Positions 1 through 64,000 of a stretch of 64,000 nucleotides of DNA are shown here, piece after piece. Under the pieces are notes generated by a model. That model was not told where the DNA came from. It saw nothing but the letters and a program-made list of their open reading frames with translations, and searched no databases. Both the position numbers and the translations under genes were made by a program. The stretch is from Planctomycetota bacterium (GTDB lineage Bacteria > Planctomycetota > Phycisphaerae > Sedimentisphaerales > Anaerohalosphaeraceae): positions 62,001 through 126,000 of the forward strand of contig JAKPDO010000050.1 in assembly GCA_029552545.1 (NCBI GenBank). Direction: 5' to 3'. How positions within the stretch are numbered: position 1 is the first letter of the stretch; each line of letters begins with the position of its first letter.

Positions 1-1
1 G

Positions 2-451
2 GAAAAAATCGACGACTCGATTCGGGCCCTGGCGGAGCGGATGAAAGACCTGATGGTTGAGCACAAGGGAGTGGGGCTGGCCGGCCCGCAGGCGGGGGTG
101 GATTTGCGGATTTTTGTCGTCTCGGTGGACGGCACGAAAGAACACGCCAAGGTCTATATCAATCCGGAGATTCAGGTCAGCGGCGGTCTGGAGGAGCATG
201 AAGAGGGGTGTCTGTCGCTGCCGGGCATCTGGGGCAAGGTCCGCCGCTACAAAAAGTGCACGGTGACAGCGACGGATTTAGAGGGGCGGCGCTTTACGGA
301 GGAAGGCGAAGGGCTTTTGGCACGGGCCTTTCAGCACGAATATGACCATCTGGAGGGGATTCTGATTAAAGACCGGCTGAGTGCGGCGGCCAAACTACGC
401 GCCCGCAAACGGCTTAAAGAACTGGAAGAAGCGGCTGGTTCGGAATCGTAA
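2..451 (+). CDS. def: Peptide deformylase (5' end outside window)
   Basis: Removes the formyl group from the N-terminal methionine of new proteins, in the cytoplasm, with a metal ion. All three family motifs are visible: GVGLAGPQAG (motif 1), EGCLSLPG (motif 2, metal-ligand Cys) and QHEYDHLEG (motif 3, HExxH-type with two His ligands and the catalytic Glu). The frame is open to the window edge, so the gene starts upstream; the first ATG inside the window at 41 is too late, because residues before it (EKIDDSIRALAER) read as the normal helix preceding motif 1. About 149 residues are seen, so roughly 20-35 N-terminal residues are missing. It is followed 30 nt later by acpS on the same strand, a likely operon. 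Confidence 0.95.
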   Translation, partial: EKIDDSIRALAERMKDLMVEHKGVGLAGPQAGVDLRIFVVSVDGTKEHAKVYINPEIQVSGGLEEHEEGCLSLPGIWGKVRRYKKCTVTATDLEGRRFTEEGEGLLARAFQHEYDHLEGILIKDRLSAAAKLRARKRLKELEEAAGSES

Positions 452-481
452 GCGGGCTGGGCGGGATGCCTTCGGGACTTT

Positions 482-877
482 ATGAAGATTCTGGCACACG
501 GGATTGATTTGGTGGAGTTCGGCCGGCTCGAGCAGCTGCTTCAGCGGCACGGGGCGCGGGCGATGGAGCGGATTTTTACGGCGAAGGAGCAGGCGGATGC
601 CCAGGGCCTTCGCAACCACCTGGAGCGGCTGGCGGGGCGGTTTGCTGCCAAGGAGGCGGTGATGAAGCTGGTCGGCAGCGGCTGGCGGGACGGCGTGGCC
701 TGGACGGATGTGGAGGTGGTCAATGATGTCGCGGGCCGGCCTGTGGTGAATCTGACCGGCCGCCTGAAGGAGCTGGCTGAAAAACAGGGAATCGAGCAAA
801 TCACGCTGAGCATCACACACACAGACCGGTTTGCGATTGCCTCAGCGGTTGCGTTGGCCGAAGCCAAACCTTCGTAA
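482..877 (+). CDS. acpS: Holo-[acyl-carrier-protein] synthase
   Basis: Transfers 4'-phosphopantetheine from CoA to acyl carrier protein, activating it for fatty-acid and lipid A synthesis. The 131-residue length is normal for the AcpS family. Motif GIDLVEF (metal-binding Asp9) and FAAKEAVMKLVG (metal-binding Glu58) are both present, and the C-terminal beta strand ITLSITHTDRFAIASAVA is typical. The start ATG lies 30 nt after the def stop. Neighbouring def suggests a small housekeeping operon. Confidence 0.95.
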   Translation: MKILAHGIDLVEFGRLEQLLQRHGARAMERIFTAKEQADAQGLRNHLERLAGRFAAKEAVMKLVGSGWRDGVAWTDVEVVNDVAGRPVVNLTGRLKELAEKQGIEQITLSITHTDRFAIASAVALAEAKPS

Positions 878-889
878 AACCGGGCGGAT

Positions 890-1210
890 TTATTCGAGGA
901 TGGGGGCCTTGAGGACTTCCAATTCCTCCGCCGTGAGGGCATCCGTGAAGGCAACGGCCTGGCCGCGGGCGCGGGGCTGATAGGGGTCGATTCGGCGGCA
1001 GCGTCGCTGGATGGTTCGCCCGTCAGGCAGGCGGAAGGTGAGGATGCCGTTTTGGAACGGAATGGCATTGGCGAAGATATAGGCCCCGCTTTGACTGATG
1101 TTCAGAACAAACCCTTCGGTGTGCAGGTCGGAATCTTCGGCACTGATGGCCGCCCGGACATCTTCGCGGGCTTTGTAGCGAACACTTTTTCTTCGTTCTT
1201 CCATCTGCAT
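890..1210 (-). CDS. PilZ-domain protein (putative c-di-GMP receptor)
   Basis: A 106-residue single-domain protein. It begins with an RxxxR-type element (RRKSVR) and has NISQSGAYI, matching the (D/N)xSxxG second PilZ motif; both are needed to bind cyclic di-GMP in the family. The start at 1210 was chosen because AAGGG lies about 7 nt upstream on the coding strand; longer in-frame translations run into the neighbouring gene and lose resemblance. A second ATG two codons later is possible. It lies downstream of the MTA phosphorylase gene on the same strand. Its partner is unknown; the pilus cluster at the right of the window is a possible target (inference). Confidence 0.8.
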   Translation of the reverse strand: MQMEERRKSVRYKAREDVRAAISAEDSDLHTEGFVLNISQSGAYIFANAIPFQNGILTFRLPDGRTIQRRCRRIDPYQPRARGQAVAFTDALTAEELEVLKAPILE

Positions 1211-1293
1211 TTGTCGGCCCTTGTCTTTGTCATTGTGCGTTTGCGGAACGATATTATAAATTATCGGCAGAAAGGAGCAATTTTTTCGCTGTT

Positions 1294-2169
1294 TTATTCC
1301 CACAGAGGGCGCAGGCGTCTGCGTTCGTCGGCGTTTTGGGCTTCGGGTCTTGTCCAGACAGCCAGCTCGAGGGCGTGCCGGCAGGGGCATCGGTCATCCG
1401 CAAGCGGTTCACCGCCTGCCAGCAGTTCTTCAAGCAGGCGGACGGCATTGTCCGTGGCGGTGTGCAGATTGCCGATGATTTCCTGCAGAAGGGACTGCTG
1501 GGACTGGTTGGGGTCGTGGGGCCGCCAGCAGTCGTAATCGGTAATCAGGGCCAGCAGGGCATAGCACATCTGGGCTTCGCGGGCGAGTTTGGCCTCGGGC
1601 AGGGCGGTCATTCCTATCAGGTCGGCCCCCCACTGCCGGTGCATCTGAGATTCGGCGCGGGTGGAAAACTGGGGCCCTTCCATGCAGACGTAGGTGCCGG
1701 ACGGATGGACCGGAAAGGGGAGTCGGCGGCTGACGTGAAGGAGCTGCCGGCGAAGCCGAGCGCAGCAGGGCTGGGCGAACTCAACGTGGACAGCGCCGAG
1801 GGCGTCAAAGAAACTGGACTGACGGCGGAAGGTCTTGTCGATAAACTGGTCAGCCAAAACGACTTCTTTGGGGGCGTATTCCTCCCGGAGAGAGCCGACG
1901 GCTCCGCTGGCAAGAATGGTGCGCACGCCGAGAGATTTAAGGGCAAAGATGTTGGCGGCATACGGAATGCGGGAAGGGTTCAGGCAATGTCCCTGGCCGT
2001 GGCGGTTCAGGAAGGCAATGCGGCGGCCGGCAAACGTGCCGAGCTGGACGGGGGCGCTGGGTTTGCCGAAGGGAGTGTCCGGAAACACTTCTTCGATGTC
2101 GGCAAGCCGGGCGGCAAAGCCGTCGCCGAGCCCTGTGCCTCCGATGACTGCAATCTGCGGCTTGTCCAT
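1294..2169 (-). CDS. mtnP: S-methyl-5'-thioadenosine phosphorylase (PNP/MTAP family)
   Basis: Cleaves methylthioadenosine, the by-product of spermidine synthesis, to adenine and methylthioribose-1-phosphate. The 291-residue sequence shows IGGTGL near the N-terminus (phosphate loop), RHGQGH, ASGAVGSL, and MEGPQFSTRAES, all MTAP/PNP family II hallmarks, then DLIGMTALPEAKLAREA and ITDYDCW. The substrate could instead be inosine or guanosine, as paralogues differ at a few residues; MTA is favoured by overall pattern. It is 21 nt downstream of the CE15 esterase gene and 83 nt upstream of the PilZ gene on the same strand. A spermidine-synthase-like protein lies further upstream (4038-6119), a possible metabolic link. 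Confidence 0.88.
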   Translation of the reverse strand: MDKPQIAVIGGTGLGDGFAARLADIEEVFPDTPFGKPSAPVQLGTFAGRRIAFLNRHGQGHCLNPSRIPYAANIFALKSLGVRTILASGAVGSLREEYAPKEVVLADQFIDKTFRRQSSFFDALGAVHVEFAQPCCARLRRQLLHVSRRLPFPVHPSGTYVCMEGPQFSTRAESQMHRQWGADLIGMTALPEAKLAREAQMCYALLALITDYDCWRPHDPNQSQQSLLQEIIGNLHTATDNAVRLLEELLAGGEPLADDRCPCRHALELAVWTRPEAQNADERRRLRPLWE

Positions 2170-2190
2170 AGGCGCTTCCGGGTGACAGCG

Positions 2191-3531
2191 TTATTGAGAG
2201 AAATAGCGTTTGGCAAACTGGATAAAATACGGCCAGTTGGGGCCGGTGGTATGTCCGCCTTCGTGCTGGCGAAAGGCGATGTCGCCGTCGATCAGTGTGC
2301 CCTCCGGCGGAAAGAGCATCGTCCGCATGCTCTTTTTGCCGAGCAGCTCATAGACGGGGCCGGCCATGGCTCCGCCGAGGAACATCCCTTTGGCGTCAAT
2401 CCAGGGGCCTTCCACCGTGGAGGAACCGGCGCTGATAAAGACCGGGCGCGGCGCACAAAGGGCGACAAGGTGATGGCCGTCCACGGGCAGGTCTTCCTGC
2501 GTGAGCGGGCCGGCGTATTTGAGAAAATTGCCTGCAAACCAGTGATACTCGGCCGGCGAGGCGAGGTTTTCCACCTGTTCGCCGAAGAGGCGATGCAGGA
2601 GTTTGACGCCGCCGGCGCCGGAGGAGCCGATAAAGGCGATAGCAAACCGCGTGTCGTAGGCCATCGCAACGGCGGCGGCCTTGCCGTAGCGGGACAGGCC
2701 CTCGATGCCGACACGCCGGGCATCGACATCCGAGTCGGTTTCGAAATAATCGAGGACCCGGCTTGCTCCCCATGCCCAGGCCCGCAGGCAGCCCCAGTCG
2801 TCGGTTTTTCGGGGGTTGCCTTTGTTGACAAGGCCGATGATGCCCTCGCGCAGGCCGGCGCCATTATCGGCCTGAATGCTGACAGGATTCAGGACAGCCC
2901 AGCCCCAGCCCTCTTTGAGCAGCTGCTGCTTCCAGGTGAGCTCGCCGGCACGCGGTCTTTCGACCCAGCCGGGAAAGCCGAATTCGAGGATGACGGGAAC
3001 GGGTTTGTCCGCACCGGCAGGGGTGCCCAGCGTTAATCGAATAACCACCTCGACGGCCGGATAGGCGGAGTTATCAACAACCCCTTCCAGCTGCTTGATT
3101 TTGACGGGAAAATCGCCGTCTTTGTCTTCTTTGACGTCTGTGATTTTCCACTGGACGGACGGGACATTGGCGGGGACGCGTCCGTAGATTTCGCGGTCAA
3201 ACAGTTCGAGGATTTCGGCCCGCCGAGCCGGCCATTGTTCCGGTCGGGTTATCCGGGTGCCGTTCTTCATTTCGAGCGGGTCAGGGAGGAAATAAGGCGG
3301 CACTTTGGCCTCGTCGGCGTTGGCGGCGTTGGGGGCTTTGGGGTCGCCCGACGGCCCCGGACGGAGCGAGACGATGCCCAGCTGCTCGAGCATTTGCTTG
3401 TGGTCGGCGGCGCTGAGCTCCGAAATCCGCCGGCGCTCTTCCGGAGAACCCTGAGCCGAAAGCTGGCCGGTCAGGATTGTCCACAGGACGACGGCAAACG
3501 CCGCTTTGATGCCGCTGTGTATCATCCGCAT
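2191..3531 (-). CDS. CE15 glucuronoyl methylesterase-like secreted alpha/beta hydrolase
   Basis: Predicted exported esterase that would cut ester bonds between glucuronic acid of xylan and lignin alcohols. From the start at 3531 the protein has 446 residues with a hydrophobic signal segment at about 9-26. The nucleophile motif EGLSRYGK (Ser about 280) matches the G-x-S-R-x-G-K of carbohydrate esterase family 15; SSGAGG, EYHWFAGNF and the C-terminal HEGGHTTGPNW (catalytic His about 427) also fit. The open frame runs 70 codons further upstream, but that part is translated from the dispersed repeat at 3606-3689, so ATG 3531 (or 3525) was chosen; no strong ribosome-binding site is visible. Fits the dockerin-type GH elsewhere in the window. 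Confidence 0.85.
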   Translation of the reverse strand: MRMIHSGIKAAFAVVLWTILTGQLSAQGSPEERRRISELSAADHKQMLEQLGIVSLRPGPSGDPKAPNAANADEAKVPPYFLPDPLEMKNGTRITRPEQWPARRAEILELFDREIYGRVPANVPSVQWKITDVKEDKDGDFPVKIKQLEGVVDNSAYPAVEVVIRLTLGTPAGADKPVPVILEFGFPGWVERPRAGELTWKQQLLKEGWGWAVLNPVSIQADNGAGLREGIIGLVNKGNPRKTDDWGCLRAWAWGASRVLDYFETDSDVDARRVGIEGLSRYGKAAAVAMAYDTRFAIAFIGSSGAGGVKLLHRLFGEQVENLASPAEYHWFAGNFLKYAGPLTQEDLPVDGHHLVALCAPRPVFISAGSSTVEGPWIDAKGMFLGGAMAGPVYELLGKKSMRTMLFPPEGTLIDGDIAFRQHEGGHTTGPNWPYFIQFAKRYFSQ

Positions 3532-3605
3532 TCGCTTTTCTATACCGGATAGGGTTGCCGAAAGCAACCGTCTTTTTAAAGTATTTAACAAAACGGTGCT
3601 GCTCT

Positions 3606-3689
3606 GGATTCCCGCCTTCCTCCTTCGCCAAGGCTTCGGAGGACAAGTCGCGGGAACAAGATTGGATTCCCGCCTGCGCGGGAATGACC
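3606..3689 (+). repeat. Dispersed palindromic repeat, copy A
   Basis: Begins GGATTCCCGCC and ends GCGGGAATGACC, with an internal inverted repeat around CTTCGCCAAGGCTTCGG, and a second short ATTCCCGCCTGCGCGGGAAT palindrome at its right end. Related copies are at 3946, 20411, 37546 (inverted), 50122 and 50367. All are intergenic. Confidence 0.8.
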
Positions 3690-3729
3690 GGGGATGCGCG
3701 GGAAGGACAAGGCCTGAGGTGGGAATTAG

Positions 3730-3749
3730 CCCCGGGCGCAAGCCCGGGG
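3730..3749. repeat. Hairpin CCCCGGGC-gcaa-GCCCGGGG
   Basis: Perfect 8-bp stem with a GCAA loop. There is no T-run on either side, so a terminator role is not supported; it resembles the short intergenic hairpins frequent in planctomycete genomes (recalled, not checked). Confidence 0.6.
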
Positions 3750-3772
3750 GAGAGGAGATAATCTTTCGTTTT

Positions 3773-3792
3773 CCCCGCCCTTTTGGGCGGGG
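3773..3792. repeat. Hairpin CCCCGCCC-tttt-GGGCGGGG
   Basis: Perfect 8-bp GC stem with TTTT loop between two minus-strand genes. It may stabilise or end the transcript of the gene ending at 4038, but no U-tract follows on that strand. Confidence 0.5.
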
Positions 3793-3945
3793 CTATCTCC
3801 CAGCTGACAGCATCCAGCCGCCAGCGTCCAGCAGAAAAGGCAGCTCAAAATCGAATCACTCATTCTCTTTTTTGTTTTTGCTGGTTGATTTTTTCGTTTC
3901 GGATTTCGGATTTTGAGATTCGGATTTCGGTTGTTCCCGGCGGAT

Positions 3946-4000
3946 GGATTTCCGCTTTTCTTCTTCGCTAAAGCTTCGGAGGACGAGTCGCAGGAAGGAC
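3946..4000 (+). repeat. Dispersed palindromic repeat, copy B (degenerate)
   Basis: Contains the family core TTCGCTAAAGCTTCGGAGGA followed by CGAGTCGCAGGAAGGAC; the terminal ATTCCCGCC is mutated to ATTTCCGC. Ends 38 nt before the stop of the next minus-strand gene. Confidence 0.7.
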
Positions 4001-4037
4001 CGTAGATTTTTAGGCATTTGGAGACCTCTTCAGCGGC

Positions 4038-6119
4038 TTATCGGCGGGGGGAGGGTTTGAGGATTTGGAGAAGCCGGATATGGTCATCCGTCCACAGGTC
4101 GATGGAGGCGGGTATTTTAGGCAGGGGACTGGCGGCGGACTGAAGGAGCGGGTTTTCGAGCGGTTCTTTGGAGGGAGAAAGCACAAGCCAGTCGGAGGAA
4201 AGAGCGCCGAACTGCTCATCGGGATAGGTTTCCAGCCAAAGGCAGTGGAGCTGGAAGTGTTCGGCCAGTTTGCGGACAACCTGAATCAGGTCCAGATGCA
4301 CTGATGACAGATGGAAGGCCAGGACTCCGTCGGGTTTGAGGTGTTTGAGGTAGATTTCCATCGCCTGGCTGGTGAGCAGGTGGACGGGCACGGCATCGCT
4401 GCTGAAGGCATCCAGAACGAGGATGTCGAAGTTCTGCGGCGATTCCCGCTCGAGCGACAGCCGGCCGTCGCCTAAAACAATCTGGATGTCGGCCTGGCTG
4501 TCGGACAGGTAGGTGAAATACTTTCGTGCCAGCTGTTCGACGGCGGGGTTGATTTCGTAAAAGCGGATGACATCGCCTTTCCGGCCGTAATAGGCGATGG
4601 TGCCGACGCCCAGTCCGATGACCCCGATGCGGCGGGGCGGATGCTGGGGATTAGAGCGGATAAGCAGACCGATGCCGCTGTTGAAGCCGTAGTAAGCGGT
4701 CGGGAGATGCCGTTTGTTCGGATGTTGAAACTGGAGACCATGGAAAGTCGTGCCGTGCTGAAGGAGCCGTTTGTGCAGGAGCGGGTTGTCCCAGTCGTCT
4801 TCCCAGACGGTCAGGACGCCGAAGAAGTTGCGTGCATGGTCGATGGCCCGCTGGTTTTGGGTGGTGCGTCGGCCGACGAGGAAGATGCCTGCCAGCCCGA
4901 CGACGGTGAGGGCGGTAATATAGGCAATTTTGCGCCGGCGGCCCTGAATATACCGTCGGTCGGTCAAAACAACGAGAATCACGGCCAAGAGGACGGCTAA
5001 GTGGAGTTCCACATAGGTTTTAAAGAGCAAGGGGGCCAGGATGGAGACAAAGATGCCGCCGATTGCACCGCCGGCCGCAATAAGCAGATAATAGGCGGTC
5101 AGATAACGGGGATGCGGGCGGAGGGCGTACAGTTCCCCGTGGCAGACCATACAGCAGCAGAGGAGCAGAAAGCTGTAAAGTCCGATAATCAATGTGATAT
5201 TAGGCCTTTTTTCTTCAATAATGCGGGCGATGATGATTCCTAAAATGCTCAGAATAAACAGCGTAAGGAAGAGGGGGCGTTTGTACCATCGGGGGCTGTC
5301 AAAACATATGATAAAAGACAGGAGATATATACTTAAAGGAAGTATCCATAAGAAGGGTACGACAGCGATATCCTGGGTAATTTTTTCGGTTACCGCCAGC
5401 AGGAGGGTTGAAGCGACTGCCGGCAAAGAAAGCCAGAGAAGGCAATTTGAGAAAGAAAGAGAAGGAGTATCGTTATTTTTTGGGGAGGAGGTTTGCGAAG
5501 ATGGGGCGTTTAGAAAGAGTATAAGTGCACAAACTACACAGGAAATTGCATAAAGAAGAAACAGGAAAGACCATAAGTGGGCCTGTTGCTGACGACTGAA
5601 AACGGGTTCAAAGACAAATGGATAGGAAATAAGGGCTAATAAGGAACCGATATTGCTGAGGGCATAAAGACGATAGGGAATAAAACCGGGTTCGATTCGG
5701 CAAATCCAGGACTGAAGGAGCGGCCCTGTAGAAGAAAGGAGGAAATAGGGAAGCCCTATGCAGACAAGACATATCCATAATATTTGGATAATGGGGTTGG
5801 TTTCTGGCGTTGGTTTCAGATGTGCCGGCGGGATGATTCGAAAGGCCAGTACGGCGGCGGCGAGGAGCAGGAGCAGATGAACGAGGGCCTGCAGGCGGGC
5901 GGGGAGACGGCCGAGGGCGTGGGCATAGGCATACCCGGCCAGCAGAAGCAGCTGGAAAAAGAGCATGCAGGCGGTCCAGACTTCGGGTGTGCCGCCGAAC
6001 CAGGGGGTCAGAAATCGCCCAAACAGCGGCTGCACCTGAAAAAGCAGGAACGCCCCGGCAAAGACACCGAGAGCAAACAATAATACAAAAAAAGGACGTT
6101 TTCTGCTACGTTCGTACAT
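4038..6119 (-). CDS. Membrane-fused spermidine synthase-like protein
   Basis: A 693-residue two-part protein. The first ~430 residues form many hydrophobic helices (about ten or more membrane segments, starting FVLLFALGVFAGAFLLF). The C-terminal ~250 residues carry a SAM/decarboxy-SAM fold: GVIGLGVGTIAYYG (glycine loop), IRFYEINPAVEQLA (acidic end of strand 2), LGDGRLSL, and LVLDAFSSDAVPVHLLT (spermidine-synthase-type D-A-F motif). This is the known architecture of fused membrane/spermidine synthases, whose substrate is mostly unproven. Both the methylthioadenosine-using enzyme (1294-2169) and this gene lie on the minus strand, separated by the esterase. Start ATG 6119 precedes the first membrane segment; the divergent promoter for the polysaccharide operon lies upstream. 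Confidence 0.85.
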   Translation of the reverse strand: MYERSRKRPFFVLLFALGVFAGAFLLFQVQPLFGRFLTPWFGGTPEVWTACMLFFQLLLLAGYAYAHALGRLPARLQALVHLLLLLAAAVLAFRIIPPAHLKPTPETNPIIQILWICLVCIGLPYFLLSSTGPLLQSWICRIEPGFIPYRLYALSNIGSLLALISYPFVFEPVFSRQQQAHLWSFLFLLYAISCVVCALILFLNAPSSQTSSPKNNDTPSLSFSNCLLWLSLPAVASTLLLAVTEKITQDIAVVPFLWILPLSIYLLSFIICFDSPRWYKRPLFLTLFILSILGIIIARIIEEKRPNITLIIGLYSFLLLCCCMVCHGELYALRPHPRYLTAYYLLIAAGGAIGGIFVSILAPLLFKTYVELHLAVLLAVILVVLTDRRYIQGRRRKIAYITALTVVGLAGIFLVGRRTTQNQRAIDHARNFFGVLTVWEDDWDNPLLHKRLLQHGTTFHGLQFQHPNKRHLPTAYYGFNSGIGLLIRSNPQHPPRRIGVIGLGVGTIAYYGRKGDVIRFYEINPAVEQLARKYFTYLSDSQADIQIVLGDGRLSLERESPQNFDILVLDAFSSDAVPVHLLTSQAMEIYLKHLKPDGVLAFHLSSVHLDLIQVVRKLAEHFQLHCLWLETYPDEQFGALSSDWLVLSPSKEPLENPLLQSAASPLPKIPASIDLWTDDHIRLLQILKPSPRR

Positions 6120-6219
6120 GGAGCCTGATTATAATCTTTCTTACGCAAAAAGAGTGTCTTTTTTTGAGACGGTTTGCTTTCCAACCCCATTCTGGGGCTT
6201 CGAAATCCTTTCTGAAAGT

Positions 6220-6247
6220 TTGACATTTTTGAGGGATAGAATATAAT
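6220..6247 (+). promoter_or_regulatory. Sigma-70 promoter of the polysaccharide operon
   Basis: Perfect consensus -35 TTGACA (6220-6225) and perfect -10 TATAAT (6242-6247) with a 16-bp spacer. It lies about 60 nt upstream of the flippase gene on the same strand and is the strongest-looking promoter in the window. Confidence 0.85.
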
Positions 6248-6305
6248 TCTATATTAGACAAGCAGTTAGCGCAAAGACAATAAACCTGTAAATGGAGGTA
6301 TATTC

Positions 6306-7835
6306 ATTAAGGATTTATCTGGACACAAGAGCGAGGCCGAGCGGATTCATGTAACAAAGACTGAGCCGACACTTTTCCAACTTGCCATTAGAGGCGGCTA
6401 TTGGGTTATGGGAATTGGTGTGGCCATTCGCTTTCTTGGTTTTGTAAAATCTCTTGTTTTTGCCAATTTTCTTCTTGTTCAGGATCTTGGTTTGTTGGCA
6501 ATCGCGATGATGCTGATAGAGATTTTAGGGGTTTTTTTTGAAACAGGTTTTAATGAAAAGCTGGTCCAGGAGAGAAAGGAGATACGCACATATTTGGATA
6601 CTGCCTGGACGATTCACATTTGTCGCGGTTTGGTCATGTTTTTAATTCTTTTTGCCGCGGCACCAATTGCTGCTTCTTTAAAAGTTCCGCCGGAAAAGTT
6701 TTCTTTGACGGTAAATGTTATTCGAAGCATTGGATTTGTATTATTCCTCGCCAGCTTAGAAAATGTTGGGACGGTTTATCTGCAAAAAGAGCTTAATTTT
6801 CCACGAATCTTTCTCCTTCGAGTACCTCCTGTCCTTATTGATTTATCCGTTTCGGCCTTGGTTCTCTTTTTTTTCCGCAGCATTTGGGGTTATGTTGCAG
6901 GACGTTTTGCTTCTGTGCTTGTTCAGGTAGCCTTATCCTATTCGCTTTGTCCGTATCGCCCGCGATTTTGTCTGGATTGGCAGAAAGCGGCCCAAATGTG
7001 GCGTTTTGGAAAATGGATATTTGGATTGTCGGTTTTGAATTTTTTGATTTCAGAAGGGGATGATTTTTTTGTATGGGGGTATCTGGGTGTTAGTTCGCTG
7101 GCTTTGTACCGCTATGCATTTCGTTTTTCCAATCTTCCGGCGACTGACCTGACAAATACTCTTTCCCAGGTCACGTTTCCGGCCTATTCGAAGATACAGG
7201 ATGATATTCCTCGGTTACGGGAGGCGTATTTAAAAGTTTTGAGGGTCACGGCTTTTTTTGCGTTTCTGGCTTCCGGTTTGATTTTCTCACTGGGGCCGGA
7301 TTTTGTACGGTTGTTTCTGAAGGCGGATATGCATCCGATGATACCGGCGATGCAGATTATGGTATTTAAGGGGTTGTTTCGTTCTTTGGGCGCTACACGA
7401 GGTCCTTTGTTTTTGGCCCTCGGGAAACTGAAGATTCATTTTTATTTCCAGGTGATTCGTTTAGTCGTGTTGGCGGTTCTAATCTATCCTTTGACAAGTC
7501 GCTGGGGAATTGAAGGAACAGCAGTTGCCACTCTTCTGATTGCGGTTTTAGTGAGTCCTTTTGGATTCTGGTTATCCTGCAGGTGGCTGAACTGTCCTCC
7601 GTGGAGGATGCTGGAACCCTCCCTTATTCCGCTGGTTTCTTTTTTGGTTACAATTTCCATTCTTCTTTTCCTTAGGTCGGCAACCGTGCGGATGAGCCCT
7701 TTCCTTTTTGTGGGGCATTTTCTGTTGGCTCTGATATGTTATGGTGGAACGGCTTTGCTGCTGGATTGCTTGAAGGGATTTCAATTGTTGAGTATTTTTA
7801 AGGAACAGCTTCGTGTCTTGGTCAAAAACAAATAA
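6306..7835 (+). CDS. Polysaccharide flippase (Wzx/MATE-like), apparent ATT start
   Basis: Integral membrane transporter expected to flip lipid-linked oligosaccharide across the inner membrane. From the first ATG (6408) it has 475 residues with about 12 hydrophobic helices and the usual flippase opening GVAIRFLGFVKSLVFANFL. However, the same frame is open upstream to 6270 and encodes QLAIRGGYWVMGIG, the normal polar-plus-first-helix start of this family. No ATG, GTG or TTG occurs there; ATT at 6306 is 7 nt after a GGAGG (6294-6298), so a 509-residue product with a rare AUU start is proposed. An out-of-frame ATG at 6292 gives only about 20 codons. A sequencing indel is the alternative explanation. 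Low GC compared with housekeeping genes. Confidence 0.85.
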   Translation: MKDLSGHKSEAERIHVTKTEPTLFQLAIRGGYWVMGIGVAIRFLGFVKSLVFANFLLVQDLGLLAIAMMLIEILGVFFETGFNEKLVQERKEIRTYLDTAWTIHICRGLVMFLILFAAAPIAASLKVPPEKFSLTVNVIRSIGFVLFLASLENVGTVYLQKELNFPRIFLLRVPPVLIDLSVSALVLFFFRSIWGYVAGRFASVLVQVALSYSLCPYRPRFCLDWQKAAQMWRFGKWIFGLSVLNFLISEGDDFFVWGYLGVSSLALYRYAFRFSNLPATDLTNTLSQVTFPAYSKIQDDIPRLREAYLKVLRVTAFFAFLASGLIFSLGPDFVRLFLKADMHPMIPAMQIMVFKGLFRSLGATRGPLFLALGKLKIHFYFQVIRLVVLAVLIYPLTSRWGIEGTAVATLLIAVLVSPFGFWLSCRWLNCPPWRMLEPSLIPLVSFLVTISILLFLRSATVRMSPFLFVGHFLLALICYGGTALLLDCLKGFQLLSIFKEQLRVLVKNK

Positions 7836-8796
7836 TAATGTGGATACAGTCCTAATTATGGAGGAATCTTGGGATTTCCTGATTGTCCTGGATGCCTGCC
7901 GTTATGACTATTTTGAAAGGGTCTTTGGGGATTTTTTAAAAGGTGGACAGCTTTCTTGTCGCAAGTCGGTGGGCAGCTGTACGGAGGAATGGAGGAAGCG
8001 ATCGTTTCCGGGCTATTATGCGGATGTGGTCTATGTGTCTTCTAATCCTTATATAAATTCGCTGAAATCTGTATTAGGCTTTCATGGCGGAGAGCATTTT
8101 TATCGAGTGATTGATGTTTGGCAAACCAGATGGGATGAAAGCCGGGGTACGGTGCTTCCAGAAATGGTTACCAGAGAAGCGCTCGGTGCTCTGGCTCGGC
8201 ATCCTGGCAAGAGAATGATTGTGCACTACCTGCAGCCACATGCGCCTTATCTGGGGTTCGGCTCGGATTGTGCGGGATTTCCACAACCGGATGTAGGAAA
8301 AGAGGTTGTGCTGATGGGAACGGTTTTGGGGGAACAATCAAAAGGTTTTCGAAAAAAGATTTATGAAAAACTGTGTTCCTGGATAAAGCATGGCTGTTTG
8401 CTGGGCAACCATCCAGAGTGGTTCATGGCGGAGTTCTTACAATTGCCGCCTTTGAGTCCTATGGATGCGGTGCGTCGAAAATACGGTCCGGAAGGACTCC
8501 GAAGGGCTTATCAGGAGAATCTGGAAATTGTGCTCAAGCATGTAAGCCAACTTCTGGAATATTTGAAGGGGAAGGTGGTGATCACTTCGGACCACGGAGA
8601 ATTCCTGGGAGAGGGACGCTTTTACTCGCACGGTTTAGATTCCGATGATCCTTGTTTGCGGCACATTCCCTGGTGGACGACCTGCCGTGCTGATGCCGTC
8701 CCACTCCGTGAGGAACACATAGGACAAGCAAACCGTTCTTTTGTTGTTGAGGAAGACACCATTCATAAGAGATTAAAAGATTTGGGATATTTATAG
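7813..8796 (+). CDS. Sulfatase-like / alkaline phosphatase-superfamily protein
   Basis: 327 residues. DFLIVLDACRYDYF near the N-terminus matches the first metal-binding Asp region, and VITSDHGEFLGEG matches the S/T-D-H-G metal site of sulfatase/phosphoglycerol-transferase-type enzymes. HYLQPHAPYLGFG lies between. No signal peptide or membrane segment is obvious, so it may act in the cytoplasm on precursors. Start GTG 7813 was chosen because AAGGAA lies 7 nt upstream; this overlaps the flippase gene by 23 nt. ATG 7858 is an alternative but has no ribosome-binding site. Substrate unknown; in such clusters these proteins may add or remove phosphate or sulfate groups (inference). Confidence 0.75.
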   Translation: MSWSKTNNNVDTVLIMEESWDFLIVLDACRYDYFERVFGDFLKGGQLSCRKSVGSCTEEWRKRSFPGYYADVVYVSSNPYINSLKSVLGFHGGEHFYRVIDVWQTRWDESRGTVLPEMVTREALGALARHPGKRMIVHYLQPHAPYLGFGSDCAGFPQPDVGKEVVLMGTVLGEQSKGFRKKIYEKLCSWIKHGCLLGNHPEWFMAEFLQLPPLSPMDAVRRKYGPEGLRRAYQENLEIVLKHVSQLLEYLKGKVVITSDHGEFLGEGRFYSHGLDSDDPCLRHIPWWTTCRADAVPLREEHIGQANRSFVVEEDTIHKRLKDLGYL

Positions 8797-8818
8797 GATA
8801 AACAGTGAGCGGTGATTT

Positions 8819-10444
8819 ATGCATAGATCCCTTTTGCTGATCGGGATTGACGGCGGGACATGGGCTGTTCTCGAACCAGCCATTCAGGCCGGATGTATGC
8901 CTTTTTTAAAAAGTCTCCGCGACAGGGGGGTCTGGGGAGTATTGAAATCCACCATTCCTGCCATTACACCGGCGGCCTGGGGGGCTTTTCAGACAGGAAA
9001 AAATCCGGGAGCCAGCGGAGTCTATGATTTTTACTGCTGGTCCGCAAAAGAACGAAAAGAGTATCCCGTCAATTCTCAGTATTTAGGGAAGACAATTTGG
9101 CAGCGATTCAGTGAAGCTGGGTTGACCTGCGGTGTTTTGAATGTGCCGATGACTTATCCGCCGCGTCCGATTCGGGGTGTGGTAGTCAGCGGACTTCTGA
9201 CCCCTTCGCTGGAGTCGGATTTTACCTATCCGGCAGATTTCAAGAAGGAACTTCTTCGGGCGGTTCCGGATTATGATATCCTGACTTTTAAGAAACTTCA
9301 AAAGGAAAAAATTACACGAAAGACGATTCATAATTTTGTTGAACAGATGGCCCAAACGGTTCGGGTGCGAACCAGAGCGGCGAAGTATATTATTCAAAGC
9401 CGAAATCCGGATGTCATGATGGTGCATTTTCAGTCCAGCGATGTAATACAGCACGGCTTATGGCATTTTATCTCCACGGATTGTCCGGAGTATACCCCGA
9501 GTCTGCAGCAGTATGTTTTTGAAACCTTTTACCGCACGTTGGATTCGAGCATTGAGGAGATTGTTCAAGAATTTTATCCGAATCAACTTGGCCTGGGAGG
9601 CGTGTTTCTTCTTTCCGATCATGGTTTTACTCGGCATCGAACGCGCTTTAACCTGGGAAACTGGCTGGTTCAGCAGGGATATCTGCGCATCTGTCCGGCC
9701 CGGATTCTGGGGTTTCCGGTGAGTGAATTGGCTCAGCGTATTCGATTGGGGAGGATTCTCGGATTTTTGCTGCCTCCGATTTGGCATCGCAAGGTTCTCT
9801 CCAGATTTTATCCCCGGCCTGTCTGTGTGGATTGGGATTGGTCAAGGGTGTATGCCAGCGGTTATTGCAATGAAGGGTTCTTGTTTGTTTTGGAAAACGA
9901 TCCGCTGAAAAAAGAAATGATTTGCAAAATTGTTGTTGAAAAACTCTTGGAGGTGAATGATCCGGCGACAGGCGGAAAAGTGATTGAGAAAGTCTATCGT
10001 AAAGAAGAAGTGTTTCAGGGAGCCTATCTGGACAAGATGCCCGATTTGGTGGTTTGTCCTTGTCCGGGATATTCCATTACTGGTGGATATCAATATGAAA
10101 AAACACTGTTTGAACCGGTGCAGCTGAAGACGGATTTTCACTTGGGCAAGCATCATCCGGATGGTTTTTTTGTCGCCGCCGGAGAGGGGCTTATCCGCAG
10201 CGGCGGAGAACAGGCGAATCTGCTGGATATGGCCCCAACTTTACTGGCGTATATGGGTGTGCCGATTCCCTCTGATATGGATGGTCAGGTGCGGCAAGAG
10301 TGGTTTGAGCCGTCCTTTTGGCAGTGGAATCCGATTCGGCGGATACAGGAGGAGCAAAAGGAAACGAAGGGGGAGCAAGAGGTCTATTCTCCGCAGGAAG
10401 CCGAAAAAGTGAAAAAGAGATTGGAGGAGCTTGGGTATTTATGA
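8819..10444 (+). CDS. Alkaline phosphatase / nucleotide-pyrophosphatase superfamily protein
   Basis: 541 residues. The N-terminus LLIGIDGGTWAVLEP contains the first metal-binding Asp, TIPAITPAAWGAFQTGKNPG contains the candidate catalytic Thr, and LLSDHGFTRHR and LGKHHPDGFF supply the later Asp/His metal ligands of type I phosphodiesterase/nucleotide pyrophosphatase proteins. It starts 22 nt after the sulfatase-like gene and its end is followed immediately by a glycosyltransferase gene. Two members of one superfamily side by side in a polysaccharide operon suggest modification or turnover of phospho- or sulfo-groups on the glycan. C-terminal 45 residues are charged and helical. Confidence 0.8.
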   Translation: MHRSLLLIGIDGGTWAVLEPAIQAGCMPFLKSLRDRGVWGVLKSTIPAITPAAWGAFQTGKNPGASGVYDFYCWSAKERKEYPVNSQYLGKTIWQRFSEAGLTCGVLNVPMTYPPRPIRGVVVSGLLTPSLESDFTYPADFKKELLRAVPDYDILTFKKLQKEKITRKTIHNFVEQMAQTVRVRTRAAKYIIQSRNPDVMMVHFQSSDVIQHGLWHFISTDCPEYTPSLQQYVFETFYRTLDSSIEEIVQEFYPNQLGLGGVFLLSDHGFTRHRTRFNLGNWLVQQGYLRICPARILGFPVSELAQRIRLGRILGFLLPPIWHRKVLSRFYPRPVCVDWDWSRVYASGYCNEGFLFVLENDPLKKEMICKIVVEKLLEVNDPATGGKVIEKVYRKEEVFQGAYLDKMPDLVVCPCPGYSITGGYQYEKTLFEPVQLKTDFHLGKHHPDGFFVAAGEGLIRSGGEQANLLDMAPTLLAYMGVPIPSDMDGQVRQEWFEPSFWQWNPIRRIQEEQKETKGEQEVYSPQEAEKVKKRLEELGYL

Positions 10445-10463
10445 TAGTCAGGTTTTGAAGCTT

Positions 10464-11696
10464 ATGAGAATTGCCGTTATTGTCAGCACGTTTCCAAAAC
10501 TTTCCGAAACGTTTATTCTCAATCAGATTACCGGGTTGCTGAAGCGGGGGCATACGGTACGGATTTTCAGCCGATACCATCCTCAAGAGAGGGTTTTACA
10601 TTCGGAAGTAGCTGAATATGAACTTTTGGAACGGACGGTTTACCTGCCGACAGTGCCGGTGTCCAAATGGGTCTGCCGTTTCAAGGCCGTCGGCTGGCTG
10701 CTGCGGTTTTTGTTCACGCATCCGGTGGTTCTGTTTCGAGTGCTTCGTTATCTGCTGAGCCGCCAGGAGCCTTTTTCCTATCTTCTTTTTTTTCATTCAC
10801 TACCGATTTTGTCTTTCAGGCCGGATGTGATTCATGTGCATTTCGGGAATAACGGCACTTTTTACTGGCCGTTGAAGATCATCCAGCCTAAGACAGCCTT
10901 TTTAACGATGTTTCACGGACATGATTTGCTTTTGGGGTTGGAGGGGGGGGCGGATTACTATCGTCAAGTATTTGGGTTTGCCGACAAAATATTGGCAAAT
11001 TCGGAATTCACCCGGCAGCGGCTTCTGGAGCAGGGAGCTCCTGTGGAGCGTCTTTGCGTGCATTATGTTGGAATTGAACCGGCCAGATTTGCTTTTCGCG
11101 ATGGACCGCCGGCTCGTTCAGACGGGATTTTTCGCGTTCTGACGGTCTGTCGGCTTTGTGAGCAGAAAAGACCGGATGTGGCTCTGCAGGCGATACAGCA
11201 TCTGATTGAGAAGATTTCTTCTGTACGAGTTGTGTATCATCTGGTTGGCGATGGACCGCTGCGTGCTCAACTGGAGGAATTGGCCGAGACACTCGGGATC
11301 AAAAATAGGATTGTGTTTGAGGGGGCCTTGGAACAAAAGGGGGTGCTGGAGCGATTGCATCAGGCAGATGTGTTCCTATTGACCAGCCGGGATGAATGGC
11401 TGGGGGTAGTTCTTTTGGAGGCGCAGGCAGCCGGCGTGCCTATTGTGGCGACAAATGTGGGGGGAATTCCGGAAGCGGTCCTGCCGGGGCGGTCGGCCAT
11501 TCTGGTGCCTGTCGGCGATGCGGAAGCGGCGGCCAGGGCCATGGCGGAACTGCTGCAGGACCCGCAAAAGAGGATACAGATGGGGCAGGAGGGACGGAAG
11601 TATGTGGAGGAGCGGTATGACGTGGATATGTTGAATGACAAACTGGTGAGAATCTATTCAGAAGCTCTGCAAAATTGCCGACGACAGGGACGATGA
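10464..11696 (+). CDS. GT4-family glycosyltransferase
   Basis: Predicted retaining glycosyltransferase with two Rossmann-like lobes, cytoplasmic or membrane-associated. Starts MRIAVIVSTFPKLSETFI, the usual N-terminal strand and loop; LVGDGPLRAQLEELA and EAQAAGVPIVATNVGGIPEAV are the C-terminal donor-nucleotide-binding segments with the E-x7-E type acidic pair. ATG 10464 was chosen because the family N-terminus begins there; an in-frame TTG at 10431 would overlap the preceding gene. 410 residues. It is clearly related to the second GT4 gene at 12685. Donor and acceptor sugars cannot be read from sequence. Confidence 0.88.
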   Translation: MRIAVIVSTFPKLSETFILNQITGLLKRGHTVRIFSRYHPQERVLHSEVAEYELLERTVYLPTVPVSKWVCRFKAVGWLLRFLFTHPVVLFRVLRYLLSRQEPFSYLLFFHSLPILSFRPDVIHVHFGNNGTFYWPLKIIQPKTAFLTMFHGHDLLLGLEGGADYYRQVFGFADKILANSEFTRQRLLEQGAPVERLCVHYVGIEPARFAFRDGPPARSDGIFRVLTVCRLCEQKRPDVALQAIQHLIEKISSVRVVYHLVGDGPLRAQLEELAETLGIKNRIVFEGALEQKGVLERLHQADVFLLTSRDEWLGVVLLEAQAAGVPIVATNVGGIPEAVLPGRSAILVPVGDAEAAARAMAELLQDPQKRIQMGQEGRKYVEERYDVDMLNDKLVRIYSEALQNCRRQGR

Positions 11697-12688
11697 GTCA
11701 AAAACAGACTTTTACAGTTAGTGTGGTGATTCCGGCGTATAACGCGGAAGCCACGATTGAGCGGGCGATTGAAAGCGTCCTGCGTCAGACGCGGCCGCCG
11801 GAGGAGATTATTGTCGTCGATGACGGCTCGACAGACCGCACGGCCGAGAAGGTGCGGCGGTATGAGCCGAAAGTCAGGTACTTGTTTGAATCGAATAACG
11901 GCCCTTCGAATGCCCGCAATTTGGGTATTCTGTCGGTTCAGAAGGGAGAATGGGTAGCTTTTTTGGATGCCGATGACGAGTGGCTTCCGGAAAAGCTGGA
12001 GTGTCAGGTTAACCATTTGAGTCGAAACCCCGATCTGCTTTGGACTTTCAGTAATTATTGGCTTTGTTTTTACGGTGTGGGAGAACGACGAACGGCGTTT
12101 GAAGACAAGAAAACCTCTTTTTTGTTGAAAAATAGGGAGTATTTTGATGATTATTTAGATGTCTATGCTCAAATTGGACATGCTCTGACTTCCTCGGTGA
12201 TTATTCGGCGGCGTGTTTTGCTGGAGGTCGGTCTTTTTGAAACAGACCGTTTCTGGGCAGAAGATACCGACTTATTTTTTCGGATTTCCTATCGTCATCC
12301 TCAAATTGGTTATCTTTCCAAACCCTTGGTTCTGTATTATGCGGGATATCCGGGAAGTCTCACGGAGGAGCAGAAGAGGCAAATCCAGCCACGATGTAGT
12401 TTGGTTTTGAAGCATTTGGCTCTTTCTGCTCAGCACGGACGGCTTGAGAAGTTTATGCCTTGTGCCCGTAAGATGCTGGAAAACTGCATTCGCCGGCTTT
12501 TGCAAAACAATCCGATATCAGATTTGCATGAAATTCCTGCAGAGCTGGATGTTTTTTTGCCTGCCCGACTGAGGAAAGAGGTGTGGTGCAGACGGAAATG
12601 GCCCCGGGCGGCTGCAATAGTTTTCAGCCTTTATTTCTCTTTCAAAAATGCACTAAATCAGATTGTACAAAAGAGGATGCTTCTGTGA
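11693..12688 (+). CDS. GT2-family glycosyltransferase
   Basis: 331 residues. GT-A fold: SVVIPAYNAEATIERAIESV, IIVVDDGSTDRTAEKV, NGPSNARNLGI and FLDADDEW (DxD metal site) are in the right order in the first ~120 residues; WAEDTDLFFRI contains the ED acceptor-site motif. The start ATG overlaps the preceding stop (ATGA) and has AGGGA just upstream. The C-terminal part has a weak hydrophobic stretch (AAAIVFSLYFSF). Inverting sugar transfer onto a growing polysaccharide is expected; the sugar is unknown. Confidence 0.9.
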   Translation: MSQKQTFTVSVVIPAYNAEATIERAIESVLRQTRPPEEIIVVDDGSTDRTAEKVRRYEPKVRYLFESNNGPSNARNLGILSVQKGEWVAFLDADDEWLPEKLECQVNHLSRNPDLLWTFSNYWLCFYGVGERRTAFEDKKTSFLLKNREYFDDYLDVYAQIGHALTSSVIIRRRVLLEVGLFETDRFWAEDTDLFFRISYRHPQIGYLSKPLVLYYAGYPGSLTEEQKRQIQPRCSLVLKHLALSAQHGRLEKFMPCARKMLENCIRRLLQNNPISDLHEIPAELDVFLPARLRKEVWCRRKWPRAAAIVFSLYFSFKNALNQIVQKRMLL

Positions 12689-13926
12689 AAATAGCTATTA
12701 TGACAGATGTTTTCCCGTCTTTATCTGAAACATTTATTCTCAGTCAGATCGGCGGCCTTCTGGAACAGGGTCATGAGGTTCTGATTCTGGCGGAGAGAAT
12801 GTCGCAGGATTTAATGGTTCATTCAGATGTCAAAAGGTATCATCTTCTGGAGAGAGCCTTTTTTCTTCCCTCGACACCCAAAAAGAAGGCAGCATGTCTG
12901 TTAAAGGCGTTTGGGATTTGGCTGGCTAATTTTCCTTATTATCCCGGCCCGATGCTTCGATTCCTGAAACTGTATTTATTACGCCGAAACGGACTATCGC
13001 TGAAGGTGTTATATTATCTTGTGAAATTGTGCAGACAGCCTGTGGACATCTTGTTTTGTCACTATGGAACCAATGGGATTATTGGAAGTTTATTGAAGGA
13101 ATCTCTTCCATCTTTGAAACTTGTAACGATGTTCCATGGGTATGATGTTCGATTGGGGTTGGCAAAGGGGGGACAGATATACCATTCTTTGTTTGAGAAT
13201 GGAGATTTATTGTTGGCGAATTCACAATTTACCTCTCATCTTTTACAGGAGTTTGGGGCTTTTTCTGAAAAAATTAGGGTTCATCCGGTTGGGGTGGATT
13301 TGACGGTGTTCTGTCCATCGTCTGGAGAATCTTGCAAAAAGCCAGATAAACTTATTCTGCTTTCTGTTGGCAGACTTGTGGAAGAAAAGGGACATCAATA
13401 TGCTTTGCAGGCTATAAAAATATTCCGTGAGAAAAACCCCGGCATAGAGTTCCGGTACCGAATTGTAGGAGGGGGGCCGTTGGAGGGCGTTCTCCGTGAG
13501 TTGGCTGAACAGTTGTCGCTGTCAGAAATTGTAGAGTTTTGTGGATCTGCCTCTCATGAGGGGGTTCTTCAATGTCTGATGGAGAGTGACATTTTTATTC
13601 ACCCCAGCATTTCAGAGGCCTTAGGGCTTTCCATAATAGAGGCACAGGCACTTTGTGTGCCTGTTGTGGCGACTCGGGTTGGGGGGATTCCCGAAGCGGT
13701 CCTTGACGGCCAGACAGGTTATTTGGTGCCGGAGCGAGACAGCCGGGCGATAGCGGAAAAGATTCAATATCTGGCTGAACACCCGGAGATTCGCAGAGAG
13801 ATGGGCAGAAGAGGACGAGAGTATGTGAGGAAGAATTATGACATTCTGGAATTGAATCGACGGCTGGAGAAGATTTTTCTCGAAATGCTTTCTGATAAGC
13901 GTGATTTGTCCGAAAAGGTTTTTTAA
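12685..13926 (+). CDS. GT4-family glycosyltransferase (paralogue)
   Basis: 413 residues beginning VKIAIMTDVFPSLSETFI, near-identical in plan to the GT4 gene at 10464. It has VGRLVEEKGHQYALQAI, VGGGPLEGVLRELAEQL and EAQALCVPVVATRVGGIPEAV in the C-terminal lobe. GTG 12685 overlaps the previous stop (GTGA) and is preceded by AGAGG at good spacing, so it is preferred over upstream starts. Tight overlap shows translational coupling. The two GT4 copies flanking a GT2 suggest duplication inside the operon. Confidence 0.88.
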   Translation: MKIAIMTDVFPSLSETFILSQIGGLLEQGHEVLILAERMSQDLMVHSDVKRYHLLERAFFLPSTPKKKAACLLKAFGIWLANFPYYPGPMLRFLKLYLLRRNGLSLKVLYYLVKLCRQPVDILFCHYGTNGIIGSLLKESLPSLKLVTMFHGYDVRLGLAKGGQIYHSLFENGDLLLANSQFTSHLLQEFGAFSEKIRVHPVGVDLTVFCPSSGESCKKPDKLILLSVGRLVEEKGHQYALQAIKIFREKNPGIEFRYRIVGGGPLEGVLRELAEQLSLSEIVEFCGSASHEGVLQCLMESDIFIHPSISEALGLSIIEAQALCVPVVATRVGGIPEAVLDGQTGYLVPERDSRAIAEKIQYLAEHPEIRREMGRRGREYVRKNYDILELNRRLEKIFLEMLSDKRDLSEKVF

Positions 13927-13939
13927 TAGAGAAAGGGTA

Positions 13940-14695
13940 ATGAATACAAAACTGCCATTAGGTTCATTCCAATTGTTTCGATTTCGTATTCGGCATCTAT
14001 TTTCCCCTTCTTTTTGGTGTCCGATATGTGGATATCGAGGTCCATTTATGATGGATCGTCTTGGTCATCCTCTTCAGCGGAAATATGCGTTATGTGTGAA
14101 ATGTGGAGCTACGGAAAGGCAACGCGTTCAATGGCTTTTGATGCATCGGTTAGCTGCTCAGTATGGATTTTCGGAAAAATCTCTTCTTCATTTTGCTCCG
14201 GAACCTCTGTTTTACGAAGAATTTCGAAAGTTATTCCGGCAGGTAACCACAACAGATATTCAGATGCCGGATGTAGATGTCAGGGCTGATATGCGCCGAT
14301 TGCCGCTTTCTGATGGTTCATTCGATGTTGTATTTGCTTCTCATGTGTTGGAACACATTCCTGAGGACAGACAGGCAATGTGTGAAATTCGACGGGTTCT
14401 TCGCTCTGGCGGTCTGGCGATTATCGAAGTACCGATCGTGTCCGATGTAACGATTGAATACAATTGCCCGAATCCTTATGAGTTTGGACATGTGCGGGCG
14501 CCTGGAGCAGAGTATTACGAACGTTTTAGGGATTTGTTTAGCAGGGTTGAGAAAATTACTTCGGAAGATTTTCCACCTGAACATCAGCCGTTTGTTTATT
14601 GCAACTGGACCATATTCCCAACTAATGAGAGTCCGCTTCGTCGGGCGATGAAAGGGCGAAGACATCCGATAGTAGTAGCTCTGTACCATGTCTAA
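13940..14695 (+). CDS. SAM-dependent methyltransferase with N-terminal zinc-ribbon-like segment
   Basis: 251 residues. The N-terminal part carries two CxxC knuckles (CPICG and CVKCG, about 25 residues apart), likely a zinc ribbon. The rest is a class I methyltransferase: DVDVRADMRRLPLSDGSFDVVFASHVLEHI is the typical region around motifs II-IV, followed by RRVLRSGGLAIIEVP. The glycine-rich motif I is less typical (LLHFAPEPLFYEEFRKL), as often seen in the Methyltransf_11-type proteins of polysaccharide clusters. ATG 13940 was chosen because GAAAGGG lies just upstream; it starts 13 nt after the previous stop. Last gene of the operon. Confidence 0.82.
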   Translation: MNTKLPLGSFQLFRFRIRHLFSPSFWCPICGYRGPFMMDRLGHPLQRKYALCVKCGATERQRVQWLLMHRLAAQYGFSEKSLLHFAPEPLFYEEFRKLFRQVTTTDIQMPDVDVRADMRRLPLSDGSFDVVFASHVLEHIPEDRQAMCEIRRVLRSGGLAIIEVPIVSDVTIEYNCPNPYEFGHVRAPGAEYYERFRDLFSRVEKITSEDFPPEHQPFVYCNWTIFPTNESPLRRAMKGRRHPIVVALYHV

Positions 14696-14719
14696 TAATT
14701 TAAAATCTGAGTAAATAAA

Positions 14720-14745
14720 AAGGCCCTTTCAAAAGAAAGGGCCTT
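14720..14745. terminator. Terminator between convergent genes
   Basis: Perfect 11-bp stem AAGGCCCTTTC / GAAAGGGCCTT with AAAA loop. On the minus strand it is followed by TTTTATTTA, so it mainly ends the prepilin gene; on the plus strand a T-rich tract comes only 8-10 nt later, so it may serve both sides. Confidence 0.8.
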
Positions 14746-14767
14746 CGAGGAGACTATTTTTTGTTTT

Positions 14768-15748
14768 TTAGCGAACTTTTTGACCGAAGTCGTTGACAAG
14801 GAAAGAGTCTTCGGTGCCTTTTGGGGCTTCGTCTGTGCCCTGACGGTCAGGTGTAATCGGCGTCAACCCTTGGCGCCACTGCCAAGGGGTAGTGCTTGTG
14901 GGGCTCGCTTGATAATAAGGAGTGTAAATGTTGTCATTTTTTATCCCAACATCAGAAGTTTTTTCGAAGCTGTTGTGACCGTCGGCAAACATAACGTTTT
15001 GACCTTCCCGCTCGTGTGGCTGAGCGTTTGCAACCATCTGATTCTGACGAACATTCCCAACGTTAGGACTATAATTGGTTGTCCAATAAGCACCAATCTT
15101 ATCTACACAGTTCATCAAGTTTGTGCCTGAAAAAGTTGTTTCTGTGATTTTCGGGTCATACCATGGGTTTTTATCGGCCATAACAGCAAAGGCAGCAGAA
15201 CGAGTATCATCTGCCCGATAACGTCCGGGAGCTCCTGTTGTAGTCCCCATATAGGGCTGGTGATAGGAATAGCTGACACAGCGTTCCGGTCCTTCAGCAT
15301 TGTAAGAAGCTCCGCCGTCATAGCGTCCGAAATCCCAAAGTTCAACAATATCAAAGTTGCTTGGGTTTTTGCCGCTGAATTCAGTTTGGTCGCTTGCCGG
15401 ACAGACAAATAACTTTGGGCTGCAATCTGCCAGTCGAACCAGCAAATACAAGCTGGCGCCTACTGTGATATGATCCCCGTCCACGAAGTTATTTGTTTGT
15501 TGGAAAACGCGGTCTGTGTAGCGGTCCCAGATAAGAGATTTTCCTTGGCCTTGACAAGGGAACTGTCCTTGGAAGTCGTTGGCATACACGGTCATGGCGT
15601 TGCCCAAGCCCTTAAGGTTGGTCCCGCAGACGACCCTCATGGCGATCTTCTTGACCTTGTTGAGGGCGGGCATCAGGATGGCCAGCAGCATCGCAATGAT
15701 GGCGATGACCACCAAGAGCTCAATTAATGTAAAACCTCTCTTTTTCAT
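14768..15748 (-). CDS. Prepilin-type protein (H-x-DG family)
   Basis: 326 residues. The N-terminus [21 protein letters not shown] is a type IV prepilin signal: cleavage after Gly by a prepilin peptidase leaves Phe1 and the Glu5 of the pilin helix. The C-terminus has [15 protein letters not shown], the His...DG signature (here with ten residues between) of the large planctomycete/verrucomicrobial pseudopilin family. Function beyond pilin-like export is unknown. Start 15748 is fixed by AAGGAG 8 nt upstream. The gene stands alone, with a long leader (15749 to about 16055) containing several hairpins and a promoter near 16064-16093. Confidence 0.88.
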
Positions 15749-15802
15749 CGTATTTCTCCTTAACTTTTTGAAGATTTGCTCGACAGAGCGCATCCGGCAA
15801 AA

Positions 15803-15888
15803 CACTTACGATAAGTGCAGTTTTTCCCCTACGCAGGGACGTTTGTTCACTTTTCTGTGAGCAAATCTTACCGGTTTTTTCAGACCGG
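15803..15888 (-). promoter_or_regulatory. Structured 5' leader with four hairpins
   Basis: Read on the minus strand, four stem-loops follow each other: CCGG..CCGG (15871-15888), TTTGCTCAC/GTGAACAAA (15842-15865, one mismatch), CCCT/AGGG (15827-15838) and CACTTA/TAAGTG (15803-15817). They lie 55-140 nt upstream of the prepilin start codon. No T-run follows any of them. A riboswitch, protein-binding leader or mRNA stabiliser is possible; no known riboswitch consensus was matched. Confidence 0.4.
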
Positions 15889-16063
15889 ATTGCGCACGAA
15901 ATTGGAAAGTTCTTAAAAGGGTGCTTTTCCGACGCTGCCAATCCCAAAAGGTACTATCTTTAAGGGGGCAGGTAGAAAGGAGTGTACAAATATAACAACA
16001 AATAATAAAAAATGATGGCTGTTAACTTATTATACCTTTCTGCCTACTTACCCATCTATAGGT

Positions 16064-16093
16064 ATAATACCGGACGCATAAAAAGTTTGTCAA
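16064..16093 (-). promoter_or_regulatory. Candidate promoter of the prepilin gene
   Basis: On the minus strand, perfect TTGACA (16088-16093) and TATTAT (16064-16069) separated by 18 bp. It would give a leader of about 300 nt before the start codon at 15748. Confidence 0.55.
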
Positions 16094-16152
16094 TAAAAAA
16101 ATTTAATTTTCGTGTTTTTTTGATTTCAGTTGACCCCGGTTCCAATCTTTTC

Positions 16153-16180
16153 TTGAAAACCAATCTTCCTTTTTTATAAT
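16153..16180 (+). promoter_or_regulatory. Sigma-70 promoter of the UAP1-like gene
   Basis: TTGAAA (16153-16158), 16-bp spacer, TATAAT (16175-16180). It ends 35 nt before the start codon at 16216. It is divergent from the prepilin promoter at 16064-16093. Confidence 0.7.
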
Positions 16181-16215
16181 ACGCCGTTCTCTGAAAAAGT
16201 TTCGAAGGGTTTTTT

Positions 16216-17646
16216 ATGAAAACAATAGATAGCGACAAAGCCAGGAGACTTTTAGAGGGAATTGGGCAGGGGCATTTGCTGACGTTTTGGGGGGAGTTAA
16301 CGCCGGAACAGCGGGGGCGGCTGCTGGAGCAAATCCAGCAGCTGGATGTCCGGAATATACCGCGATGGGTACGAGAGACGGTTAAGAATGAGAAGCCGTT
16401 GGTTGTGCCGACGGAGTTTGAGCCGGCACCGTCATATCCGCCCGTTCCGCAGACCCCCGAACAGGAGAAAAAATATGCTCAGGCCAAGCAGATTGGGGAA
16501 AAACTGCTTCGAGAGGGGAAGGTAGCGGGGTTTGTTGTTGCCGGCGGACAGGGGACACGTCTCGGATTTGACGGGCCAAAAGGGAATTATCCGGTATCTC
16601 CTATCAAGAAAAAGACTTTATTCCGCATTTTTGCTGAGTCGGTTGCTGCGGCACGAAAGAAATATGGTGCTGTCCTGCCGTGGCTGATTATGACCAGTCC
16701 GCTCAATCACAAGGAAACAGTCGAGACCTTTGAGGTCAACAATTACTTTGGGCTTGGGAAGGATACCGTCTTTCTGTTTCAGCAAGGGACACTGCCGAAT
16801 TTCGACTTTGAGGGTCGGATATTTTTGGCGGAGAAGGACACGATTGCCGTCAGTCCAGATGGGCATGGGGGCAGTCTGAAGGCCCTGTACAGTTCCGGCG
16901 TGCTGGCGGAGATGAAAAAACTGGGGGTGGAGTATTTGAGTTATTGGCAGATTGACAATCCGCTGGTGCAGCTGTTTGACCCGCTTTTCCTCGGACTGCA
17001 TGTGATGGAAGGCGCCGGGATGTCTTCGAAGGCCCTTATCAAAGCGCATCCGCTGGAAAAAGTGGGCAATTTCTGTCTGGTAAACGGCCGTGTCACGGTG
17101 ATTGAGTACAGCGATTTGCCGGATGAGCAGGCCCGCCGCCGCAATCCGGATGGCTCCCTGGTTTTTGAGCTGGGTTCGATAGCGATTCATATCCTCAGTC
17201 GAGAGTTTGTCGAGCGGCTGAATGCGGATGGCGATTTTGCCCTGCCGCTGCATCGTGCGGTTAAGAAGATTCCTCATATTGATTTGGCGACCGGCAAAAA
17301 GGTGAATCCGGATAAACCCTGCGGGATTAAATTGGAGACTTTTATTTTTGATGCTTTGCCGCTGTCGGAAAAGTCGGTGATTCTTCAGACGATTCGCAGT
17401 GAAGAGTTTGCCCCGGTCAAGAATGCGTCCGGAGAAGACAGTCCGGCGGTGACGGAACGGATGATGATTGAACGGGCGGCATCGTGGCTGGAGAAGGCCG
17501 GAGTGAAAGTGCCGCGTACAACGGATGGGCGGGCGGACTGTGTACTGGAAATGGCCCCTTCGTTTGCTTTAACGGCGGAAGATGTAAAAGCCAACATTCA
17601 CAAGGTGCCGCCTATCCGGCCGGGAGATACGGTGTATCTGGAATAA
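16216..17646 (+). CDS. UDP-N-acetylhexosamine pyrophosphorylase (UAP1/UDPGP family)
   Basis: Makes UDP-GlcNAc or UDP-GalNAc from the sugar-1-phosphate and UTP. 476 residues, the usual length of the eukaryote-type UAP1 family. GGQGTRLGFDGPKGNYPV is the nucleotide-binding signature; MTSPLNHKETVETF, PDGHGGSLKAL and YWQIDNPLVQLFDP follow as in UAP1. It is unrelated in detail to GlmU at 20588, so the genome encodes two kinds of GlcNAc-1-P uridyltransferase. The gene has its own promoter at 16153-16180 and ends just before a tRNA gene on the other strand. UDP-glucose specificity is less likely but cannot be excluded. Confidence 0.85.
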   Translation: MKTIDSDKARRLLEGIGQGHLLTFWGELTPEQRGRLLEQIQQLDVRNIPRWVRETVKNEKPLVVPTEFEPAPSYPPVPQTPEQEKKYAQAKQIGEKLLREGKVAGFVVAGGQGTRLGFDGPKGNYPVSPIKKKTLFRIFAESVAAARKKYGAVLPWLIMTSPLNHKETVETFEVNNYFGLGKDTVFLFQQGTLPNFDFEGRIFLAEKDTIAVSPDGHGGSLKALYSSGVLAEMKKLGVEYLSYWQIDNPLVQLFDPLFLGLHVMEGAGMSSKALIKAHPLEKVGNFCLVNGRVTVIEYSDLPDEQARRRNPDGSLVFELGSIAIHILSREFVERLNADGDFALPLHRAVKKIPHIDLATGKKVNPDKPCGIKLETFIFDALPLSEKSVILQTIRSEEFAPVKNASGEDSPAVTERMMIERAASWLEKAGVKVPRTTDGRADCVLEMAPSFALTAEDVKANIHKVPPIRPGDTVYLE

Positions 17647-17662
17647 AAGCAAGCCCTGTCAT

Positions 17663-17733
17663 CTGGCCCGCAGGGACTCGAACCCCGACTAAATGATCCA
17701 GAGTCATTTGTGCTACCATTACACTACGGGCCA
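17663..17733 (-). tRNA. tRNA-Gln (anticodon CUG)
   Basis: Complete cloverleaf on the minus strand: acceptor TGGCCCG/CGGGCCA, anticodon stem AATGA/TCATT around loop CTCTGGA (anticodon CTG, reads CAG), T-arm with GGTTCGAGTCC, discriminator G. No encoded CCA. It is one of two Gln tRNAs in the window. Confidence 0.93.
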
Positions 17734-17878
17734 ACGCAAAACAGGGATAGTATCGGCAAAACGGGCTTCCGTCAACAAGGAGAAGGTTTTTTTGTGAGCA
17801 TTTCGGAGAAAGCCGGGGAGAGAGGGGATTGTAAGTCTTTTCAAAAGGGACAGATAAGGAAAAGAAGCCGGCCTTTTT

Positions 17879-18871
17879 ATGCTTCAATTTGGTTTGATTA
17901 AATTGGATATGCCGTTTATTCAGGCGGCCCTGTCGGGTTATACGGACCATCCAATGCGGATATTAGCCCGGCGGTTCGGCTGTCCGCTGGTTTTTACGGG
18001 GGTAATGCTGGACCGGATAGCGCTGCATCCAAAAGCCAGCCGGCAAAAGCAATTTTATCCGTTTTCCCAAGAGGAACATCCGGTTGTTGCACAGATTATG
18101 GGCAATGAACCGGAGGTGATGGCGCAATCGGCGGCGGTGTTTGAGCGGGCGGGATATGACGCGATTGATTTGAATTTTGCCTGTCCGGTTCCGAAGGTGC
18201 TGCGTCGGGAGCGAGGCGGGTATCTGATGCAAAAGCCCGCTGTGGTTCGGGAGGCGTATCTGCGTACGCGGGAGGCGGTGCGGTGTCCTGTATTTATGAA
18301 GATTCGGATTGGATTTGATTCTTCGGAGGCCTCGCAGGAGGATTTCTGGACGATTTGCGAGAATGCAGTCCGGGACGGCGTGCAAATGCTGGCGATTCAC
18401 GGGCGAACGGTGGAGCAGAAATACAAGGGGACTGCGGATTGGGAGAGAATTACCGAAGTGAAGAGGAGGTTTCCTTCGCTGTGTGTGTTCGGCAGCGGCG
18501 ATATTTTGAAAGCCCAAACAGCAATAGAGCGGCTGAACGGCAGCGGAGTTGACGGGGTCATTGTGGCGCGAGGGGCCATCGGCAATCCGTGGATATTTCA
18601 GGAGATTCGGGCTTTATGGGAGGGGTGTCCGCTTCCGGAACCGCCGACGATGGAAGAGCAAAAGGCCGTGATGGAGGAACATTTGAGGATGATTCTGGAG
18701 TTCTGGCCGGCCCGGAAGGCAATCCCGTACTTTCGCAAGTTTACGGCGGGCTACTGCAAACGTCATCCGCAGCGCAAGCAAGTAATGATGGCGATGATGA
18801 AGGCCAAGACATTGGAGCAGGTTCAGCAGGTCTTTGCGGAGTTTTATCCTGAAAAAAACAGTCAATCCTGA
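17879..18871 (+). CDS. dus: tRNA-dihydrouridine synthase
   Basis: FMN-dependent enzyme that reduces uridines in the D-loop of tRNA. 330 residues, normal length. Diagnostic parts: AALSGYTDHPMRILARRFG near the N-terminus, DLNFACPVPKVLRRERGGYLM (substrate Cys and following loop), KIRIGFD, IHGRTVEQKYKGTADWE, and GVIVARGAIGNPWIF (FMN phosphate loop). The most similar subgroup is DusB-like. Start ATG 17879 taken; ATG 17909 (MPFIQAALSG) is equally possible because neither has a clear ribosome-binding site. Located next to two tRNA-Gln genes on either side. Confidence 0.92.
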   Translation: MLQFGLIKLDMPFIQAALSGYTDHPMRILARRFGCPLVFTGVMLDRIALHPKASRQKQFYPFSQEEHPVVAQIMGNEPEVMAQSAAVFERAGYDAIDLNFACPVPKVLRRERGGYLMQKPAVVREAYLRTREAVRCPVFMKIRIGFDSSEASQEDFWTICENAVRDGVQMLAIHGRTVEQKYKGTADWERITEVKRRFPSLCVFGSGDILKAQTAIERLNGSGVDGVIVARGAIGNPWIFQEIRALWEGCPLPEPPTMEEQKAVMEEHLRMILEFWPARKAIPYFRKFTAGYCKRHPQRKQVMMAMMKAKTLEQVQQVFAEFYPEKNSQS

Positions 18872-18891
18872 TTGGAGGCAGGATTGACTGT
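18851..18891 (-). terminator. Rho-independent terminator
   Basis: Stem ACAGTCAATCCTG / CAGGATTGACTGT (13 bp) followed on the minus strand by TTTTTTT. It ends the small Cys-rich protein gene (18922-19137) and overlaps the last codons of dus on the opposite strand. Confidence 0.85.
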
Positions 18892-18921
18892 TGTATGGGT
18901 GTTGTCAGCAGGATTCGGGGT

Positions 18922-19137
18922 TTAGGCGGCTTTGTCGGAAGATGCCGCTTCTCCCTTGTCTTTCTGGCAGTCGGACTTATTTTCTTCTTTGCATTCTTTA
19001 TCTTTCTTTTCGCAGGCCTTTTTGTTATCGCCGCAGGCCGAGTCATCTGATTTGCCTTTGCAGCATCCGGCCCAACTGGCTGAAGCGAGCACCAAAACCA
19101 GACAAAGTACTGCAAGTTTCTTCAGTAAAGCGTTCAT
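18922..19137 (-). CDS. Small secreted Cys- and Lys-rich protein
   Basis: 71 residues: a signal peptide (MNALLKKLAVLCLVLVLASASWA) followed by a highly charged mature part with six Cys (positions about 25, 26, 35, 42, 49, 57), many Lys/Glu and Asp. The start is set by AAGGAA 7 nt upstream. If processed as a lipoprotein the acceptor would be Cys25, but the preceding residues (WAG) are not a good lipobox. Not recognised; the Cys/acid composition suggests metal binding or an envelope stress role (inference). Own terminator downstream. Confidence 0.7.
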   Translation of the reverse strand: MNALLKKLAVLCLVLVLASASWAGCCKGKSDDSACGDNKKACEKKDKECKEENKSDCQKDKGEAASSDKAA

Positions 19138-19223
19138 GTCTGTTTCCTTTCTGACAGTCAAAAGGTTGTTTCTTTTTCGTTCACGATGAAAACGATACGT
19201 TTCAGGGGAGAAAAAGTGCTGTT

Positions 19224-19258
19224 AAAAAAACGGCAGGCGGAAGGAAAACCGCCTGCCG
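19224..19258 (-). terminator. Rho-independent terminator
   Basis: Perfect 10-bp stem CGGCAGGCGG / CCGCCTGCCG followed on the minus strand by TTTTTTT; ends the gene at 19280-19885. Confidence 0.88.
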
Positions 19259-19279
19259 TTTCGGCATCCTGCCGAGGAT

Positions 19280-19885
19280 TTAATCAATGTAGCCCATCAG
19301 AGCCAATTCCGCTTCCTGCTGGGGGGTAGTCAACTGTGCCTTCAGTTCTTTCTTGGCATCGGCCAGCTGTTTGAGGGCCTCTTCGCGGGCCTTTCGGAAG
19401 GCCTCCAGTTTGGCCTTGATTGTGTCGGCATTGCCGCTGTTGATGGCGGCACGAAGTTCCTGACGGGCCTTGCCGAGGGTGGTCTGCTCTTCAGCGGACT
19501 GTTCGGTTTGCCCTTCCTGTCCCTGACGCTGGCCTCTGCCGAAGCCCTGTCCGGGGAAGCCGGCCATATTGGTCTGCTGATTGAGTGTGATGACTTTCTT
19601 GAGAGCGGGTTCAATCTTGGCCCATTGCTCGTCGGTGGGATTGAGGGCTTGTTTGACCCGCTGAATTTGCCGTTCCTGAATCATTTGACGCATCTGTTCC
19701 GGATCGCGCTGTCCCATCTGCTGGCCGGGTCCGCCTGCCGGGCCGCCTTCCATCTGGCCGGCCGGTCCGCCTCGCCGCTGGCCTCTGCCTTCCGGGCCCT
19801 GACCCTGCTGCGAATAGGACTGGGCGGCGAAAAGTGCCAAAATCGTCAAGAGTGTAAGACCTGTAAGTGCTTTCTTCATAGACAT
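19280..19885 (-). CDS. Spy/CpxP-like periplasmic protein (Gln/Gly-rich)
   Basis: 201 residues with a signal peptide (MSMKKALTGLTLLTILALFAAQSYS). Residues ~26-60 are a low-complexity Gly/Gln/Arg region (GRGQRRGGPAGQM). The rest is helical: RQIQRVKQALNPTDEQWAKIEPAL resembles the LTxxQ-type helices of Spy/CpxP stress chaperones, followed by an Ala/Lys/Glu coiled region (KAKLEAFRKAREEALKQL). This fold is common in planctomycetes as short secreted proteins. Function is inferred only; could also be a metal-binding or unrelated helical protein. It has a strong terminator but no clear promoter. Confidence 0.7.
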   Translation of the reverse strand: MSMKKALTGLTLLTILALFAAQSYSQQGQGPEGRGQRRGGPAGQMEGGPAGGPGQQMGQRDPEQMRQMIQERQIQRVKQALNPTDEQWAKIEPALKKVITLNQQTNMAGFPGQGFGRGQRQGQEGQTEQSAEEQTTLGKARQELRAAINSGNADTIKAKLEAFRKAREEALKQLADAKKELKAQLTTPQQEAELALMGYID

Positions 19886-20044
19886 TTCTGTACTCCTTTC
19901 AAAAAAAGATTTTTTTATCGGTCTTCAGCAACAACACCTTTATAGATGGTTGGCAGAGGGATTTTATTGCAAGAATTATAATTTGGTATAAAGATGGGAT
20001 ATGTCCTGTTAGTAGGCGGGATTGAAAAAAGAAGGATTTATGAC

Positions 20045-20073
20045 TTGAAAAAGGGAAAAGATTTGTATAGTAT
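20045..20073 (+). promoter_or_regulatory. Candidate promoter of structured RNA
   Basis: TTGAAA (20045-20050) with TAGTAT (20068-20073) at 17 bp, or TATAGT (20066-20071) at 15 bp. Directly precedes the hairpin-rich segment at 20087-20256. Confidence 0.4.
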
Positions 20074-20079
20074 TCCTTT

Positions 20080-20290
20080 TTTGTAGCCCTGCCTGGTGGG
20101 TAGGTAGGCCCGTCTGGAAAGGTCTTTCCCGAAGGACCGGAAGACGGAAACGTGGGGCTGACAGGTACGCAGCATGGTCAGCTCAAGCCCGTGGCAGGGT
20201 CCGGTCGGTCCGCTTCGAAGGCGGCCACTGCGACTTACGTGAACGGCATCGTTGCCTGAAAGCGGGTTTTCTTTCGTAACGAAACGGCAG
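20080..20290 (+). ncRNA. Candidate structured RNA of unknown family
   Basis: About 200 nt with no coding potential but dense pairing. Seen by eye: CCCTGCC (20087-20093) with GGCAGGG (20193-20199), enclosing CCGTCT/AGACGG (20110-20115/20142-20147), GGTC..GGACC (20121-20138) and GGGCTGAC/GTCAGCTC (20155-20162/20177-20184). A second part holds CCGC/GCGG (20210-20224) and GGCA/TGCC (20245-20256). A promoter-like sequence precedes it and tRNA-Gln follows. No signature of RNase P, tmRNA, SRP or 6S RNA was recognised. It could be a stable small RNA or a leader of the tRNA transcript. Confidence 0.4.
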
Positions 20291-20296
20291 GCGAGG

Positions 20297-20302
20297 TATA
20301 AT
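20297..20302 (+). promoter_or_regulatory. Candidate -10 box of tRNA-Gln(UUG)
   Basis: Perfect TATAAT ending 18 nt before the tRNA. The -35 region (around 20273-20279) matches poorly, so the tRNA may also be transcribed from the upstream promoter. Confidence 0.35.
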
Positions 20303-20320
20303 TTTGCCGCGTGCGGGCGA

Positions 20321-20392
20321 TACCCGGTGGTGTAATCGGTAACACAAGAGGTTTTGGTCCTCTTATTCCTGGTTCGAGTCCAGGCCGGGTAG
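20321..20392 (+). tRNA. tRNA-Gln (anticodon UUG)
   Basis: Acceptor TACCCGG/CCGGGTA, anticodon stem AGAGG/CCTCT around loop TTTTGGT (anticodon TTG, reads CAA), T-arm with GGTTCGAGTCC, discriminator G, no encoded CCA. Starts UA, as is normal for Gln tRNA. Confidence 0.94.
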
Positions 20393-20410
20393 GTTGGAAG
20401 ATGATTATGG

Positions 20411-20496
20411 AGTCCCGCCTTCCTTCTTCGCTGAAGCTTCGAAGGATAGGACGCGGGGAGGGCAAAATGGATTCCCGCCTGCGCGGGAATGACAAG
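20411..20496 (+). repeat. Dispersed palindromic repeat, copy C
   Basis: Contains TTCGCTGAAGCTTCGAAGGA and ends with ATTCCCGCCTGCGCGGGAAT. Almost identical to the inverted copy at 37546-37599. Lies between tRNA-Gln and glmU. Confidence 0.85.
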
Positions 20497-20559
20497 AAAT
20501 GGCGGGAATGACAAGAAATGGCGGGAATGACAAGAAATACGCGAGAACGGCAAGAAAAT
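20483..20559 (+). repeat. 19-nt tandem repeat
   Basis: Unit GCGGGAATGACAAGAAATG occurs three times in a row from 20483 (third copy with one change), followed by a fourth decayed copy at 20541-20559. The first unit begins inside the right end of repeat copy C, so it probably arose by slippage from that element. Confidence 0.85.
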
Positions 20560-20587
20560 AGAAACGGGAAATCGAGAAGGCCGAAAG

Positions 20588-21595
20588 GTGAGTAGTAAAA
20601 CGGAATGTGCAGCAATTGTTTTGGCGGCGGGTCAGAGCACCCGGATGAATACCCGTCTGCCGAAGGTGCTGCATGAGGTGTGCGGGCGTCCGATGCTGGA
20701 TTATGTTCTGGATGCCTGCCGCGGCGTTGGGGTGCGTCGGATTTATGTCGTAGTCGGCTACGGAAAGGAACAGATTCTCCGGCGGTATCAGGGACAGGCG
20801 GATTTGGAGTTCGTCGAGCAGCCAGAGCAGCGGGGAACGGGGCATGCGGTGATGTGCTGCCGGAAGCATCTGGAGGGGTTTGAAGGGCATACGCTGGTGC
20901 TGTGCGGGGATGCGCCGCTGATTCGCAAAGAGACGCTGGAGATTCTGCTGGACAAGCACCTGTCGGAGAAGTCGGCGGTGACGGTGGCGACGGCTGTTCT
21001 GAAAGACCCGAGCGGCTACGGGCGGATTGTGCGGGATGCCTACGGGAATATTCAGGGGATTGTAGAGCACAATGGCTGCAATGAGCAGCAGCGGAAGATT
21101 CAGGAAGTAAACACCGGATATTTCTGCTATCAGACGCCGCTGCTGCTGAAGGGGCTGGAAAAGATTCGCCCGGATAACGCCAAGGGGGAATATTACCTGA
21201 CGGATGTGCTGCATGTGCTGCTGGCGGAGGGGCATAAGGCGACGGCGGTGACGGCAGTGGCGGAAGAGGACGCAATGGGCGTCAACAGCCGTGCGCAGCT
21301 GGCCGTCGTGGGCAAGATTATGCAGCAGCGGATTCAGAATCGGCTGATGGCCTCCGGGGTGACGATTGTGGACCCGCCGAATACGTGGATTGATGACCGG
21401 GCGCAGATCGGCCAGGATACCGTGATTGAGCCGTTTACGTGTATTCGCGGAGCGGTTCGGATTGGGACGGGCTGCCGGATTGGGCCGTTCGCTTTTGTGG
21501 GCGAAGGGGCCCAGGTGGCGGATGGGCAGGACGTCAGGGCCTTTACAACGCTGGGTCGAGTGGGGGCAAGTGATTCCAGGGAGGGACAAAAATGA
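20588..21595 (+). CDS. glmU: N-acetylglucosamine-1-phosphate uridyltransferase (GlmU lacking acetyltransferase part)
   Basis: Makes UDP-GlcNAc from GlcNAc-1-phosphate and UTP. The N-terminal domain is intact: LAAGQSTRMNTRLPKVLH (about 12-29), CGDAPLI, EVNTGYFCY, and GEYYLTDVL. Normal GlmU has about 450 residues with a long left-handed beta-helix that acetylates GlcN-1-phosphate; here the protein has 335 residues and only about two coils of the helix (IGQDTVIEPFTCIRG...), ending in VGASDSREGQK. The stop overlaps the prs start (ATGA), so this is not a simple frameshift at the boundary. GTG start at 20588 with AGAAGG about 8 nt upstream. First gene of the long block; gene order glmU-prs-rplY-pth matches Bacillus gcaD-prs-ctc-pth. 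Confidence 0.9.
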   Translation: MSSKTECAAIVLAAGQSTRMNTRLPKVLHEVCGRPMLDYVLDACRGVGVRRIYVVVGYGKEQILRRYQGQADLEFVEQPEQRGTGHAVMCCRKHLEGFEGHTLVLCGDAPLIRKETLEILLDKHLSEKSAVTVATAVLKDPSGYGRIVRDAYGNIQGIVEHNGCNEQQRKIQEVNTGYFCYQTPLLLKGLEKIRPDNAKGEYYLTDVLHVLLAEGHKATAVTAVAEEDAMGVNSRAQLAVVGKIMQQRIQNRLMASGVTIVDPPNTWIDDRAQIGQDTVIEPFTCIRGAVRIGTGCRIGPFAFVGEGAQVADGQDVRAFTTLGRVGASDSREGQK

Positions 21596-22545
21596 TTCAT
21601 CATCCCCTGATTGTATTCGGTGGGACCAGTCATCCGGAATTGACGGAAGGGATTTGCCGGTATCTGAAGCAGGAGCCGGGCAAGGCGCGGATTTGGCGGT
21701 TTCCGGACAGCGAAAAGATTATCAAGCTGGAAACGGATGTGCGGGGGACGGACTGCTTTGTGGTGCAGTCGGTCTGTGAGCCGGTGGATGAAAATCTGGT
21801 GGAGCTGCTGATTTTTCTGGATTGTCTGCGTCGGGCCAGTGCGGCGCGGGTGACGGCGGTGATTCCGTATTTCGGATACGCCCGTCAGGACCGGAAGGAT
21901 GAGGGGCGTGTGCCGATTACGGCCAAACTGGTGGCCAATCTGATTGTGGCCGCCGGCGCCAGCCGAGTGCTGACGCTGGATTTGCATGCGGCTCAGCTGC
22001 AGGGGTTCTTTGATATACCGGTGGACCATCTGACGGCGGAGCCCGTAATCGCCAAGTATCTGAAAACCAAGCGTCTGGACAAGCTGACGGTTGTGGCGCC
22101 GGATGTGGGGAATATGAAGAAGGCGGCGCGGTATGCCCAGAAGCTGGGGGCGGACCTGGCGATTATTCACAAGCGGCGGGTGAGCGGGTCGGAGATTGTG
22201 TGCGGGGAGATTATCGGGGAGGTGGAAGGGCGGAATATCGTGATGTGTGATGATATGATTACAACGGGCGGGACGATTTGCGGAGCGGCGGAGCTGCTTA
22301 AGCAGCGCGGGGCCGGACAGATTATCGCCGGGGCCACCCATGGTGTTTTGGCAAAGCCGGCGATGGAGCGGCTTCCGAAAGCGCCGCTGGATGAAGTGAT
22401 TGTGACGGACAGTGTGCCGCTCGGTGCCAAAGGAACTGTGCTGAAAAATCTGACGGTTTTGAGCGTGGCGGACCTGCTGGGCGAGGCCGTCCGGCGGATT
22501 CATCTGAATCTGTCCGTCAGCGGTTTGTTTAACGGAACAGAGTAA
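21592..22545 (+). CDS. prs: Ribose-phosphate pyrophosphokinase
   Basis: Makes PRPP from ribose-5-phosphate and ATP for nucleotide, His and Trp synthesis. 317 residues, standard length. AVIPYFGYARQDRKD (ATP-binding/catalytic flexible region), TLDLHAAQLQGFFDIPVDHL, and CDDMITTGGTICGAAELL (PRPP-binding loop, slightly divergent from the usual VDDxIDTAGT) are present. ATG overlaps the glmU stop by four nucleotides. Confidence 0.96.
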   Translation: MIHHPLIVFGGTSHPELTEGICRYLKQEPGKARIWRFPDSEKIIKLETDVRGTDCFVVQSVCEPVDENLVELLIFLDCLRRASAARVTAVIPYFGYARQDRKDEGRVPITAKLVANLIVAAGASRVLTLDLHAAQLQGFFDIPVDHLTAEPVIAKYLKTKRLDKLTVVAPDVGNMKKAARYAQKLGADLAIIHKRRVSGSEIVCGEIIGEVEGRNIVMCDDMITTGGTICGAAELLKQRGAGQIIAGATHGVLAKPAMERLPKAPLDEVIVTDSVPLGAKGTVLKNLTVLSVADLLGEAVRRIHLNLSVSGLFNGTE

Positions 22546-22608
22546 GAGCAAGGCGGACGGTGCGTTCGGCAATGCGTCGTCCCGCCGGCAAAGACAGAGA
22601 GGAATCGT

Positions 22609-23262
22609 ATGGCAGAGTTGATGACGTTGGAAGCGGAAATTCGGGAACAGAAAGGCAGCAAGGCAGCCCGACGGCTTCGGGACCGGAAGGTCGGCAAGCT
22701 GCCGGCGATTGTGTACGGACACGGGCAGGAGCCGGTGTGCATTTCGCTGAATGCGCATGATTTTGTCGAAGCCCTGCATCACGGGCACCGGATTTTTGAT
22801 GTGCAGCTGCCCGGCGGCAGGCAGACCCTGCTGGTGAAGGATTTGCAGTATGACCATTTCGGCAAGCAGATTATCCATGCGGACCTGATGCGTGTGGACC
22901 TGTCGGAGCGGGTGACGGTCACGGTGCCGCTGGAGCTTCGCGGGACGGCCAAGGGAACGCACGAAGGCGGGATTGTGGATCAGATGCTGGACCATCTGGA
23001 AATCGAATGCGGCGTGACGGAAATTCCGGAAGTCATCGTCGTTTCGATCAAGGAATTGGGATTGGACCAGATGATTCATGCCAAGGATGTGGAGCTTCCC
23101 GCCGGAGCGGTGCTGAAGACCAATCCGGAAGCCCTGATTTGCCTGTGTCATCTGCCGAAGGTCAGGGAGGCGGAGGAAGCGGCAGCGCCTGCCGAAGGGG
23201 TGCAGGAACCGGAAGTTATTACGGAGCGCAAGCCGACGGAAGAAGAAACCGAAACGGCCTAA
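22609..23262 (+). CDS. rplY: 50S ribosomal protein L25/TL5/Ctc
   Basis: 5S rRNA-binding protein. 217 residues, so the long CTC form with an added C-terminal domain. N-terminal L25 domain: REQKGSKAARRLRDRKVGKLPAIVYG; then KDLQYDHFGKQIIHADLMRVDLSERVTVTVPL and HLEIECGVTEIPEVIVVSI of the TL5 domain; acidic tail EETETA. ATG 22609 follows GAGAGGAA. Located between prs and pth as in many bacteria. Confidence 0.95.
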   Translation: MAELMTLEAEIREQKGSKAARRLRDRKVGKLPAIVYGHGQEPVCISLNAHDFVEALHHGHRIFDVQLPGGRQTLLVKDLQYDHFGKQIIHADLMRVDLSERVTVTVPLELRGTAKGTHEGGIVDQMLDHLEIECGVTEIPEVIVVSIKELGLDQMIHAKDVELPAGAVLKTNPEALICLCHLPKVREAEEAAAPAEGVQEPEVITERKPTEEETETA

Positions 23263-23283
23263 GGTTCGGCCTCGGAGAGAGCC

Positions 23284-24000
23284 GTGTCGGACGGAGTCTG
23301 GAAGACGTTGCGGAATTGTCTGGGGAAGGCGGCTTGCCGGCCGTCCGAGCCGTCAGGGTCGGAGTTGTATGTGGTGGCAGGCCTGGGCAATCCGGGAGCG
23401 GCTTACGAGAAGACGCGGCATAATGTGGGGTTTGAGGTGATTGACCGGCTGGCGGAGCGGCTGGGAGCCGGCGCCGAAAAGAAAAAGTTTGGTTCGCTGG
23501 TTCGCGAGGCACAGGCGGAAGGGCGGAAGCTGCTGCTGGTCAAGCCGCAGACCTTTATGAACCGCAGCGGTCAGGCGGTGGCGACGGTGCTGGGGTTTTA
23601 TCGGCTGGGACTGGAGCGGCTGCTGGTGGTGACGGATGACGCGGCGCTGGAACCGGGCCGAATTCGGCTGCGTGCAAAAGGTTCGTCAGGCGGACATAAG
23701 GGCCTGGCGGATATTATCGAAAAAGTGAACAGTGAAGAATTTGCTCGGCTTCGGGTGGGGATTGGTTCCTGCCCGAGTGAATCGATGGCCGACTATGTTC
23801 TGTCTCGTCCTTCGGCGCAGGAGCGGGTTTTGCTGGAGCGTGCCGCAGAGCTGGCGGCGGAGGCGGTTCTGTGCTGGGTGCGGGACGGCATCGAGGCGGC
23901 GATGAATCGATACAATAGTCGGGAACGTGCCGGTTTTCCGGAAGGAACGGAGCCGGAGAAAAACGGACTGGAGAACCCAGACGAAACAAGAAATCCTTAA
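23284..24000 (+). CDS. pth: Peptidyl-tRNA hydrolase
   Basis: Frees tRNA from stalled peptidyl-tRNA. Core motifs: VVAGLGNPGAAYEKTRHNVGFEVIDRL (catalytic His in TRHNVGF), LVKPQTFMNRSGQAV, VTDDAALEPGRIRLR and GSSGGHKGL. At 238 residues it is longer than usual (~190): about 27 extra N-terminal residues and a charged C-terminal tail. GTG 23284 has GGAGAG just upstream and is taken as the start; an in-frame TTG near 23363 would give a classical N-terminus. Confidence 0.93.
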   Translation: MSDGVWKTLRNCLGKAACRPSEPSGSELYVVAGLGNPGAAYEKTRHNVGFEVIDRLAERLGAGAEKKKFGSLVREAQAEGRKLLLVKPQTFMNRSGQAVATVLGFYRLGLERLLVVTDDAALEPGRIRLRAKGSSGGHKGLADIIEKVNSEEFARLRVGIGSCPSESMADYVLSRPSAQERVLLERAAELAAEAVLCWVRDGIEAAMNRYNSRERAGFPEGTEPEKNGLENPDETRNP

Positions 24001-24018
24001 AGTATGGGAGGTCTGAAT

Positions 24019-24474
24019 TTGAAAACAGCGGTCAAACGATTGTATGAAGGGTTGTTCCTGGTGGATTCGGCGCTGGCGGCGTCGGATTGGGACGGTGTCC
24101 TGGGAACCATTCGCAAGTTTCTGGAGCGGGCCGGCGCGGACATTGTGAGCTTGAAGAAGTGGGATGACCGTCGGCTGGCCTATGAGGTGGAAGGCAAGAG
24201 CCGCGGCACGTACATTCTGGCGTATTTTCACTGCGAGCCGTCGCGGGTGCACGGGATTGAGCGGGATGTGAACCTGTCGGAGCGTGTGCTTCGCGTGCTG
24301 ATTCTTCGTGCAGACCGGATGAGCCGGGAGGATATGGAAAAACCCACGCCGGCGGAACTGCATCCGGAAGGCAGCTCGATGCCGGTGCCGGAACCGCTGG
24401 AAGAGGCGGACGATACAGCCGCGGAGGTAGCAGGTGCGGAACCGGCGGGCGACGAACCGGCGGCCTCTGAGTAA
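24019..24474 (+). CDS. rpsF: 30S ribosomal protein S6
   Basis: Binds S18 in the platform of the small subunit. The S6 fold is clear: YEGLFLVDSALA, KKWDDRRLAYEVEGKSRGTYILAYF and RVLRVLILRAD; an acidic Ala/Glu-rich C-terminal extension follows. An in-frame ATG at 24004 exists, but it sits on top of GGGAGG (24005-24010), which is ideally placed for TTG 24019, so TTG is preferred (151 residues); ATG would add five residues. Starts the conserved rpsF-ssb-rpsR-rplI-dnaB run. Confidence 0.93.
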   Translation: MKTAVKRLYEGLFLVDSALAASDWDGVLGTIRKFLERAGADIVSLKKWDDRRLAYEVEGKSRGTYILAYFHCEPSRVHGIERDVNLSERVLRVLILRADRMSREDMEKPTPAELHPEGSSMPVPEPLEEADDTAAEVAGAEPAGDEPAASE

Positions 24475-24542
24475 ACAGGAAGGCGGTCGTGCGGGAGCGG
24501 CCTGTCGGGCCGGTTTCAGCACTCAGGACAGGAGAACGGACG

Positions 24543-24968
24543 ATGGCCAGTTTGAATAAAGTACTGCTGATGGGGAATCTGACGCGGGACCCGCAGGTGA
24601 CGTATCTGCCCAGTCAGACGCCGGTGGCGGAGTTTGGTTTGGCGGTGAACCGCGTGTTCAAGAAGCAGGACGGCACGGAAGGCAAAGAAACCTGCTTTGT
24701 GGACTGCCAGATGTTCGGCAGGCGCGCGGAGGCGCTGGCCAAGTATGTCAAGAAGGGCGACCCGCTGTTTGTGGAGGGTCGTCTGAAGCTGGACCAGTGG
24801 CAGGCGCAGGACGGCAGCAAGCGGAGCCGGCTGAGGGTTTTTGTGGAGAACTTTGAGTTTATCGGCCGCGGCGGGGGTGCAGCGGGTGCCGGCGGGGTCG
24901 AGGAGACGGACCTGCCGGAAGTGCCGGATGCGTTTTCACCGCCGCCGAGCGATGATATACCGTTTTAA
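24543..24968 (+). CDS. ssb: Single-stranded DNA-binding protein
   Basis: 141 residues. OB-fold: MASLNKVLLMGNLTRDPQVTYL, FVDCQMFGRRAEALAKYVKKGDPLFVEGRL, followed by a short Gly/Pro linker and the acidic partner-binding tip DDIPF. ATG 24543 has AGGAGA 9 nt upstream; upstream in-frame starts lack family similarity. Between rpsF and rpsR as in most bacteria. Confidence 0.96.
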   Translation: MASLNKVLLMGNLTRDPQVTYLPSQTPVAEFGLAVNRVFKKQDGTEGKETCFVDCQMFGRRAEALAKYVKKGDPLFVEGRLKLDQWQAQDGSKRSRLRVFVENFEFIGRGGGAAGAGGVEETDLPEVPDAFSPPPSDDIPF

Positions 24969-24995
24969 GAACTTTTGAAATCAGGAACCAAAACG

Positions 24996-25253
24996 ATGGC
25001 GAAAGAAACAGGACCCAGCAAAAAGAAAAAGAAATTTTTGACCACTCTCCGGGAGCAGACGCAGTGCCGGTTCTGCCGGGAAGGCCGGCGGTACATCGAT
25101 TACAAAGATGTCGAGGCGCTGCAGAAGCTGCTGACCAATCGCGGCAAGATTTTTTCCCGCAAGCGGAGCGGCAACTGTGCCAGTTGTCAGCGAAAAGTGA
25201 AGCTGGCGATTAAGCGGGCCCGGTTTATGGCGCTGCTTCCGTTTACGGCCTAA
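24996..25253 (+). CDS. rpsR: 30S ribosomal protein S18 (zinc-type)
   Basis: 85 residues. [19 protein letters not shown] and [15 protein letters not shown] are S18 signatures. Two Cys pairs, CRFC and CASC, show that this is the zinc-binding (C+) form; Cys-lacking forms exist in other bacteria. ATG 24996 with CAGGAA upstream; an in-frame TTG at 24975 was rejected. Confidence 0.96.
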
Positions 25254-25324
25254 GGAAGATTCCTGCCGGACGAAGGCGGTTTTTTCAGGAGAGTGCAAAC
25301 CAGCAGAATGACAGGAGTCAAGCG

Positions 25325-25807
25325 ATGAAAGTATTACTGTGTGAAGACGTAGCCAAACTGGGATGGCTGGGTGACATTGTCGAAGTCAAAGACGGCTATG
25401 CCCGCAATTATCTGCTGCCGCAGGGGTTGGCGGTGATTCCGACGGAGGCGGCGATTCGGTCGCTGGCGGAGGAAAAGGCGCGTCGCGCCGAAGCCCGGCG
25501 TCTGGCTCGTCTTGAGAAAGAGCGGCTGAGTGCTTCGCTGGAAGGCGTTGAAATTTCCCTGACGGCCAGGGCCAACGAACAAGGGCATTTGTTCGGTTCC
25601 GTAACGGAAACGGATATTGCCGAGGCGCTGCAGCGGAAAGGGTTTGCCGTGTCAGCGGAGATGGTGCATCTGGAAGCCCATATCAAGGAAGTGGGAACGC
25701 GCGATGTCGTCATCAAGACGGCGTCGGATTTGAAGGCGACGGTGCGGGTCATCGTGGCCGCAGAGGAAGCAGTCCTTGGCACAGACGAAGAAACCAGCGG
25801 TCAATAA
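25325..25807 (+). CDS. rplI: 50S ribosomal protein L9
   Basis: 160 residues. N-terminal domain VLLCEDVAKLGWLGDIVEVKDGYARNYLLPQGLA is a direct match to L9; then a long connecting helix rich in Glu/Arg/Ala and a C-terminal domain (GHLFGSVTETDIAEAL). AGGAG lies 9 nt upstream of the ATG. The 3' end overlaps the dnaB start by 32 nt. Confidence 0.96.
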   Translation: MKVLLCEDVAKLGWLGDIVEVKDGYARNYLLPQGLAVIPTEAAIRSLAEEKARRAEARRLARLEKERLSASLEGVEISLTARANEQGHLFGSVTETDIAEALQRKGFAVSAEMVHLEAHIKEVGTRDVVIKTASDLKATVRVIVAAEEAVLGTDEETSGQ

Positions 25808-27203
25808 TCGCTCCGCGGGGTCTGCGGAAGGAGCAGAGGGGGTTGCGGGACGGAAGATCCCTGCATCTCCGGAGGCCGAGGCGGCCCTGCTCGGCTCGAT
25901 GATTCTGGACCCGCTGTGCATCGGACGGGTGGTGGAACATCTGAAGGCGGATTCGTTTTCACTGCCGGAGCATCAGCTGGTGTTTGAAGCGCTGGTGCAT
26001 CTGTTTGAAGAGCGGCGGGAAGTGGACCTGGTGACGCTGAAGGACGAGCTGGAAAAGCAGGGACATCTGGCGGCCGTGGGGGGGATGGAGTATGTGCTGC
26101 GGCTGGCGGAAGCGGTGCCGACGGCGGCCAATTATGAGTACTATATGCAGATTGTCCAGCAGAAGTCGATTCTGCGGGATTTGGCGTATGTCTGTCAGGA
26201 GATTCTGCAGGATGTCTGCGACCCGACCGGGGAAAGCGATGAGAAGCTGGATGAGGCCGAAAAGAAGATTTTCCAGGTGACGGAGCGGAAAATCAGCGGG
26301 ACGGCCGAACCGATTCGCAATCTGATTTATCAGGCGTTTGAGGCGATTGACGCCCGCAAAGGAGGCACCGGTGTCACGGGGGTGCCGACGGGGTTTCGGG
26401 AGCTGGATGATTTGCTCGGCGGGCTTCAGTACGGGGATATGATTATTGTGGCGGGCCGTCCGAGCATGGGCAAGACCAGTTTTGCCCTGAATATGGCTGA
26501 ATACATCGGGGCGGATGCGGACCTTCCGGTCGTGATTTTTTCTCTGGAAATGAGCAAGCAGCAGCTGACGGAGCGTTTTTTGTGCAGCCGGACGGGTCTG
26601 AACCTGCAGATGCTCCGCAAGGGGTTAATCAGCACCGAGCAGCATCAGCAGCTGGTGGAGGAAGGGGCGCGGCTGTCCGAAAAGCCGATTTTTATTGATG
26701 ATACACCGGGTCTGACGCCGCTGATGATACGGGCCAAATGCCGGCGGCTTAAAAGCCAGTATCAGATTCAGGCGGTGTTTATTGATTATCTGCAATTGAT
26801 GAGTTTGGGGGGCAAGGTGGAGTCGCGTCAGCAGGAAATCAGCACAATTTCGCGTTATTTGAAGTCGCTGGCTCGGGAGCTGGCGGTTCCGGTGGTGGTG
26901 CTCAGTCAGCTGAACCGGGCGCCGGAGGGCCGGGAGGACCATCGTCCGCGGATGAGCGACCTGCGGGAAAGCGGCAGCATTGAGCAGGATGCCGATGTGA
27001 TTCTGCTGCTGCATCGGGAATCGTATTACCGGCGTTCAGACGGGGAAGATGCCGCCGAGGACAATACCGCCGAGGTGATTGTGGCCAAGCAGCGAAACGG
27101 GCCGACAGGAAAGATTGATTTGCTGTTTGACGGTGCATGCACGCGGTTTCGTGAAAAATATCGGGGCTCTGTGCCGGAGGACTATCGCGAGCCGCCGATT
27201 TGA
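25776..27203 (+). CDS. dnaB: Replicative DNA helicase
   Basis: Unwinds DNA at the replication fork. 475 residues. N-terminal domain PASPEAEAALLGSMILDP; Walker A GRPSMGKTSFALNMA; Walker B region VFIDYLQLM; and the C-terminal VLSQLNRAPEGREDHRPRMSDLRESGSIEQDADV characteristic of DnaB, including the arginine-finger region. No intein. TTG 25776 preceded by GAGGAAG is the only plausible start because no other start codon precedes the N-terminal domain. Confidence 0.95.
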   Translation: MAQTKKPAVNNRSAGSAEGAEGVAGRKIPASPEAEAALLGSMILDPLCIGRVVEHLKADSFSLPEHQLVFEALVHLFEERREVDLVTLKDELEKQGHLAAVGGMEYVLRLAEAVPTAANYEYYMQIVQQKSILRDLAYVCQEILQDVCDPTGESDEKLDEAEKKIFQVTERKISGTAEPIRNLIYQAFEAIDARKGGTGVTGVPTGFRELDDLLGGLQYGDMIIVAGRPSMGKTSFALNMAEYIGADADLPVVIFSLEMSKQQLTERFLCSRTGLNLQMLRKGLISTEQHQQLVEEGARLSEKPIFIDDTPGLTPLMIRAKCRRLKSQYQIQAVFIDYLQLMSLGGKVESRQQEISTISRYLKSLARELAVPVVVLSQLNRAPEGREDHRPRMSDLRESGSIEQDADVILLLHRESYYRRSDGEDAAEDNTAEVIVAKQRNGPTGKIDLLFDGACTRFREKYRGSVPEDYREPPI

Positions 27204-27240
27204 GGACAGAAGCGGCGAGAAACAGACAGGAGGTTGCCGA

Positions 27241-29544
27241 ATGCGAACAGGATGGCTTTTCGGAATGATTTTGGCGGTATGGCTGACGGCGGAGTCCTTT
27301 GTGCAGGCACAGGAGGACCAGCCGGAGGGGCTTGTCATCGGGTCGATTGAGACGGCCGGCACCGTGACGCTCACCCGTGCGCAGGTGCTGTCCACTGTGC
27401 GGGCCCGGGTGGGGCAGGTGTTTCGGGCGGAGCAGGCCGCAGAGGATGTGAAGCGGCTGGCCTCGCTGGAGGGGGTGGATACGGCCTATTACAATGCGAA
27501 GGTCGCTGACGGCAAGGTGGTACTCACTTATGTGATTGTGGAGAAGAACCTGATTCGCTCCATTGTTCTGCAGGGCAACAAGAAGGTCAGTGATTCGCGT
27601 CTGCTCAGCGAGCTGGGAATCAAACAGGGGGATTATCTGGACCAGTTTCAGGTCAAATCGGGGGCGGAAAAACTGAAAGAGTATTACCGGAAGAAGGGCT
27701 ATTCGCAGGCGAAGGTGACACTGGATGAGAGCCGGCTGATTGTCGGACAGGTGATTTTTACGATTGAGGAAGGCCCGCGAACCAAAATCCGCAAGGTGGT
27801 TTTCGAGGGCAATGAAGCGTTCTCGGATGAGCAGCTGCTCAAGGCCGTCAAAACGCGTCCGAAGAAGTTTCTGGTGTTTCCGGTGTATTGGGACCAGGAG
27901 CAGATGAGCAAGGATGAGCAGCTGCTGCTGGATTTTTACCGCAAGCAGGGGTATCTGGATATCAAGGCGGAGTCTTCGGTATCGTTCAGTGAGGACCGAA
28001 AGACAGCCGACGTGACGTTCCGGGTGACGGAAGGGCCGCAGTACAAGGTGGAATCGATGGTGCTCAGCGGCTATTTGTTTGAAGATGAAGAGGCGCTTCG
28101 GTCGGAGCTGAAACTGAAGCCCGATTCGCCGTTCAGCCCGGACCGGCTGGAGTATGATGTCAAAAAGATTCGCGGCCGTTATCGGTCGGAAGGATATCTG
28201 GATGTGCAGGTGGAAACGGTGCGGAAGGAGCTGGAGGGGCATCGGGTAGCCGTGGAGCAGAAGATTACGGAAGGACCCCGGTACCGCGTCGGCCAGATTA
28301 CGATTACCGGCAATCGGATGATTAAGGATTATGCCATTCGCCGGGTTCTGGATGAGGAGGGGTTCCGTCCGGGCAGCTGGTATGACGGAGCGGCGGCTTC
28401 GGGTGACGGGAAGGGCGAACTGGAAAAGATTGTTCAGCAGACGACGGCGGCCCAGTCGGTGACGATTGTGCCCAGCGGGACGGAACCGCAGCGTCGGGAT
28501 GCGCTGGTGCAGATTGCGGAGGGGCAGACCGGGACGATTATGCTGGGGGCGGGGATTGCCAGCGACAGCGGTCTGATCGGTCAGATATCGCTGGACCAGC
28601 GGAACTTTGATATTACGGACTGGCCGACGAGTTTTTCGGATTTGTTTACCGGCAAGGCGTTTCGCGGGGCCGGCCAGCGGTTTCGGGCGATGTACAGTCC
28701 GGGCCGCCGGTGGACGAGTTATTCGGTCAGTTTTACTGAGCCGTATCTGTATGACCAGCCGCTGGCGCTGGATTTGGCATATTCCGGCTTTACACGGATT
28801 CGGGAATCATATGATGAAAAGAGGACCGGACCGAGTTTCGGTCTGACGCGCCGGTATGCGGATGACTGGCGGAGAGGGATTTCGTTTCGGTTTGAAAATG
28901 TGAGCATTGAGAATCTGGAAAGCGATGCGCCGTCAGAGGTGCTGGATGTTCGGGGGGACAATCTGCGGCTTGGAACACGGTTCTGGGTGGGACTGGACAA
29001 GACCGACAGCCGATTTCGCCCAAGCAAGGGATACAATTTTGATGCCGGGTATGAACAGGTGCTCGGCGACCACACCTACGGCCTGGTGACGGCTACCCAG
29101 CGGTGGTATAAGACGTTGTATGAGGATTTGGCCGAACACAAGACGATCCTGGAAACCAAGCTGTTCGGCGGCACGGTGGTCGGCAGCAGTCCGACGTATG
29201 ACCGGTTTTACGGCGGGGGCATCGGGTCGATTCGGGGCTTTCGGTATCGAGGCATCAGCCCGCGCGGCGAGAATGATGACCCAATCGGCAGCGACTGGAT
29301 GGTTCAGGGCAGTGTGGAGGCTGCCATTCCGCTGGGCAGTGAGACGTTTTCATGGCTGCTGTTTACGGATGCCGGCTTATTTGAGAGCGGGCCGGTACGC
29401 ACATCGGTTGGAACGGGAATTCAGATTCTGATTCCGCAGATTTTCGGACCGGTGCCGATGCGGTTTGAACTGGGGGCTCCGATTACGAAAGATGATGATG
29501 ATGAAACGCAGGCCTTCAGTTTCTCGGTGGGGGCTCTGTTTTGA
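27241..29544 (+). CDS. bamA: Outer membrane protein assembly factor BamA
   Basis: Inserts beta-barrel proteins into the outer membrane. 767 residues: signal peptide (RTGWLFGMILAVWLTAESFVQA), then five POTRA-like modules recognisable by GNKKVSDSRLLSEL, EGNEAFSDEQLLKAV, GYLFEDEEALRSEL and TGNRMIKDYAIRRVL, then a C-terminal barrel containing GGGIGSIRGFRYRGISPR, which carries the conserved IRGF barrel motif, and ending in FSFSVGALF with a terminal aromatic residue. ATG 27241 has GGAGG 9 nt upstream. Followed by skp and lpx genes, as in Proteobacteria. Confidence 0.94.
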   Translation: MRTGWLFGMILAVWLTAESFVQAQEDQPEGLVIGSIETAGTVTLTRAQVLSTVRARVGQVFRAEQAAEDVKRLASLEGVDTAYYNAKVADGKVVLTYVIVEKNLIRSIVLQGNKKVSDSRLLSELGIKQGDYLDQFQVKSGAEKLKEYYRKKGYSQAKVTLDESRLIVGQVIFTIEEGPRTKIRKVVFEGNEAFSDEQLLKAVKTRPKKFLVFPVYWDQEQMSKDEQLLLDFYRKQGYLDIKAESSVSFSEDRKTADVTFRVTEGPQYKVESMVLSGYLFEDEEALRSELKLKPDSPFSPDRLEYDVKKIRGRYRSEGYLDVQVETVRKELEGHRVAVEQKITEGPRYRVGQITITGNRMIKDYAIRRVLDEEGFRPGSWYDGAAASGDGKGELEKIVQQTTAAQSVTIVPSGTEPQRRDALVQIAEGQTGTIMLGAGIASDSGLIGQISLDQRNFDITDWPTSFSDLFTGKAFRGAGQRFRAMYSPGRRWTSYSVSFTEPYLYDQPLALDLAYSGFTRIRESYDEKRTGPSFGLTRRYADDWRRGISFRFENVSIENLESDAPSEVLDVRGDNLRLGTRFWVGLDKTDSRFRPSKGYNFDAGYEQVLGDHTYGLVTATQRWYKTLYEDLAEHKTILETKLFGGTVVGSSPTYDRFYGGGIGSIRGFRYRGISPRGENDDPIGSDWMVQGSVEAAIPLGSETFSWLLFTDAGLFESGPVRTSVGTGIQILIPQIFGPVPMRFELGAPITKDDDDETQAFSFSVGALF

Positions 29545-29623
29545 AAGTCAAAAGTTGAAAAGCAAGACTCGAAACGAGGAAGCAGCGGAAAGACTATTTT
29601 TCAGATTCGGAAAGGCGAACGAA

Positions 29624-30226
29624 ATGAACGGACACAAAGGACATGGATGGATTTTGACGGCGATGCTGGCGGGTTGTGCGGCGTGGATGATTTTTCAGCA
29701 GGGATTTGCGGCGTCTGAGGAGAAATATGCCCCGGCACGGATTGGGGTTGTGGATGTAACGAAGATTCTGGAAAACTGCAAAAAGAACAAGCAGTGGCAG
29801 GAAAAGGCGGAGGCGGACCGCAGCCGGGTGCAGGCGGAGTTTCAGCAGATGCGCAAGGACCTGGAGGCCCTGCAGGCGAATATCAAGCAGCGCAAGCCCG
29901 GCAGCAGCGATTATTTTGCCCTGATGGGCGAGTATGAGGAGAAGCGGGCCGTAATGGAAGGGCGCAATACGTTTTACGAGAATAAATTCACGCAGGAAAT
30001 GCAGCAGTGGATGGAGGCGCTGTACAGCGATTTTCTGAAGGTGATTGAGATGGTGGCCCGGGAGAAGGGGCTGGATATGGTGGTGGGCAAGGAGACCCTG
30101 GAGATGCCGGCGCCGACGCTGCGGGATTTTATGCTGAGCGTCAAGACGCAGAAGGTGCTGTACAGCCGGCCGGAACTGGATATTACGGATGAGGTGCTGG
30201 CGGCTCTGGATAAGCTGAGCAATTAG
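29624..30226 (+). CDS. skp: OmpH/Skp-family periplasmic chaperone
   Basis: 200 residues: signal anchor or signal peptide (GWILTAMLAGCAAWMIFQQGFAA), then IGVVDVTKILENCKKNK, a long charged coiled coil (EKAEADRSRVQAEFQQM) and a C-terminal beta segment (EKGLDMVVGKETLEMP), the Skp plan. Binds unfolded outer-membrane proteins in the periplasm and hands them to BamA. ATG 29624 with AAAGGCG upstream. Between bamA and lpxD, the standard place. Confidence 0.85.
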   Translation: MNGHKGHGWILTAMLAGCAAWMIFQQGFAASEEKYAPARIGVVDVTKILENCKKNKQWQEKAEADRSRVQAEFQQMRKDLEALQANIKQRKPGSSDYFALMGEYEEKRAVMEGRNTFYENKFTQEMQQWMEALYSDFLKVIEMVAREKGLDMVVGKETLEMPAPTLRDFMLSVKTQKVLYSRPELDITDEVLAALDKLSN

Positions 30227-30250
30227 TCAGACGGGAAAAGGATTTAAGAA

Positions 30251-31309
30251 ATGGAAGGCGGACCTTCGGTTCGGGAAATGACGGTAGCGGAGCTGGCGGA
30301 ACGGCTGGGGGGGCGGCTGTGCGGACCGGGGCGGCAGACCATTCGCGGCGTCAATACGCTTCGGGATGCGTCGCCGGAGGACGTGAGTTTCCTGACGGAG
30401 GAAAAGCATCGTCCGCTGCTGGCGGATTGCCGGGCGGCGGCGGTTTTGGTTCCGCAGGAGGCGGAGAACTGCCGTCCGGCGCAGATTGTTGTCGGCAATG
30501 TTCAGAAGGCCCTGATTGAGGCGCTGAAGCTGTTTGCCCCGCCGCTGACGAGCTGGAAGGGTGTGCATCCGACGGCGGTTGTGGAACCGGATGCGGTTCT
30601 CGAAGAGGGCGTCGGCATCGGTCCGAATACGTATATCGGTCATCAGGTTCGCATCGGGGCCTATACGGTCATCGGGGCCAACTGCAGCATCGGGGAGCGG
30701 ACGCAGATTGGGTCGCGCTGCCGGCTGGACAGCAATGTGGTGGTATATCACGACTGCCGCATCGGGAACTTCTGCATCCTGCAGTCGCACTGCACGATTG
30801 GGGCGACGGGCTTCGGATATGCGTTTGTGGACGGCCGACATCAGCTGATTCCGCACAACGGCGGGGTGATTCTGGAGGATGGGGTGGAAATCGGGGCCAA
30901 CAGCTGTGTGGACCGGGCGAAATTCGGTCAGACGGTTGTCGGGGCCGGCACCAAGATTGATAATTTGGTGCAGGTCGGGCATAATGTGCGCATCGGCCGA
31001 ATGTGTCTGCTGGCCGGACAGGTCGGGCTGGCGGGCAGTGCGGTGCTCGGGGATGGGGTTGTGCTGGGCGGACAGGTGGGGGTTGCAGACCATATAACAA
31101 TCGGCTCCGGGGCGATGGCCGGAGCGGCGGCTACGATTGTCGAGAATATCGAGCCGGGCAGTCAGGTTTGGGGAACCCCGGCTCAGGACATTGCGGCGGA
31201 AAAACGCTCGGCTGTGTGGTACCGTCGGCTGCCGAAACTGGCCGAAGACGTTAAGGAATTGAAGAAAAAGGTACAGCAGCTTGAAAATGCAAAAAACAAT
31301 CCGGCATGA
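30251..31309 (+). CDS. lpxD: UDP-3-O-acylglucosamine N-acyltransferase
   Basis: Third step of lipid A synthesis. 352 residues: N-terminal uridine-binding domain (VAELAERLGGRLCGPG, IRGVNTLRDASPEDVSFL), then many hexapeptide repeats (VLEEGVGIGPNTYIG, IGANSCVDRAKFGQTVVG, VQVGHNVRIG, catalytic His in the latter), then a C-terminal helical extension. Start ATG 30251 is 24 nt after skp. End overlaps lpxC. Confidence 0.95.
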   Translation: MEGGPSVREMTVAELAERLGGRLCGPGRQTIRGVNTLRDASPEDVSFLTEEKHRPLLADCRAAAVLVPQEAENCRPAQIVVGNVQKALIEALKLFAPPLTSWKGVHPTAVVEPDAVLEEGVGIGPNTYIGHQVRIGAYTVIGANCSIGERTQIGSRCRLDSNVVVYHDCRIGNFCILQSHCTIGATGFGYAFVDGRHQLIPHNGGVILEDGVEIGANSCVDRAKFGQTVVGAGTKIDNLVQVGHNVRIGRMCLLAGQVGLAGSAVLGDGVVLGGQVGVADHITIGSGAMAGAAATIVENIEPGSQVWGTPAQDIAAEKRSAVWYRRLPKLAEDVKELKKKVQQLENAKNNPA

Positions 31310-32588
31310 GGGAGAACTGTCCGGACGCGGGCTGTTTTTCGGACAGGAAGCCCATGTAGTGTTTCGGCCTGCCGAGCCGGACACGGGGATTGTGTTCGTC
31401 CGGACGGATTTGGAGCGTCCGGTTCGGATACGGGTCTGTCCGGAGTCGATTGTCGAGCGGCAGCGACGGTCCGCGCTGGGCAACGGGGATGTGCTGATTG
31501 AGACATCGGAGCACTGTCTTGCAGCGGCGGCGGCGCTGGGGCTGGACAATCTGATTATTGAGATGGATGCATCGGAACTGCCGGGGTTTGACGGCAGCAG
31601 CGAGGAGTATTTCAAGACGCTGGTGAAATGCGAGCCGGTGGAACAGAATAAGCCCCGTCGGGAGCTGGTGATTCGCGAGCCGGTGTGCATTCAGGACGGA
31701 GAGAAGGCGATTTATGCACTGCCGGATGCAACGGGGGGGCTGCACCTGACGTTTGATATGGATTATACGCAGCATACGGGGATCGGCCGGCAGACGTATT
31801 CGTGCCGGCTCAGCGAGGCGCATTTTGCGACCCATCTGGCGCCGGCGCGGACGTTTGTTCTGGAGGCGGAGGCCCGTCAGATGCAGGCGGCGGGAATCGG
31901 GACGCATCTGAGCCCGCGTCAGATTCTGGTGATCAGCTCCGACGGACCCATTCGGAACAGTTATCGGTTTCCGGATGAGTGTGTGCGTCATAAGGTGGTG
32001 GATTTGATCGGGGATTTGATGCTGGCCGGGATGCCGATTGTCGGCCGCATTGTGGCCTACAAGAGCGGGCATGCCCTCAACCACCAGCTGGTAAAGGCCC
32101 TGATTGAACAGGACCGAAAGCACCGCGGTCTGAGTCCGGCGGGCAAACCGCTGCTGGATATCCGGCGGATTCAGAAAATCCTGCCGCATCGGTATCCGTT
32201 TCTGCTGGTGGATAAGGTGATTGAGGTGGAGGAGGACCGTCGGATTACGGCGGTGAAAAATGTGACCATCAATGAGCACTTTTTCCAGGGGCATTTTCCG
32301 GGTGCGCCGGTGATGCCGGGAGTGCTGATTGTCGAGGCGATGGCGCAGGTGTGCGGGCTTTTGTTTGCGCAGACGCTGGAGCACACCGGCAAACTGGCGG
32401 TGCTGCTGACGATGGACCAGGTGAAGATTCGCAAGTCGGTTGTGCCGGGGGATCAGCTGATTCTGACGGCGGAGGCCGACAAGGTGCGCAGCCGTGCGGC
32501 CAAGTGCAGCTGTACGGCAAAGGTGGGCTCGGAAATTGTGGCCGAGGCTCAGCTGAAGTTTATGCTTGTTGACGATGAAGTTGGATAA
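31287..32588 (+). CDS. lpxC/fabZ: LpxC-FabZ fusion (UDP-3-O-acyl-GlcNAc deacetylase / 3-hydroxyacyl-ACP dehydratase)
   Basis: About 433 residues. Residues 1 to about 285 are LpxC, the zinc deacetylase that commits lipid A synthesis: ETSEHCLAAAAALG (metal His), FPDECVRHKVVDLIGDL (HKxxDxxGD zinc site) and SGHALNH. Residues about 290-433 are FabZ: LPHRYPFLLVDKV (catalytic His) and GAPVMPGVLIVEAMAQV (catalytic Glu). Both domains look intact, with no stop or frame break between them. Similar fusions are known in Bacteroidetes and some other phyla. ATG 31287 is chosen over TTG 31281; the gene overlaps lpxD by 23 nt. Confidence 0.95.
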   Translation: MQKTIRHEGELSGRGLFFGQEAHVVFRPAEPDTGIVFVRTDLERPVRIRVCPESIVERQRRSALGNGDVLIETSEHCLAAAAALGLDNLIIEMDASELPGFDGSSEEYFKTLVKCEPVEQNKPRRELVIREPVCIQDGEKAIYALPDATGGLHLTFDMDYTQHTGIGRQTYSCRLSEAHFATHLAPARTFVLEAEARQMQAAGIGTHLSPRQILVISSDGPIRNSYRFPDECVRHKVVDLIGDLMLAGMPIVGRIVAYKSGHALNHQLVKALIEQDRKHRGLSPAGKPLLDIRRIQKILPHRYPFLLVDKVIEVEEDRRITAVKNVTINEHFFQGHFPGAPVMPGVLIVEAMAQVCGLLFAQTLEHTGKLAVLLTMDQVKIRKSVVPGDQLILTAEADKVRSRAAKCSCTAKVGSEIVAEAQLKFMLVDDEVG

Positions 32589-32624
32589 ACGACGAAACCA
32601 GAATAGCGGAGGAATCAAACGAGT

Positions 32625-33434
32625 ATGAGTACACAGATACATCCCACGGCGGTGGTGCATCCGAGCGCGCAGCTGGGGGATGGTGTAGTAATCGGTCCGT
32701 ATTGTGTTGTGGAAGAAGGGGTGACAATCGGGGACGGGACGGTCCTGGATGCGCACGTGATTATCGGAAAGCGGACGCAGCTGGGCTGCCGGAATCGGCT
32801 GTTTCCGAACTGTGTCATCGGCAAGCCGCCGCAGATTTTGGGGGCCAACGACCAGACGCCGATCGGCGGGCTGAAAATCGGGGATGACAATGTGATTCGG
32901 GAGTTTGTGACGATTCACCCGAGCATGCATCCGGACGAGCAGACGATTGTCGGCAGCAGCAACCTGCTGATGATTGGGGTGCATCTGGGGCATGACTGTG
33001 TTCTGGAAGATAAAATTGTCATCAGCAACTATACGCAGGTGAGCGGCCACTGCAAGATTGAGATGGGGGCCTGGCTGAGCGGGCTGGTGGCGATTCATCA
33101 GTTTTGTACAGTGGGCAAGTGGTGCTATGCGGCGGGCTATACGGGGATTAATCACGATGTGCCGCCGTTTGTGATTATCAGCGGGCATTATCCGCACGAA
33201 GTTCGGGCGCTGAACAAGCGCGGAATGGCGCGGGCCGGACTGAATGACGAGCAGAAGGCGGCGCTGTTTGAGGCGTTCAAGTTTATCTGGCGAAGCGACA
33301 AGCCGGTTCTGGAGCAGGTGCGCCTGCTGGCGGAGCGTGACGGGCTGTGTGAGCCGGTCAAAGCGATTGTAGATTCGCTTTTGAACAGCAGCCGGCAGCG
33401 GTTCGGACGGTATCGGGAACTGTTCCGGGATTAA
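32625..33434 (+). CDS. lpxA: UDP-N-acetylglucosamine O-acyltransferase
   Basis: First step of lipid A synthesis. 269 residues: left-handed beta-helix of hexapeptide repeats from HPTAVVHPSAQLGDGV to about residue 190, including LVAIHQFCTVG with the catalytic His, then a helical C-terminal domain (ALNKRGMARAGLNDEQ). AGCGGAGGAA precedes the ATG. Follows the LpxC-FabZ fusion. Confidence 0.95.
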   Translation: MSTQIHPTAVVHPSAQLGDGVVIGPYCVVEEGVTIGDGTVLDAHVIIGKRTQLGCRNRLFPNCVIGKPPQILGANDQTPIGGLKIGDDNVIREFVTIHPSMHPDEQTIVGSSNLLMIGVHLGHDCVLEDKIVISNYTQVSGHCKIEMGAWLSGLVAIHQFCTVGKWCYAAGYTGINHDVPPFVIISGHYPHEVRALNKRGMARAGLNDEQKAALFEAFKFIWRSDKPVLEQVRLLAERDGLCEPVKAIVDSLLNSSRQRFGRYRELFRD

Positions 33435-33456
33435 CGGGAAAGGAAAGCGCCGGACG

Positions 33457-34464
33457 ATGAATCCACTCCGAACAGCTGTCGTGGGGGCGGGCAAGATGGG
33501 GGCTCTGCATGCGCGGGTATACAGCCGGCTTCCGGAAAGCCGGCTGACGGCGGTGGTGGATACGGATGCGGCCCGGGCCCGCTCGCTGGCGGAACAATAC
33601 GGCTGTGAGGCGCTGACCGACCCGAAAGACCTGATTGGGCGGGTGGATGCCGTGACGATTTCAGCGCCGACTGCGGCGCATTTTTCGCTGGCGGAATTGT
33701 TTCTGAAACATCGCATTCCGGTGCTGATTGAGAAGCCGCTGGCGTCGAACGTGGAAGAAGGGCGGCGGATTGTTCGGCTGGCGCAGCAGACGCAGACGGT
33801 AGTGGCTGTGGGGCATTCGGAGCGGTGCAATCCGGTGGTGCAGGCGATGAAGCGGCTGGAGATTGAGCCGCGGTTTATTGAGGCCGACCGGGTCAGTCCG
33901 TATCCGTTTCGCTCGGCGGATGTCGGGGTGGTGCTGGATATCATGATTCACGATATTGATATTATTTTGTCGCTGGCCCGCAGTCCGGTCCGTCAGGTCG
34001 AGGCGGTGGGGGTGAACGTGATCGGAGACCATGAGGATATCTGCAATGCCCGGCTGGTTTTTGAGAACGGCTGCATTGCCAACATCACGGCCTCCCGGCT
34101 GGCTCTGAAGACGGAGCGGAAGGTGCGGGCATTCAGCCGGCAGGCCTATCTGAGTGTGGATTATTTCCGCAAAGAAGGTATTGTCATCAAAACCGACCCG
34201 AATATTGATGTGATTAAGTGGATTCGGGAACATCAGGAGGCGGGGGATTTTGATTTTTCTCAGGTCAAATGGACAGAACTTCTGCATATTGAGCATCTGG
34301 ATATAACAGAATCAGAACCGCTGCGGGTGGAGCAGGAGGCGTTTCTGCGGGCGGTTCTGGAGCCGGGGAAAAGGCCGGAAGTGACGGCGGAGGAAGGACT
34401 TGCGGCTCTTGAATGTGCGGACATGATTTTGCAGAAAGTTCGCGAGCACAAATGGAATCCTTAA
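33457..34464 (+). CDS. Gfo/Idh/MocA-family NAD(P)-dependent oxidoreductase
   Basis: 335 residues. N-terminal Rossmann motif VVGAGKMGALHARVYSRL, then VLIEKPLASNVEEGRRIV (EKP loop typical of the family), VGHSERCNPVV and DIMIHDIDIIL with the active-site His. Directly downstream of lpxA. In Acidithiobacillus and Leptospira a related oxidoreductase (GnnA) with an aminotransferase (GnnB) makes the 3-amino sugar precursor for lipid A. No aminotransferase gene follows here, so the role is open (inference). Last gene of the block. Confidence 0.82.
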   Translation: MNPLRTAVVGAGKMGALHARVYSRLPESRLTAVVDTDAARARSLAEQYGCEALTDPKDLIGRVDAVTISAPTAAHFSLAELFLKHRIPVLIEKPLASNVEEGRRIVRLAQQTQTVVAVGHSERCNPVVQAMKRLEIEPRFIEADRVSPYPFRSADVGVVLDIMIHDIDIILSLARSPVRQVEAVGVNVIGDHEDICNARLVFENGCIANITASRLALKTERKVRAFSRQAYLSVDYFRKEGIVIKTDPNIDVIKWIREHQEAGDFDFSQVKWTELLHIEHLDITESEPLRVEQEAFLRAVLEPGKRPEVTAEEGLAALECADMILQKVREHKWNP

Positions 34465-34465
34465 A

Positions 34466-34506
34466 GCCCTGATTGGGGGTTTTAGCGGTTGACAGGGCGG
34501 TTTTTT
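34466..34506 (+). terminator. Terminator of the glmU-to-oxidoreductase block
   Basis: GCCCTG (34466-34471) pairs with CAGGGC (34493-34498), followed by GGTTTTTT. The stem is 6 bp with a loop of about 21 nt, so it is only moderately strong. Its right arm overlaps the -35 box of the next promoter. Confidence 0.55.
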
Positions 34507-34517
34507 GGGGGTATATT
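34489..34517 (+). promoter_or_regulatory. Sigma-70 promoter of ppdK
   Basis: TTGACA (34489-34494), 17-bp spacer, TATATT (34512-34517). Transcription would begin about 110 nt before the ppdK start. The -35 box overlaps the right arm of the terminator (CAGGGC 34493-34498). Confidence 0.75.
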
Positions 34518-34637
34518 CCGCTTTCTTTGGTGCGGGAGAAAAGAGGGAGATGTTCTATCCAGAGAAGCCGTCAGGTTTCGGGGGAACGAAACCCCCGTTT
34601 CAGATGGGTAACAATGAATCTTTTAGGGAGATAATCG

Positions 34638-37424
34638 ATGGCAACAGCAAAAACAGCGAAGAAGGGCGGCAAAGCGTCCTCCTCCAAAGGCCGGTCGGAA
34701 AAGCCGGCGAAGATGGTGTATTTCTTCGGCGGCGGCAAGGCCGACGGTGATGCAAAGATGAAGGAGCTGCTGGGCGGCAAGGGCGCCAATCTGGCCGAGA
34801 TGGCCAAATTGGGGGTTCCGGTGCCTCCGGGCTTTACGATTACCACGGAGGTGTGCACGTATTACTACAAGCACAACAGAAAGTATCCGGAAGGGTTGAA
34901 GGAGGAAGTGGACAAGGCACTGGCCAAAGTGGAAAAGATTATGGGCCGCAAGTTCGGCGACCCGAAGAACCCGCTGCTGGTTTCCGTGCGGTCCGGCGCC
35001 CGCTCCTCGATGCCCGGAATGATGGAAACGGTGCTGAATGTCGGTCTGACGACCAAAACGATTCCCGGGCTGATTGCGCAAAGCGGCAATGAGCGGTTTG
35101 TGTATGATGCCTACCGTCGGCTGATTATGATGTACTCGGATGTGGTGATGGAAAAGGCCGAGGGTATCGAACCGAAGGACGATGAGGGCATTCGCCGCCA
35201 GCTGGAAAAAATCATGGATGAGCTCAAGAAGAGCAAGGGGTATCAGTCGGATACGGACCTGACGACCGAGGACCTCAAGATGCTCTGTGAGCAGTTCAAG
35301 AAGAAGGTCAAAGAGGTGCTGGGCAAGGAGTTTCCGGATGATGCGCAGGACCAGCTGTGGGGCGGCATCCATGCGGTCTTTGCCTCCTGGAACGGCAAGC
35401 GGGCGGTCAGCTATCGTCGGATTGAAGGGATTCCGGACGACTGGGGCACCGCGGTCAATGTGCAGACGATGGTGTTCGGGAATATGGGTGAGGACTGTGC
35501 GACCGGCGTGGCCTTCTCCCGCAACCCGGGCAACGGCGAGAACAAGTTCTACGGCGAATATCTGGTCAATGCGCAGGGTGAAGACGTGGTGGCGGGCATT
35601 CGGACGCCGGCACCCATCAATGCCGAATCGCAGTCGGAGCACAACAAGCACCTGGTGACGCTCGAGAAAGCGATGCCGAAGCTGTACAAGGAGCTGGTCC
35701 GCATCAAGAACCTGCTCGAGAAGCATTATCGGGATATGCAGGATATTGAGTTTACGATTGAGCGGGGCCGGCTGTTTATGCTCCAGTGCCGTGTCGGCAA
35801 GCGCAACGGACCGGCGGCGGTGCGGATGGCCGTGGATATGGTCAACGAGAAGCTGATTAAGCCGGAAGAGGCCGTGATGCGGGTAACGCCGGCTCAGCTG
35901 GATGAACTGCTGCATCCGATTATCGACCCGAAGGTCGAAAAAGAGCAGAAAGTGCTGGCCAAGGGCCTGCCGGCCGGACCGGGCGGAGCGACCGGACAGA
36001 TTGTCTTTACGGCGGCGGATGCGGTCGCCTGGGCTTCGCAGGGCAAGTCGGTGATTCTGGTGCGGGAAGAAACCAATCCGGAAGACGTGGAAGGGATGCG
36101 GGCGGCCAAGGCGATTCTGACGGCCCGCGGCGGAATGACCAGCCATGCGGCGCTGGTGGCCCGCGGCTGGGGCAAGTGCTGCATCGTCGGCTGTGCGGCC
36201 CTGCATGTGGAGCCGTCCAAGAAGGAAATCCGAATTGACGGGACGGTTCTGCGGGAAGGCGACTGGATTACGCTCAACGGCACCAAAGGCAATGTGTATC
36301 TCGGGCAGCTGCCGATGATGGATGTCGGCGAAGAGAACAAGATTCTGATGAACTTCCTGAAACTGTGCGACAAGGTCCGCACGCTGGGCGTCCGCACGAA
36401 TGCGGATACGCCGGAGGATGCGGCCCGGGCCCGTCAGTTCGGCGCCGAGGGTATCGGTCTGTTCCGCACGGAGCATATGTTCTACGGCAAGAACAGCGAG
36501 CAGCCGCTGTTTTATCTGCGCAAGATGATTATGTCCCGCACGCCGGAAGAACGGCGCAAAGCGCTCGATGAACTGTTCCCGTTTGTCAAGAAGGACATCA
36601 AGGCGACGCTGGAGGCGATGGACGGTCTGCCGGTGGTGATTCGTCTGCTGGACCCGCCGCTGCATGAGTTTGTGCCGCAGGATGAGGCCAAGCGGGCGGA
36701 ACTGGCCAAGTCGCTGAATATTGATTTGAATGAGCTGGCCAAGCGGGCCGAGGCGCTGCATGAGGTTAACCCAATGATGGGGCATCGCGGCGTGCGGCTG
36801 GGTGTGACCTATCCGGAAGTGACGGAGATGCAGGTGCGGGCGATTTACGAGGCCGCGGCGGAACTCATTCAGGCGGGCAAAAAGCCCTATCCGGAAATCA
36901 TGATCCCGGTGGTCTGCGGTGTGAACGAACTGAAGGACCAGATGGCGATTGTTCAGCGGGTCTATCAGGAAGTGCTGGCCAAGTACAACCTGAAGAAAAT
37001 GAAGACGCTGACCGGCACGATGATTGAGATTCCGCGGGCGGCGCTGCTGGCGGACCAGATTGCCGAACAGGCATCCTTCTTCAGCTTCGGCACAAATGAC
37101 CTGACGCAGATGACGTTCGGCTTCAGCCGGGATGACATCGGCGGCTTTATGCGGGACTATCTGGACAAGAAGATTCTGCCGGGCGACCCGTTTGAGAGCA
37201 TTGATGTCAATGGCGTGGGCGAGCTGATTCGCATCGGCATCGAGCGCGGCCGCAAGACCAATCCGAATCTGGAAATCGGCATCTGCGGCGAGCACGGCGG
37301 CGAGCCGAAGAGCGTGGAGTTCTGCCACAAGGTCGGAATGAATTACGTCAGCTGCTCGCCGTTCCGGGTTCCGATTGCCCGGCTGGCGGCGGCCCAGGCG
37401 GCGGTTCGCAGCAGCAAGAAGTAA
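34638..37424 (+). CDS. ppdK: Pyruvate, phosphate dikinase
   Basis: Interconverts pyruvate + ATP + Pi and PEP + AMP + PPi in central carbon metabolism. 928 residues, typical length. N-terminal ATP-grasp domain: KGANLAEMAKLGVPVPPGFTI, SVRSGARSSMPGMMETVLNVG; central phosphohistidine domain: RGGMTSHAALVARGWGKCC with catalytic His; C-terminal PEP domain: GIGLFRTEHMF, NPMMGHRGVRLG and SFFSFGTNDLTQM. ATG 34638 has GGGAG upstream. It has its own promoter and terminator. N-terminal ~30 residues are Lys/Ala-rich and not conserved. Confidence 0.97.
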   Translation: MATAKTAKKGGKASSSKGRSEKPAKMVYFFGGGKADGDAKMKELLGGKGANLAEMAKLGVPVPPGFTITTEVCTYYYKHNRKYPEGLKEEVDKALAKVEKIMGRKFGDPKNPLLVSVRSGARSSMPGMMETVLNVGLTTKTIPGLIAQSGNERFVYDAYRRLIMMYSDVVMEKAEGIEPKDDEGIRRQLEKIMDELKKSKGYQSDTDLTTEDLKMLCEQFKKKVKEVLGKEFPDDAQDQLWGGIHAVFASWNGKRAVSYRRIEGIPDDWGTAVNVQTMVFGNMGEDCATGVAFSRNPGNGENKFYGEYLVNAQGEDVVAGIRTPAPINAESQSEHNKHLVTLEKAMPKLYKELVRIKNLLEKHYRDMQDIEFTIERGRLFMLQCRVGKRNGPAAVRMAVDMVNEKLIKPEEAVMRVTPAQLDELLHPIIDPKVEKEQKVLAKGLPAGPGGATGQIVFTAADAVAWASQGKSVILVREETNPEDVEGMRAAKAILTARGGMTSHAALVARGWGKCCIVGCAALHVEPSKKEIRIDGTVLREGDWITLNGTKGNVYLGQLPMMDVGEENKILMNFLKLCDKVRTLGVRTNADTPEDAARARQFGAEGIGLFRTEHMFYGKNSEQPLFYLRKMIMSRTPEERRKALDELFPFVKKDIKATLEAMDGLPVVIRLLDPPLHEFVPQDEAKRAELAKSLNIDLNELAKRAEALHEVNPMMGHRGVRLGVTYPEVTEMQVRAIYEAAAELIQAGKKPYPEIMIPVVCGVNELKDQMAIVQRVYQEVLAKYNLKKMKTLTGTMIEIPRAALLADQIAEQASFFSFGTNDLTQMTFGFSRDDIGGFMRDYLDKKILPGDPFESIDVNGVGELIRIGIERGRKTNPNLEIGICGEHGGEPKSVEFCHKVGMNYVSCSPFRVPIARLAAAQAAVRSSKK

Positions 37425-37451
37425 GCCGTTTGACGGCGGATTCGGCTTTTC

Positions 37452-37487
37452 AAAAGGTGTGTCCTTCGGGGCACACCTTTTTTTGTG
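37452..37487 (+). terminator. Rho-independent terminator of ppdK
   Basis: Stem AAAAGGTGTG.. / CACACCTTTT with a CCTTCGGG loop region, followed by TTTTTTT. Confidence 0.9.
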
Positions 37488-37545
37488 TCTGATAACCCCT
37501 GCGGTCGTTCCTTCGCCCCCTCCGGTTATTCCCGCACATTTCCCG

Positions 37546-37599
37546 TCATTCCCGCGTCCTGTCCTTCGAAGCTTCAGCGAAGAAGGAAGGCGGGAATCC
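37546..37599 (-). repeat. Dispersed palindromic repeat, copy D (inverted)
   Basis: Reads TCCTTCGAAGCTTCAGCGAA followed by GAAGGAAGGCGGGAATCC on the plus strand; nearly exact reverse complement of the left part of copy C (20411). Confidence 0.85.
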
Positions 37600-37811
37600 A
37601 TCTTTTCCAAGCAGACGGGTACCAGTGCCAGATTTCCGCCGCAGGCGCAAGAAAACAAAATAAAGAATAGAGAATGAAGAAGGAAGAACAATCACCGACA
37701 GCCGGACTCCGCTCCGGCAGGGAAAAGACCGAAGAGTCCCTTATCCTCCGAAGTGTTCAGCGAAGGGGAAGGACGAAAGTCCGGAGTTCGGCGTCGATTG
37801 ATTCGATGCCC

Positions 37812-38507
37812 TTATTTTTGCGGGTGTCGGAGCACGGCGTACCACTGCATCGAAAAGCCGGGCAGCGGCACAATCCATCGGGCTACGGTCAACCCGGCCC
37901 GACGTGCATCTTCCGCAAACTGCCAGGGATTGATGGGTTTGCGCGGGGGCGCTGAGAAATGGCGGAGAGCATGCTTGACGGTATATTTCAGGGCATCGGT
38001 TGCCAGCGTAGAGAAAAAGGAAATAACAATCGGCCCTTTGGCAATCCGGCCCAGCTCCTGCAGAAGCTGCTGACGGACCTGCGGTTCGGGGAAGTGGTGG
38101 ATGAGTCGATTGCAGACGACGGCATCAAACTGAAAGTTTTGAAAAGGGGTATGGAAGGCATCGGCCAGGACAAACTCATCCGATTCGTTTTGAGGGAATT
38201 TCGAGGCATTTTGGCGGGCATATTCGAGCATGGAATGGGAGGCATCCGCCTCTACAACCCGATAGCCCAATCGTTTCAATAGGGGATACATTCTTCCGGC
38301 CCCGCAGGGCAGGTCGAGCACTCGGCTGCCTTCCGGTACGCCGGCCAGGCCCTTGGCGATGGCGGCCTCCTCCCGTAAATGCCGGCGTCGGCTGGCGGCG
38401 GTTTGATAAAGCCCGGCATACCGCTCTGCTGTAGAGGGTTTCTTGTAATGGTTGAGAATCTGAGATGGAGATGTGAAGAGCGTTGAGCCGTTTTTTGTGC
38501 CATCCAT
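37812..38507 (-). CDS. Class I SAM-dependent methyltransferase
   Basis: 231 residues. Motif I is VLDLPCGAGRMYPLLKRLG, followed by VVEADASHSMLEYA (acidic residue binding ribose), FVLADAFHTPF (motif for the adenine), and VVCNRLIHHFPEPQVRQQLLQEL. This is the UbiE/Methyltransf_25 type. Start 38507 follows AAAGGA 7 nt upstream on the coding strand; the frame continues 134 codons further upstream, but without family similarity. Substrate unknown. Stands alone, no partner gene. Confidence 0.85.
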   Translation of the reverse strand: MDGTKNGSTLFTSPSQILNHYKKPSTAERYAGLYQTAASRRRHLREEAAIAKGLAGVPEGSRVLDLPCGAGRMYPLLKRLGYRVVEADASHSMLEYARQNASKFPQNESDEFVLADAFHTPFQNFQFDAVVCNRLIHHFPEPQVRQQLLQELGRIAKGPIVISFFSTLATDALKYTVKHALRHFSAPPRKPINPWQFAEDARRAGLTVARWIVPLPGFSMQWYAVLRHPQK

Positions 38508-39223
38508 TTCTGGTTCCTTTGTGATTCCTGTTGAGGAAAAGAATCTACTCTTCACCTCATTGTATACCTTTTCTACCCTGGTGTGAAGAAAGTATTTCTT
38601 TTGGAAGATTGCGGATACATATAATAATCTACAGGAGATATCTTGAGCAAACAAAAGACAAGCCGTTATGCGTTTCATGCTCGTTAGAGTCCTGCCGGAG
38701 GGGAGATACAGCTTGTTGAAGTCCCGCTGAGGAATGATGAAGGGCCGTAAGCGGTCGGTTCCTAACCTGAAATACTTTTTTCTGAAACGGCAACGGTTTG
38801 GTTTTTTCGTGTTTGATGCCGATAGTTTCGACCGCAACGGCCTGAGCCGGAAACAGAACAGCCGGCGCAAAAAAGAACAGACAAAGGACACATGCCAAGA
38901 AAGCCGCAATTACACATCGGCCTTCGGGGCTCTTTTGCGGTGTGAGACCAATTTCTTGTCGAGCTGTTTTGACGGAAGAGCCGACAGGAGAATGAAGGCC
39001 GCAGCGGTCAGGAAATCGAAAAAGACGGGTGCAGTGATTAAAAAGTCAGCAGGGGTTCCGGAAAATCCGGTGAACTTTGCCTGGGCAGGGGTTGTAGTAT
39101 TGTGTATGCAAACGAAGAGAAAATAAAATTCTGCTTCGGAGGTGATGACGGAGAGGGCCGTGGGCGGCGGCTCTCTTCGGCTGCGCGGAAACGGAATTGG
39201 AACAGCGTGAAAGGGCTGCGAAG
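38508..39223. other. Intergenic stretch with possible gene remnant
   Basis: About 715 bases with no confident gene. On the minus strand two adjoining frames look protein-like but lack clear starts: one ends at 38910 with a hydrophobic stretch (LTAAAFILLSALPSKQ), and the next (about 38629-38910) reads as a signal peptide (ACVLCLFFFAPAVLFPAQA) and a short polar tail. They could be two small coupled genes or one decayed gene. Confidence 0.4.
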
Positions 39224-39616
39224 ATGGATTTGAAACGGTATTTTGAGACCAAAGACGGCTGGGGTGTCCTGGCCACCTGCAATGCACAGGGGCAGGTGGA
39301 TACAGCCCTGTATGCCAAACCGTATATCGCGGATGAGCAGACGGCGGCCTTTGTAATGAAAGAGCGGCTCAGCCATCAGAATCTGCAAAGCAATCTGCAC
39401 GCCTCGTATTTGTTTATGGAGAATGCCCCGGGCTACCGAGGTGTGCGGCTGTCTCTGACCATGCTGAGGGAGGAGAGCAATCAGAGTCTGGTTGAGGCGC
39501 TTCGCAAAAAGCAGCCGATGATGTTTCCGGCGGAGGATGATTCGGCCAAGTTTGTCGTTTTCTTCCGGATTGACCGCGTTCGGCCCCTGGTGGGGGATTA
39601 TCCCCTGCCGGAATAA
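39224..39616 (+). CDS. Pyridoxamine 5'-phosphate oxidase-like flavin-binding protein
   Basis: 130 residues. WGVLATCNAQGQVDTALYAKPYI at the N-terminus is the typical first strand pair of the FMN-binding split-barrel (PNPOx-like) family; NAPGYRGVRLSLTML and IDRVRPLVGDYPLPE complete it. Start ATG 39224 was chosen because GAAAGGG lies about 10 nt upstream and the family N-terminus begins here. These proteins act as small oxidoreductases or FMN carriers; the substrate is unknown. Confidence 0.75.
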   Translation: MDLKRYFETKDGWGVLATCNAQGQVDTALYAKPYIADEQTAAFVMKERLSHQNLQSNLHASYLFMENAPGYRGVRLSLTMLREESNQSLVEALRKKQPMMFPAEDDSAKFVVFFRIDRVRPLVGDYPLPE

Positions 39617-39696
39617 AGGGAAGTGTTTTTTTCTGGACGGGCGGGGCATCCATTTTTAGAATCACGCCGCACAATTCATTTCTGCAGGAGTCGGCG

Positions 39697-40347
39697 ATGA
39701 AGATTGATACACTTGTATTGGGCGATTTTCAAACCAACTGCTACTGTGTTCGTTCCGATGGACAAACGCGACATTGTCTGGTGATTGACCCCGGGCTGGA
39801 TGCAGCGCCGCTGGTGCAGTTTCTGGAAGAGGAGGGCCTGGAGCCGGAGGTGATTGTGCTTACGCATGGTCATGTGGATCATCTGGCCGGCGTGGAGATG
39901 CTTCGGGAGCGATGGCCTTCCGTTCAGGTCGGGATTCATCGAAAGGATGCGGCGATGCTGACTGATCCGGCGCGGAATCTGTCGATGCTGGCCGGTACGA
40001 TGACCTCCGCACGTCCGGCGGAGATTGTCTTTGACAGGGATGAAACGGTGAAGTTGGCGGGGATGGAATTTCGTCTGCTGCATACGCCCGGACATACACC
40101 CGGGGGCATTTGTTTGTATTCAGAAAAAGAGGGACTTGTGTTTGTCGGGGATACGCTGTTTGCCGGCAGTGTCGGACGGACGGATTTTGAAGGCGGCAGT
40201 TTCGGGCAGTTGATGGAAAGCATTCGAGCAAAACTGCTGACGCTGCCGGAGACGACGAAAGTTTATCCGGGGCATGGTCCGGCAACGACAATTCGAAATG
40301 AGAAACGATTTAATCCGTTTTTGAATGGGACTGAGGAAGATTTTTAA
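39697..40347 (+). CDS. MBL-fold metal-dependent hydrolase (glyoxalase II-like)
   Basis: 216 residues. LTHGHVDHLAGV is the HxHxDH zinc motif; LLHTPGHTPGGICLY supplies another His, FVGDTLFAGSVGRTDF the bridging Asp, and KVYPGHGPATTI the last His. These single-domain proteins hydrolyse thioesters such as S-lactoylglutathione or similar conjugates; specificity cannot be read. GCAGGAG lies 10 nt upstream of the ATG. Follows the PNPOx-like gene on the same strand. Confidence 0.88.
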   Translation: MKIDTLVLGDFQTNCYCVRSDGQTRHCLVIDPGLDAAPLVQFLEEEGLEPEVIVLTHGHVDHLAGVEMLRERWPSVQVGIHRKDAAMLTDPARNLSMLAGTMTSARPAEIVFDRDETVKLAGMEFRLLHTPGHTPGGICLYSEKEGLVFVGDTLFAGSVGRTDFEGGSFGQLMESIRAKLLTLPETTKVYPGHGPATTIRNEKRFNPFLNGTEEDF

Positions 40348-40798
40348 AAAAAAGCCGCAGGGCGGGGGCTTGCGGCCGGGACGTTTTCTCCTCTCCAGGA
40401 AGAGGTGTCTCTGTACAAAAAAGCAGGAATCATTCTTCAATGATTCCCGCCTGACTGGCTGAGTTCATCACTCTCCACCAAAACCAGTTTCTCTAATATA
40501 TCTTCTGTTTGGTAATTTGCAACCCCCTTTTTTAAGTTCCGATAAAAAAATAGTGAAGTTTTTGGCCTCAACAAATATTGAATATAGCGAATATGCAGAA
40601 TAGATAAAATAGGGAAGCGTTTAAAAGAAGACTATTTGTGTCTTCATATTTTTTCTTGACTTCTTCGGAAAAACTCATTAATTTGGGGCGTTTAGGCAAC
40701 GTAAGGAGTGGTATATTGAGGAGCAGGCGTGTCTGGAAAGATGGTTCATTTTCTCTGTTAAATTTTGAGAGTTTGGGGGGAATCAGGAGGCGAGGAAA
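40348..40798. other. Intergenic region before the PEP-CTERM gene
   Basis: About 450 bases, A+T-rich, no gene. Two hairpins are seen: GCCGCA/TGCGGC (40353-40376) and GCAGGAATCATT/AATGATTCC (40423-40448). A weak promoter TTGACT (40656-40661) with TTAATT (40678-40683), 16-bp spacer, may drive the downstream gene. Confidence 0.45.
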
Positions 40799-43153
40799 AT
40801 GAAAACACGTCCGTATTCTATTCTTTTCTGTGCACTTGTTTTTTGGGCTGCGTCATCCAGTTGGGGAGATTTTACGGAATTTGTCTGGAGCCGCACAGGC
40901 GATAACGGGAATTGGTCAGCCGCAGCAAACTGGAGCGGTCCGACAGGGCAATATCCGGATGACCCGGATGAAAGAGCCGTTTTTAACAGTCCGGTTGGGA
41001 TGGGGATGCCTATCCAGACAGCGACAATGTCCAACGGCTTGGGACAGCTGGTCTTCAACTACACGGGCTGGACGGTTTACACGGATTATAAACCGCTTCG
41101 CCTGGACCCGTATTCGGTGGAGGGTTCCTATAATGCGATTTTCAGTTATGCGCAGGGCGGAGCGGGCGTCAATCTGATTTATCCGGAGATTGAACTGCTG
41201 CGTTCAGGGCTGAATATTTATACCGCCGGCGGCAGTACACTGGCAATCGGCTGGAGCAGCGGCGGCGGATTTATAGGCTCGTATGCGCCGGTTATCAATT
41301 CTGTGAATCCGATAGATATCGACACAGGCGCCGTGCGTCTGGACGGTCCGAGCAGCGTATCCAGTCCGTTCTATCTGCGGCAGGGGACGCTGCTGGTGCG
41401 CTATGCGGGGACAAGCGGCGATGCACTCGGGACCAGTACGGGCACGCTGAATATCGGCGGCGACCAGTGGGTGACGGATGGGGCGTGGGCCCGGCTTTTG
41501 ACGGATGCCTCCGGGGCGGCTGTCACGAAAAATCTGCATGTGCGCAGCTATCCCAGTGCGAATGTCAACGCGGTGTTAGGAAGCAATCATACGAGCGGCT
41601 CTTCGACCTTTTCCGGCACGATTCAGCTGGATTTGGATGCGACGCTGACGGCAGCCGGTTCGAGCACTGTTTCGTTTACGAATGCCATCAGCGGAACGGG
41701 CGGGATTACCAAAACCGGTTCCGGAACCGTGCGATTGTCCGGGAGCAATACCTATCAGGGGGCCACGAATATCAGCAGCGGCACGCTTCAGCTGGGCGGA
41801 AACAACCGACTGCCGACAAGCACGTCGGTAACGCTGGCGAATGCAGCGGGAGCAACGCTGGATTTGGCCGGATATAACCAGACGATTGCCGCCCTGAACG
41901 GCGGCGGAGCAAGCGGCGGAACAGTCGCTTTGGGCGGCGGACAACTGACCGTCGGCAGCGGCACCTTTGCCGGTGTGATTTCCGGGACCGGGTCATTGGT
42001 CAAGAGCGGAACAGGGACCCTCGTTCTGACCGGGGCCAATACGTACAATGGGCCGACCGCAATCAGTGGAGGTACGGTTGTTCTGAGCGGGGGACACAAC
42101 CGTCTGCCGGTTTCAACAGATGTGACGATGGCCTCCGGAACGTATCTGGATTTGGGGGTGAACAACCAGACATTCTCTTCGCTGGATGGGGGCGGAATGG
42201 TCTTGTCCGGCGGCGGCCGATTGACGCTCGGCGGCGGTTCATTTGAAGGGGTTATTATGGGCAGCGGTTCGCTGGAAAAAGTCGGCTCCGGTACGCTGGT
42301 TCTGTCCGGTGCCAATACATATGGCGGCTCCACTACAATCAGCGGAGGCACTCTGCGTATCGGAAGAAACAACGCTCTGCCGGCTGGAACGACTGTATCT
42401 TTGGCGAATGCAGCAGGAACTGTGCTGGATTTGGCCGGATATAATCAGACGGCCGCTGTTTTAAACGGCGGCGGTTCAGCCGGCGGGACGATCGCTTTGG
42501 GCGGCGGGACCTTGACGGTAAGCACCAGCGGGTCGTTTGCCGGCACGATTACCGGCGGCGGTTCGCTTGTCAAGGGCGGCAGCGGAACACTTAGTCTGTC
42601 AGGGCGGAATGATTATACAGGGCCCACATCCGTAACGGGCGGGAAACTGCTGGTAAACGGTCAGCACATCAACGGCGGAAATTATACGGTCGGAACGGCT
42701 GCGCTGCTGGGAGGTGTCGGACGCATCGAGGCGGATGTGTTTGTAGAGCCGGGCGGGATTCTGGCGCCGGGAGTGATGATGGGCAGTTTGTCTGTCGGCG
42801 GGGATGTTTCTTTGGACGGGCTGCTGCAGATTCAGCTGGAGGGCGGCATTATGCCCGGCGACTGCACCCGGCTGATAGCGGAGGGGATTCTGTCGATTTC
42901 CAATGCGACGCTGGATTTACACTGGGCGGGAATGCTGCATGAGCCGGCGTATGTGTTTGCGGAATACGGGCAGCTGGACGGCAGCGAGTTCGGCCAGATT
43001 ATTAAACTGCCGGCCGGCTATCGGATTGATTACAATTATCAGGGCGGCAATCAGATTGCGCTGGTTTTGATCCCGGAGCCCGCCTCGATGATGCTGCTGG
43101 GACTGGGCGGTTTGCTGCTGCGATTCATCTCAAAAAATCGCAGGAGAGGATAA
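40799..43153 (+). CDS. Secreted PEP-CTERM protein with autotransporter-type beta-strand repeats
   Basis: 784 residues. Signal peptide (TRPYSILFCALVFWAASSSWG), then a beta-rich body containing at least four copies of an autotransporter-associated repeat built on the pattern SGTLxLSGxNTYxGxTxIS (for example GTVRLSGSNTYQGATNISSG, GTLVLTGANTYNGPTAISGG, GTLVLSGANTYGGSTTISGG), a form predicted to be a right-handed beta helix. The C-terminus is a classic PEP-CTERM sorting tag: PEPASMMLLGLGGLLL plus basic KNRRRG, for processing by an exosortase. AGGAGG precedes the ATG. Likely surface or sheath protein; function not known. Confidence 0.88.
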   Translation: MKTRPYSILFCALVFWAASSSWGDFTEFVWSRTGDNGNWSAAANWSGPTGQYPDDPDERAVFNSPVGMGMPIQTATMSNGLGQLVFNYTGWTVYTDYKPLRLDPYSVEGSYNAIFSYAQGGAGVNLIYPEIELLRSGLNIYTAGGSTLAIGWSSGGGFIGSYAPVINSVNPIDIDTGAVRLDGPSSVSSPFYLRQGTLLVRYAGTSGDALGTSTGTLNIGGDQWVTDGAWARLLTDASGAAVTKNLHVRSYPSANVNAVLGSNHTSGSSTFSGTIQLDLDATLTAAGSSTVSFTNAISGTGGITKTGSGTVRLSGSNTYQGATNISSGTLQLGGNNRLPTSTSVTLANAAGATLDLAGYNQTIAALNGGGASGGTVALGGGQLTVGSGTFAGVISGTGSLVKSGTGTLVLTGANTYNGPTAISGGTVVLSGGHNRLPVSTDVTMASGTYLDLGVNNQTFSSLDGGGMVLSGGGRLTLGGGSFEGVIMGSGSLEKVGSGTLVLSGANTYGGSTTISGGTLRIGRNNALPAGTTVSLANAAGTVLDLAGYNQTAAVLNGGGSAGGTIALGGGTLTVSTSGSFAGTITGGGSLVKGGSGTLSLSGRNDYTGPTSVTGGKLLVNGQHINGGNYTVGTAALLGGVGRIEADVFVEPGGILAPGVMMGSLSVGGDVSLDGLLQIQLEGGIMPGDCTRLIAEGILSISNATLDLHWAGMLHEPAYVFAEYGQLDGSEFGQIIKLPAGYRIDYNYQGGNQIALVLIPEPASMMLLGLGGLLLRFISKNRRRG

Positions 43154-43189
43154 AAACGCGTTTTTATCAGGGGAGGGTGAGAGACACGG

Positions 43190-43236
43190 AAACCCGCTTT
43201 TTCCCTTCCAATACGGGAAAAGCGGGTTTCTTTTTG
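43190..43236 (+). terminator. Rho-independent terminator
   Basis: AAACCCGCTTTTTCCC pairs with GGGAAAAGCGGGTTT with about an 8-nt loop, followed by CTTTTT. Ends the PEP-CTERM gene. Confidence 0.9.
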
Positions 43237-43273
43237 ACTTTTTGGTTTTAGCGGGTAAACTGGATAGACCCTC

Positions 43274-43347
43274 GGGCGGTTAGCTCAGTTGGCGAGAGCG
43301 CCTGCCTTACAAGCAGGAGGCCACAGGTTCAAGTCCTGTACCGCCCA
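43274..43347 (+). tRNA. tRNA-Val (anticodon UAC)
   Basis: Acceptor GGGCGGT/ACCGCCC, D-arm with AGCTCAGTTGGCGAGAGC, anticodon stem CCTGC/GCAGG around CTTACAA (anticodon TAC), T-arm with GGTTCAAGTCC, discriminator A, no CCA encoded. Confidence 0.95.
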
Positions 43348-43351
43348 ATCA

Positions 43352-43388
43352 AACGGGATGCCGGCCTATGGCCGACATCCCGTTTTTT
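43352..43388 (+). terminator. Terminator after tRNA-Val
   Basis: Stem ACGGGATG CCGGCC / GGCCGA CATCCCGT (with one mismatch) followed by TTTTTT. Confidence 0.85.
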
Positions 43389-43413
43389 GGTTGTTTTTGG
43401 CGGGGTTTCTGAA

Positions 43414-44868
43414 TTAATACTCGAGATTCTGCGTTAACGACAAATCCTCCAGCCAGTCCGTTGCAAACAGGACAAAGTCTTCCAAATCCACCCGGCAGTC
43501 GCTGTTGGAATCGTGCGGCAGGGGGATATACCCGGCCGGGCTGGCTTTGGCGGCCTGACAGGCGTCCGCGAAGACCTGAATTTCCATGGTGTTTTCGTTT
43601 TCAATCGGGATAGAATTGTCTCGAGCCCACAGTTTCAGGACATAGGTACCGGTCTTATCCAGCGAGGCCCACGTAACGGCGGAAGCAGGGTTTGCAATCA
43701 CACAATTCGAGCCGGCGGGCTTGGAAACCACAGACCAGGCCACCGTGGGGCTGCACTGGCACCCGACAGAGCCGTTCAGGTTCACAGCTGCAGTGCCGCC
43801 GGTCAGCCAGGTAAGAATATTCGGACCGGCGCTGACCTGGAGTGCCGGAACCGTGGTAAACGACCAGATGGGTCCTTCAAATTCGTTCGGGTCTCCGGCT
43901 TTGAATGAGGATACTTTCCATTCATAGGTTGTGCTGTAATCGAGGGAGATTGGCACAGCCGCCTCGGTCGTCGTCGGGTCGCTGTCAATCGCCAAATCCT
44001 GCACCGGATCAACCACCAGCCAGTTGGGGTCTGCGGCCCCGCGAACACGGAACCGAAGGACATAGCGGGACGGCGTGTAGGCGCTGGGGGCCGTCCAGGT
44101 TAAGTGGGTGTTCAGCGGGACGTTTTTGGCGGCTGCCCGCGGGAGGGGACTGCGGGCCTTGACCGGCAGGGCTTCTTCAATCTGCATGCAGTTCAGATAG
44201 CCGAGGTTTCCGTTGATGCCGGCAAACTTGACATACAGGATGTTGAAAGTCTGCGGGTCGAGGTCGCTGATGGTGACGACCTTGTCGCGGTTGTGATTGG
44301 GGCTGTTGGGGGCGTCCGCCACCTTCAGGGACGCGGAGGCAACCACGGATGAATACGTGTTGTCCGTGCAGACGGAATAAACGGTCGTATCATCGTCGCT
44401 GTACTTGTGCGAGCCGAAGAAAGTCAGGTTGTAGGTTTTGGTCGGGTCCAGCCCCTGAATTTCAAATCTGGAGGAGTCATAAAAATCCATAGCGGCCTCT
44501 TTGATGCCGAGGTTGCCCAGTGCGGCGGCATCGATGTCAGCGGCGGCAATCTGGGCCGGTGTAGGCGGATTGGAGGTGACGCCGGCCGGGCCGTTGTAGC
44601 TGTCGGTGCCGCCGGCTCCTCCGATGGCAAAGCCGAAGTGAATGGAGGTGGGATTGCCGTTAATGTCCAGCAGGTTCGGATAATAGGCGCCGCTCCAGAC
44701 ACTGTTCCAGTAGTGTCCGTTGAGGTCCGGGCTGGGGGTGGTGACACCCCGCCAGGAGGAGGCATTGCCGAAGTCAATCAGAATCGTTTGGCCGAACACG
44801 GCCGAGCTCAGAATGCCTGCCAGCAGGACAGCCGCTGCGGGCCCGAATAAAAATTTCTGCATTCTCAT
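43414..44868 (-). CDS. Secreted protein with dockerin-like C-terminus (paralogue of 44918-45676)
   Basis: 484 residues. Signal peptide (MQKFLFGPAAAVLLAGILSSAVFG), then about 225 residues almost identical in plan to the neighbour: TILIDFGNASSWRGV, NGHYWNSVWSGAYYPNL, DSYNGPAGVTSNPPTPAQIAA and FEIQGLDPTKTYNLTFFGSH. Then a fibronectin-type segment (THLTWTAPSAYTPSRYVLRF) and PKD-like part. C-terminus DSNSDCRVDLEDFVLFATDW is a dockerin-type calcium-binding repeat (one clear copy). Start ATG 44868 lies 6 nt after GAGGAG; longer frames upstream were rejected. Last gene of the sigma-FecR unit. Binding or hydrolytic function unknown. Confidence 0.75.
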   Translation of the reverse strand: MRMQKFLFGPAAAVLLAGILSSAVFGQTILIDFGNASSWRGVTTPSPDLNGHYWNSVWSGAYYPNLLDINGNPTSIHFGFAIGGAGGTDSYNGPAGVTSNPPTPAQIAAADIDAAALGNLGIKEAAMDFYDSSRFEIQGLDPTKTYNLTFFGSHKYSDDDTTVYSVCTDNTYSSVVASASLKVADAPNSPNHNRDKVVTISDLDPQTFNILYVKFAGINGNLGYLNCMQIEEALPVKARSPLPRAAAKNVPLNTHLTWTAPSAYTPSRYVLRFRVRGAADPNWLVVDPVQDLAIDSDPTTTEAAVPISLDYSTTYEWKVSSFKAGDPNEFEGPIWSFTTVPALQVSAGPNILTWLTGGTAAVNLNGSVGCQCSPTVAWSVVSKPAGSNCVIANPASAVTWASLDKTGTYVLKLWARDNSIPIENENTMEIQVFADACQAAKASPAGYIPLPHDSNSDCRVDLEDFVLFATDWLEDLSLTQNLEY

Positions 44869-44917
44869 AGTCATCTCCTCTATCAGTTTTCGCATGTTCG
44901 TCCCTGTTTGAGACAAA

Positions 44918-45676
44918 TTATCGAGAGCGTTTGCGGGCCAGGAGGCCTCCGAGAAGCATCAGGGACATCATTGCCGGTTCGGGGACTTCCTCAATCTGGA
45001 GGGCATTCAGGTACCCCTCGACACCGGTTAATCCGGCGAACTTGACATACAAGATATTGTACATCTGCGGCGACAGTCCCGTCAGGACGGCGACTTTGTC
45101 CCGGTTGTGCAGCCATGGATACATAGCATCCTGCACATCGAGCGTGACGGAAGCGACCAGCGTGGTATAGGTATTGTCGGTATAGACGGAATAGACGGTG
45201 GTGGTGTCGGGGCTGAACTTGTGGGAGCCGAAGAAGGTCAGGTTGTATTTTTTAGCCGGGTCCAGTCCCTGAATCTCAAAGGTGGAATTGACATAGTAGT
45301 CCATCGCGGCCTCCTTGACGCCCAGATTGCCCAGAGCGGCGGCATCAATGTCCGTCGCGGCGATTTGGGCCGGCGTAGGCGGATTGGAAGTCACACCGGC
45401 CGGGCCGTTGTAGCTGTCGGTGCCGCCTGCCGAAGAGAATCCGAAGTTAATGCTGGTGACGTTTCCGTTGATGTCCACCAAACCGGGGTAGTACGCACCG
45501 CTCCAGACGCTGTTCCAATAGTGGCCGTTGGCATCCGGGTTCGGCACATCCACGCCGCGCCAGGAAATCGCATTGCCCAAATCAATCAGAATGGTTGCCC
45601 CGAATGCCGGACCTGCGGCGAACAGGCCGAGTACCGCCAGGATTGCCCACGTTTTTGCCGAATTCTTTGTTTTCAT
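44918..45676 (-). CDS. Secreted PEP-CTERM protein (paralogue of the downstream gene)
   Basis: 252 residues: signal peptide (AKTWAILAVLGLFAAGPAFG), a domain shared with the protein at 43414-44868 (ATILIDLGNAISWRGV ... YNILYVKFAGLTG), and a C-terminal PEP-CTERM tag (EEVPEPAMMSLMLLGG plus ARKRSR). AGCGGAGGAAG precedes the ATG. Lies directly upstream of the dockerin paralogue, so the two look like a tandem duplication whose tail has changed. The domain has no recognised function; the mature part has no Cys. Confidence 0.78.
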   Translation of the reverse strand: MKTKNSAKTWAILAVLGLFAAGPAFGATILIDLGNAISWRGVDVPNPDANGHYWNSVWSGAYYPGLVDINGNVTSINFGFSSAGGTDSYNGPAGVTSNPPTPAQIAATDIDAAALGNLGVKEAAMDYYVNSTFEIQGLDPAKKYNLTFFGSHKFSPDTTTVYSVYTDNTYTTLVASVTLDVQDAMYPWLHNRDKVAVLTGLSPQMYNILYVKFAGLTGVEGYLNALQIEEVPEPAMMSLMLLGGLLARKRSR

Positions 45677-45718
45677 CGTCTTCCTCCGCTACAATGAGCC
45701 GTATGACCCACTCATTTT

Positions 45719-45739
45719 CGAATCCAACCATTGGATTCG
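45719..45739. promoter_or_regulatory. Perfect 21-nt inverted repeat
   Basis: CGAATCCAA-cca-TTGGATTCG in the 115-nt gap between the FecR gene (end 45792) and the PEP-CTERM gene. No T-run follows, so it is more likely an operator or RNA element than a terminator. Confidence 0.4.
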
Positions 45740-45791
45740 ACGGCTTCCGGAGCCGGTCGGCTCTTTGGTCCGTGCTCCGGGTGCCGGTCTG

Positions 45792-47501
45792 TTATTTTTC
45801 CGCCGGTTCGAGCGTTAGTTCCGGCCGTCCGAAGAGTGCCCAGTCATAGGAGATGCCGTCATCGGATTCCGTTACGGCCAGCGTCAGGAACCGGAAGGAT
45901 TCGGGAATAGGAATATTCAAATCTTCTGCATCCTCTCGGCTGGACAGCCGGCGATGATAGACTGTCTGACCGTCCAGGAGGACCCAGAAGTCAGCTTCCG
46001 AATGGTCCGCGTCAAACTGTTCGGGAGAATCTGTTTGGGCCGTCCTGCTTTCCAGCGCTTCCGTTGCGGTCTGGGAGATGCCAACCGCGGCCCGAAAGGC
46101 GGCAATGGACAGTCCCGGCAGGGCTTTTCGGATTTCCGCCAGGTCGAAGGTGATGCCCTGATTCGAATGGATGGTAAGGGCCGGATATTCGGGCGTTCCG
46201 TAAATCCGGCCGCCCAGCTTCAGGGGCGTTCGGTCATACGGAGTCCCCTGATGAAAGGCGCCGTTGAAGATATAGCCCCAGAGCCGTTCGGCTGCGCTGG
46301 GGAAAGAGGCCGTGATGGTTTCTTCGGAAGCAATCGGTGTTTTTCGGCCTGCGGCGGCGGGGATAAAGACGCCGTCGATGAAAGGATGGTCGAGAACTTT
46401 GCGAAAGCCGGCGGGACCTTCGAACGGATAACAGCTGGAAAGACGGGTTTGTTTTTTTCCGGTGGCGGCATCGAAACCGACGTTGGGAAGTCCTCCTTCA
46501 AAACCGTTTCCGCCGCCGACAATGTCGGCCAGACTGAGGGACATTTTTCCCCGCCAGATCATATTGCTGGCGGAATGGATGGAGCGGACGAACGCCTCCT
46601 TTTGGACGGGGATGTTCTGAATCTGGTCTGTTTGGGGAATGTAGCGAACGGCTTTTTGTTCAGAGACCATTTGACGACTCAGGAATCGGCCGCGGGAGCC
46701 GGTATATAACTCCACCATTCCCCGAATGACGTGCAGCTCCGCGGCTCCGTCTTTCTGGGTCAGGATGCCGAATTCAGTTCCGTAATCAAGGAATTGCGAC
46801 CGCGGCGTTTCGACCCGAAAGCCCTTGCCAGCCGGGGAAACGGCGGCGTACAGCCGTCCGTATTCGAGAAAGACGCCGGCCGGCTGAATGGTAAAGCAGG
46901 CAGGACCTTCGATCAGGAGGTTTACGCCGGTATCGTAGCGGATTTTGACCAGTCCCTGCTGGAGGGTGAGCGGACCTTCATCGGTCCACAGGCGGCTTCC
47001 GTTTTCCCGGGCGGGGCCGGGCTGTGTCCATTGCGTCCCAAGCTGATCGACCAGGGTGGCTACATCCATCACCGGGGGCTTGGGGAGGAGTTTCAGCAGG
47101 ACAATTACCAGGACAATGGCGGCGGCATTGGCCGCCAGCCAAATGAAAGACAGCTTGCTGGGTTTGGTTTTTTTCTGTTTGGATTCGGGGGCGGGCATTG
47201 GTTCCTGCGGAATTTCTTGTCTGGGGACTTCGACGGCCGGAGCGGTTTTTTCCTCTTCGGCCAACAGAGACAGCAGCATATCCTGACTGCCGGCGGAATC
47301 ACCGAGCGCCGGGGGAATTTCCACACTGCCGAGGGAGGACAGCTCTGTGCACAACTCCATCAGTTCGACATAAGCGCGGACACAGGACGGCTGCGTCTTC
47401 ATCATTTCATCCAGCTGAAGCATTTGTTCAGTCTGGATGTCGCCCTGCAGAGCCATCAGGACGAATTCAGCAAATTCGAATGGGTTATAACGGTCAGCCA
47501 T
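45792..47501 (-). CDS. FecR-domain membrane protein (putative anti-sigma factor)
   Basis: 569 residues. The N-terminal ~115 residues are cytoplasmic and would contact the sigma factor (EFAEFVLMALQGDIQTEQML), followed by a single membrane segment at about 118-140 (FIWLAANAAAIVLVIVLL), then a FecR domain (FLEYGRLYAAVSPAGKGFRV, FLDYGTEFGILTQ, ELHVIRGMVELY) and a C-terminal domain of unknown type. The 5' end overlaps the sigma gene by 8 nt, a typical sigma/anti-sigma pairing. In planctomycetes such proteins sit next to sigma factors of the Rhodopirellula/Verrucomicrobium family (recalled). The target genes are likely the two PEP-CTERM/dockerin genes downstream. Confidence 0.85.
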   Translation of the reverse strand: MADRYNPFEFAEFVLMALQGDIQTEQMLQLDEMMKTQPSCVRAYVELMELCTELSSLGSVEIPPALGDSAGSQDMLLSLLAEEEKTAPAVEVPRQEIPQEPMPAPESKQKKTKPSKLSFIWLAANAAAIVLVIVLLKLLPKPPVMDVATLVDQLGTQWTQPGPARENGSRLWTDEGPLTLQQGLVKIRYDTGVNLLIEGPACFTIQPAGVFLEYGRLYAAVSPAGKGFRVETPRSQFLDYGTEFGILTQKDGAAELHVIRGMVELYTGSRGRFLSRQMVSEQKAVRYIPQTDQIQNIPVQKEAFVRSIHSASNMIWRGKMSLSLADIVGGGNGFEGGLPNVGFDAATGKKQTRLSSCYPFEGPAGFRKVLDHPFIDGVFIPAAAGRKTPIASEETITASFPSAAERLWGYIFNGAFHQGTPYDRTPLKLGGRIYGTPEYPALTIHSNQGITFDLAEIRKALPGLSIAAFRAAVGISQTATEALESRTAQTDSPEQFDADHSEADFWVLLDGQTVYHRRLSSREDAEDLNIPIPESFRFLTLAVTESDDGISYDWALFGRPELTLEPAEK

Positions 47502-48021
47502 TGGTTTCCCACAGCAAAAGGGTCTGGTTGATGCATCGGCGAAGCGCCGTATGGATTCGTGCCATGACCTTGTAGATGCCGAGTTTGGACAGATTCAGCT
47601 GCTCGGCGATTTTTCCGTAATTGAGGTTGCCTTCATAGTGCATCGACAGAAGCCGCCGGTCGGATTCTTTTAATTTTTTCAGGCACCCTTCGAGGGCTTT
47701 GGTTCGTTTGTCGGAGGAGGATTCCTGCCGCTGAAGCTCCTCGGCAATCCGGCTGTACACTTCTTCGCTGAGAAACAGGCGGTTTTTGTTTTGTTTTTTT
47801 CGATAGCTGAGGATTCGATAGCGGGCGATTTCGATGCCCCAGGAGGCGAAGTTGGTTCCTTTTTCGAATCGGTCAAAAAGCCGCCACATGTCGGCGGCGG
47901 TCTGCTGCATGATGTCTTCGGCATCGGAGCGGCGGTGAACCATACTGAGGATATACAGGAAGATTTTCTTCTGCTCTCTGGAGTACAATTCAATAAACAA
48001 TGTGTTTTTCTGACCACTCAT
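47494..48021 (-). CDS. ECF-like RNA polymerase sigma factor (Rhodopirellula/Verrucomicrobium type)
   Basis: 175 residues. Region 2: FIELYSREQKKIFLYILSMV, DAEDIMQQTAADMW and RFEKGTNFASWGIEIARYRI; region 4: LKESDRRLLSMHYEGNLNYGKIAEQL and helix-turn-helix NLSKLGIYKVMARIHTALRR. Region 4 is a variant form with an unusual YEGNLNYGKIAEQL. Partner FecR gene follows with 8-nt overlap. An inverted repeat lies directly upstream (48027-48042), a candidate operator or promoter part. Likely controls the secreted proteins downstream. Confidence 0.88.
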   Translation of the reverse strand: MSGQKNTLFIELYSREQKKIFLYILSMVHRRSDAEDIMQQTAADMWRLFDRFEKGTNFASWGIEIARYRILSYRKKQNKNRLFLSEEVYSRIAEELQRQESSSDKRTKALEGCLKKLKESDRRLLSMHYEGNLNYGKIAEQLNLSKLGIYKVMARIHTALRRCINQTLLLWETNG

Positions 48022-48026
48022 AACTT

Positions 48027-48042
48027 TTCGGATTTAACCGAA
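48027..48042. promoter_or_regulatory. Inverted repeat before the sigma gene
   Basis: TTCGG-ATTTAA-CCGAA, only 6 nt upstream of the sigma start codon. A similar repeat, ATCCG-AATTAAC-CGGAT, is at 48167-48183 in the same gap (related core TTAACCG). Confidence 0.4.
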
Positions 48043-48166
48043 TCGGCGAAAAAGCCGTTTTGAGAGTTTCTGTGTCGCTCCATAGTACATAGAGACAGGT
48101 CTTGCCGGAATTAGAGCGAAAAAATAGGAAAAACTTTCCTGATTTTGCTTATTAAAGTTAATGTGT

Positions 48167-48183
48167 ATCCGAATTAACCGGAT
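48167..48183. promoter_or_regulatory. Second inverted repeat in the same gap
   Basis: ATCCG-AATTAAC-CGGAT, about 145 nt upstream of the sigma gene and 9 nt from the stop of the GH99-like gene. Related to 48027-48042 (shared core TTAACCG), so possibly a second site of one regulator. No T-run, so a terminator is unlikely. Confidence 0.35.
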
Positions 48184-48191
48184 AATCTAAG

Positions 48192-49610
48192 TTATAGACC
48201 CGCTGTCAGCCACTGCTCTGTGAAAATCAGTAAATCAAGGATATCAATGCGTCCATCCGGAGGGGTATTAATGTCGCAATTCGGATTCCAGCGGGTCTGC
48301 CCCGGGGTGCTGAGCCAGGCGGACGCCTGGGAGGCAAAGTCTGCCAGATTAATCCGGCAGTCCGCGTTGAAATCACTGAGAAGGAATGCCGGGCAGTCGA
48401 GCTGATTCATACGCAGTTCGGCCTCCGCCAGCCGGTCTAAGAAAAGACAATCTTCGGCCTCCGCCAGCCGACTCATTTTGACGGGGTCGGCCTGATAGGT
48501 TTTTCGCAGGGTATAAAGCCGCACGGGCAGCCGTAAATCGGCAGGCGTATAGCGGAGATTAGCGTTGAGGTATTGTTTGCAGAGGGCCTGTGTGATTTCG
48601 AGGAATAGGTATCCGTCTTCCTGTGTGGGTTCAATGATAGTGCCTTCTCCGTAATCGTTCCAGGTGACAATCTGAAGAATCTGGGCACTGCTTTGGAGGG
48701 CTCGTTCCAGTGTGTAGGAATAGGTGGAAGTGCCGTACGTGCCGTAGTCGCTCTGTGCGTCGATATATCCATAGGAGGGGCCGACTCCGGCTTCTGCGTA
48801 AATATCGTGAAATCGGGGGAAGGCGGCCGGGATAAAGGAGCCCCAGCCGGATGTGGCGGCGCGGGTGTAGAAGGCATTCAGCCGGGAGATGACGCCGGAG
48901 GTACCGTAGGCGGGCTCCGGCCAGCCGAACTCTCCCGTCCGAAGCGTATCCGGCAGAACGTGATACTGCAGGGGGAAGAAATGCGGTTTCGGGTCCAGAC
49001 CCGCAAAGAGGGTGGTCCATTCAGAGGCGGTGAAAAACTGGGGACCGAAGCAAAGCAGGACCGGGCGGCCGTCCAGTTTGAGATAGGCGGGGTCTGTAAA
49101 ATAGTTGGTCTGGAGCCATTGCATGACCTGGACGCCGTGGGCGACGGCTGCGGCGCGGTCGGGGAAATATCCATTGTTGAGCATGTTTTTGACCGTCTGG
49201 TCCTCGTAGCAGATGGAGAAGGTCAAATTGGCTTTTTTCAGGTGCGGAATCAGGGCCTGGGTTGCGTCGCGGATGCGTCCGTAATCCCAGAAGGTTTCGA
49301 TGCCGTACCAGTCAATGATCACGCCGTCGATTCCGGCGAATTTGAGCAGAAGGGCCTGAGAAGCCAGCAGGTGCGGGTCTTTGGAGTCGTAGGGGCCCAG
49401 AAGGGGACGATAGTGAGAGGCGAGGGTGTCCGGCGGGCTGAAATGATTCATATGCCAATGCCAGCCCCAGAACCCGCTGACGGGCCGAGATTGATACCAG
49501 GGCATATAATGGGCCATGATTTTTTTGGCAAAAGTCCGGCTTGGAAGGCAGGAAAAATAAATCAAAAAGATTGCGGCGATGAACTTTCGAAGGTCGGCTT
49601 TTGCTTTCAT
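48192..49610 (-). CDS. GH99/GH71-like glycoside hydrolase with C-terminal dockerin
   Basis: 472 residues. Signal peptide (RKFIAAIFLIYFSCLPSRTFA), catalytic-type domain beginning KIMAHYMPWYQSRPVSGFWGWHW, GIDGVIIDWYGIETFWDYGR and FSICYEDQTV, typical of the endo-mannosidase-like family 99 and the related family 71 fold. The C-terminal ~60 residues hold two dockerin-type calcium loops: DFNADCRINLADFASQASAW and NCDINTPPDGRIDILDLLIF. Start ATG 49610 follows GAGGGG. Specific substrate not known; the family cuts alpha-mannan or related glycans. Upstream of the sigma gene on the same strand, possibly part of the same regulon. Confidence 0.75.
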   Translation of the reverse strand: MKAKADLRKFIAAIFLIYFSCLPSRTFAKKIMAHYMPWYQSRPVSGFWGWHWHMNHFSPPDTLASHYRPLLGPYDSKDPHLLASQALLLKFAGIDGVIIDWYGIETFWDYGRIRDATQALIPHLKKANLTFSICYEDQTVKNMLNNGYFPDRAAAVAHGVQVMQWLQTNYFTDPAYLKLDGRPVLLCFGPQFFTASEWTTLFAGLDPKPHFFPLQYHVLPDTLRTGEFGWPEPAYGTSGVISRLNAFYTRAATSGWGSFIPAAFPRFHDIYAEAGVGPSYGYIDAQSDYGTYGTSTYSYTLERALQSSAQILQIVTWNDYGEGTIIEPTQEDGYLFLEITQALCKQYLNANLRYTPADLRLPVRLYTLRKTYQADPVKMSRLAEAEDCLFLDRLAEAELRMNQLDCPAFLLSDFNADCRINLADFASQASAWLSTPGQTRWNPNCDINTPPDGRIDILDLLIFTEQWLTAGL

Positions 49611-49834
49611 GAACCCCTCGTATCGGTGGAGAAAACAATCTATTCTTTCGGCAACCGGTTTCTATGATAGCCAAAATGGGTGTTTGTTGCAAGTTTTTTC
49701 TGCTTATATACACCGATGTAAAGCGGACGGGCCGAAAATAAGGGTATTTAGACCTCTAAAGTCGTGTAGGAAAACAACCGATGTTCAGAATGGGTCTTCC
49801 TGGGCCGATAAAGTGAATTGTAAGGACCCGATTT

Positions 49835-50101
49835 ATGGCAGATTGTCAATTTCTGGCAAAATGTCCGTTTTTTAATGCGGAAGAAGTGGTTCAGCGGCGA
49901 CATCTGACGGCTTATCTCAAAGAGACCTACTGCCGGGGAGATTTTACCCGCTGCTGCCGCTACCAAATCGCCACCACGATCGGGCGCGAGCATGTTCCCA
50001 CCCTGATGATGCCGGACCAGATGAGATGGGCGGAAGAGATTCTGAAAAACCATTCGGCCCAGTCCGGTTCGGTTCACTCTGCTTATTCTCAGAGCGTCTG
50101 A
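49835..50101 (+). CDS. Small Cys-rich protein (CxxxxxC-x22-C...CC type)
   Basis: 88 residues with Cys at about 4, 10, 33, 40 and 41: CQFLAKCPFFNAE, then TYCRGDFTRCCRYQIA. This pattern (CPFFN ... YCRGDFxRCxRY) is seen in many short bacterial proteins and at the ends of signalling proteins (recalled). It may bind a metal or Fe-S cluster. TAAGGA lies about 9 nt upstream of the ATG. Not coupled to a neighbour; divergent from the GH99-like gene. Function unknown. Confidence 0.65.
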   Translation: MADCQFLAKCPFFNAEEVVQRRHLTAYLKETYCRGDFTRCCRYQIATTIGREHVPTLMMPDQMRWAEEILKNHSAQSGSVHSAYSQSV

Positions 50102-50121
50102 CAAATCTGTACCCAAAGGCC

Positions 50122-50179
50122 TGGATTTCCTGCCTTCCTGCTTCGCCAAAGCTTTGGAGAACAAGCCGCGGGAATGACG
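50122..50179 (+). repeat. Dispersed palindromic repeat, copy E
   Basis: GGATTTCCTGCCTTCCTGC followed by CTTCGCCAAAGCTTTGGAGA and CAAGCCGCGGGAATGAC, clearly of the same family as copies A-D. Confidence 0.8.
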
Positions 50180-50366
50180 AGGGATTGTGCAAGAGTGACG
50201 AGTGAAAGATGCAGGCAATCTCTGTTTCCAGGGCTTCATGCCCGGAGCTGTTTTTCTTGCCGGACTTTGAAGGGGGCGGCGGACGCGTCTGTTCGTAGGA
50301 TTGTCGATTGGTTTTCGAACCCGCGCAAGCGGGCGGCATCTGACAAAATTTAGTTAAACGGTTTAG

Positions 50367-50418
50367 ATTCCCGTCTTTTTTTTCGCTGAAAGCTTCGTTG
50401 AATAAGAGGCGGGATAGT
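50367..50418 (+). repeat. Dispersed palindromic repeat, copy F (degenerate)
   Basis: AGATTCCCGTC with core TTCGCTGAAAGCTTCGTTGA and end GAGGCGGGATAG. Ends about 105 nt before the GDPD gene. Confidence 0.65.
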
Positions 50419-50522
50419 CTTGCCTTTTTGCCCCTCACGCTGTATGGTAAAGGTGCTTGGGTGGGAATCTTACTTTGTTGGTCTGCTTCGGCGGATTGTT
50501 GAGAAAAAGGAGATATGGTGTT

Positions 50523-51344
50523 ATGTTCCGGATGGGTTGGGACAGGAGTTTATTTGTTTGTCTTTTGGGGGTTCTGATGACGGCAGGATGTGCTCGGCAG
50601 GCGGAGGTTATCGCCCATCGGGGGGCTTCGTATGAGGCACCGGAGAATACACTTGCGGCGGTTCGGCTGGCCTGGGAACAGGGGGTGGATGCCGTGGAGG
50701 TGGATGTGCATCTGACGGCGGACCATCAGCTGGCGGTGATTCACGATGCGAATACCAAACGGACGGCCGGCGCGGACTGGCGCGTGAGCGAACAGACGCT
50801 GGCGGAACTGCGGACCCTGGATGTCGGCCGATGGAAGGGAGAACAATTCGCCGGACAGAGGATTCCGACACTGGAGGAGGTTTTGGAACTGGTACCGGAT
50901 GGGAAAAAGCAGCTGATTGAAATTAAATGCAAGGGGGAGATTTTGCCGTATCTGAAAAAGGCCGTTGAGAAAAGCGGCAAGCGTGGGCAGATTGTCATCA
51001 TTTGTTTCGACCCGGATGTGCTGGTTCAGAGCAAACAGCGGATGCCGGATATTCCGGTTTATTGGCTGGTGGGGACGGAGAAAGACAAAGAGACTGGAAA
51101 ACCCATTCCGCATTCGCCGAACTTGATTGACTTTATCCGGGAAAAAGGTATTGACGGGCTGAGTGTCAACTATGAAGGGGTGGATGAGGCCTTTGCCCGG
51201 GCGGTTCGAAAGGCCGGATACGATTTTTATGTCTGGACGGTGGATGACTGCCGAACGGCGGAGCGGATGATTCGTTTGGGGGCGAGGGGGATTACAACCA
51301 ACCATCCCGCCCGACTGAAAAACGAGTGTTTCAAGAAGAGGTAG
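50523..51344 (+). CDS. Glycerophosphodiester phosphodiesterase (lipoprotein)
   Basis: 273 residues. Hydrolyses glycerophosphodiesters to glycerol-3-phosphate and an alcohol. AHRGASYEAPENTLAAVRLAW (catalytic His, metal Glu), GVDAVEVDVHLTADHQLAVIHD (metal ligands and second His) are the GDPD signatures. The N-terminus has a lipobox, LMTAGC, so it is probably a lipoprotein anchored in the periplasm. ATG 50523 was chosen because AGGAG lies 12 nt upstream; a longer frame from 50457 has no basis. Faces the CBS gene tail to tail. Confidence 0.88.
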   Translation: MFRMGWDRSLFVCLLGVLMTAGCARQAEVIAHRGASYEAPENTLAAVRLAWEQGVDAVEVDVHLTADHQLAVIHDANTKRTAGADWRVSEQTLAELRTLDVGRWKGEQFAGQRIPTLEEVLELVPDGKKQLIEIKCKGEILPYLKKAVEKSGKRGQIVIICFDPDVLVQSKQRMPDIPVYWLVGTEKDKETGKPIPHSPNLIDFIREKGIDGLSVNYEGVDEAFARAVRKAGYDFYVWTVDDCRTAERMIRLGARGITTNHPARLKNECFKKR

Positions 51345-51351
51345 GCGGCTC

Positions 51352-52236
51352 TTACGGAATCAGTTGGTTGACTTTTTGGACAGCCCGATAGTGGCTGATG
51401 CGGGTGAGATTCCGCAGGATGTAGCGGATGACATCCGCGCGGCTGACCAGGCCGACCAACACACCGTCTTTGACGATCGGCACACGCCGGAAGTTGTTGT
51501 GGATGAGGCATTCGGTGATTTCAAAGACGCTTGATTCCGGGGAGAAGACGGTCACATCGGTTGTCATAATTTCTCCGACTCGGGCCGGCGGGATGGTTTG
51601 GCTGTAGAAATAAGGCATCAGGTCTTTTTCGGTGATGATTCCGACCAGATACATTCCTTCTTCGACGACCGGCAGGCCGCTGATGGAGTAGTCTGCCATC
51701 AGGGAAAGGGCTTCGCCGAGCGAGCTTTCAGGGCGGACGGTAATGAGGCCCTTGATCATCAGCTGCCGGGCGGGAAAAGGCGGTTTCGGAGCGGGTTCCT
51801 GTTCGGGAAGGAATTTATGCACATTCACGCGGACCAGGTCTGTGCGGCTGATGACGCTGACGACTTTTCCGCGATGTGTAATCGGCACACGTCGGAAGGG
51901 ATTCTGAATCAGACAATTGCAGATTTCTTCCAGAAGCGTCTCGGCCGGAAAAGAGACAACCTCTCTGTGCATGTAGCTTTCAACCAGACCGCTGGTGGTT
52001 TGTTTTTCATAGAGCATGGCCAGAAGGTCTTTTTCCGTGATGATGCCCTGCAGGTGCATGGATTTGTCCACCACCGGCAGGCCGCTGATATTCAGATCGA
52101 CAATGCAGGCCAGGGCCTGATAAAGACGGGTCTGCGGAGTCACGGTGATGACTCCGTATTTGATGACATCAATGGCCCGTTTGGCGTCCGGCTGCATAAA
52201 GCAGGCGGGTATTTCCAAGGAAGGAATTGTCTGCAT
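51352..52236 (-). CDS. Protein with four CBS domains
   Basis: 294 residues composed of two CBS pairs (Bateman modules): ISGLPVVDKSMHLQGIITEKDLL and RVPITHRGKVVSVISRTDLVR in the first half; ISGLPVVEEGMYLVGIITEKDLM and RVPIVKDGVLVGLVSRADVIR in the second. CBS pairs bind adenine nucleotides and regulate partner proteins. No enzyme domain is attached. ATG 52236 was chosen because AAGGGAAC lies just upstream; a TTG 18 nt earlier is possible. Confidence 0.88.
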   Translation of the reverse strand: MQTIPSLEIPACFMQPDAKRAIDVIKYGVITVTPQTRLYQALACIVDLNISGLPVVDKSMHLQGIITEKDLLAMLYEKQTTSGLVESYMHREVVSFPAETLLEEICNCLIQNPFRRVPITHRGKVVSVISRTDLVRVNVHKFLPEQEPAPKPPFPARQLMIKGLITVRPESSLGEALSLMADYSISGLPVVEEGMYLVGIITEKDLMPYFYSQTIPPARVGEIMTTDVTVFSPESSVFEITECLIHNNFRRVPIVKDGVLVGLVSRADVIRYILRNLTRISHYRAVQKVNQLIP

Positions 52237-52400
52237 ATCAAGTTCCCTTTTCAAACTCGGAAAGAACGTCTGATAATCCTATCGGCTATTTCTGGGTGTC
52301 GTATAAGCGGAAAGAATAGGAAATATCAAAGAATCTTTTCTTTTTTCTCGAGGTTTTTCTGCTATATTATCAGACGCAGAACAACATAAGGAGCCGTAAA

Positions 52401-53483
52401 ATGGCAGAGTTCTCTGACAATACAAACCGTCCTTCAAAAACACCTGCAGACAGCCGGGTTCAAACGCGGTTTCTGCTGATGCCCAACCAGGCCAATCCGT
52501 TTGGGACGGCCTTCGGAGGAGCGGTAGCGGCCGAGATTGATATGGCGGCTTCGATGGCGGCCCAGCGGCATGCGGGCGGGCCGGTGGTAACGGCGGCGAT
52601 GGATACGATTCAGTTTGAACGTCCGATTCAAATCGGCGATCAGGTGATGCTGGATGCGGTGGTCAGCTATGCCGGCCGTACCTCGATGGAGGTGGCGGTG
52701 GAGGTGTATTGTGAAAATCCGCAGCAGGGCCGCCGGGCCTTGGCGACAACGGCGTATCTGACCTTTGTGGCGGTGGACCCGCAGACCGGAAAACCCCGTC
52801 CGGTTCCGGCCCTTGTTCCGCAAACGCCGGAGGAAAGGAAGCGGTACGATGAGGCCTTCGTTCGCGTGCAGGCCCGTCAGCATCTTCGCCGCAGTCAGGG
52901 CGAATCCCGGCCTGCGGACGAACGGTCGGCAGGAGCGGAGGTGGAGGTGCTGCGGCCTCTTTTGTGGCGGCAGGATGTGGTGTTTCGCGGAGAGCAGTTG
53001 AGTCCGGAGGGACGAAAGAAGATTGCCCGGGCCCTGCGGACGCTGCATTCGCTGGAGTTGATGGCGACGACGATTTATCGGCTTCAAATCGGGTCGGAGC
53101 CGACGGAGCTCAATCGAGAACTGATTGCGGCGATGTGCAATGAACTGACTCATTTGCAGGATTTTCAGACGCAATTGTACGAATACGGTTTTCGTCCGAG
53201 CCCTTTGCGGCTGTTCTGGCAGGGAGTTGGGGTTGTGTTCGGGCTTGGGTCTCGCTGGGCGGGGGCGAGATGGATTTTGAAGACAGGCATTTGGGTCGAA
53301 TCCAAGGCGGTTGAGCATTACAGCCGGCTGCTTGAGGCGGCGCCCTGGGAGGAGGCATCCCGGCGGATGCTGCGGAAGAATCAGGAAGATGAGCAGGGGC
53401 ATATCCGGACGTGGCAGCGGCTGCTGAAGGAGATGGAGACGCAGAAAAAAAGCCGCCGGAAAGACGATTCCGACGGCTCTTAA
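52401..53483 (+). CDS. Hotdog acyl-CoA thioesterase fused to a COQ7/ferritin-like diiron domain
   Basis: 360 residues in two domains. Residues ~20-130 are an acyl-CoA thioesterase hotdog fold (NQANPFGTAFGGAVAAEIDM, IQFERPIQIGDQVML). Residues ~205-345 look like a COQ7/ferritin-like four-helix domain: E219 (HSLELMA), E248xxH251 (NELTHLQ), E300 (WVESKAVEHY) and E331xxH334 (DEQGH), that is two ExxH motifs plus two further Glu, the full six-ligand pattern of a diiron oxidase site. A linker rich in Pro/Glu lies between. No stop or frame break separates them. The fusion is not one I recognise. AAGGAGCCGTAAA precedes the ATG. Partner genes unclear. Confidence 0.78.
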   Translation: MAEFSDNTNRPSKTPADSRVQTRFLLMPNQANPFGTAFGGAVAAEIDMAASMAAQRHAGGPVVTAAMDTIQFERPIQIGDQVMLDAVVSYAGRTSMEVAVEVYCENPQQGRRALATTAYLTFVAVDPQTGKPRPVPALVPQTPEERKRYDEAFVRVQARQHLRRSQGESRPADERSAGAEVEVLRPLLWRQDVVFRGEQLSPEGRKKIARALRTLHSLELMATTIYRLQIGSEPTELNRELIAAMCNELTHLQDFQTQLYEYGFRPSPLRLFWQGVGVVFGLGSRWAGARWILKTGIWVESKAVEHYSRLLEAAPWEEASRRMLRKNQEDEQGHIRTWQRLLKEMETQKKSRRKDDSDGS

Positions 53484-53502
53484 ATTGGTCTGATTGATGC
53501 TT

Positions 53503-54984
53503 TCAGCGGGTTTCACTCTTGATGCGCGGCTGAGGGGCCTGCGGCGTTGAAAAGACGGTGTTGGCCAGATGCCGCTGTTCTTCCTCGCTGAGGATTGGAT
53601 TTTTCACGATTGTGGGGGTAATAAAAATCACCAGTTCACTGTTCATGGTGCTTTCGCCCTCAGAACGGAAAAGGAAGCCCACCAGAGGCAGATTGCCCAA
53701 CAGTGGGATTTTGTTGATTTGCTGAGAAACATCCTGTTTTTTCAAGCCGCCGATGACGACGGTCTGTCCGTCCCGAATCAGGGCGGTGGTCATGGTTTCC
53801 CGGCTGGCGATGATGGGCTGCGGGATGGGATTGCTGATGCCGGTGATGACAACTTCGCCGGTACGGACGCTGAATTTGGGATTCAGCAGCAGCCGGATGA
53901 GGCCGTCGCGGGTCAGGTGGGGCACAACACGCAGCTCAATGCCGACTTCGCGGAAGGCCGTGGTGCCGATGCTGCCGCCGCCGCTGCTTTCCGTTAGCTC
54001 CTGATAGGGAAACTCTTCGACGATTTTGATTTCGGCCTGCACATTGTCCAGCACGAGGATGCGCGGGTTGGCCAGCAGTTTGGCCCGAATGTCTTCCTGT
54101 TTGGCTTTCAGGGCGGCATCGAGCCGAACGTGGTCATTAAGAATGCCGAAGCGAAAGATGCCGTCGGTGCTGGAGGTTTTTCCGACATCGCCGGAGAAAA
54201 CACTAGTGATGGCCGGGTTGGTTACAGTACCCTGCACGGCGTTGCCGATGGCGCCGGAGACTGCTGTACCATTGGAGTACGAGGTCCCCTCCAGATCATA
54301 GAGGGTGTTGGTTCCCATCTGCCATTCGACGCCTAAATCCAGGTTGGCACGCGAGGAAATATCGTAGATTTTGGCCTCGACAAGAATCTGCGGGGTAATG
54401 CGGTCGATTTCTTCAATGAAGGAATCGATCGCCTTGATTTTGCTTTCCACATCCGTGACGATGATGTTGCTGGTTCCGGGGTTGGCGGAGATAGAGCCCT
54501 GTTCGGTGACGAACTTGCGAAGGGCCGCCTCCACGTCTTTGACGTCGGCATAGGTAATCCGATAGACGCGGCTGATGACTTTCTCCCGCACATCAACGAT
54601 GTCGCTGGTGGGCATGACCCGAATCATGTTTTCCGTGGCGACATAGCTGTATCCGTGGGCTTCGAGGATGTTGGTCAGGGCCTCACCGAGAGGGACATCA
54701 TTCAGGGTGGCTGTTACAGTTCCCTCTACTTTGGGGCTTTTGATGATGTCGACGTTGGCCTGTCGGGCCAGAATGCGCAGCACATCGTCAATCGGAGTGT
54801 CCCGAAAGTCCACGCTGACGGTCTGCTGCATGCGCTGCTGAACAGGACTGAGGCGTTCGGCCCGCATTCCGGCGGGGTCCTCCGTCTGCACAGCGTCCTG
54901 TCCCCATGCAGCGAGTGCCGGCAGAAGCAAAAGGCCGGCCGGCAAAATGATTTTCCAAAGGGTCTTGTTTCCTGTCTTTTCCAT
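53503..54984 (-). CDS. pilQ: Type IV pilus/type II secretion secretin (PilQ/GspD-like)
   Basis: 493 residues. Outer-membrane gated channel. Signal peptide (LWKIILPAGLLLLPALAAWG), STN-like N-terminal domain (VSVDFRDTPIDDVLRILARQ), a KH-like N1 domain (NPGTSNIIVTDVESKIKAID) and the secretin barrel (PQILVEAKIYDI, GIELRVVPHLTRDGLIRLLL, LIRDGQTVVIGGL, PLLGNLPLVGFLFRSEG, ELVIFITPTIV). Starts 30 nt after the PilP-like gene. It is the last gene of the minus-strand pilus operon. Confidence 0.92.
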   Translation of the reverse strand: MEKTGNKTLWKIILPAGLLLLPALAAWGQDAVQTEDPAGMRAERLSPVQQRMQQTVSVDFRDTPIDDVLRILARQANVDIIKSPKVEGTVTATLNDVPLGEALTNILEAHGYSYVATENMIRVMPTSDIVDVREKVISRVYRITYADVKDVEAALRKFVTEQGSISANPGTSNIIVTDVESKIKAIDSFIEEIDRITPQILVEAKIYDISSRANLDLGVEWQMGTNTLYDLEGTSYSNGTAVSGAIGNAVQGTVTNPAITSVFSGDVGKTSSTDGIFRFGILNDHVRLDAALKAKQEDIRAKLLANPRILVLDNVQAEIKIVEEFPYQELTESSGGGSIGTTAFREVGIELRVVPHLTRDGLIRLLLNPKFSVRTGEVVITGISNPIPQPIIASRETMTTALIRDGQTVVIGGLKKQDVSQQINKIPLLGNLPLVGFLFRSEGESTMNSELVIFITPTIVKNPILSEEEQRHLANTVFSTPQAPQPRIKSETR

Positions 54985-55014
54985 CCTGTTATCCTTTCGA
55001 ACGATGCCGGCTGC

Positions 55015-55698
55015 TTACGGCTGGACGGTCTGGGTCCAGCGTTTGCCGTCCTTCTCAAATTCAACAGCATCTTTGGTAATGCTGACAATTTTGATTCCGT
55101 TGATCGTATCTCCTACACAGACAATCTGATTTCCGATGATAGCGGACGGATTGGTTTGGCTGAAGACAATGCCCCGCACGATGCAGCTGGGCGTGCCCGT
55201 GCCGCCGTCAGGGGTTCGGGCGGCTGCATCCGGCGCCATCGGGTCGCGAATCTGTTCGGGCCAGGGTTCCGGCCGGACCCATTTGGCTGTTTCAGCGGTC
55301 GAAGGCGCGGAGTTTTCAGACGGGACCGCGGCAGCCGCTTTTTTGGGGGGTGCTGCCGGTGTGCGGAACACAAAAAGGAGGACCGCAATCAGAACAAAGG
55401 ACAAAACGCCGACCAGAATCAGCATCTGGGTTTGTTTGGCGTCTTTTTTGTTCTTTTTGCGGGTACGCGCCCCGGCGGGGGATCGTGTCTCTTTGGCGGA
55501 GGCCGGTCGGGCGGCGGGAGCGGCTGACGGTGCCGAGACTCCGGAGGAGGCCGGTGCGGGCTGCGGGGTATAGGTGTTCGCGTCCGCAGCAGCGGCGGCC
55601 GGAGCCGGTCCGACTGCGGCGGCCGGAGCTGCCGACGGAATCGGAGCTCCTTCAAATATAAAGGCAACTTTCTTGTGCAGTCCGGTTTTGGGTTTCAT
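55015..55698 (-). CDS. PilP/GspC-like periplasmic connector
   Basis: 227 residues. A basic, Ala/Pro-rich N-terminus, one membrane segment at about 100-122 (MLILVGVLSFVLIAVLLFVF), then a Pro-rich stalk and a small C-terminal beta domain: IRGIVFSQTNPSAIIGN region, VCVGDTINGIKIVSI and EFEKDGKRWTQ, resembling the homology region of PilP/GspC/GspB that contacts the secretin. The motif IRDPMAP precedes it. Overlaps the ParA-like gene upstream by 47 nt. Not conserved enough to name with certainty. Confidence 0.6.
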   Translation of the reverse strand: MKPKTGLHKKVAFIFEGAPIPSAAPAAAVGPAPAAAAADANTYTPQPAPASSGVSAPSAAPAARPASAKETRSPAGARTRKKNKKDAKQTQMLILVGVLSFVLIAVLLFVFRTPAAPPKKAAAAVPSENSAPSTAETAKWVRPEPWPEQIRDPMAPDAAARTPDGGTGTPSCIVRGIVFSQTNPSAIIGNQIVCVGDTINGIKIVSITKDAVEFEKDGKRWTQTVQP

Positions 55699-56449
55699 AG
55701 GTCAACTCATCCGTTAGGGATTGATATTCAAGAGCGCCGAAGCTTTGCGGTGCGTAGGTGATGACGGATTGACCCGCACTGGGGGCTTCGGCCAGACGCA
55801 CATTCCGATGGATCACAGTCCGGAAGACCAGCGGACCAAAGTAGTCGCGCATTTGTTCTTCGACCTGCCGGCTCAGGAGCGTTCTTCGTTCCACCAAAGT
55901 CAGCAGAATGCCCCGAATGCGCAGATTCGGAGCAAACCGCTCGCGAACGACGTCCACGGTTTCCATCACCTGACGCAGCCCCTCGAGGGCATAATACTGC
56001 GTCTGGACGGGAATAATCAGTTCGTCGGCGGCCACCATGGCATTGAGCGTCAAAAGATTGAGCGAGGGGGAGCAGTCGATCACACAGTAGTCAAACCGGG
56101 CGGCTGTCTCCTGAAGCAGACGGCGGAGCACATATTCCCGGTCGGTCATTCGGAGCAGCTGGGATTCGGCTCCGGACAGCAGGACGTTGCTGGGGGCCAG
56201 CAGAAGCGTCGGCAGGCATGTCGGCTGCAGGATTCGCTCGAAAAGAACCTGCGGGTTGACCAGGGCCTCGTAGATGGTCTGTTCGAGTGTATCGGGCTGA
56301 AGTCCGAAGGCCAGCGTGGCGTGTCCCTGCGGGTCGAGGTCCACCAGAAGCGTTCGATAGCCGCGTGAGGCCAGCGCCGCCGCCAGATTGACGGCGGTCG
56401 TGGTTTTCCCGCATCCTCCTTTTTGATTGGTGATTGCAAAGGTCTTCAT
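55652..56449 (-). CDS. ParA/MinD-like ATPase
   Basis: 265 residues. Deviant Walker A NQKGGCGKTTTAVNLAAALA with the second Lys typical of ParA; LLVDLDPQGHATLAFGL (switch region) and DYCVIDCSPSLNLLTLNA (Walker B). No ParB gene lies next to it, and it is translationally coupled to the PilO-like gene (ATGA overlap at 56446-56449), so a role in placing or regulating the pilus machine is more likely than plasmid partition (inference). C-terminus is extended over the start of the PilP-like gene. Confidence 0.85.
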   Translation of the reverse strand: MKTFAITNQKGGCGKTTTAVNLAAALASRGYRTLLVDLDPQGHATLAFGLQPDTLEQTIYEALVNPQVLFERILQPTCLPTLLLAPSNVLLSGAESQLLRMTDREYVLRRLLQETAARFDYCVIDCSPSLNLLTLNAMVAADELIIPVQTQYYALEGLRQVMETVDVVRERFAPNLRIRGILLTLVERRTLLSRQVEEQMRDYFGPLVFRTVIHRNVRLAEAPSAGQSVITYAPQSFGALEYQSLTDELTYETQNRTAQESCLYI

Positions 56450-57057
56450 AAAGAAGGTTCCTCCCTGAGAATAGAAGACACGGCCGCAGGGGCCGAGGAA
56501 TCCGGCTGTATCAGAAACGATACGAGGAGTTTTGCGGAATGCAGTTTGGACTGCTGGCGGCTTCGTTCGATGGAGGCGCTTTCCACAAAGACCGTCGGTC
56601 GGCTTCGTTCGAGGGCATTGACGAAGGATGCAAACTGCTGGAAAGTGCCGCGGAAGGTGATGGTCTGCCAGATGCGTTTGAGTTTGGTCTGGCCGGAATC
56701 CTCCGCCGCCCAGACATCCTCGCGCGTTTTGCCGGCGTATTCACTCAGACCGGCGGTATTGGCCAGCCGGCTGATTTCAAAGAGGACTTTGTCCTGTTTT
56801 CCTGAGGGCACCAGGAAATCGTCGATTCGCTGCTGCAGTTCATTCAGCAGTTCCTGCTGGCGCTGCTGCGTATCCGGCTGAGAGGCCAGACGGGCGACGC
56901 TGACCCGGTCGCTGCTGACGGTGAGGTCCTGATGGACTGCCTTGAGACGCTCGGTCTGAGGGGTGAGCACCAGGGTATAGAAGCTTGCGGCCAGCAGAAG
57001 CCAGGGGCCCCAGACGCAGGCCACATAAATCCAGTATTTTCGACTTTTGAAAATCAT
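56446..57057 (-). CDS. pilO: PilO/GspM-like inner-membrane protein
   Basis: 203 residues. Short cytoplasmic N-terminus, one membrane helix at about 9-30 (WIYVACVWGPWLLLAASFYTLVL), a coiled-coil stalk (LLNELQQRIDDF) and a C-terminal ferredoxin-like domain (RIWQTITFRGTFQQFASFVNALERSRP, VESASIERS). Size and plan fit PilO. Starts 15 nt after pilN. Confidence 0.75.
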   Translation of the reverse strand: MIFKSRKYWIYVACVWGPWLLLAASFYTLVLTPQTERLKAVHQDLTVSSDRVSVARLASQPDTQQRQQELLNELQQRIDDFLVPSGKQDKVLFEISRLANTAGLSEYAGKTREDVWAAEDSGQTKLKRIWQTITFRGTFQQFASFVNALERSRPTVFVESASIERSRQQSKLHSAKLLVSFLIQPDSSAPAAVSSILREEPSL

Positions 57058-57072
57058 AAGGTTGATCCGTTT

Positions 57073-57714
57073 TTATTTTTGTTCAATCAAAGGACATCGG
57101 ATTTCATACAGGAGAAGATTTTGTGAATCGGTTGCCTCCTGCCGGGACTGGATTTGGATTTCCTGAGCCACGGAGGACAGGCAGGGGGCCGACCGAAGTT
57201 TCTGAATGTAGCCGTTGACGGCCTGATCGCTTTCGGGGCGGTTCGGAGCCGCCAAGGTCAGCCGAAGGGTGCGCTGGATGACCTGGATATAGGATACCTG
57301 ATTGTTTTTGGGGTCCGTTATTTTGCGGCGGACGGGCTGGTAGGCGATATCCAGTTCCGTAAAGAACACCTCCGGCGGGAGCGTCTGCACCAGTTCGGCC
57401 AGCAGGGGCGAGAGCGGCATTTCCAGCCGCAGGGCGTCCTGCACCGTTTTGATGCGGTGACGTGCGGCCAGGATGTTCTGCTGAACGGCTTCGTACCGCT
57501 GGAGGTCTTCGGCATGTTCGGCAATATGCTGGAGGTTTTGCCGATGGATGGCCAGTTCGGTTCTCATCAGGGCTGCATGGCTGAGCCATTGGCCGGCCAG
57601 AAGACCGGTTGCCAGAAGCGGAATGACAAAGGGCACGGCGGCCAGGGCAATAGCGCCCGGCCGGCTCCTTTTCGGCAATCCCTGTCCCTGTAATAAATCA
57701 ATCCGAAATTGCAT
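57073..57714 (-). CDS. pilN: PilN-like inner-membrane protein
   Basis: 213 residues. Short N-terminal segment (FRIDLLQGQGLPKRSR; PilN usually begins with INLLP that binds PilM, here IDLLQ), a membrane helix at about 22-45 (AIALAAVPFVIPLLATGLLAGQW), a coiled coil and a C-terminal fold (LAELVQTLPPEVFFTELDIAY). Start overlaps the pilM stop by one nucleotide. Confidence 0.75.
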   Translation of the reverse strand: MQFRIDLLQGQGLPKRSRPGAIALAAVPFVIPLLATGLLAGQWLSHAALMRTELAIHRQNLQHIAEHAEDLQRYEAVQQNILAARHRIKTVQDALRLEMPLSPLLAELVQTLPPEVFFTELDIAYQPVRRKITDPKNNQVSYIQVIQRTLRLTLAAPNRPESDQAVNGYIQKLRSAPCLSSVAQEIQIQSRQEATDSQNLLLYEIRCPLIEQK

Positions 57715-58784
57715 CAGAAGGTCCTCATGGCCAATCCAGCTGCAACCGTGAAAACCGGACCGGCCAGTTTCAGTAAAGCTTCCTGGGCCGGCGGGCTCTG
57801 GAGATTCAGAAAGCGGAAGGGATTAAATACTTCCGTCTCTACACCCAGTGTGCCGGCCATAAGTTCCGTAAACGGCTGACTCATCGCCCATCCGCCTGAT
57901 AAATAGAGCTTGTTGACCTGGCAGTCGGGATTTTGCGTTACATAATAGCGGAGCGTATCGCTGATGTCGTTCAGGCATCGGGCGGCGGCGTTTTTCAGGG
58001 CCGCCGAGATCTGCGGCGGAATCGAATCCATCTGTCCGAAGAGAGATTGTCGAATGGTTTCTTCGTCCAGACCGGTTTGCCGGCGGATGGAGTCCATTAT
58101 GTCGAAACCGGCATAGGTCAAGTCCCGGATGAACGGGATGCCGTTGTCCCCGAGAATGGTGACGGTGATAAACCGATGGCCCAGATGGATGAGGGTTCGG
58201 CAGGAGGAGGCGTCCTGCGGGATGCAGTGGCACAGGCAGTTCATCGCCGCCAGTCCTTCGACATCCATCAGCATCACTTTGCCGCCGGCGCTGTGAACCC
58301 GGCGAATGGTTCGTTCGACGGCGTCGCGCATGGCAACGACCAGAAAGCCCTGATGCCCTTCGGCGGAAGAGCGGACGGTTTGAAAGGCCACGATGCTCTG
58401 GTCGGCATCAAAGGGGCTCATCTGCTGGGCTTCAAGCTCTACGGCCTTGCTGAGCGCTTCCTGCGGGATGAGAGGAAAGCGGAAAGAACGGGTGACGACC
58501 TCCGGTCCGCTCTGGGCGCAGACCACGTAGGGAGTGTTTAAGTCCGCCGTATTCAGGCATCGGCGAACGGCCTCCGTTACGGAAGCGTCATCTGGATTTT
58601 GAGGGTTCTGAGCGGGCGGCAGGTCAAACTGACAGGCCCCCGTGACGGTGAACTTTCGGTTCCGCCAGGTTCCCTTGACCAGTTTGACCGAAGAGGAGCC
58701 GATATCCAGTCCGGCCCATTCGACGGCGTTCATTTCCAGCCGTTCCAGCAGAGAACGATATTTTTGTTTTACAGCCGTCAGCAT
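57714..58784 (-). CDS. pilM: PilM-like actin-fold ATPase
   Basis: 356 residues. Cytoplasmic partner of PilN. GLDIGSSSVKLVKG is the phosphate-1 loop of the actin fold; FPLIPQEALSKAVELEAQQMSPF is a PilM signature; VMLMDVEGLAAMNC and LYLSGGWAMSQPFTELM (adenosine motif) complete it. First gene of the pilMNO set, 12 nt after a large PilX-like gene. Confidence 0.9.
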   Translation of the reverse strand: MLTAVKQKYRSLLERLEMNAVEWAGLDIGSSSVKLVKGTWRNRKFTVTGACQFDLPPAQNPQNPDDASVTEAVRRCLNTADLNTPYVVCAQSGPEVVTRSFRFPLIPQEALSKAVELEAQQMSPFDADQSIVAFQTVRSSAEGHQGFLVVAMRDAVERTIRRVHSAGGKVMLMDVEGLAAMNCLCHCIPQDASSCRTLIHLGHRFITVTILGDNGIPFIRDLTYAGFDIMDSIRRQTGLDEETIRQSLFGQMDSIPPQISAALKNAAARCLNDISDTLRYYVTQNPDCQVNKLYLSGGWAMSQPFTELMAGTLGVETEVFNPFRFLNLQSPPAQEALLKLAGPVFTVAAGLAMRTF

Positions 58785-58796
58785 AGGTTTTCCTGT

Positions 58797-60539
58797 CTAT
58801 TGAGCCAGAGCGGTTTGGGTTTCCGTCCAGGCGCCCGGCACCGGCACATACTTGCCTTTGAGCCAGATATTGCCGGGCAGGATGCCTGTCAGCAGGCGTT
58901 CGTCCCAATAATAGGATTTCAAATATCCGTCCTGCCCTACCACACCCACAACTCCTCGCACGGCTTCAGTAATGCTGCCTCGCAAAATCAGCTGGTCATT
59001 GTAGGCATTCACCGTTTTTCTTCCGCCGTAGTTGTTTCTTCTTACGTTTTCAGCTCCCCATCCGCCTCCGCCGACCGTAACAGCGGCCTCCACGACAGTC
59101 GGATTCGGCAGAAGCCGCACATGAATCGGTTTGGCGGCGCTTTCTCGATTTCCAATCGGCACATAGGTGAATCCTGCCGGTTCTTTCGGCGTAGTATCCA
59201 CATAACTGTATTCCGTCATTCCAGGATCGACGATTTTGATGACCCCTTTGGCGATAAGTCCGAGAACATTGGGGTTTTCAGGGTGCGGCAGGCCGTTGGC
59301 TTGTCGAGGATAGATGCGTCCGGAATCGTCCTGGTCCGATATTGTAAGGGAGTCGGCTATCCAGATATTGCCGGTGGCAACGATGGTAATCTGACCCTGG
59401 ATGACATCGGTTTGCTGGCCGAGGGTGCGTCCGCTTCCGATAATCACGTTTCCGTCCACAAAAATTTGTCCGGCGGGAGCGGAGGAAACCCCTCCGAATT
59501 CCTGGGAGACATAGGTTTGCGGCAGGTCCACGATAAACCGGTCGCCGTTGGTGTCCGCATTGGAGCGGCGGACGTGGTAGGCGTAAATCGGATAGCGTTC
59601 AAATTCTTCTCCGTCGCTTTTGGGTTTGACGCGGAAATCATATGTATAACTGTCCTTGGACTGCATAAACCCGCGGACGGTGCAGTTGTTGGTGATGCAG
59701 ACTTTGCCCAGACCATTTTCGACGAAAAACTCCAGATGAACCGCCGGCTGAGGCAGTTTCAATACGGGAGCATCGGCTACAGGCGTAAATCGGAATCGGG
59801 CATCCGTCGTATCGCGGAACCGCTGAATCTTGCTGTCCAGTCCGCTGTTGTCCGTAATCCGAAGCATGGGCTGGTCGAAATAAATGCCGCTTTTGAAGCA
59901 ATTCATTACCGAAACGTATTTGTCCAGACCGCCGGCTGTATAGCGGGATTCGCCCATATAGACCGGACGAAGAAAGACCGGATATCCCTGGATTTTGATG
60001 TCGCGTACATCCGGGCTGTCATTTTCTTTATTGATTTCCACCGGCAAATCCACGACTTCGCCGGTTGCAAAGACTACGTCAATAAAGGAAGAGCCGCCGA
60101 CTGGGGCCTTGCATTTGCCCATGGCCCAGCCGTTGATGGCCTGCACTACATAGGTATGAATGGTCTTTTCATAGATGCCGGAGCGTCCGATTGCCGTGAT
60201 TTCAAAGATGGGCTTGGCCTGCAGAAAGGTGGCCAGGGAAACGGAATAAGACCCCTGGCTGTCCGGAAAGGAGAGGGTTTCTTCGAAGGTACCGGCAGCC
60301 AGAGCGGACAGCAGGTCGGGCTGCTGACTCATTGCGAACATAGCCCGCTCGTAAGCGGCTTCGGCGGCCGCCAGAGCGGCGGTCTGCCGCTTCTGCTGGA
60401 CGGCCTGAACATGGGCACCTTCAGCACTCTTGAGAACGCCGATGGAAAAGATGGACAATATCAGCAGCAGGACGACGGCGACAATCAGGGCTGAGCCGCG
60501 CTGTCGAATGACCGGTTTTGTAGTTCGATATCCTTTCAT
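58797..60539 (-). CDS. Very large PilX-like pilus assembly protein, copy 2
   Basis: 580 residues. The N-terminus RQRGSALIVAVVLLLILSIF is a PilX/minor pseudopilin helix (GSALIVAVVLL), followed by AAAEAAYERAMFAMSQQPDL. The remaining ~500 residues are a beta-rich domain shared only with the gene upstream: VCITNNCTVRGFM, GQITIVATGNIWI, YPRQANGLPHPENPNVLG, and the ending YYWDERLLTGILPGNIWLKG. Start ATG 60539 has GGGAG upstream; the frame extends 67 codons further upstream without similarity. Large domain not recognised; it may sit at the pilus tip. Spacing to the neighbour is 13 nt. Confidence 0.8.
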   Translation of the reverse strand: MKGYRTTKPVIRQRGSALIVAVVLLLILSIFSIGVLKSAEGAHVQAVQQKRQTAALAAAEAAYERAMFAMSQQPDLLSALAAGTFEETLSFPDSQGSYSVSLATFLQAKPIFEITAIGRSGIYEKTIHTYVVQAINGWAMGKCKAPVGGSSFIDVVFATGEVVDLPVEINKENDSPDVRDIKIQGYPVFLRPVYMGESRYTAGGLDKYVSVMNCFKSGIYFDQPMLRITDNSGLDSKIQRFRDTTDARFRFTPVADAPVLKLPQPAVHLEFFVENGLGKVCITNNCTVRGFMQSKDSYTYDFRVKPKSDGEEFERYPIYAYHVRRSNADTNGDRFIVDLPQTYVSQEFGGVSSAPAGQIFVDGNVIIGSGRTLGQQTDVIQGQITIVATGNIWIADSLTISDQDDSGRIYPRQANGLPHPENPNVLGLIAKGVIKIVDPGMTEYSYVDTTPKEPAGFTYVPIGNRESAAKPIHVRLLPNPTVVEAAVTVGGGGWGAENVRRNNYGGRKTVNAYNDQLILRGSITEAVRGVVGVVGQDGYLKSYYWDERLLTGILPGNIWLKGKYVPVPGAWTETQTALAQ

Positions 60540-60552
60540 AGCCGTTTCTCCC

Positions 60553-62313
60553 TCAGGGAAGCCGCTGGGCTGTTTCCTTCCATCCGCCGGGGATTGGAAT
60601 GTATTTGCCTTTGAACCAGAGATTGCCCGGGACGATGCCGCGGCTGAGCCGTTCATCGAGGTAGTATTGTTTGACGTAGCCGTCTCGTCCGATGACGCCG
60701 ACCACGCCGCGGATGGATTCAGCCAGCATTCCGCGGACAATCAGGTTATCCGTCGGTCCCGCATCTTCTTTGCGTCCGCCGTATCCGTTTCGCTCGACGT
60801 TCTCTGCTCCCCATCCTCCTCCGCAGGCGGTGACGGCGGCCTCGACAATCATCGGGTCGGGCAGATGCCGATAGGGTGAACCGGCCGGCTGACCTTTGTC
60901 CAGCAGCGCCACCGGCTGATAGACGGCGCCGGCGACAGTCCCCGGGGCTCCGAGGGAGGCGGCCAGTCCCGGGTCAATGATTTTGACTACACCCCGTGCG
61001 ACCAGACCGAGGGCATTGGGGTTGTCCGGATGCGGCAGACCGTTGGCCTGACGAGGATAGGAGGCGCCGCTGTCATCTCGGTCGGAGACCTGGATGGGAG
61101 CGGCGACCCAGATATTCCCCGTGGCGGCGACGGTGATTTTTCCCTGCACGGTATTCAGCTGACGCACGTTCGGCAGGGAGGCGGTTTCAGAGGCACTGCC
61201 GATAATGACATTTCCGTCCACAAAAATCTGTCCGCCGGCAGGACCTTCCGTTGAACCGTAGCGGGGAACCACGTAGGTATTTTGGACCGGCAGAACGATT
61301 TGCTGTCCTGCAGCGGACGCATTGGCAGGGATATAATGAAATCCGTAAACAGGGTATTTTTCAAAGAGGGTTCCGCCGCTGCCGGGTTTGATTTTGTAGT
61401 CCCAGGTGTCCGTGTCGGAAACGGTTCGCTGATAGCCGCGGACGGTGCAGTTGTTGGTGATGCGGACATAGCCGATATTGTCCGTGCCCACGAAAAACTC
61501 CAGCTGGACGGCGGGCTGTCCGAGCGGCACCAGATTGTTTTTCACCGGCCGGAAAATGAGGTTCGGCTTCTGCTCCTGAAGCATCTGGACAAACCAGTCG
61601 AATTTCAGCTGGACGGCTTCTTCATCGCTGATTCGGCTTTTGGGCTGATCAAAAAAGATGCCGCTGTCGAACAGGTCGATGATGCGGCGGTATTTGTCTG
61701 TGCCGTCGGAGGCGTATCGGGATTCGCTCATCGAGACCGGTTCGAGGAACAGCGGGTCCGGCTGCACGTAAATATCCGGATTGCGGTCGTCCGGCGGCTG
61801 AACCGTATTGATGTGAATCGGCATCGCGATGATTTCGCCGTTGGCAAAATAGACTTCCGCCGTGGAGGAGGGGCCGGAAGGGACGCGGCACTGGCCCATC
61901 TCCCAGCCGGTCATCGCCTGCACGAGAAAGACATTCAGGGTGCTGACCATCTGTCCGGACTGTCCGCGGGCGGCTACCTCGAAAACCGGCCGTGAATCGG
62001 CAAAAGAGGAGAATCGAATCTGGTAGGAGCCGGAGCTGTCCGGAAAGGAAACGGTTCCCTGGGGGGATTTTTTCTCGAGGGCGACAAAGAGGTCGGGCTG
62101 CTGGCTCATCCAGAAGACGGCCTGCTCATAAGCCGCTTCCGCGGCGGCCTGAGCGGCGGCCTTCCGTTTGAGCTGGATGCTGTATTCCTGCGCGTCCTGT
62201 GCGGCCTTGAGCATGCTCAGTCCGAGCAGCGATAAAATCACCAGCAGGAGCACGGCCAACACCAGTGCGGATCCTGCCGGTTTTTGCGTTCGGATGTTTC
62301 GGGTCCGGTCCAT
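60553..62313 (-). CDS. Very large PilX-like pilus assembly protein, copy 1
   Basis: 586 residues. Paralogue of 58797-60539: N-terminal GSALVLAVLLLVILSLLG helix, AAAEAAYEQAVFWMSQQPDL, then VRITNNCTVRGYQ, GKITVAATGNIWV, YPRQANGLPHPDNPNALG, ending YYLDERLSRGIVPGNLWFKG. Ordinary PilX proteins are near 150-200 residues, so the ~400 extra residues form an unusual domain. A pair of such genes points to tandem duplication. Starts 11 nt after the preceding prepilin. Confidence 0.8.
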   Translation of the reverse strand: MDRTRNIRTQKPAGSALVLAVLLLVILSLLGLSMLKAAQDAQEYSIQLKRKAAAQAAAEAAYEQAVFWMSQQPDLFVALEKKSPQGTVSFPDSSGSYQIRFSSFADSRPVFEVAARGQSGQMVSTLNVFLVQAMTGWEMGQCRVPSGPSSTAEVYFANGEIIAMPIHINTVQPPDDRNPDIYVQPDPLFLEPVSMSESRYASDGTDKYRRIIDLFDSGIFFDQPKSRISDEEAVQLKFDWFVQMLQEQKPNLIFRPVKNNLVPLGQPAVQLEFFVGTDNIGYVRITNNCTVRGYQRTVSDTDTWDYKIKPGSGGTLFEKYPVYGFHYIPANASAAGQQIVLPVQNTYVVPRYGSTEGPAGGQIFVDGNVIIGSASETASLPNVRQLNTVQGKITVAATGNIWVAAPIQVSDRDDSGASYPRQANGLPHPDNPNALGLVARGVVKIIDPGLAASLGAPGTVAGAVYQPVALLDKGQPAGSPYRHLPDPMIVEAAVTACGGGWGAENVERNGYGGRKEDAGPTDNLIVRGMLAESIRGVVGVIGRDGYVKQYYLDERLSRGIVPGNLWFKGKYIPIPGGWKETAQRLP

Positions 62314-62324
62314 AAGGTTGTGTC

Positions 62325-63008
62325 CTATCGGGGCCAGTTCATTCGCAGCAGGACGGAGGTTTTGACTTCTACGGATTCGCCTTCATTGTCGGTCAGGGTC
62401 AGATTCATCCGGACGGAGCCCATTCCGACCCCCCCGACGACGTTGTGGCTGAAAATCTCCGTTCCTTTGGAGACATCCACAAATTCGCTGAGCGTGACGG
62501 TTCGCAGCAGGGAACTGGTCCGGCGGATGCCTCCGGAGATTCCTCCGACTCCGTTGACGACGGTGCCGTAATCGACTTTCAGCCGTCGTCCTTCCAGATA
62601 AAAGAGGGCGTAGTGCGTTCCGGTGTTGGTGACTTCCAGTACATCCGCATTGGCGGCCGCCGGGTCGAACGCATTTTCCCAGTAGCGAAATTCGACGGCG
62701 GAACCGGAGGCGATTTCCTGATTAATCGGCGGCTGAGCGACGGTGTAAACACCGTTGATGATTTTATAAACGGCATAATTGCTTCGATTGGACTTTCGTC
62801 CGATGGTGCTGAAAGCGGTCATGGCGGCCAGCGCATCCTGCCGAATCGGTTTGTGAATGCTGTTGTAGGTCTGGCGGAAGCTTCGAGAGCCGCCGGCCGC
62901 CAGGATGGTAACGGCCAAAATCGGGATAATCAGAATCGCCAGCGTGACGACTACTTCGAGCAGCGTAAAAGCGCCGAACAGGCGAGATGTTTTTTTGCAG
63001 CGATTCAT
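62325..63008 (-). CDS. Prepilin-like protein (PilW/PulJ type)
   Basis: 227 residues. Prepilin N-terminus: basic leader NRCKKTSRLFGAFTLLEVVVT with the Gly/Ala-Phe-Thr-Leu-Leu-Glu pattern, cleavage before Phe or after Gly-Ala; helix AILIIPILAVTILAAGG. The rest is a beta-rich globular part. ATG 63008 follows AAGGAGG by 8 nt; the longer frame to 63050 was rejected. Minor pilin of the same operon. Confidence 0.82.
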   Translation of the reverse strand: MNRCKKTSRLFGAFTLLEVVVTLAILIIPILAVTILAAGGSRSFRQTYNSIHKPIRQDALAAMTAFSTIGRKSNRSNYAVYKIINGVYTVAQPPINQEIASGSAVEFRYWENAFDPAAANADVLEVTNTGTHYALFYLEGRRLKVDYGTVVNGVGGISGGIRRTSSLLRTVTLSEFVDVSKGTEIFSHNVVGGVGMGSVRMNLTLTDNEGESVEVKTSVLLRMNWPR

Positions 63009-63021
63009 ACCGGATGCCTCC

Positions 63022-63519
63022 TTATCCGCCGGATTGGTCTCTTCGGACATACGTGGACGAGGTGAACGTCGGGTCGGCGGCGGTCGGTTCGAGGTTTTTG
63101 TAATCCCGCCGCCAGCGAATTGTGACGCGGATTTCCCGGAGGGTTACCCCCGCTTCTGCATCTGTGTCAATGTCGGAGTACCAGAGCTGTGCCCGCATGG
63201 GAAAGCCGTTGAAGATGACCCGGTAAATCGGGTCGCTGCCGATTTGTTCCAGACCGAGGTCGAGATCCGTTGGGTCATAAAATTCATTGCCGCCGGTGCT
63301 TTTCCAGTCGTCCAAAAGCAGCTGAGCCAGCTGCGCCGCGACAATTTCGGCTCGGGCGCTGCGGGCCCGCTTGACGGCGTGATACTGGTACGTCAGGGCT
63401 CCCAGGGATGCAATGGCCAAAATCACCGTGGCAACAATCAGTTCCAGCAGGGTGACCCCGGCTGATTTTCGGAGATGTCTGTGTCTGAAATGTCGGCCTG
63501 TCAGACCCAGGTCTGTCAT
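63022..63519 (-). CDS. Prepilin-like protein (PilV/PulI type)
   Basis: 165 residues. Leader RHLRKSAGVTLLELIVATVILA has the Gly-Val-Thr-Leu-Leu-Glu pilin start, with Glu5. Downstream AQLLLDDWKSTGGNEFYDPTDLD and a basic end. AAGGAGG lies upstream of the ATG. Second minor pilin of the operon. Confidence 0.82.
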   Translation of the reverse strand: MTDLGLTGRHFRHRHLRKSAGVTLLELIVATVILAIASLGALTYQYHAVKRARSARAEIVAAQLAQLLLDDWKSTGGNEFYDPTDLDLGLEQIGSDPIYRVIFNGFPMRAQLWYSDIDTDAEAGVTLREIRVTIRWRRDYKNLEPTAADPTFTSSTYVRRDQSGG

Positions 63520-63609
63520 GGGAATCCTCCTTATCCGGCATTCAAAAAAGGAAGGAACGGAGAAAGATGCAGACCTCCTCCGTTCCTGTGAGTTGACCGA
63601 TAGGCCGGT

Positions 63610-63999
63610 TTATTCCCATCGTCCGTCCACGTAGAGGGTCTTCGACCCGCTGGGAGCATTGGGCTGGCTGCCGGTGACCGTAATCTGGGCGTTGCCGTTG
63701 GCATCGACACTGTCGATATTGTAGTCGCCCGGGACAAAGTAGGTTCCGGTCAGGTCTGCATCCTGAAAGCCCAGGGCCTGACGGGTGGCGGCTACGCCCA
63801 GACTGCCGGTGGGCGCTGTGCCGTGTTCCACAAAATACACCCGGACGGCGGACTTGATGGTGCCGGCGGTGGCGTTGGCTTCCGCCCACTTGGCGGATTC
63901 AATCCGGCCGCGCATCAGCGGGATGGAGGCCGCCGCCAGGATACCGACAATCAGGATGACGACCATCAGTTCAATCAGTGTGAATCCTTTTCTTCCTGT
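63610..63999 (-). CDS. Type IV pilin-like protein (5' end outside window)
   Basis: Partial, 129 residues plus the stop. The open frame continues to the right edge and reads TGRKGFTLIELMVVILIVG, the canonical prepilin cleavage site (GRKG/FTLIE) and helix, followed by a small globular domain (KWAEANATAGTIKSAVRVYF ... GSKTLYVDGRWE). The internal ATG at 63966 is within the helix and is not the real start. Probably the major pilin or a T2SS major pseudopilin. First gene seen of the operon; the promoter lies outside. Confidence 0.85.
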   Translation of the reverse strand, partial: TGRKGFTLIELMVVILIVGILAAASIPLMRGRIESAKWAEANATAGTIKSAVRVYFVEHGTAPTGSLGVAATRQALGFQDADLTGTYFVPGDYNIDSVDANGNAQITVTGSQPNAPSGSKTLYVDGRWE

Positions 64000-64000
64000 C

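Follow-up and report, generated by a model that had tools for sequence, protein, structure and literature searches.

Genes that join a tRNA to another non-coding RNA reportedly occur in plants, where, going by the title of the 2003 report of Kruszka, dicistronic tRNA-snoRNA genes form one gene whose parts are separated by RNase Z. As far as that title goes, the locus described here is similar in that a tRNA and a non-coding RNA would share one gene and be parted by a tRNA-processing enzyme, as proposed below, but it differs in being bacterial, in having the RNA first, where the plant title names the tRNA first, and in carrying an RNA with no known guide motif in place of a snoRNA. The SAM-IV riboswitch is alike in topology, with a P1-closed junction, a hairpin 3' of P1 and a pseudoknot between a hairpin loop and the 3' tail, while the put and EAR antitermination RNAs are also promoter-proximal structured RNAs that head an operon. 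Unlike SAM-IV, the present RNA does not stand directly before a coding gene, unlike put and EAR it is tied to tRNA-Gln in the examined loci of its order, and unlike all of these it has no match in Rfam. To our knowledge, few structured RNAs without a family occur in single copy in nearly every member of an order and extend through a class; several earlier ones proved to be ribozymes, ribonucleoprotein cores or riboswitches, and the 2017 set of 224 motifs is said to be mostly in Rfam. Rhodopirellula, the genus named in the Rhodopirellula-1 motif, presumably belongs to another class. By description rather than by model, that motif is comparable in having Planctomycetes among its sources: it is a candidate from Planctomycetes and Proteobacteria, and its table row shows no Rfam accession (PMC2864571). 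The passages searched nowhere describe the present RNA (PMC2864571, PMC7671301, PMC4247193, PMC11109978).

The window is the whole 64,000-nt stretch of DNA analysed (G000:C40:62001-126000), and the model of the RNA matches it on the forward strand at G000:C40:82083-82239 (Table 1). The original prediction had placed a structured RNA over 20080-20320, between a promoter-like site and tRNA-Gln(UUG), with at least five helices. Both flanking features are borne out, and the number of helices was correct, since six can be drawn within 20086-20232, one of them a pseudoknot; the extent stands in part, 20083-20239 being conserved and 20240-20320 spacer. Transcription of the RNA would start at about 20078-20081. 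From their sequence and gene order, we take the two ORFs behind the tRNA to be a glmU-like gene and a prs-like gene.

Table 1. Features of the RNA locus, in positions of the window.
Feature	Position	Strand	Basis or remark
Sigma-70-type promoter (TTGAAA, 17 nt, TAGTAT)	20045..20073	+	alternative -10 TATAGT at 20066-20071
Conserved structured RNA (model extent)	20083..20239	+	homologues, covariation
P1 5' strand	20086..20093	+	pairs with 20193-20200
P1b 5' strand	20097..20101	+	pairs with 20187-20191, minimum-energy fold
P2 variable hairpin	20110..20147	+	minimum-energy fold
P3 5' strand	20155..20162	+	pairs with 20177-20184
Pseudoknot 5' strand, P3 loop (CGCAG)	20168..20172	+	pairs with 20228-20232
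P3 3' strand	20177..20184	+	fold, covariation
P1b 3' strand	20187..20191	+	minimum-energy fold
P1 3' strand	20193..20200	+	pairs with 20086-20093
P4 hairpin region	20208..20226	+	core CCGC 20210-20213 / GCGG 20221-20224
Pseudoknot 3' strand (CUGCG)	20228..20232	+	pairs with 20168-20172
Spacer between RNA and tRNA	20240..20320	+	outside conserved RNA
tRNA-Gln(UUG)	20321..20392	+	tRNA scan, Rfam
glmU-like gene	20588..21595	+	ORF
prs-like gene (ribose-phosphate diphosphokinase)	21592..22545	+	ORF

The RNA is widespread in the order Sedimentisphaerales. BLASTN over the 98 genomes of the relatives set matched 22, source genome included. Model R1, built from these sequences, was run on 298 genomes of the class and gave matches in 47, of which 46 belong to the source order. 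The remaining match, G320 (E 0.003), lies in another order with no tRNA near it; it is lost with model R2 and was rejected. R2 added G046 and G050; run on 40 more genomes of the order, none of which had matched before, it gave matches in 33. With these searches combined, the RNA is present in 91 of the 98 genomes, the seven without a match being G013, G014, G022, G024, G037, G038 and G067; with G013 at 93% and G014 at 95% completeness, true absence or strong divergence is possible there. Each genome has one copy in these searches, except G078, which has two matches. The tRNA-Gln pattern occurs in 58 of 62 genomes of the order examined for it, all 58 of which have the RNA, while G013, G014 and G024 have neither. 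A DNA pattern run on the genomes of named species gave 63 contigs, of which 61 are titled as a planctomycete or planctomycete taxon, one as Candidatus Kuenenia and one as 'uncultured bacterium'; tRNA-Gln follows the RNA in 60 of the 63, two more run out of sequence within 200 nt and the last is masked. The contig titled Candidatus Kuenenia stuttgartiensis (L121, CAMDDF010000015.1) carries the RNA, and its title may be wrong.

The neighbour of the RNA is fixed. Of 86 loci of the order, 83 have tRNA-Gln(UUG) behind the RNA; in the exceptions (L148, L153, L156) the contig ends after about another 65-150 nt. This count combines 22 of 22 loci, 30 of 30 (12 repeat genomes and 18 new), 16 of 17 (the other being L083, which was rejected) and 27 of 30; outside it are G046, G050, G039, G076, G081 and the second G078 match, and in the first three of these a tRNA lies just downstream by coordinates. 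Further downstream, glmU and/or prs is found in 90 of 91 loci, L179 being the exception.

Diverged homologues also occur in other orders of the class (probably Phycisphaerae). With lax filters, six of the 40 genomes searched in other orders gave R2 matches up to E 1, four of them at E 6.5e-4 to 0.004, and three of these four stand directly before tRNA-Gln(UUG). Two weak ones, G104 (E 0.08; locus L182, without tRNA) and G165 (E 0.97), were not accepted. When 60 tRNA-Gln loci from other orders were collected and searched, R2, built from the source order alone, matched 29 at E <= 1, of which 23 reached E <= 0.005, and matched L179 in addition; by coordinates, all 29 matches lie upstream of the tRNA on the same strand. 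Model R3 and its alignment A5 comprise 62 chosen loci: 40 from the source order (33 of the 54 in alignment A3 and seven newer) and 22 from other orders, these being the R2 matches at E <= 0.001 minus L189. R3 matched 36 of the 60 loci at E <= 3.3e-4 (21 in its training set, 15 outside it) and six more weakly (E 0.037-0.25), leaving 18 without a match; none of 13 control loci (L023-L035) gave an R3 match at E <= 1. An R3 match at E 0.5 in L210 is antisense. Over 392 genomes of the phylum, R2 gave 11 matches, all in the source order, with strict filters that also miss diverged members of the class itself, and R3, run on 40 genomes that belong to the phylum but reportedly not to the class, gave no match at E < 0.05. 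One genome outside the class, G480 (R3 at E 0.09 and 0.64, rescored in a smaller search as 0.0024 and 0.018), has no tRNA nearby and was not accepted. Upstream of tRNA-Gln in several of the loci L198 and L201-L204 (families f24, f25 and f20), a GCGGC/GCCGC pairing is seen by eye; these are perhaps very diverged members, and a model match among them is a weak one in L198 alone.

The predicted fold is a junction closed by P1 and P1b, with a variable hairpin P2, a conserved hairpin P3, a pseudoknot between the P3 loop and the 3' tail, and often a further hairpin, P4. P1b has the consensus GGGG/CCUC across 62 sequences, and that of the window sequence is just partly in register in the alignments. 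The P2 region ranges from 6 to 100 nt in 54 sequences. The source order has P4, which lies between P1 and the tail; other orders mostly lack it, and the P4 columns are gapped in about 21 of the 62 sequences across orders. Folding energy is ordinary, with z -0.55 for 20081-20320 and z -0.89 for 20083-20239, so that a single sequence is insufficient proof of a structured RNA; being uninformative, this measure was dropped as evidence. The evidence that lifts the predicted RNA beyond chance is covariation among the aligned homologues. Changes on both sides affect 13 of 33 pairs in 22 MAFFT-aligned sequences, 27 of 35 in 54 sequences (A3, for which 54 of 57 were kept after L078, with an odd insertion in its 3' part, and the weak L082 and L083 were excluded) and 29 of 35 in the cross-order set of 62 sequences, where P3 has them in seven of its eight pairs and where 357 such cells compare with 102 in shuffles. 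In each of the three alignments, none of 500 shuffles reaches the observed value on any of five measures. These shuffles ignore relatedness; a count of double changes by parsimony on a FastTree tree of the GlmU/Prs proteins, for 60 of the 62 loci, does not. It gives 164 standard double changes, 155 in nested helices and nine in the pseudoknot, with two or more in 27 of 35 pairs, against 3-12 in all when partners are slid by 1-3 columns, a control taken over all pairs together. With non-standard double changes included, 183 compare with 44-59 in the slid controls; parsimony discounts double changes slightly, in the controls likewise.

The 54- and 62-sequence alignments were fitted to nested helices, and the pseudoknot pairs are in no alignment model. 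The pseudoknot is nonetheless 99.4% paired within the order (54 sequences) and 94.2% across orders (62 sequences). Its form is UCGCAG/CUGCGA in much of the source family, with ACGCAG in the window; other variants are UCACGG/CCGUGA and UCGCGG/CCGCGA, and family f12 has ACGCGG/CCGCGU. Unpaired positions that are near-invariant across orders are few (five at >= 90%), giving little hint of a binding site.

None of this matches a described family. At gathering score, the 4227 families of Rfam 15 give three tRNAs in the window and nothing else, and tRNAs alone over 15 homologue loci. A permissive scan of 19940-20420, up to E 10, returns the tRNA and chance-level matches, for example a plant microRNA family at E 3.2, and one of L210, a canonical member from another order, likewise gives chance-level matches besides its tRNA. 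The original prediction had called the RNA unassigned and unlike RNase P, tmRNA, SRP and 6S RNA, and had named a match to a known family and a lack of covariation as findings that would count against it; no Rfam family matched, covariation is strong, and all four RNAs sit elsewhere in the genome. RNase P RNA (RF00010) is at G000:C55:99413-99924, tmRNA (RF00023) at G000:C7:32750-33104, and 6S RNA (RF00013) at G000:C29:203393-203578 (49.7 bits, cut-off 46.4), and none of these models matches the RNA region. A small SRP RNA lies at G000:C48:89460-89557 (57.9 bits, above cut-off), where the large-SRP model RF01854 also matches, below its cut-off; the SRP models RF00169 and RF01854 leave the RNA region unmatched. 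Judged from its sequences, this is almost certainly a new structured-RNA family, with members of about 100-200 nt, and the novelty claimed is that of the family, for which Rfam shows no relative.

Of 90 homologous loci, 65 have, upstream of the RNA, promoter hexamers matching at least 9 of 12 positions; mononucleotide shuffles do so in 8% of cases (90 of 91 loci were scored, L071 being too short upstream). In 39 of 53 loci of the source order, 8-13 nt separate the end of the best -10 box from the model start; in other orders the distance is usually 13-34 nt. The spacer between RNA and tRNA is 21-317 nt long in 90 loci. Of these spacers 88 were scanned, two of less than 40 nt being unscored, and L179, without a tRNA, has none. 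Neither kind of signal is enriched: terminator-like sites occur in six of the 88 against 4.2% of shuffles, and promoter-like sites in 10% against 8%. Compared with shuffles, the spacers are predicted to fold a little more stably (mean z -1.3, with 22 of 88 below -2), so that an unrecognised element is possible there. Before the tRNA of the window, at 20285-20309, an inverted repeat CGGCA...TGCCG surrounds TATAAT and is kept in the three closest genomes (L001-L003); it is perhaps a second start site. In four loci of family f7 (L053, L062, L064, L073), an AT-rich ATTGATTATTGA-like sequence lies in P2 insertions or in the spacer, and looks capable of long hairpins.

Comparison across genomes thus establishes the family, its predicted fold, its promoter-like site and its fixed neighbour, while its function we can only infer. 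The reading we prefer, with slightly better than even confidence, is that of a trans-acting RNA, co-transcribed with tRNA-Gln and freed by tRNA processing. It would form the first part of an ncRNA-tRNA-Gln(UUG)-(glmU)-prs transcript from its own promoter; a cut by RNase P at the 5' end of the tRNA (20321) would separate the two, and trimming back to the pseudoknot would leave a stable RNA, most likely a housekeeping RNA, present in single copy and bound to protein, that would act in trans. As the spacers are enriched neither in terminators nor in second promoters, the tRNA is probably read from the promoter of the RNA. Processing of the tRNA, which sits between the RNA and glmU/prs, would cut a leader off those messages, and the lack of terminator enrichment leaves a terminator-based switch with no visible platform; what remains is the preferred trans RNA or a cis element. 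A cis-acting leader of the stable-RNA operon, acting once folded on RNA polymerase (processive antitermination, as put and EAR RNAs do) or on the processing of the tRNA-Gln precursor, is a genuine possibility, at clearly less than an even chance. It agrees with an RNA that starts at a promoter and precedes tRNA-Gln in all but the three order loci at contig ends, and with spacers that show no promoter enrichment, and the constant gene order is equally expected of it. That order is also kept, as tRNA-Gln-glmU/prs, in 16 of 18 loci without an RNA match, so that synteny cannot separate cis from trans. A leader is harder to reconcile with an RNA that occurs once in the genome, so that tRNA-Gln(CUG) has none, with three loci of family f17 in which tRNA-Gln and glmU/prs are retained but no RNA is detectable, and with L179, where an RNA-like element lacks the tRNA-Gln operon. 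This element (L179:1501-1628) has the promoter TTGACA-17-TATACT and, in the locus sequence, no tRNA, glmU or prs behind it, as expected for a free-standing RNA; it precedes an ORF that we take to read like a dihydroxy-acid dehydratase. L179 favours a trans-acting RNA, but it is one isolated, weak example (E 0.00144 when its genome was searched, and included in R3 training).

Other readings fare worse. The compact pseudoknotted fold and the constant operon downstream would suit a riboswitch that binds a metabolite, or an attenuator, controlling tRNA-Gln, glmU or prs, but terminator-like sites are not enriched in the 88 spacers, the tRNA stands between the RNA and the coding genes, and the spacers vary widely in length, which together make this unlikely. 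Crossing helices are part of the topology of several ribozymes, which counts for a ribozyme that releases the tRNA precursor by self-cleavage; given that no Rfam ribozyme family matches and that near-invariant unpaired positions are few, we consider it very improbable. A very diverged SRP, RNase P, tmRNA or 6S RNA, or a chance structure, is hardly credible: the size range suits some known RNAs and the energy z-score is unremarkable, but the genome has all four RNAs at other places, and covariation argues against chance.

On a more far-reaching form of the preferred reading, the RNA may be an as yet undescribed housekeeping RNA of the whole class (probably Phycisphaerae), besides RNase P, tmRNA, 6S and SRP RNA, released through maturation of tRNA-Gln(UUG) with its supply tied to that of the tRNA, a proposal that we put forward tentatively and with a little less than even confidence. 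Its fixed place in a tRNA-prs operon makes the RNA directly accessible to expression, deletion and pull-down experiments in relatives that are in culture.

Some further features surround the tRNA genes. tRNA-Gln(CUG) is at 17662-17734 on the reverse strand, 2.6 kb from the RNA locus, and has no adjoining RNA, because BLASTN and R1 find the RNA once in the genome. The three f17 loci (L183, L184, L185), with tRNA-Gln followed by glmU/prs and no detectable RNA, have upstream of the tRNA a stretch that looks coding by eye, with AATGACGAATGACGA-type repeats in L183 and L185. Between tRNA-Gln and glmU in the window, at 20484-20534, CGGGAATGACAAG stands in three direct copies spaced 19 nt apart; allowing up to one mismatch, this sequence has five matches in the window against 0.2 expected.

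Follow-up and report, generated by a model that had tools for sequence, protein, structure and literature searches.

Why does a planctomycete type IV pilus (T4P) operon encode two unusually large pilin-like proteins side by side, and what is the large domain that each of them carries? The question is raised by genes A (60553-62313, minus strand, 586 aa) and B (58797-60539, minus strand, 580 aa), arranged head to tail in the window, by which we mean the whole 64,000-nucleotide stretch of contig JAKPDO010000050.1 that was analysed. An earlier, sequence-only reading had described them as an old tandem pair of PilX-like proteins of about 580 residues, in which a helix is followed by some 500 residues of an unrecognised domain, possibly a tip adhesin. 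The two open reading frames are real: that of A has both start and stop, and the ATG of its paralogue B (60539) lies 13 bp past the A stop. The proteins are 49% identical across 559 aa (BLASTP, E 6e-178) and the genes 59.5% identical over aligned bases. Two of the three motifs said to be shared are indeed found in both proteins, NNCTVRG at A287 and B284 and YPRQANGLPHP at A419 and B410, whereas PGNIWLKGKY is exact in B alone (B555) and reads PGNLWFKGKY in A (A562).

The genes around the pair, all on the minus strand, identify its place. Upstream lie a major-type, GspG-like pilin with the sequence GFTLIE and Glu5 (63610..63999, start beyond the window edge; N_methyl, 34.5 bits), a PilV/GspI-like minor pilin also having Glu5 (63022..63519; N_methyl, 27.9 bits; TIGR02523 pilV, E 1e-7, under its cut-off) and a PilW/GspJ-like minor pilin (62325..63050), assigned on a weak N_methyl match and a position kept in related loci. 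Directly after B comes pilM (57714..58784; PF11104, 136 bits, E 1.7e-39), followed by a pilN-like gene (57073..57714; weak PilN match and position), a pilO/T2SSM-like gene (56446..57057; PF10741, 26.2 bits), a gene for a ParA-like ATPase between pilO and pilP (55652-56449), a pilP/GspC-like gene (55015..55698; weak T2SSC and CdsD_C matches and position) and the gene of a PilQ-type secretin (53503..54984; TIGR02515, 263.7 bits, just below the cut-off of 284; PF00263, 150 bits). Just outside the window the same strand encodes a hybrid histidine kinase, a PilB-type ATPase with an MshEN domain, and PilC. The order of this complete cluster (kinase, PilB, PilC, major-type pilin, PilV-like, PilW-like, A, B, pilM, pilN, pilO, ParA-like, pilP-like, pilQ) thus gives the large genes the position that GspK/PilX has in a T4P cluster. 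The gene of the hybrid histidine kinase/response regulator adjoins the pilB-type gene (L102, 2163-3944 and 3944-5338, both minus strand); the kinase, together with MshEN, a domain of the c-di-GMP-binding type, suggests two-component and c-di-GMP control of the pilus. The order pilM-N-O-ParA-P recurs in loci L051 and L067, and the ParA-like gene, keeping its position there, seems to belong to the cluster as a constant component. The 3.1 Mb genome G000 yields 14 T2SSE matches (type II/IV secretion ATPases), four of them PilT-sized, which points to several separate T4P/T2SS-like systems.

The PilX-like character and unusual size attributed to these pilins are borne out. The Pfam PilX_N model matches A and B at 20.3-20.4 bits, under its curated cut-off of 25.5; pilins with DUF7305 that occupy the same slot score low with this model as well. 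No Pfam or NCBIfam model matches residues ~100-586, the NCBIfam matches to A and B are limited to weak N-terminal ones to tapirin and ComGG, and a sequence search of PDB chains returned no solved relative. A match to biotin carboxylase (E 0.13) was judged to be due to chance. In an alignment of 53 family members the prepilin-type site is G or A in 51 rows, the other two being truncated, and in A the prepilin-type G14 precedes the helix. Glu5 is present in none of the 51 members with a complete N-terminus, mature position +5 of A being Leu and not Glu; it is present in the three other pilins of the window (in the PilW-like one, provided that cleavage occurs before FTLLE).

A structural model changed the picture of a helix followed by an extra domain. 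AlphaFold2, run for A on the 53-row alignment, gave a model with pLDDT 90.9 and pTM 0.87, and A and B are predicted with high confidence to be complete pilin folds with a barrel-like beta-solenoid inserted between the penultimate and last strands of the sheet. In the model of A, the N-terminal pilin helix (residues 15-71; 62101..62271) leads into a four-stranded pilin sheet (residues 85-132; 61918..62061; strands 85-90, 93-105, 108-119 and 122-132), then come the many short strands of the inserted solenoid (residues 133-560; 60634..61917), which includes NNCTVRG and YPRQANGLPHP, and, at the end, the pilin sheet's final strand (residues 571-584; 60562..60603), all on the minus strand. The C-terminal stretch PGN-IWLKGKY...W is modelled as running into this last strand of the pilin itself. 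Alignment of the model by VIA with Streptococcus sanguinis PilA (7o5y, Z 10.8), which supports the four-stranded sheet, takes in residues 42..586, a span that points to the C-terminal strand as the one completing the pilin sheet; Thermus PilA2 (6qvf) aligns with Z 8.2. The solenoid of B (58881..60146, minus strand) was folded alone and reached pLDDT 92.6.

Comparison with solved structures singled out one protein. In a Foldseek search of the PDB with A, chains of 6QVI (ComZ) were the sole significant matches (E 1.9e-7, 9.5e-7 and 1.2e-5, prob 1.00; next match, E 1.0). VIA-align placed A on 6QVI with Z 15.0 and 323 residues aligned; over the whole chain the two superpose loosely (rmsd 10.9, TM about 0.26), so the orientation of the domains may differ. 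For the B solenoid alone the top match is again ComZ (residues 132-503; Z 14.0, rmsd 3.9 over 232 residues), with ice-binding proteins next, and its Foldseek match to ComZ is weak (E 0.011, prob 0.25). Identity in the ComZ-fold alignments is 10-12%. The insert is novel by sequence and of known fold: the domain is unrecognised as far as sequence libraries go, yet in fold and insertion point it agrees with Thermus ComZ.

In ComZ (6QVI) the beta-solenoid lies between the penultimate and last pilin strands, position 5 is Gly, and the closest folds are GspK and FfIBP; the protein has been argued to be located at the tip, and it binds the neighbouring pilin PilA2 and DNA (PMC6561018). Thermus thermophilus ComZ, the top PDB fold match both to the whole of A and to the B solenoid, thus shares with them large size, lack of Glu5, the same solenoid insertion and a gene beside those of GspI/J-like pilins. 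It differs in sequence (about 10-12% identity), and the planctomycete operon carries a tandem pair next to pilM. Since no sequence homology was found (6QVI was absent when PDB chains were searched with hmmsearch to E 10), we class A and B as working like ComZ and not as its orthologues.

Other pilin families resemble A and B in part. The tip minor pilins GspK and PilX share their fourth place in the H-I-J-K and FimU-V-W-X gene orders, the PilX_N-like helix and the lack of Glu5, but PilX is small, and the insert of GspK is helical and located at another strand (PMC6561018). DUF7305 PilX-like proteins of other Planctomycetota have a pilin module homologous to that of A and B (hhalign, E 1.5e-20, residues 2-166), occupy a PilX-type slot beside PilV/PilW-like genes and show solenoid-type repeat sequence; they differ in being shorter (about 410 aa) and in an insert that cannot be aligned by profile with the A/B insert, and PF23981 (DUF7305) has no match in A, B, 18 family members or genome G000. 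The tapirin gene is located in a T4P locus, and tapirin (Caldicellulosiruptor, 4WA0) likewise joins a pilin-like N-terminal helix to a beta-helix domain. Membership of A and B in the tapirin family was rejected by sequence: NF051896 matches residues 7-71 only, at 18.7 bits against a cut-off of 600. The fold match of the B solenoid is weak (Z 5.7 over 160 residues). In the modular pilin PilB of S. sanguinis the extra functional module has been argued to be exposed at the tip (PMC8179133), as we propose for A and B, but that vWA module comes after the pilin module, to which it is linked, whereas the solenoid is inserted in the sheet. Among the papers searched, none dealt with pilins of Phycisphaerae and none with DUF7305.

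How widespread is this architecture, and how old is the pair? Full-length homologues occur in about 21 of 59 relatives' genomes, and 57 loci came from scanning GTDB species genomes, all of them labelled Planctomycetota/Planctomycetes, Phycisphaerae, Phycisphaerales or Sedimentisphaerales except one labelled 'uncultured bacterium'. When 393 genomes of the phylum were searched with a profile, full-length matches (E < 1e-200) were confined to Sedimentisphaerales, the order of the window; outside it nearly all matches ended at about residue 133-140, that is, with the pilin module, and three short ones were to the insert alone (E 1e-5 or weaker). The pilin module is thus widespread and the A/B insert restricted to the order. 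Within the family, B and other lineages are 51% identical in the solenoid and 35% in the pilin sheet, and conservation of the solenoid across the order is even and strong; that the solenoid is more conserved than the sheet argues for a constant ligand.

The expectation that the pair would be found beside pilM in other planctomycetes held in so far as pilM lies directly downstream of the large gene in 37 of the 49 testable loci (PilV/PilW-like genes being upstream in all 49) and pairs recur, but most relatives have a single copy. Two tandem copies are present in 4 of the 6 genomes of the genus; orthologues of A were found in G002, G004 and G005 and those of B in G001-G005, with the same pair in the close relative G004 (L033) at 97% and 95% identity and B alone, directly preceded by the PilW-like gene, in G001 and G003. 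In the 53-member tree A-type and B-type proteins form separate clades (each 100/100), A grouping with L036/L037 (100/98) and B elsewhere, the L042 pair has an independent origin, and in L044, L046 and L037 each pair draws its members from different clades. This topology makes the duplication older than the genus and implies that doubling occurred more than once; tandem doubling is uncommon but recurrent. The pair is therefore old, as had been supposed, an assembly duplication being ruled out by the DNA identity of 59.5% and the fully supported orthologue clades. Larger units are also repeated: the PilV-PilW-large trio is duplicated as a unit in L037 (6764-12833) and present as three sets in L051 (4240-13491), and in these two loci and L067 (2724-8071) tandem cassettes within one operon bring large pilins of different insert families next to each other. 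In L057, L061, L064, L068 and L086 a PilV-PilW-large cassette stands by itself, pilM being absent from its vicinity, like a tip set kept in reserve.

What, then, do A and B do? Glu5 of pilins is believed to neutralise the N-terminus of the tip-side neighbouring subunit, and GspK-type subunits lack it. From the absence of Glu5, the bulk of the proteins and the gene order we infer a position at the pilus tip, and with it a receptor role; A and B are probably a ComZ-like family of tip receptors, minor pilins of the GspK/PilX/ComZ slot. A or B would sit atop the two minor pilins (PilV- and PilW-like) of the preceding genes, the filament would be exported via the PilQ secretin, and the solenoid would be presented outwards as the receptor. 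That both of these old paralogues lack Glu5 suggests that they may form alternative tips or a joint tip. The tip location in the original suggestion of a tip adhesin is plausible, and adhesion is one of two live options for function beside a DNA receptor.

As the leading specific form of the ComZ-like tip receptor, we tentatively put forward a receptor for DNA in natural transformation, functionally equivalent to ComZ; by analogy with that protein the ligand may be DNA. Consistent with this, no solved fold other than ComZ matches significantly, and ComZ agrees in insertion point, kind of neighbours and lack of Glu5; the genome encodes ComEC, DprA and a ComEA-like TM+HHH protein, and several basic residues (e.g. 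K237, K444, R514, K548 and R555) are kept in nearly all 53 members. Likeness of fold to ComZ shows no function, however, the DNA-contacting lysines of ComZ cannot be mapped at such sequence distance, and the family is mildly acidic (median pI 5.5). Of the 59 relatives 56 have ComEC, irrespective of whether they have the large gene, and so it does not tie A and B to DNA uptake.

A surface or polysaccharide ligand is also possible, if somewhat doubtful. The solenoid would then be a tip adhesin that binds particles or polysaccharides, such as sediment or the polymers of plants or algae, A and B recognising two different surfaces. Tapirins, which bind cellulose, and ice-binding-like adhesive domains provide parallels: ice-binding proteins have the closest folds after ComZ (Z about 12 over residues 132-554 of A), the tapirin domain and the N-terminal tapirin model give the weak matches described above, and in relatives the same operon slot holds another solenoid-type insert, DUF7305, with similarity to pAdhesive_15, 'ice-binding-like adhesive'. 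Typical adhesins vary fast, in contrast to this evenly conserved solenoid, and the tapirin likeness is limited to the N-terminal helix by sequence and weak by fold. A search for PilY1 gave no match in the 59 relatives, control genomes being equally empty. A type II secretion-like machine, in which A and B would cap a pseudopilus in the manner of GspK and recruit secreted enzymes through the solenoid, is improbable, for despite the resemblance of PilO and PilP to T2SS M and C proteins, the lack of a visible retraction ATPase in the cluster and the several T2SSE-containing systems of the genome, PilM, the PilQ-type secretin (TIGR02515 above GspD) and the PilB-type ATPase (TIGR02538 best) indicate a T4P, and PilT-sized ATPases are encoded elsewhere. 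Such probability as DNA and surface ligands leave falls to a purely structural or priming role, or to recruitment of a secreted substrate.

Whatever its ligand, the A/B family is real, conserved, novel in sequence and of a known structural kind, the solenoid-insert tip pilin. This family, which lacks annotation and spans a planctomycete order with few cultured members, thereby gains a fold and a place, and ComZ-style domain insertion is seen not to be limited to Thermus. Our data suggest as a general rule that the tip slot of these pilus operons is formed by a PilV-PilW-large pilin cassette, the outermost subunit of which bears interchangeable solenoid heads, so that a receptor function can be probed directly on the purified solenoids. 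That the solenoid tip pilins serve throughout Sedimentisphaerales as a DNA-uptake receptor, with tandem paralogues as a two-component or switchable tip, we regard as rather unlikely; if true, it would mean natural transformation in these planctomycetes. Beyond the secretin gene, the open reading frame at 52401-53483 (plus strand) has, as judged by eye, an acyl-CoA thioesterase-like start (NQANPFGTAFGGAVAAEID) followed by a segment of ferritin/COQ7-like appearance, and is possibly a fusion.
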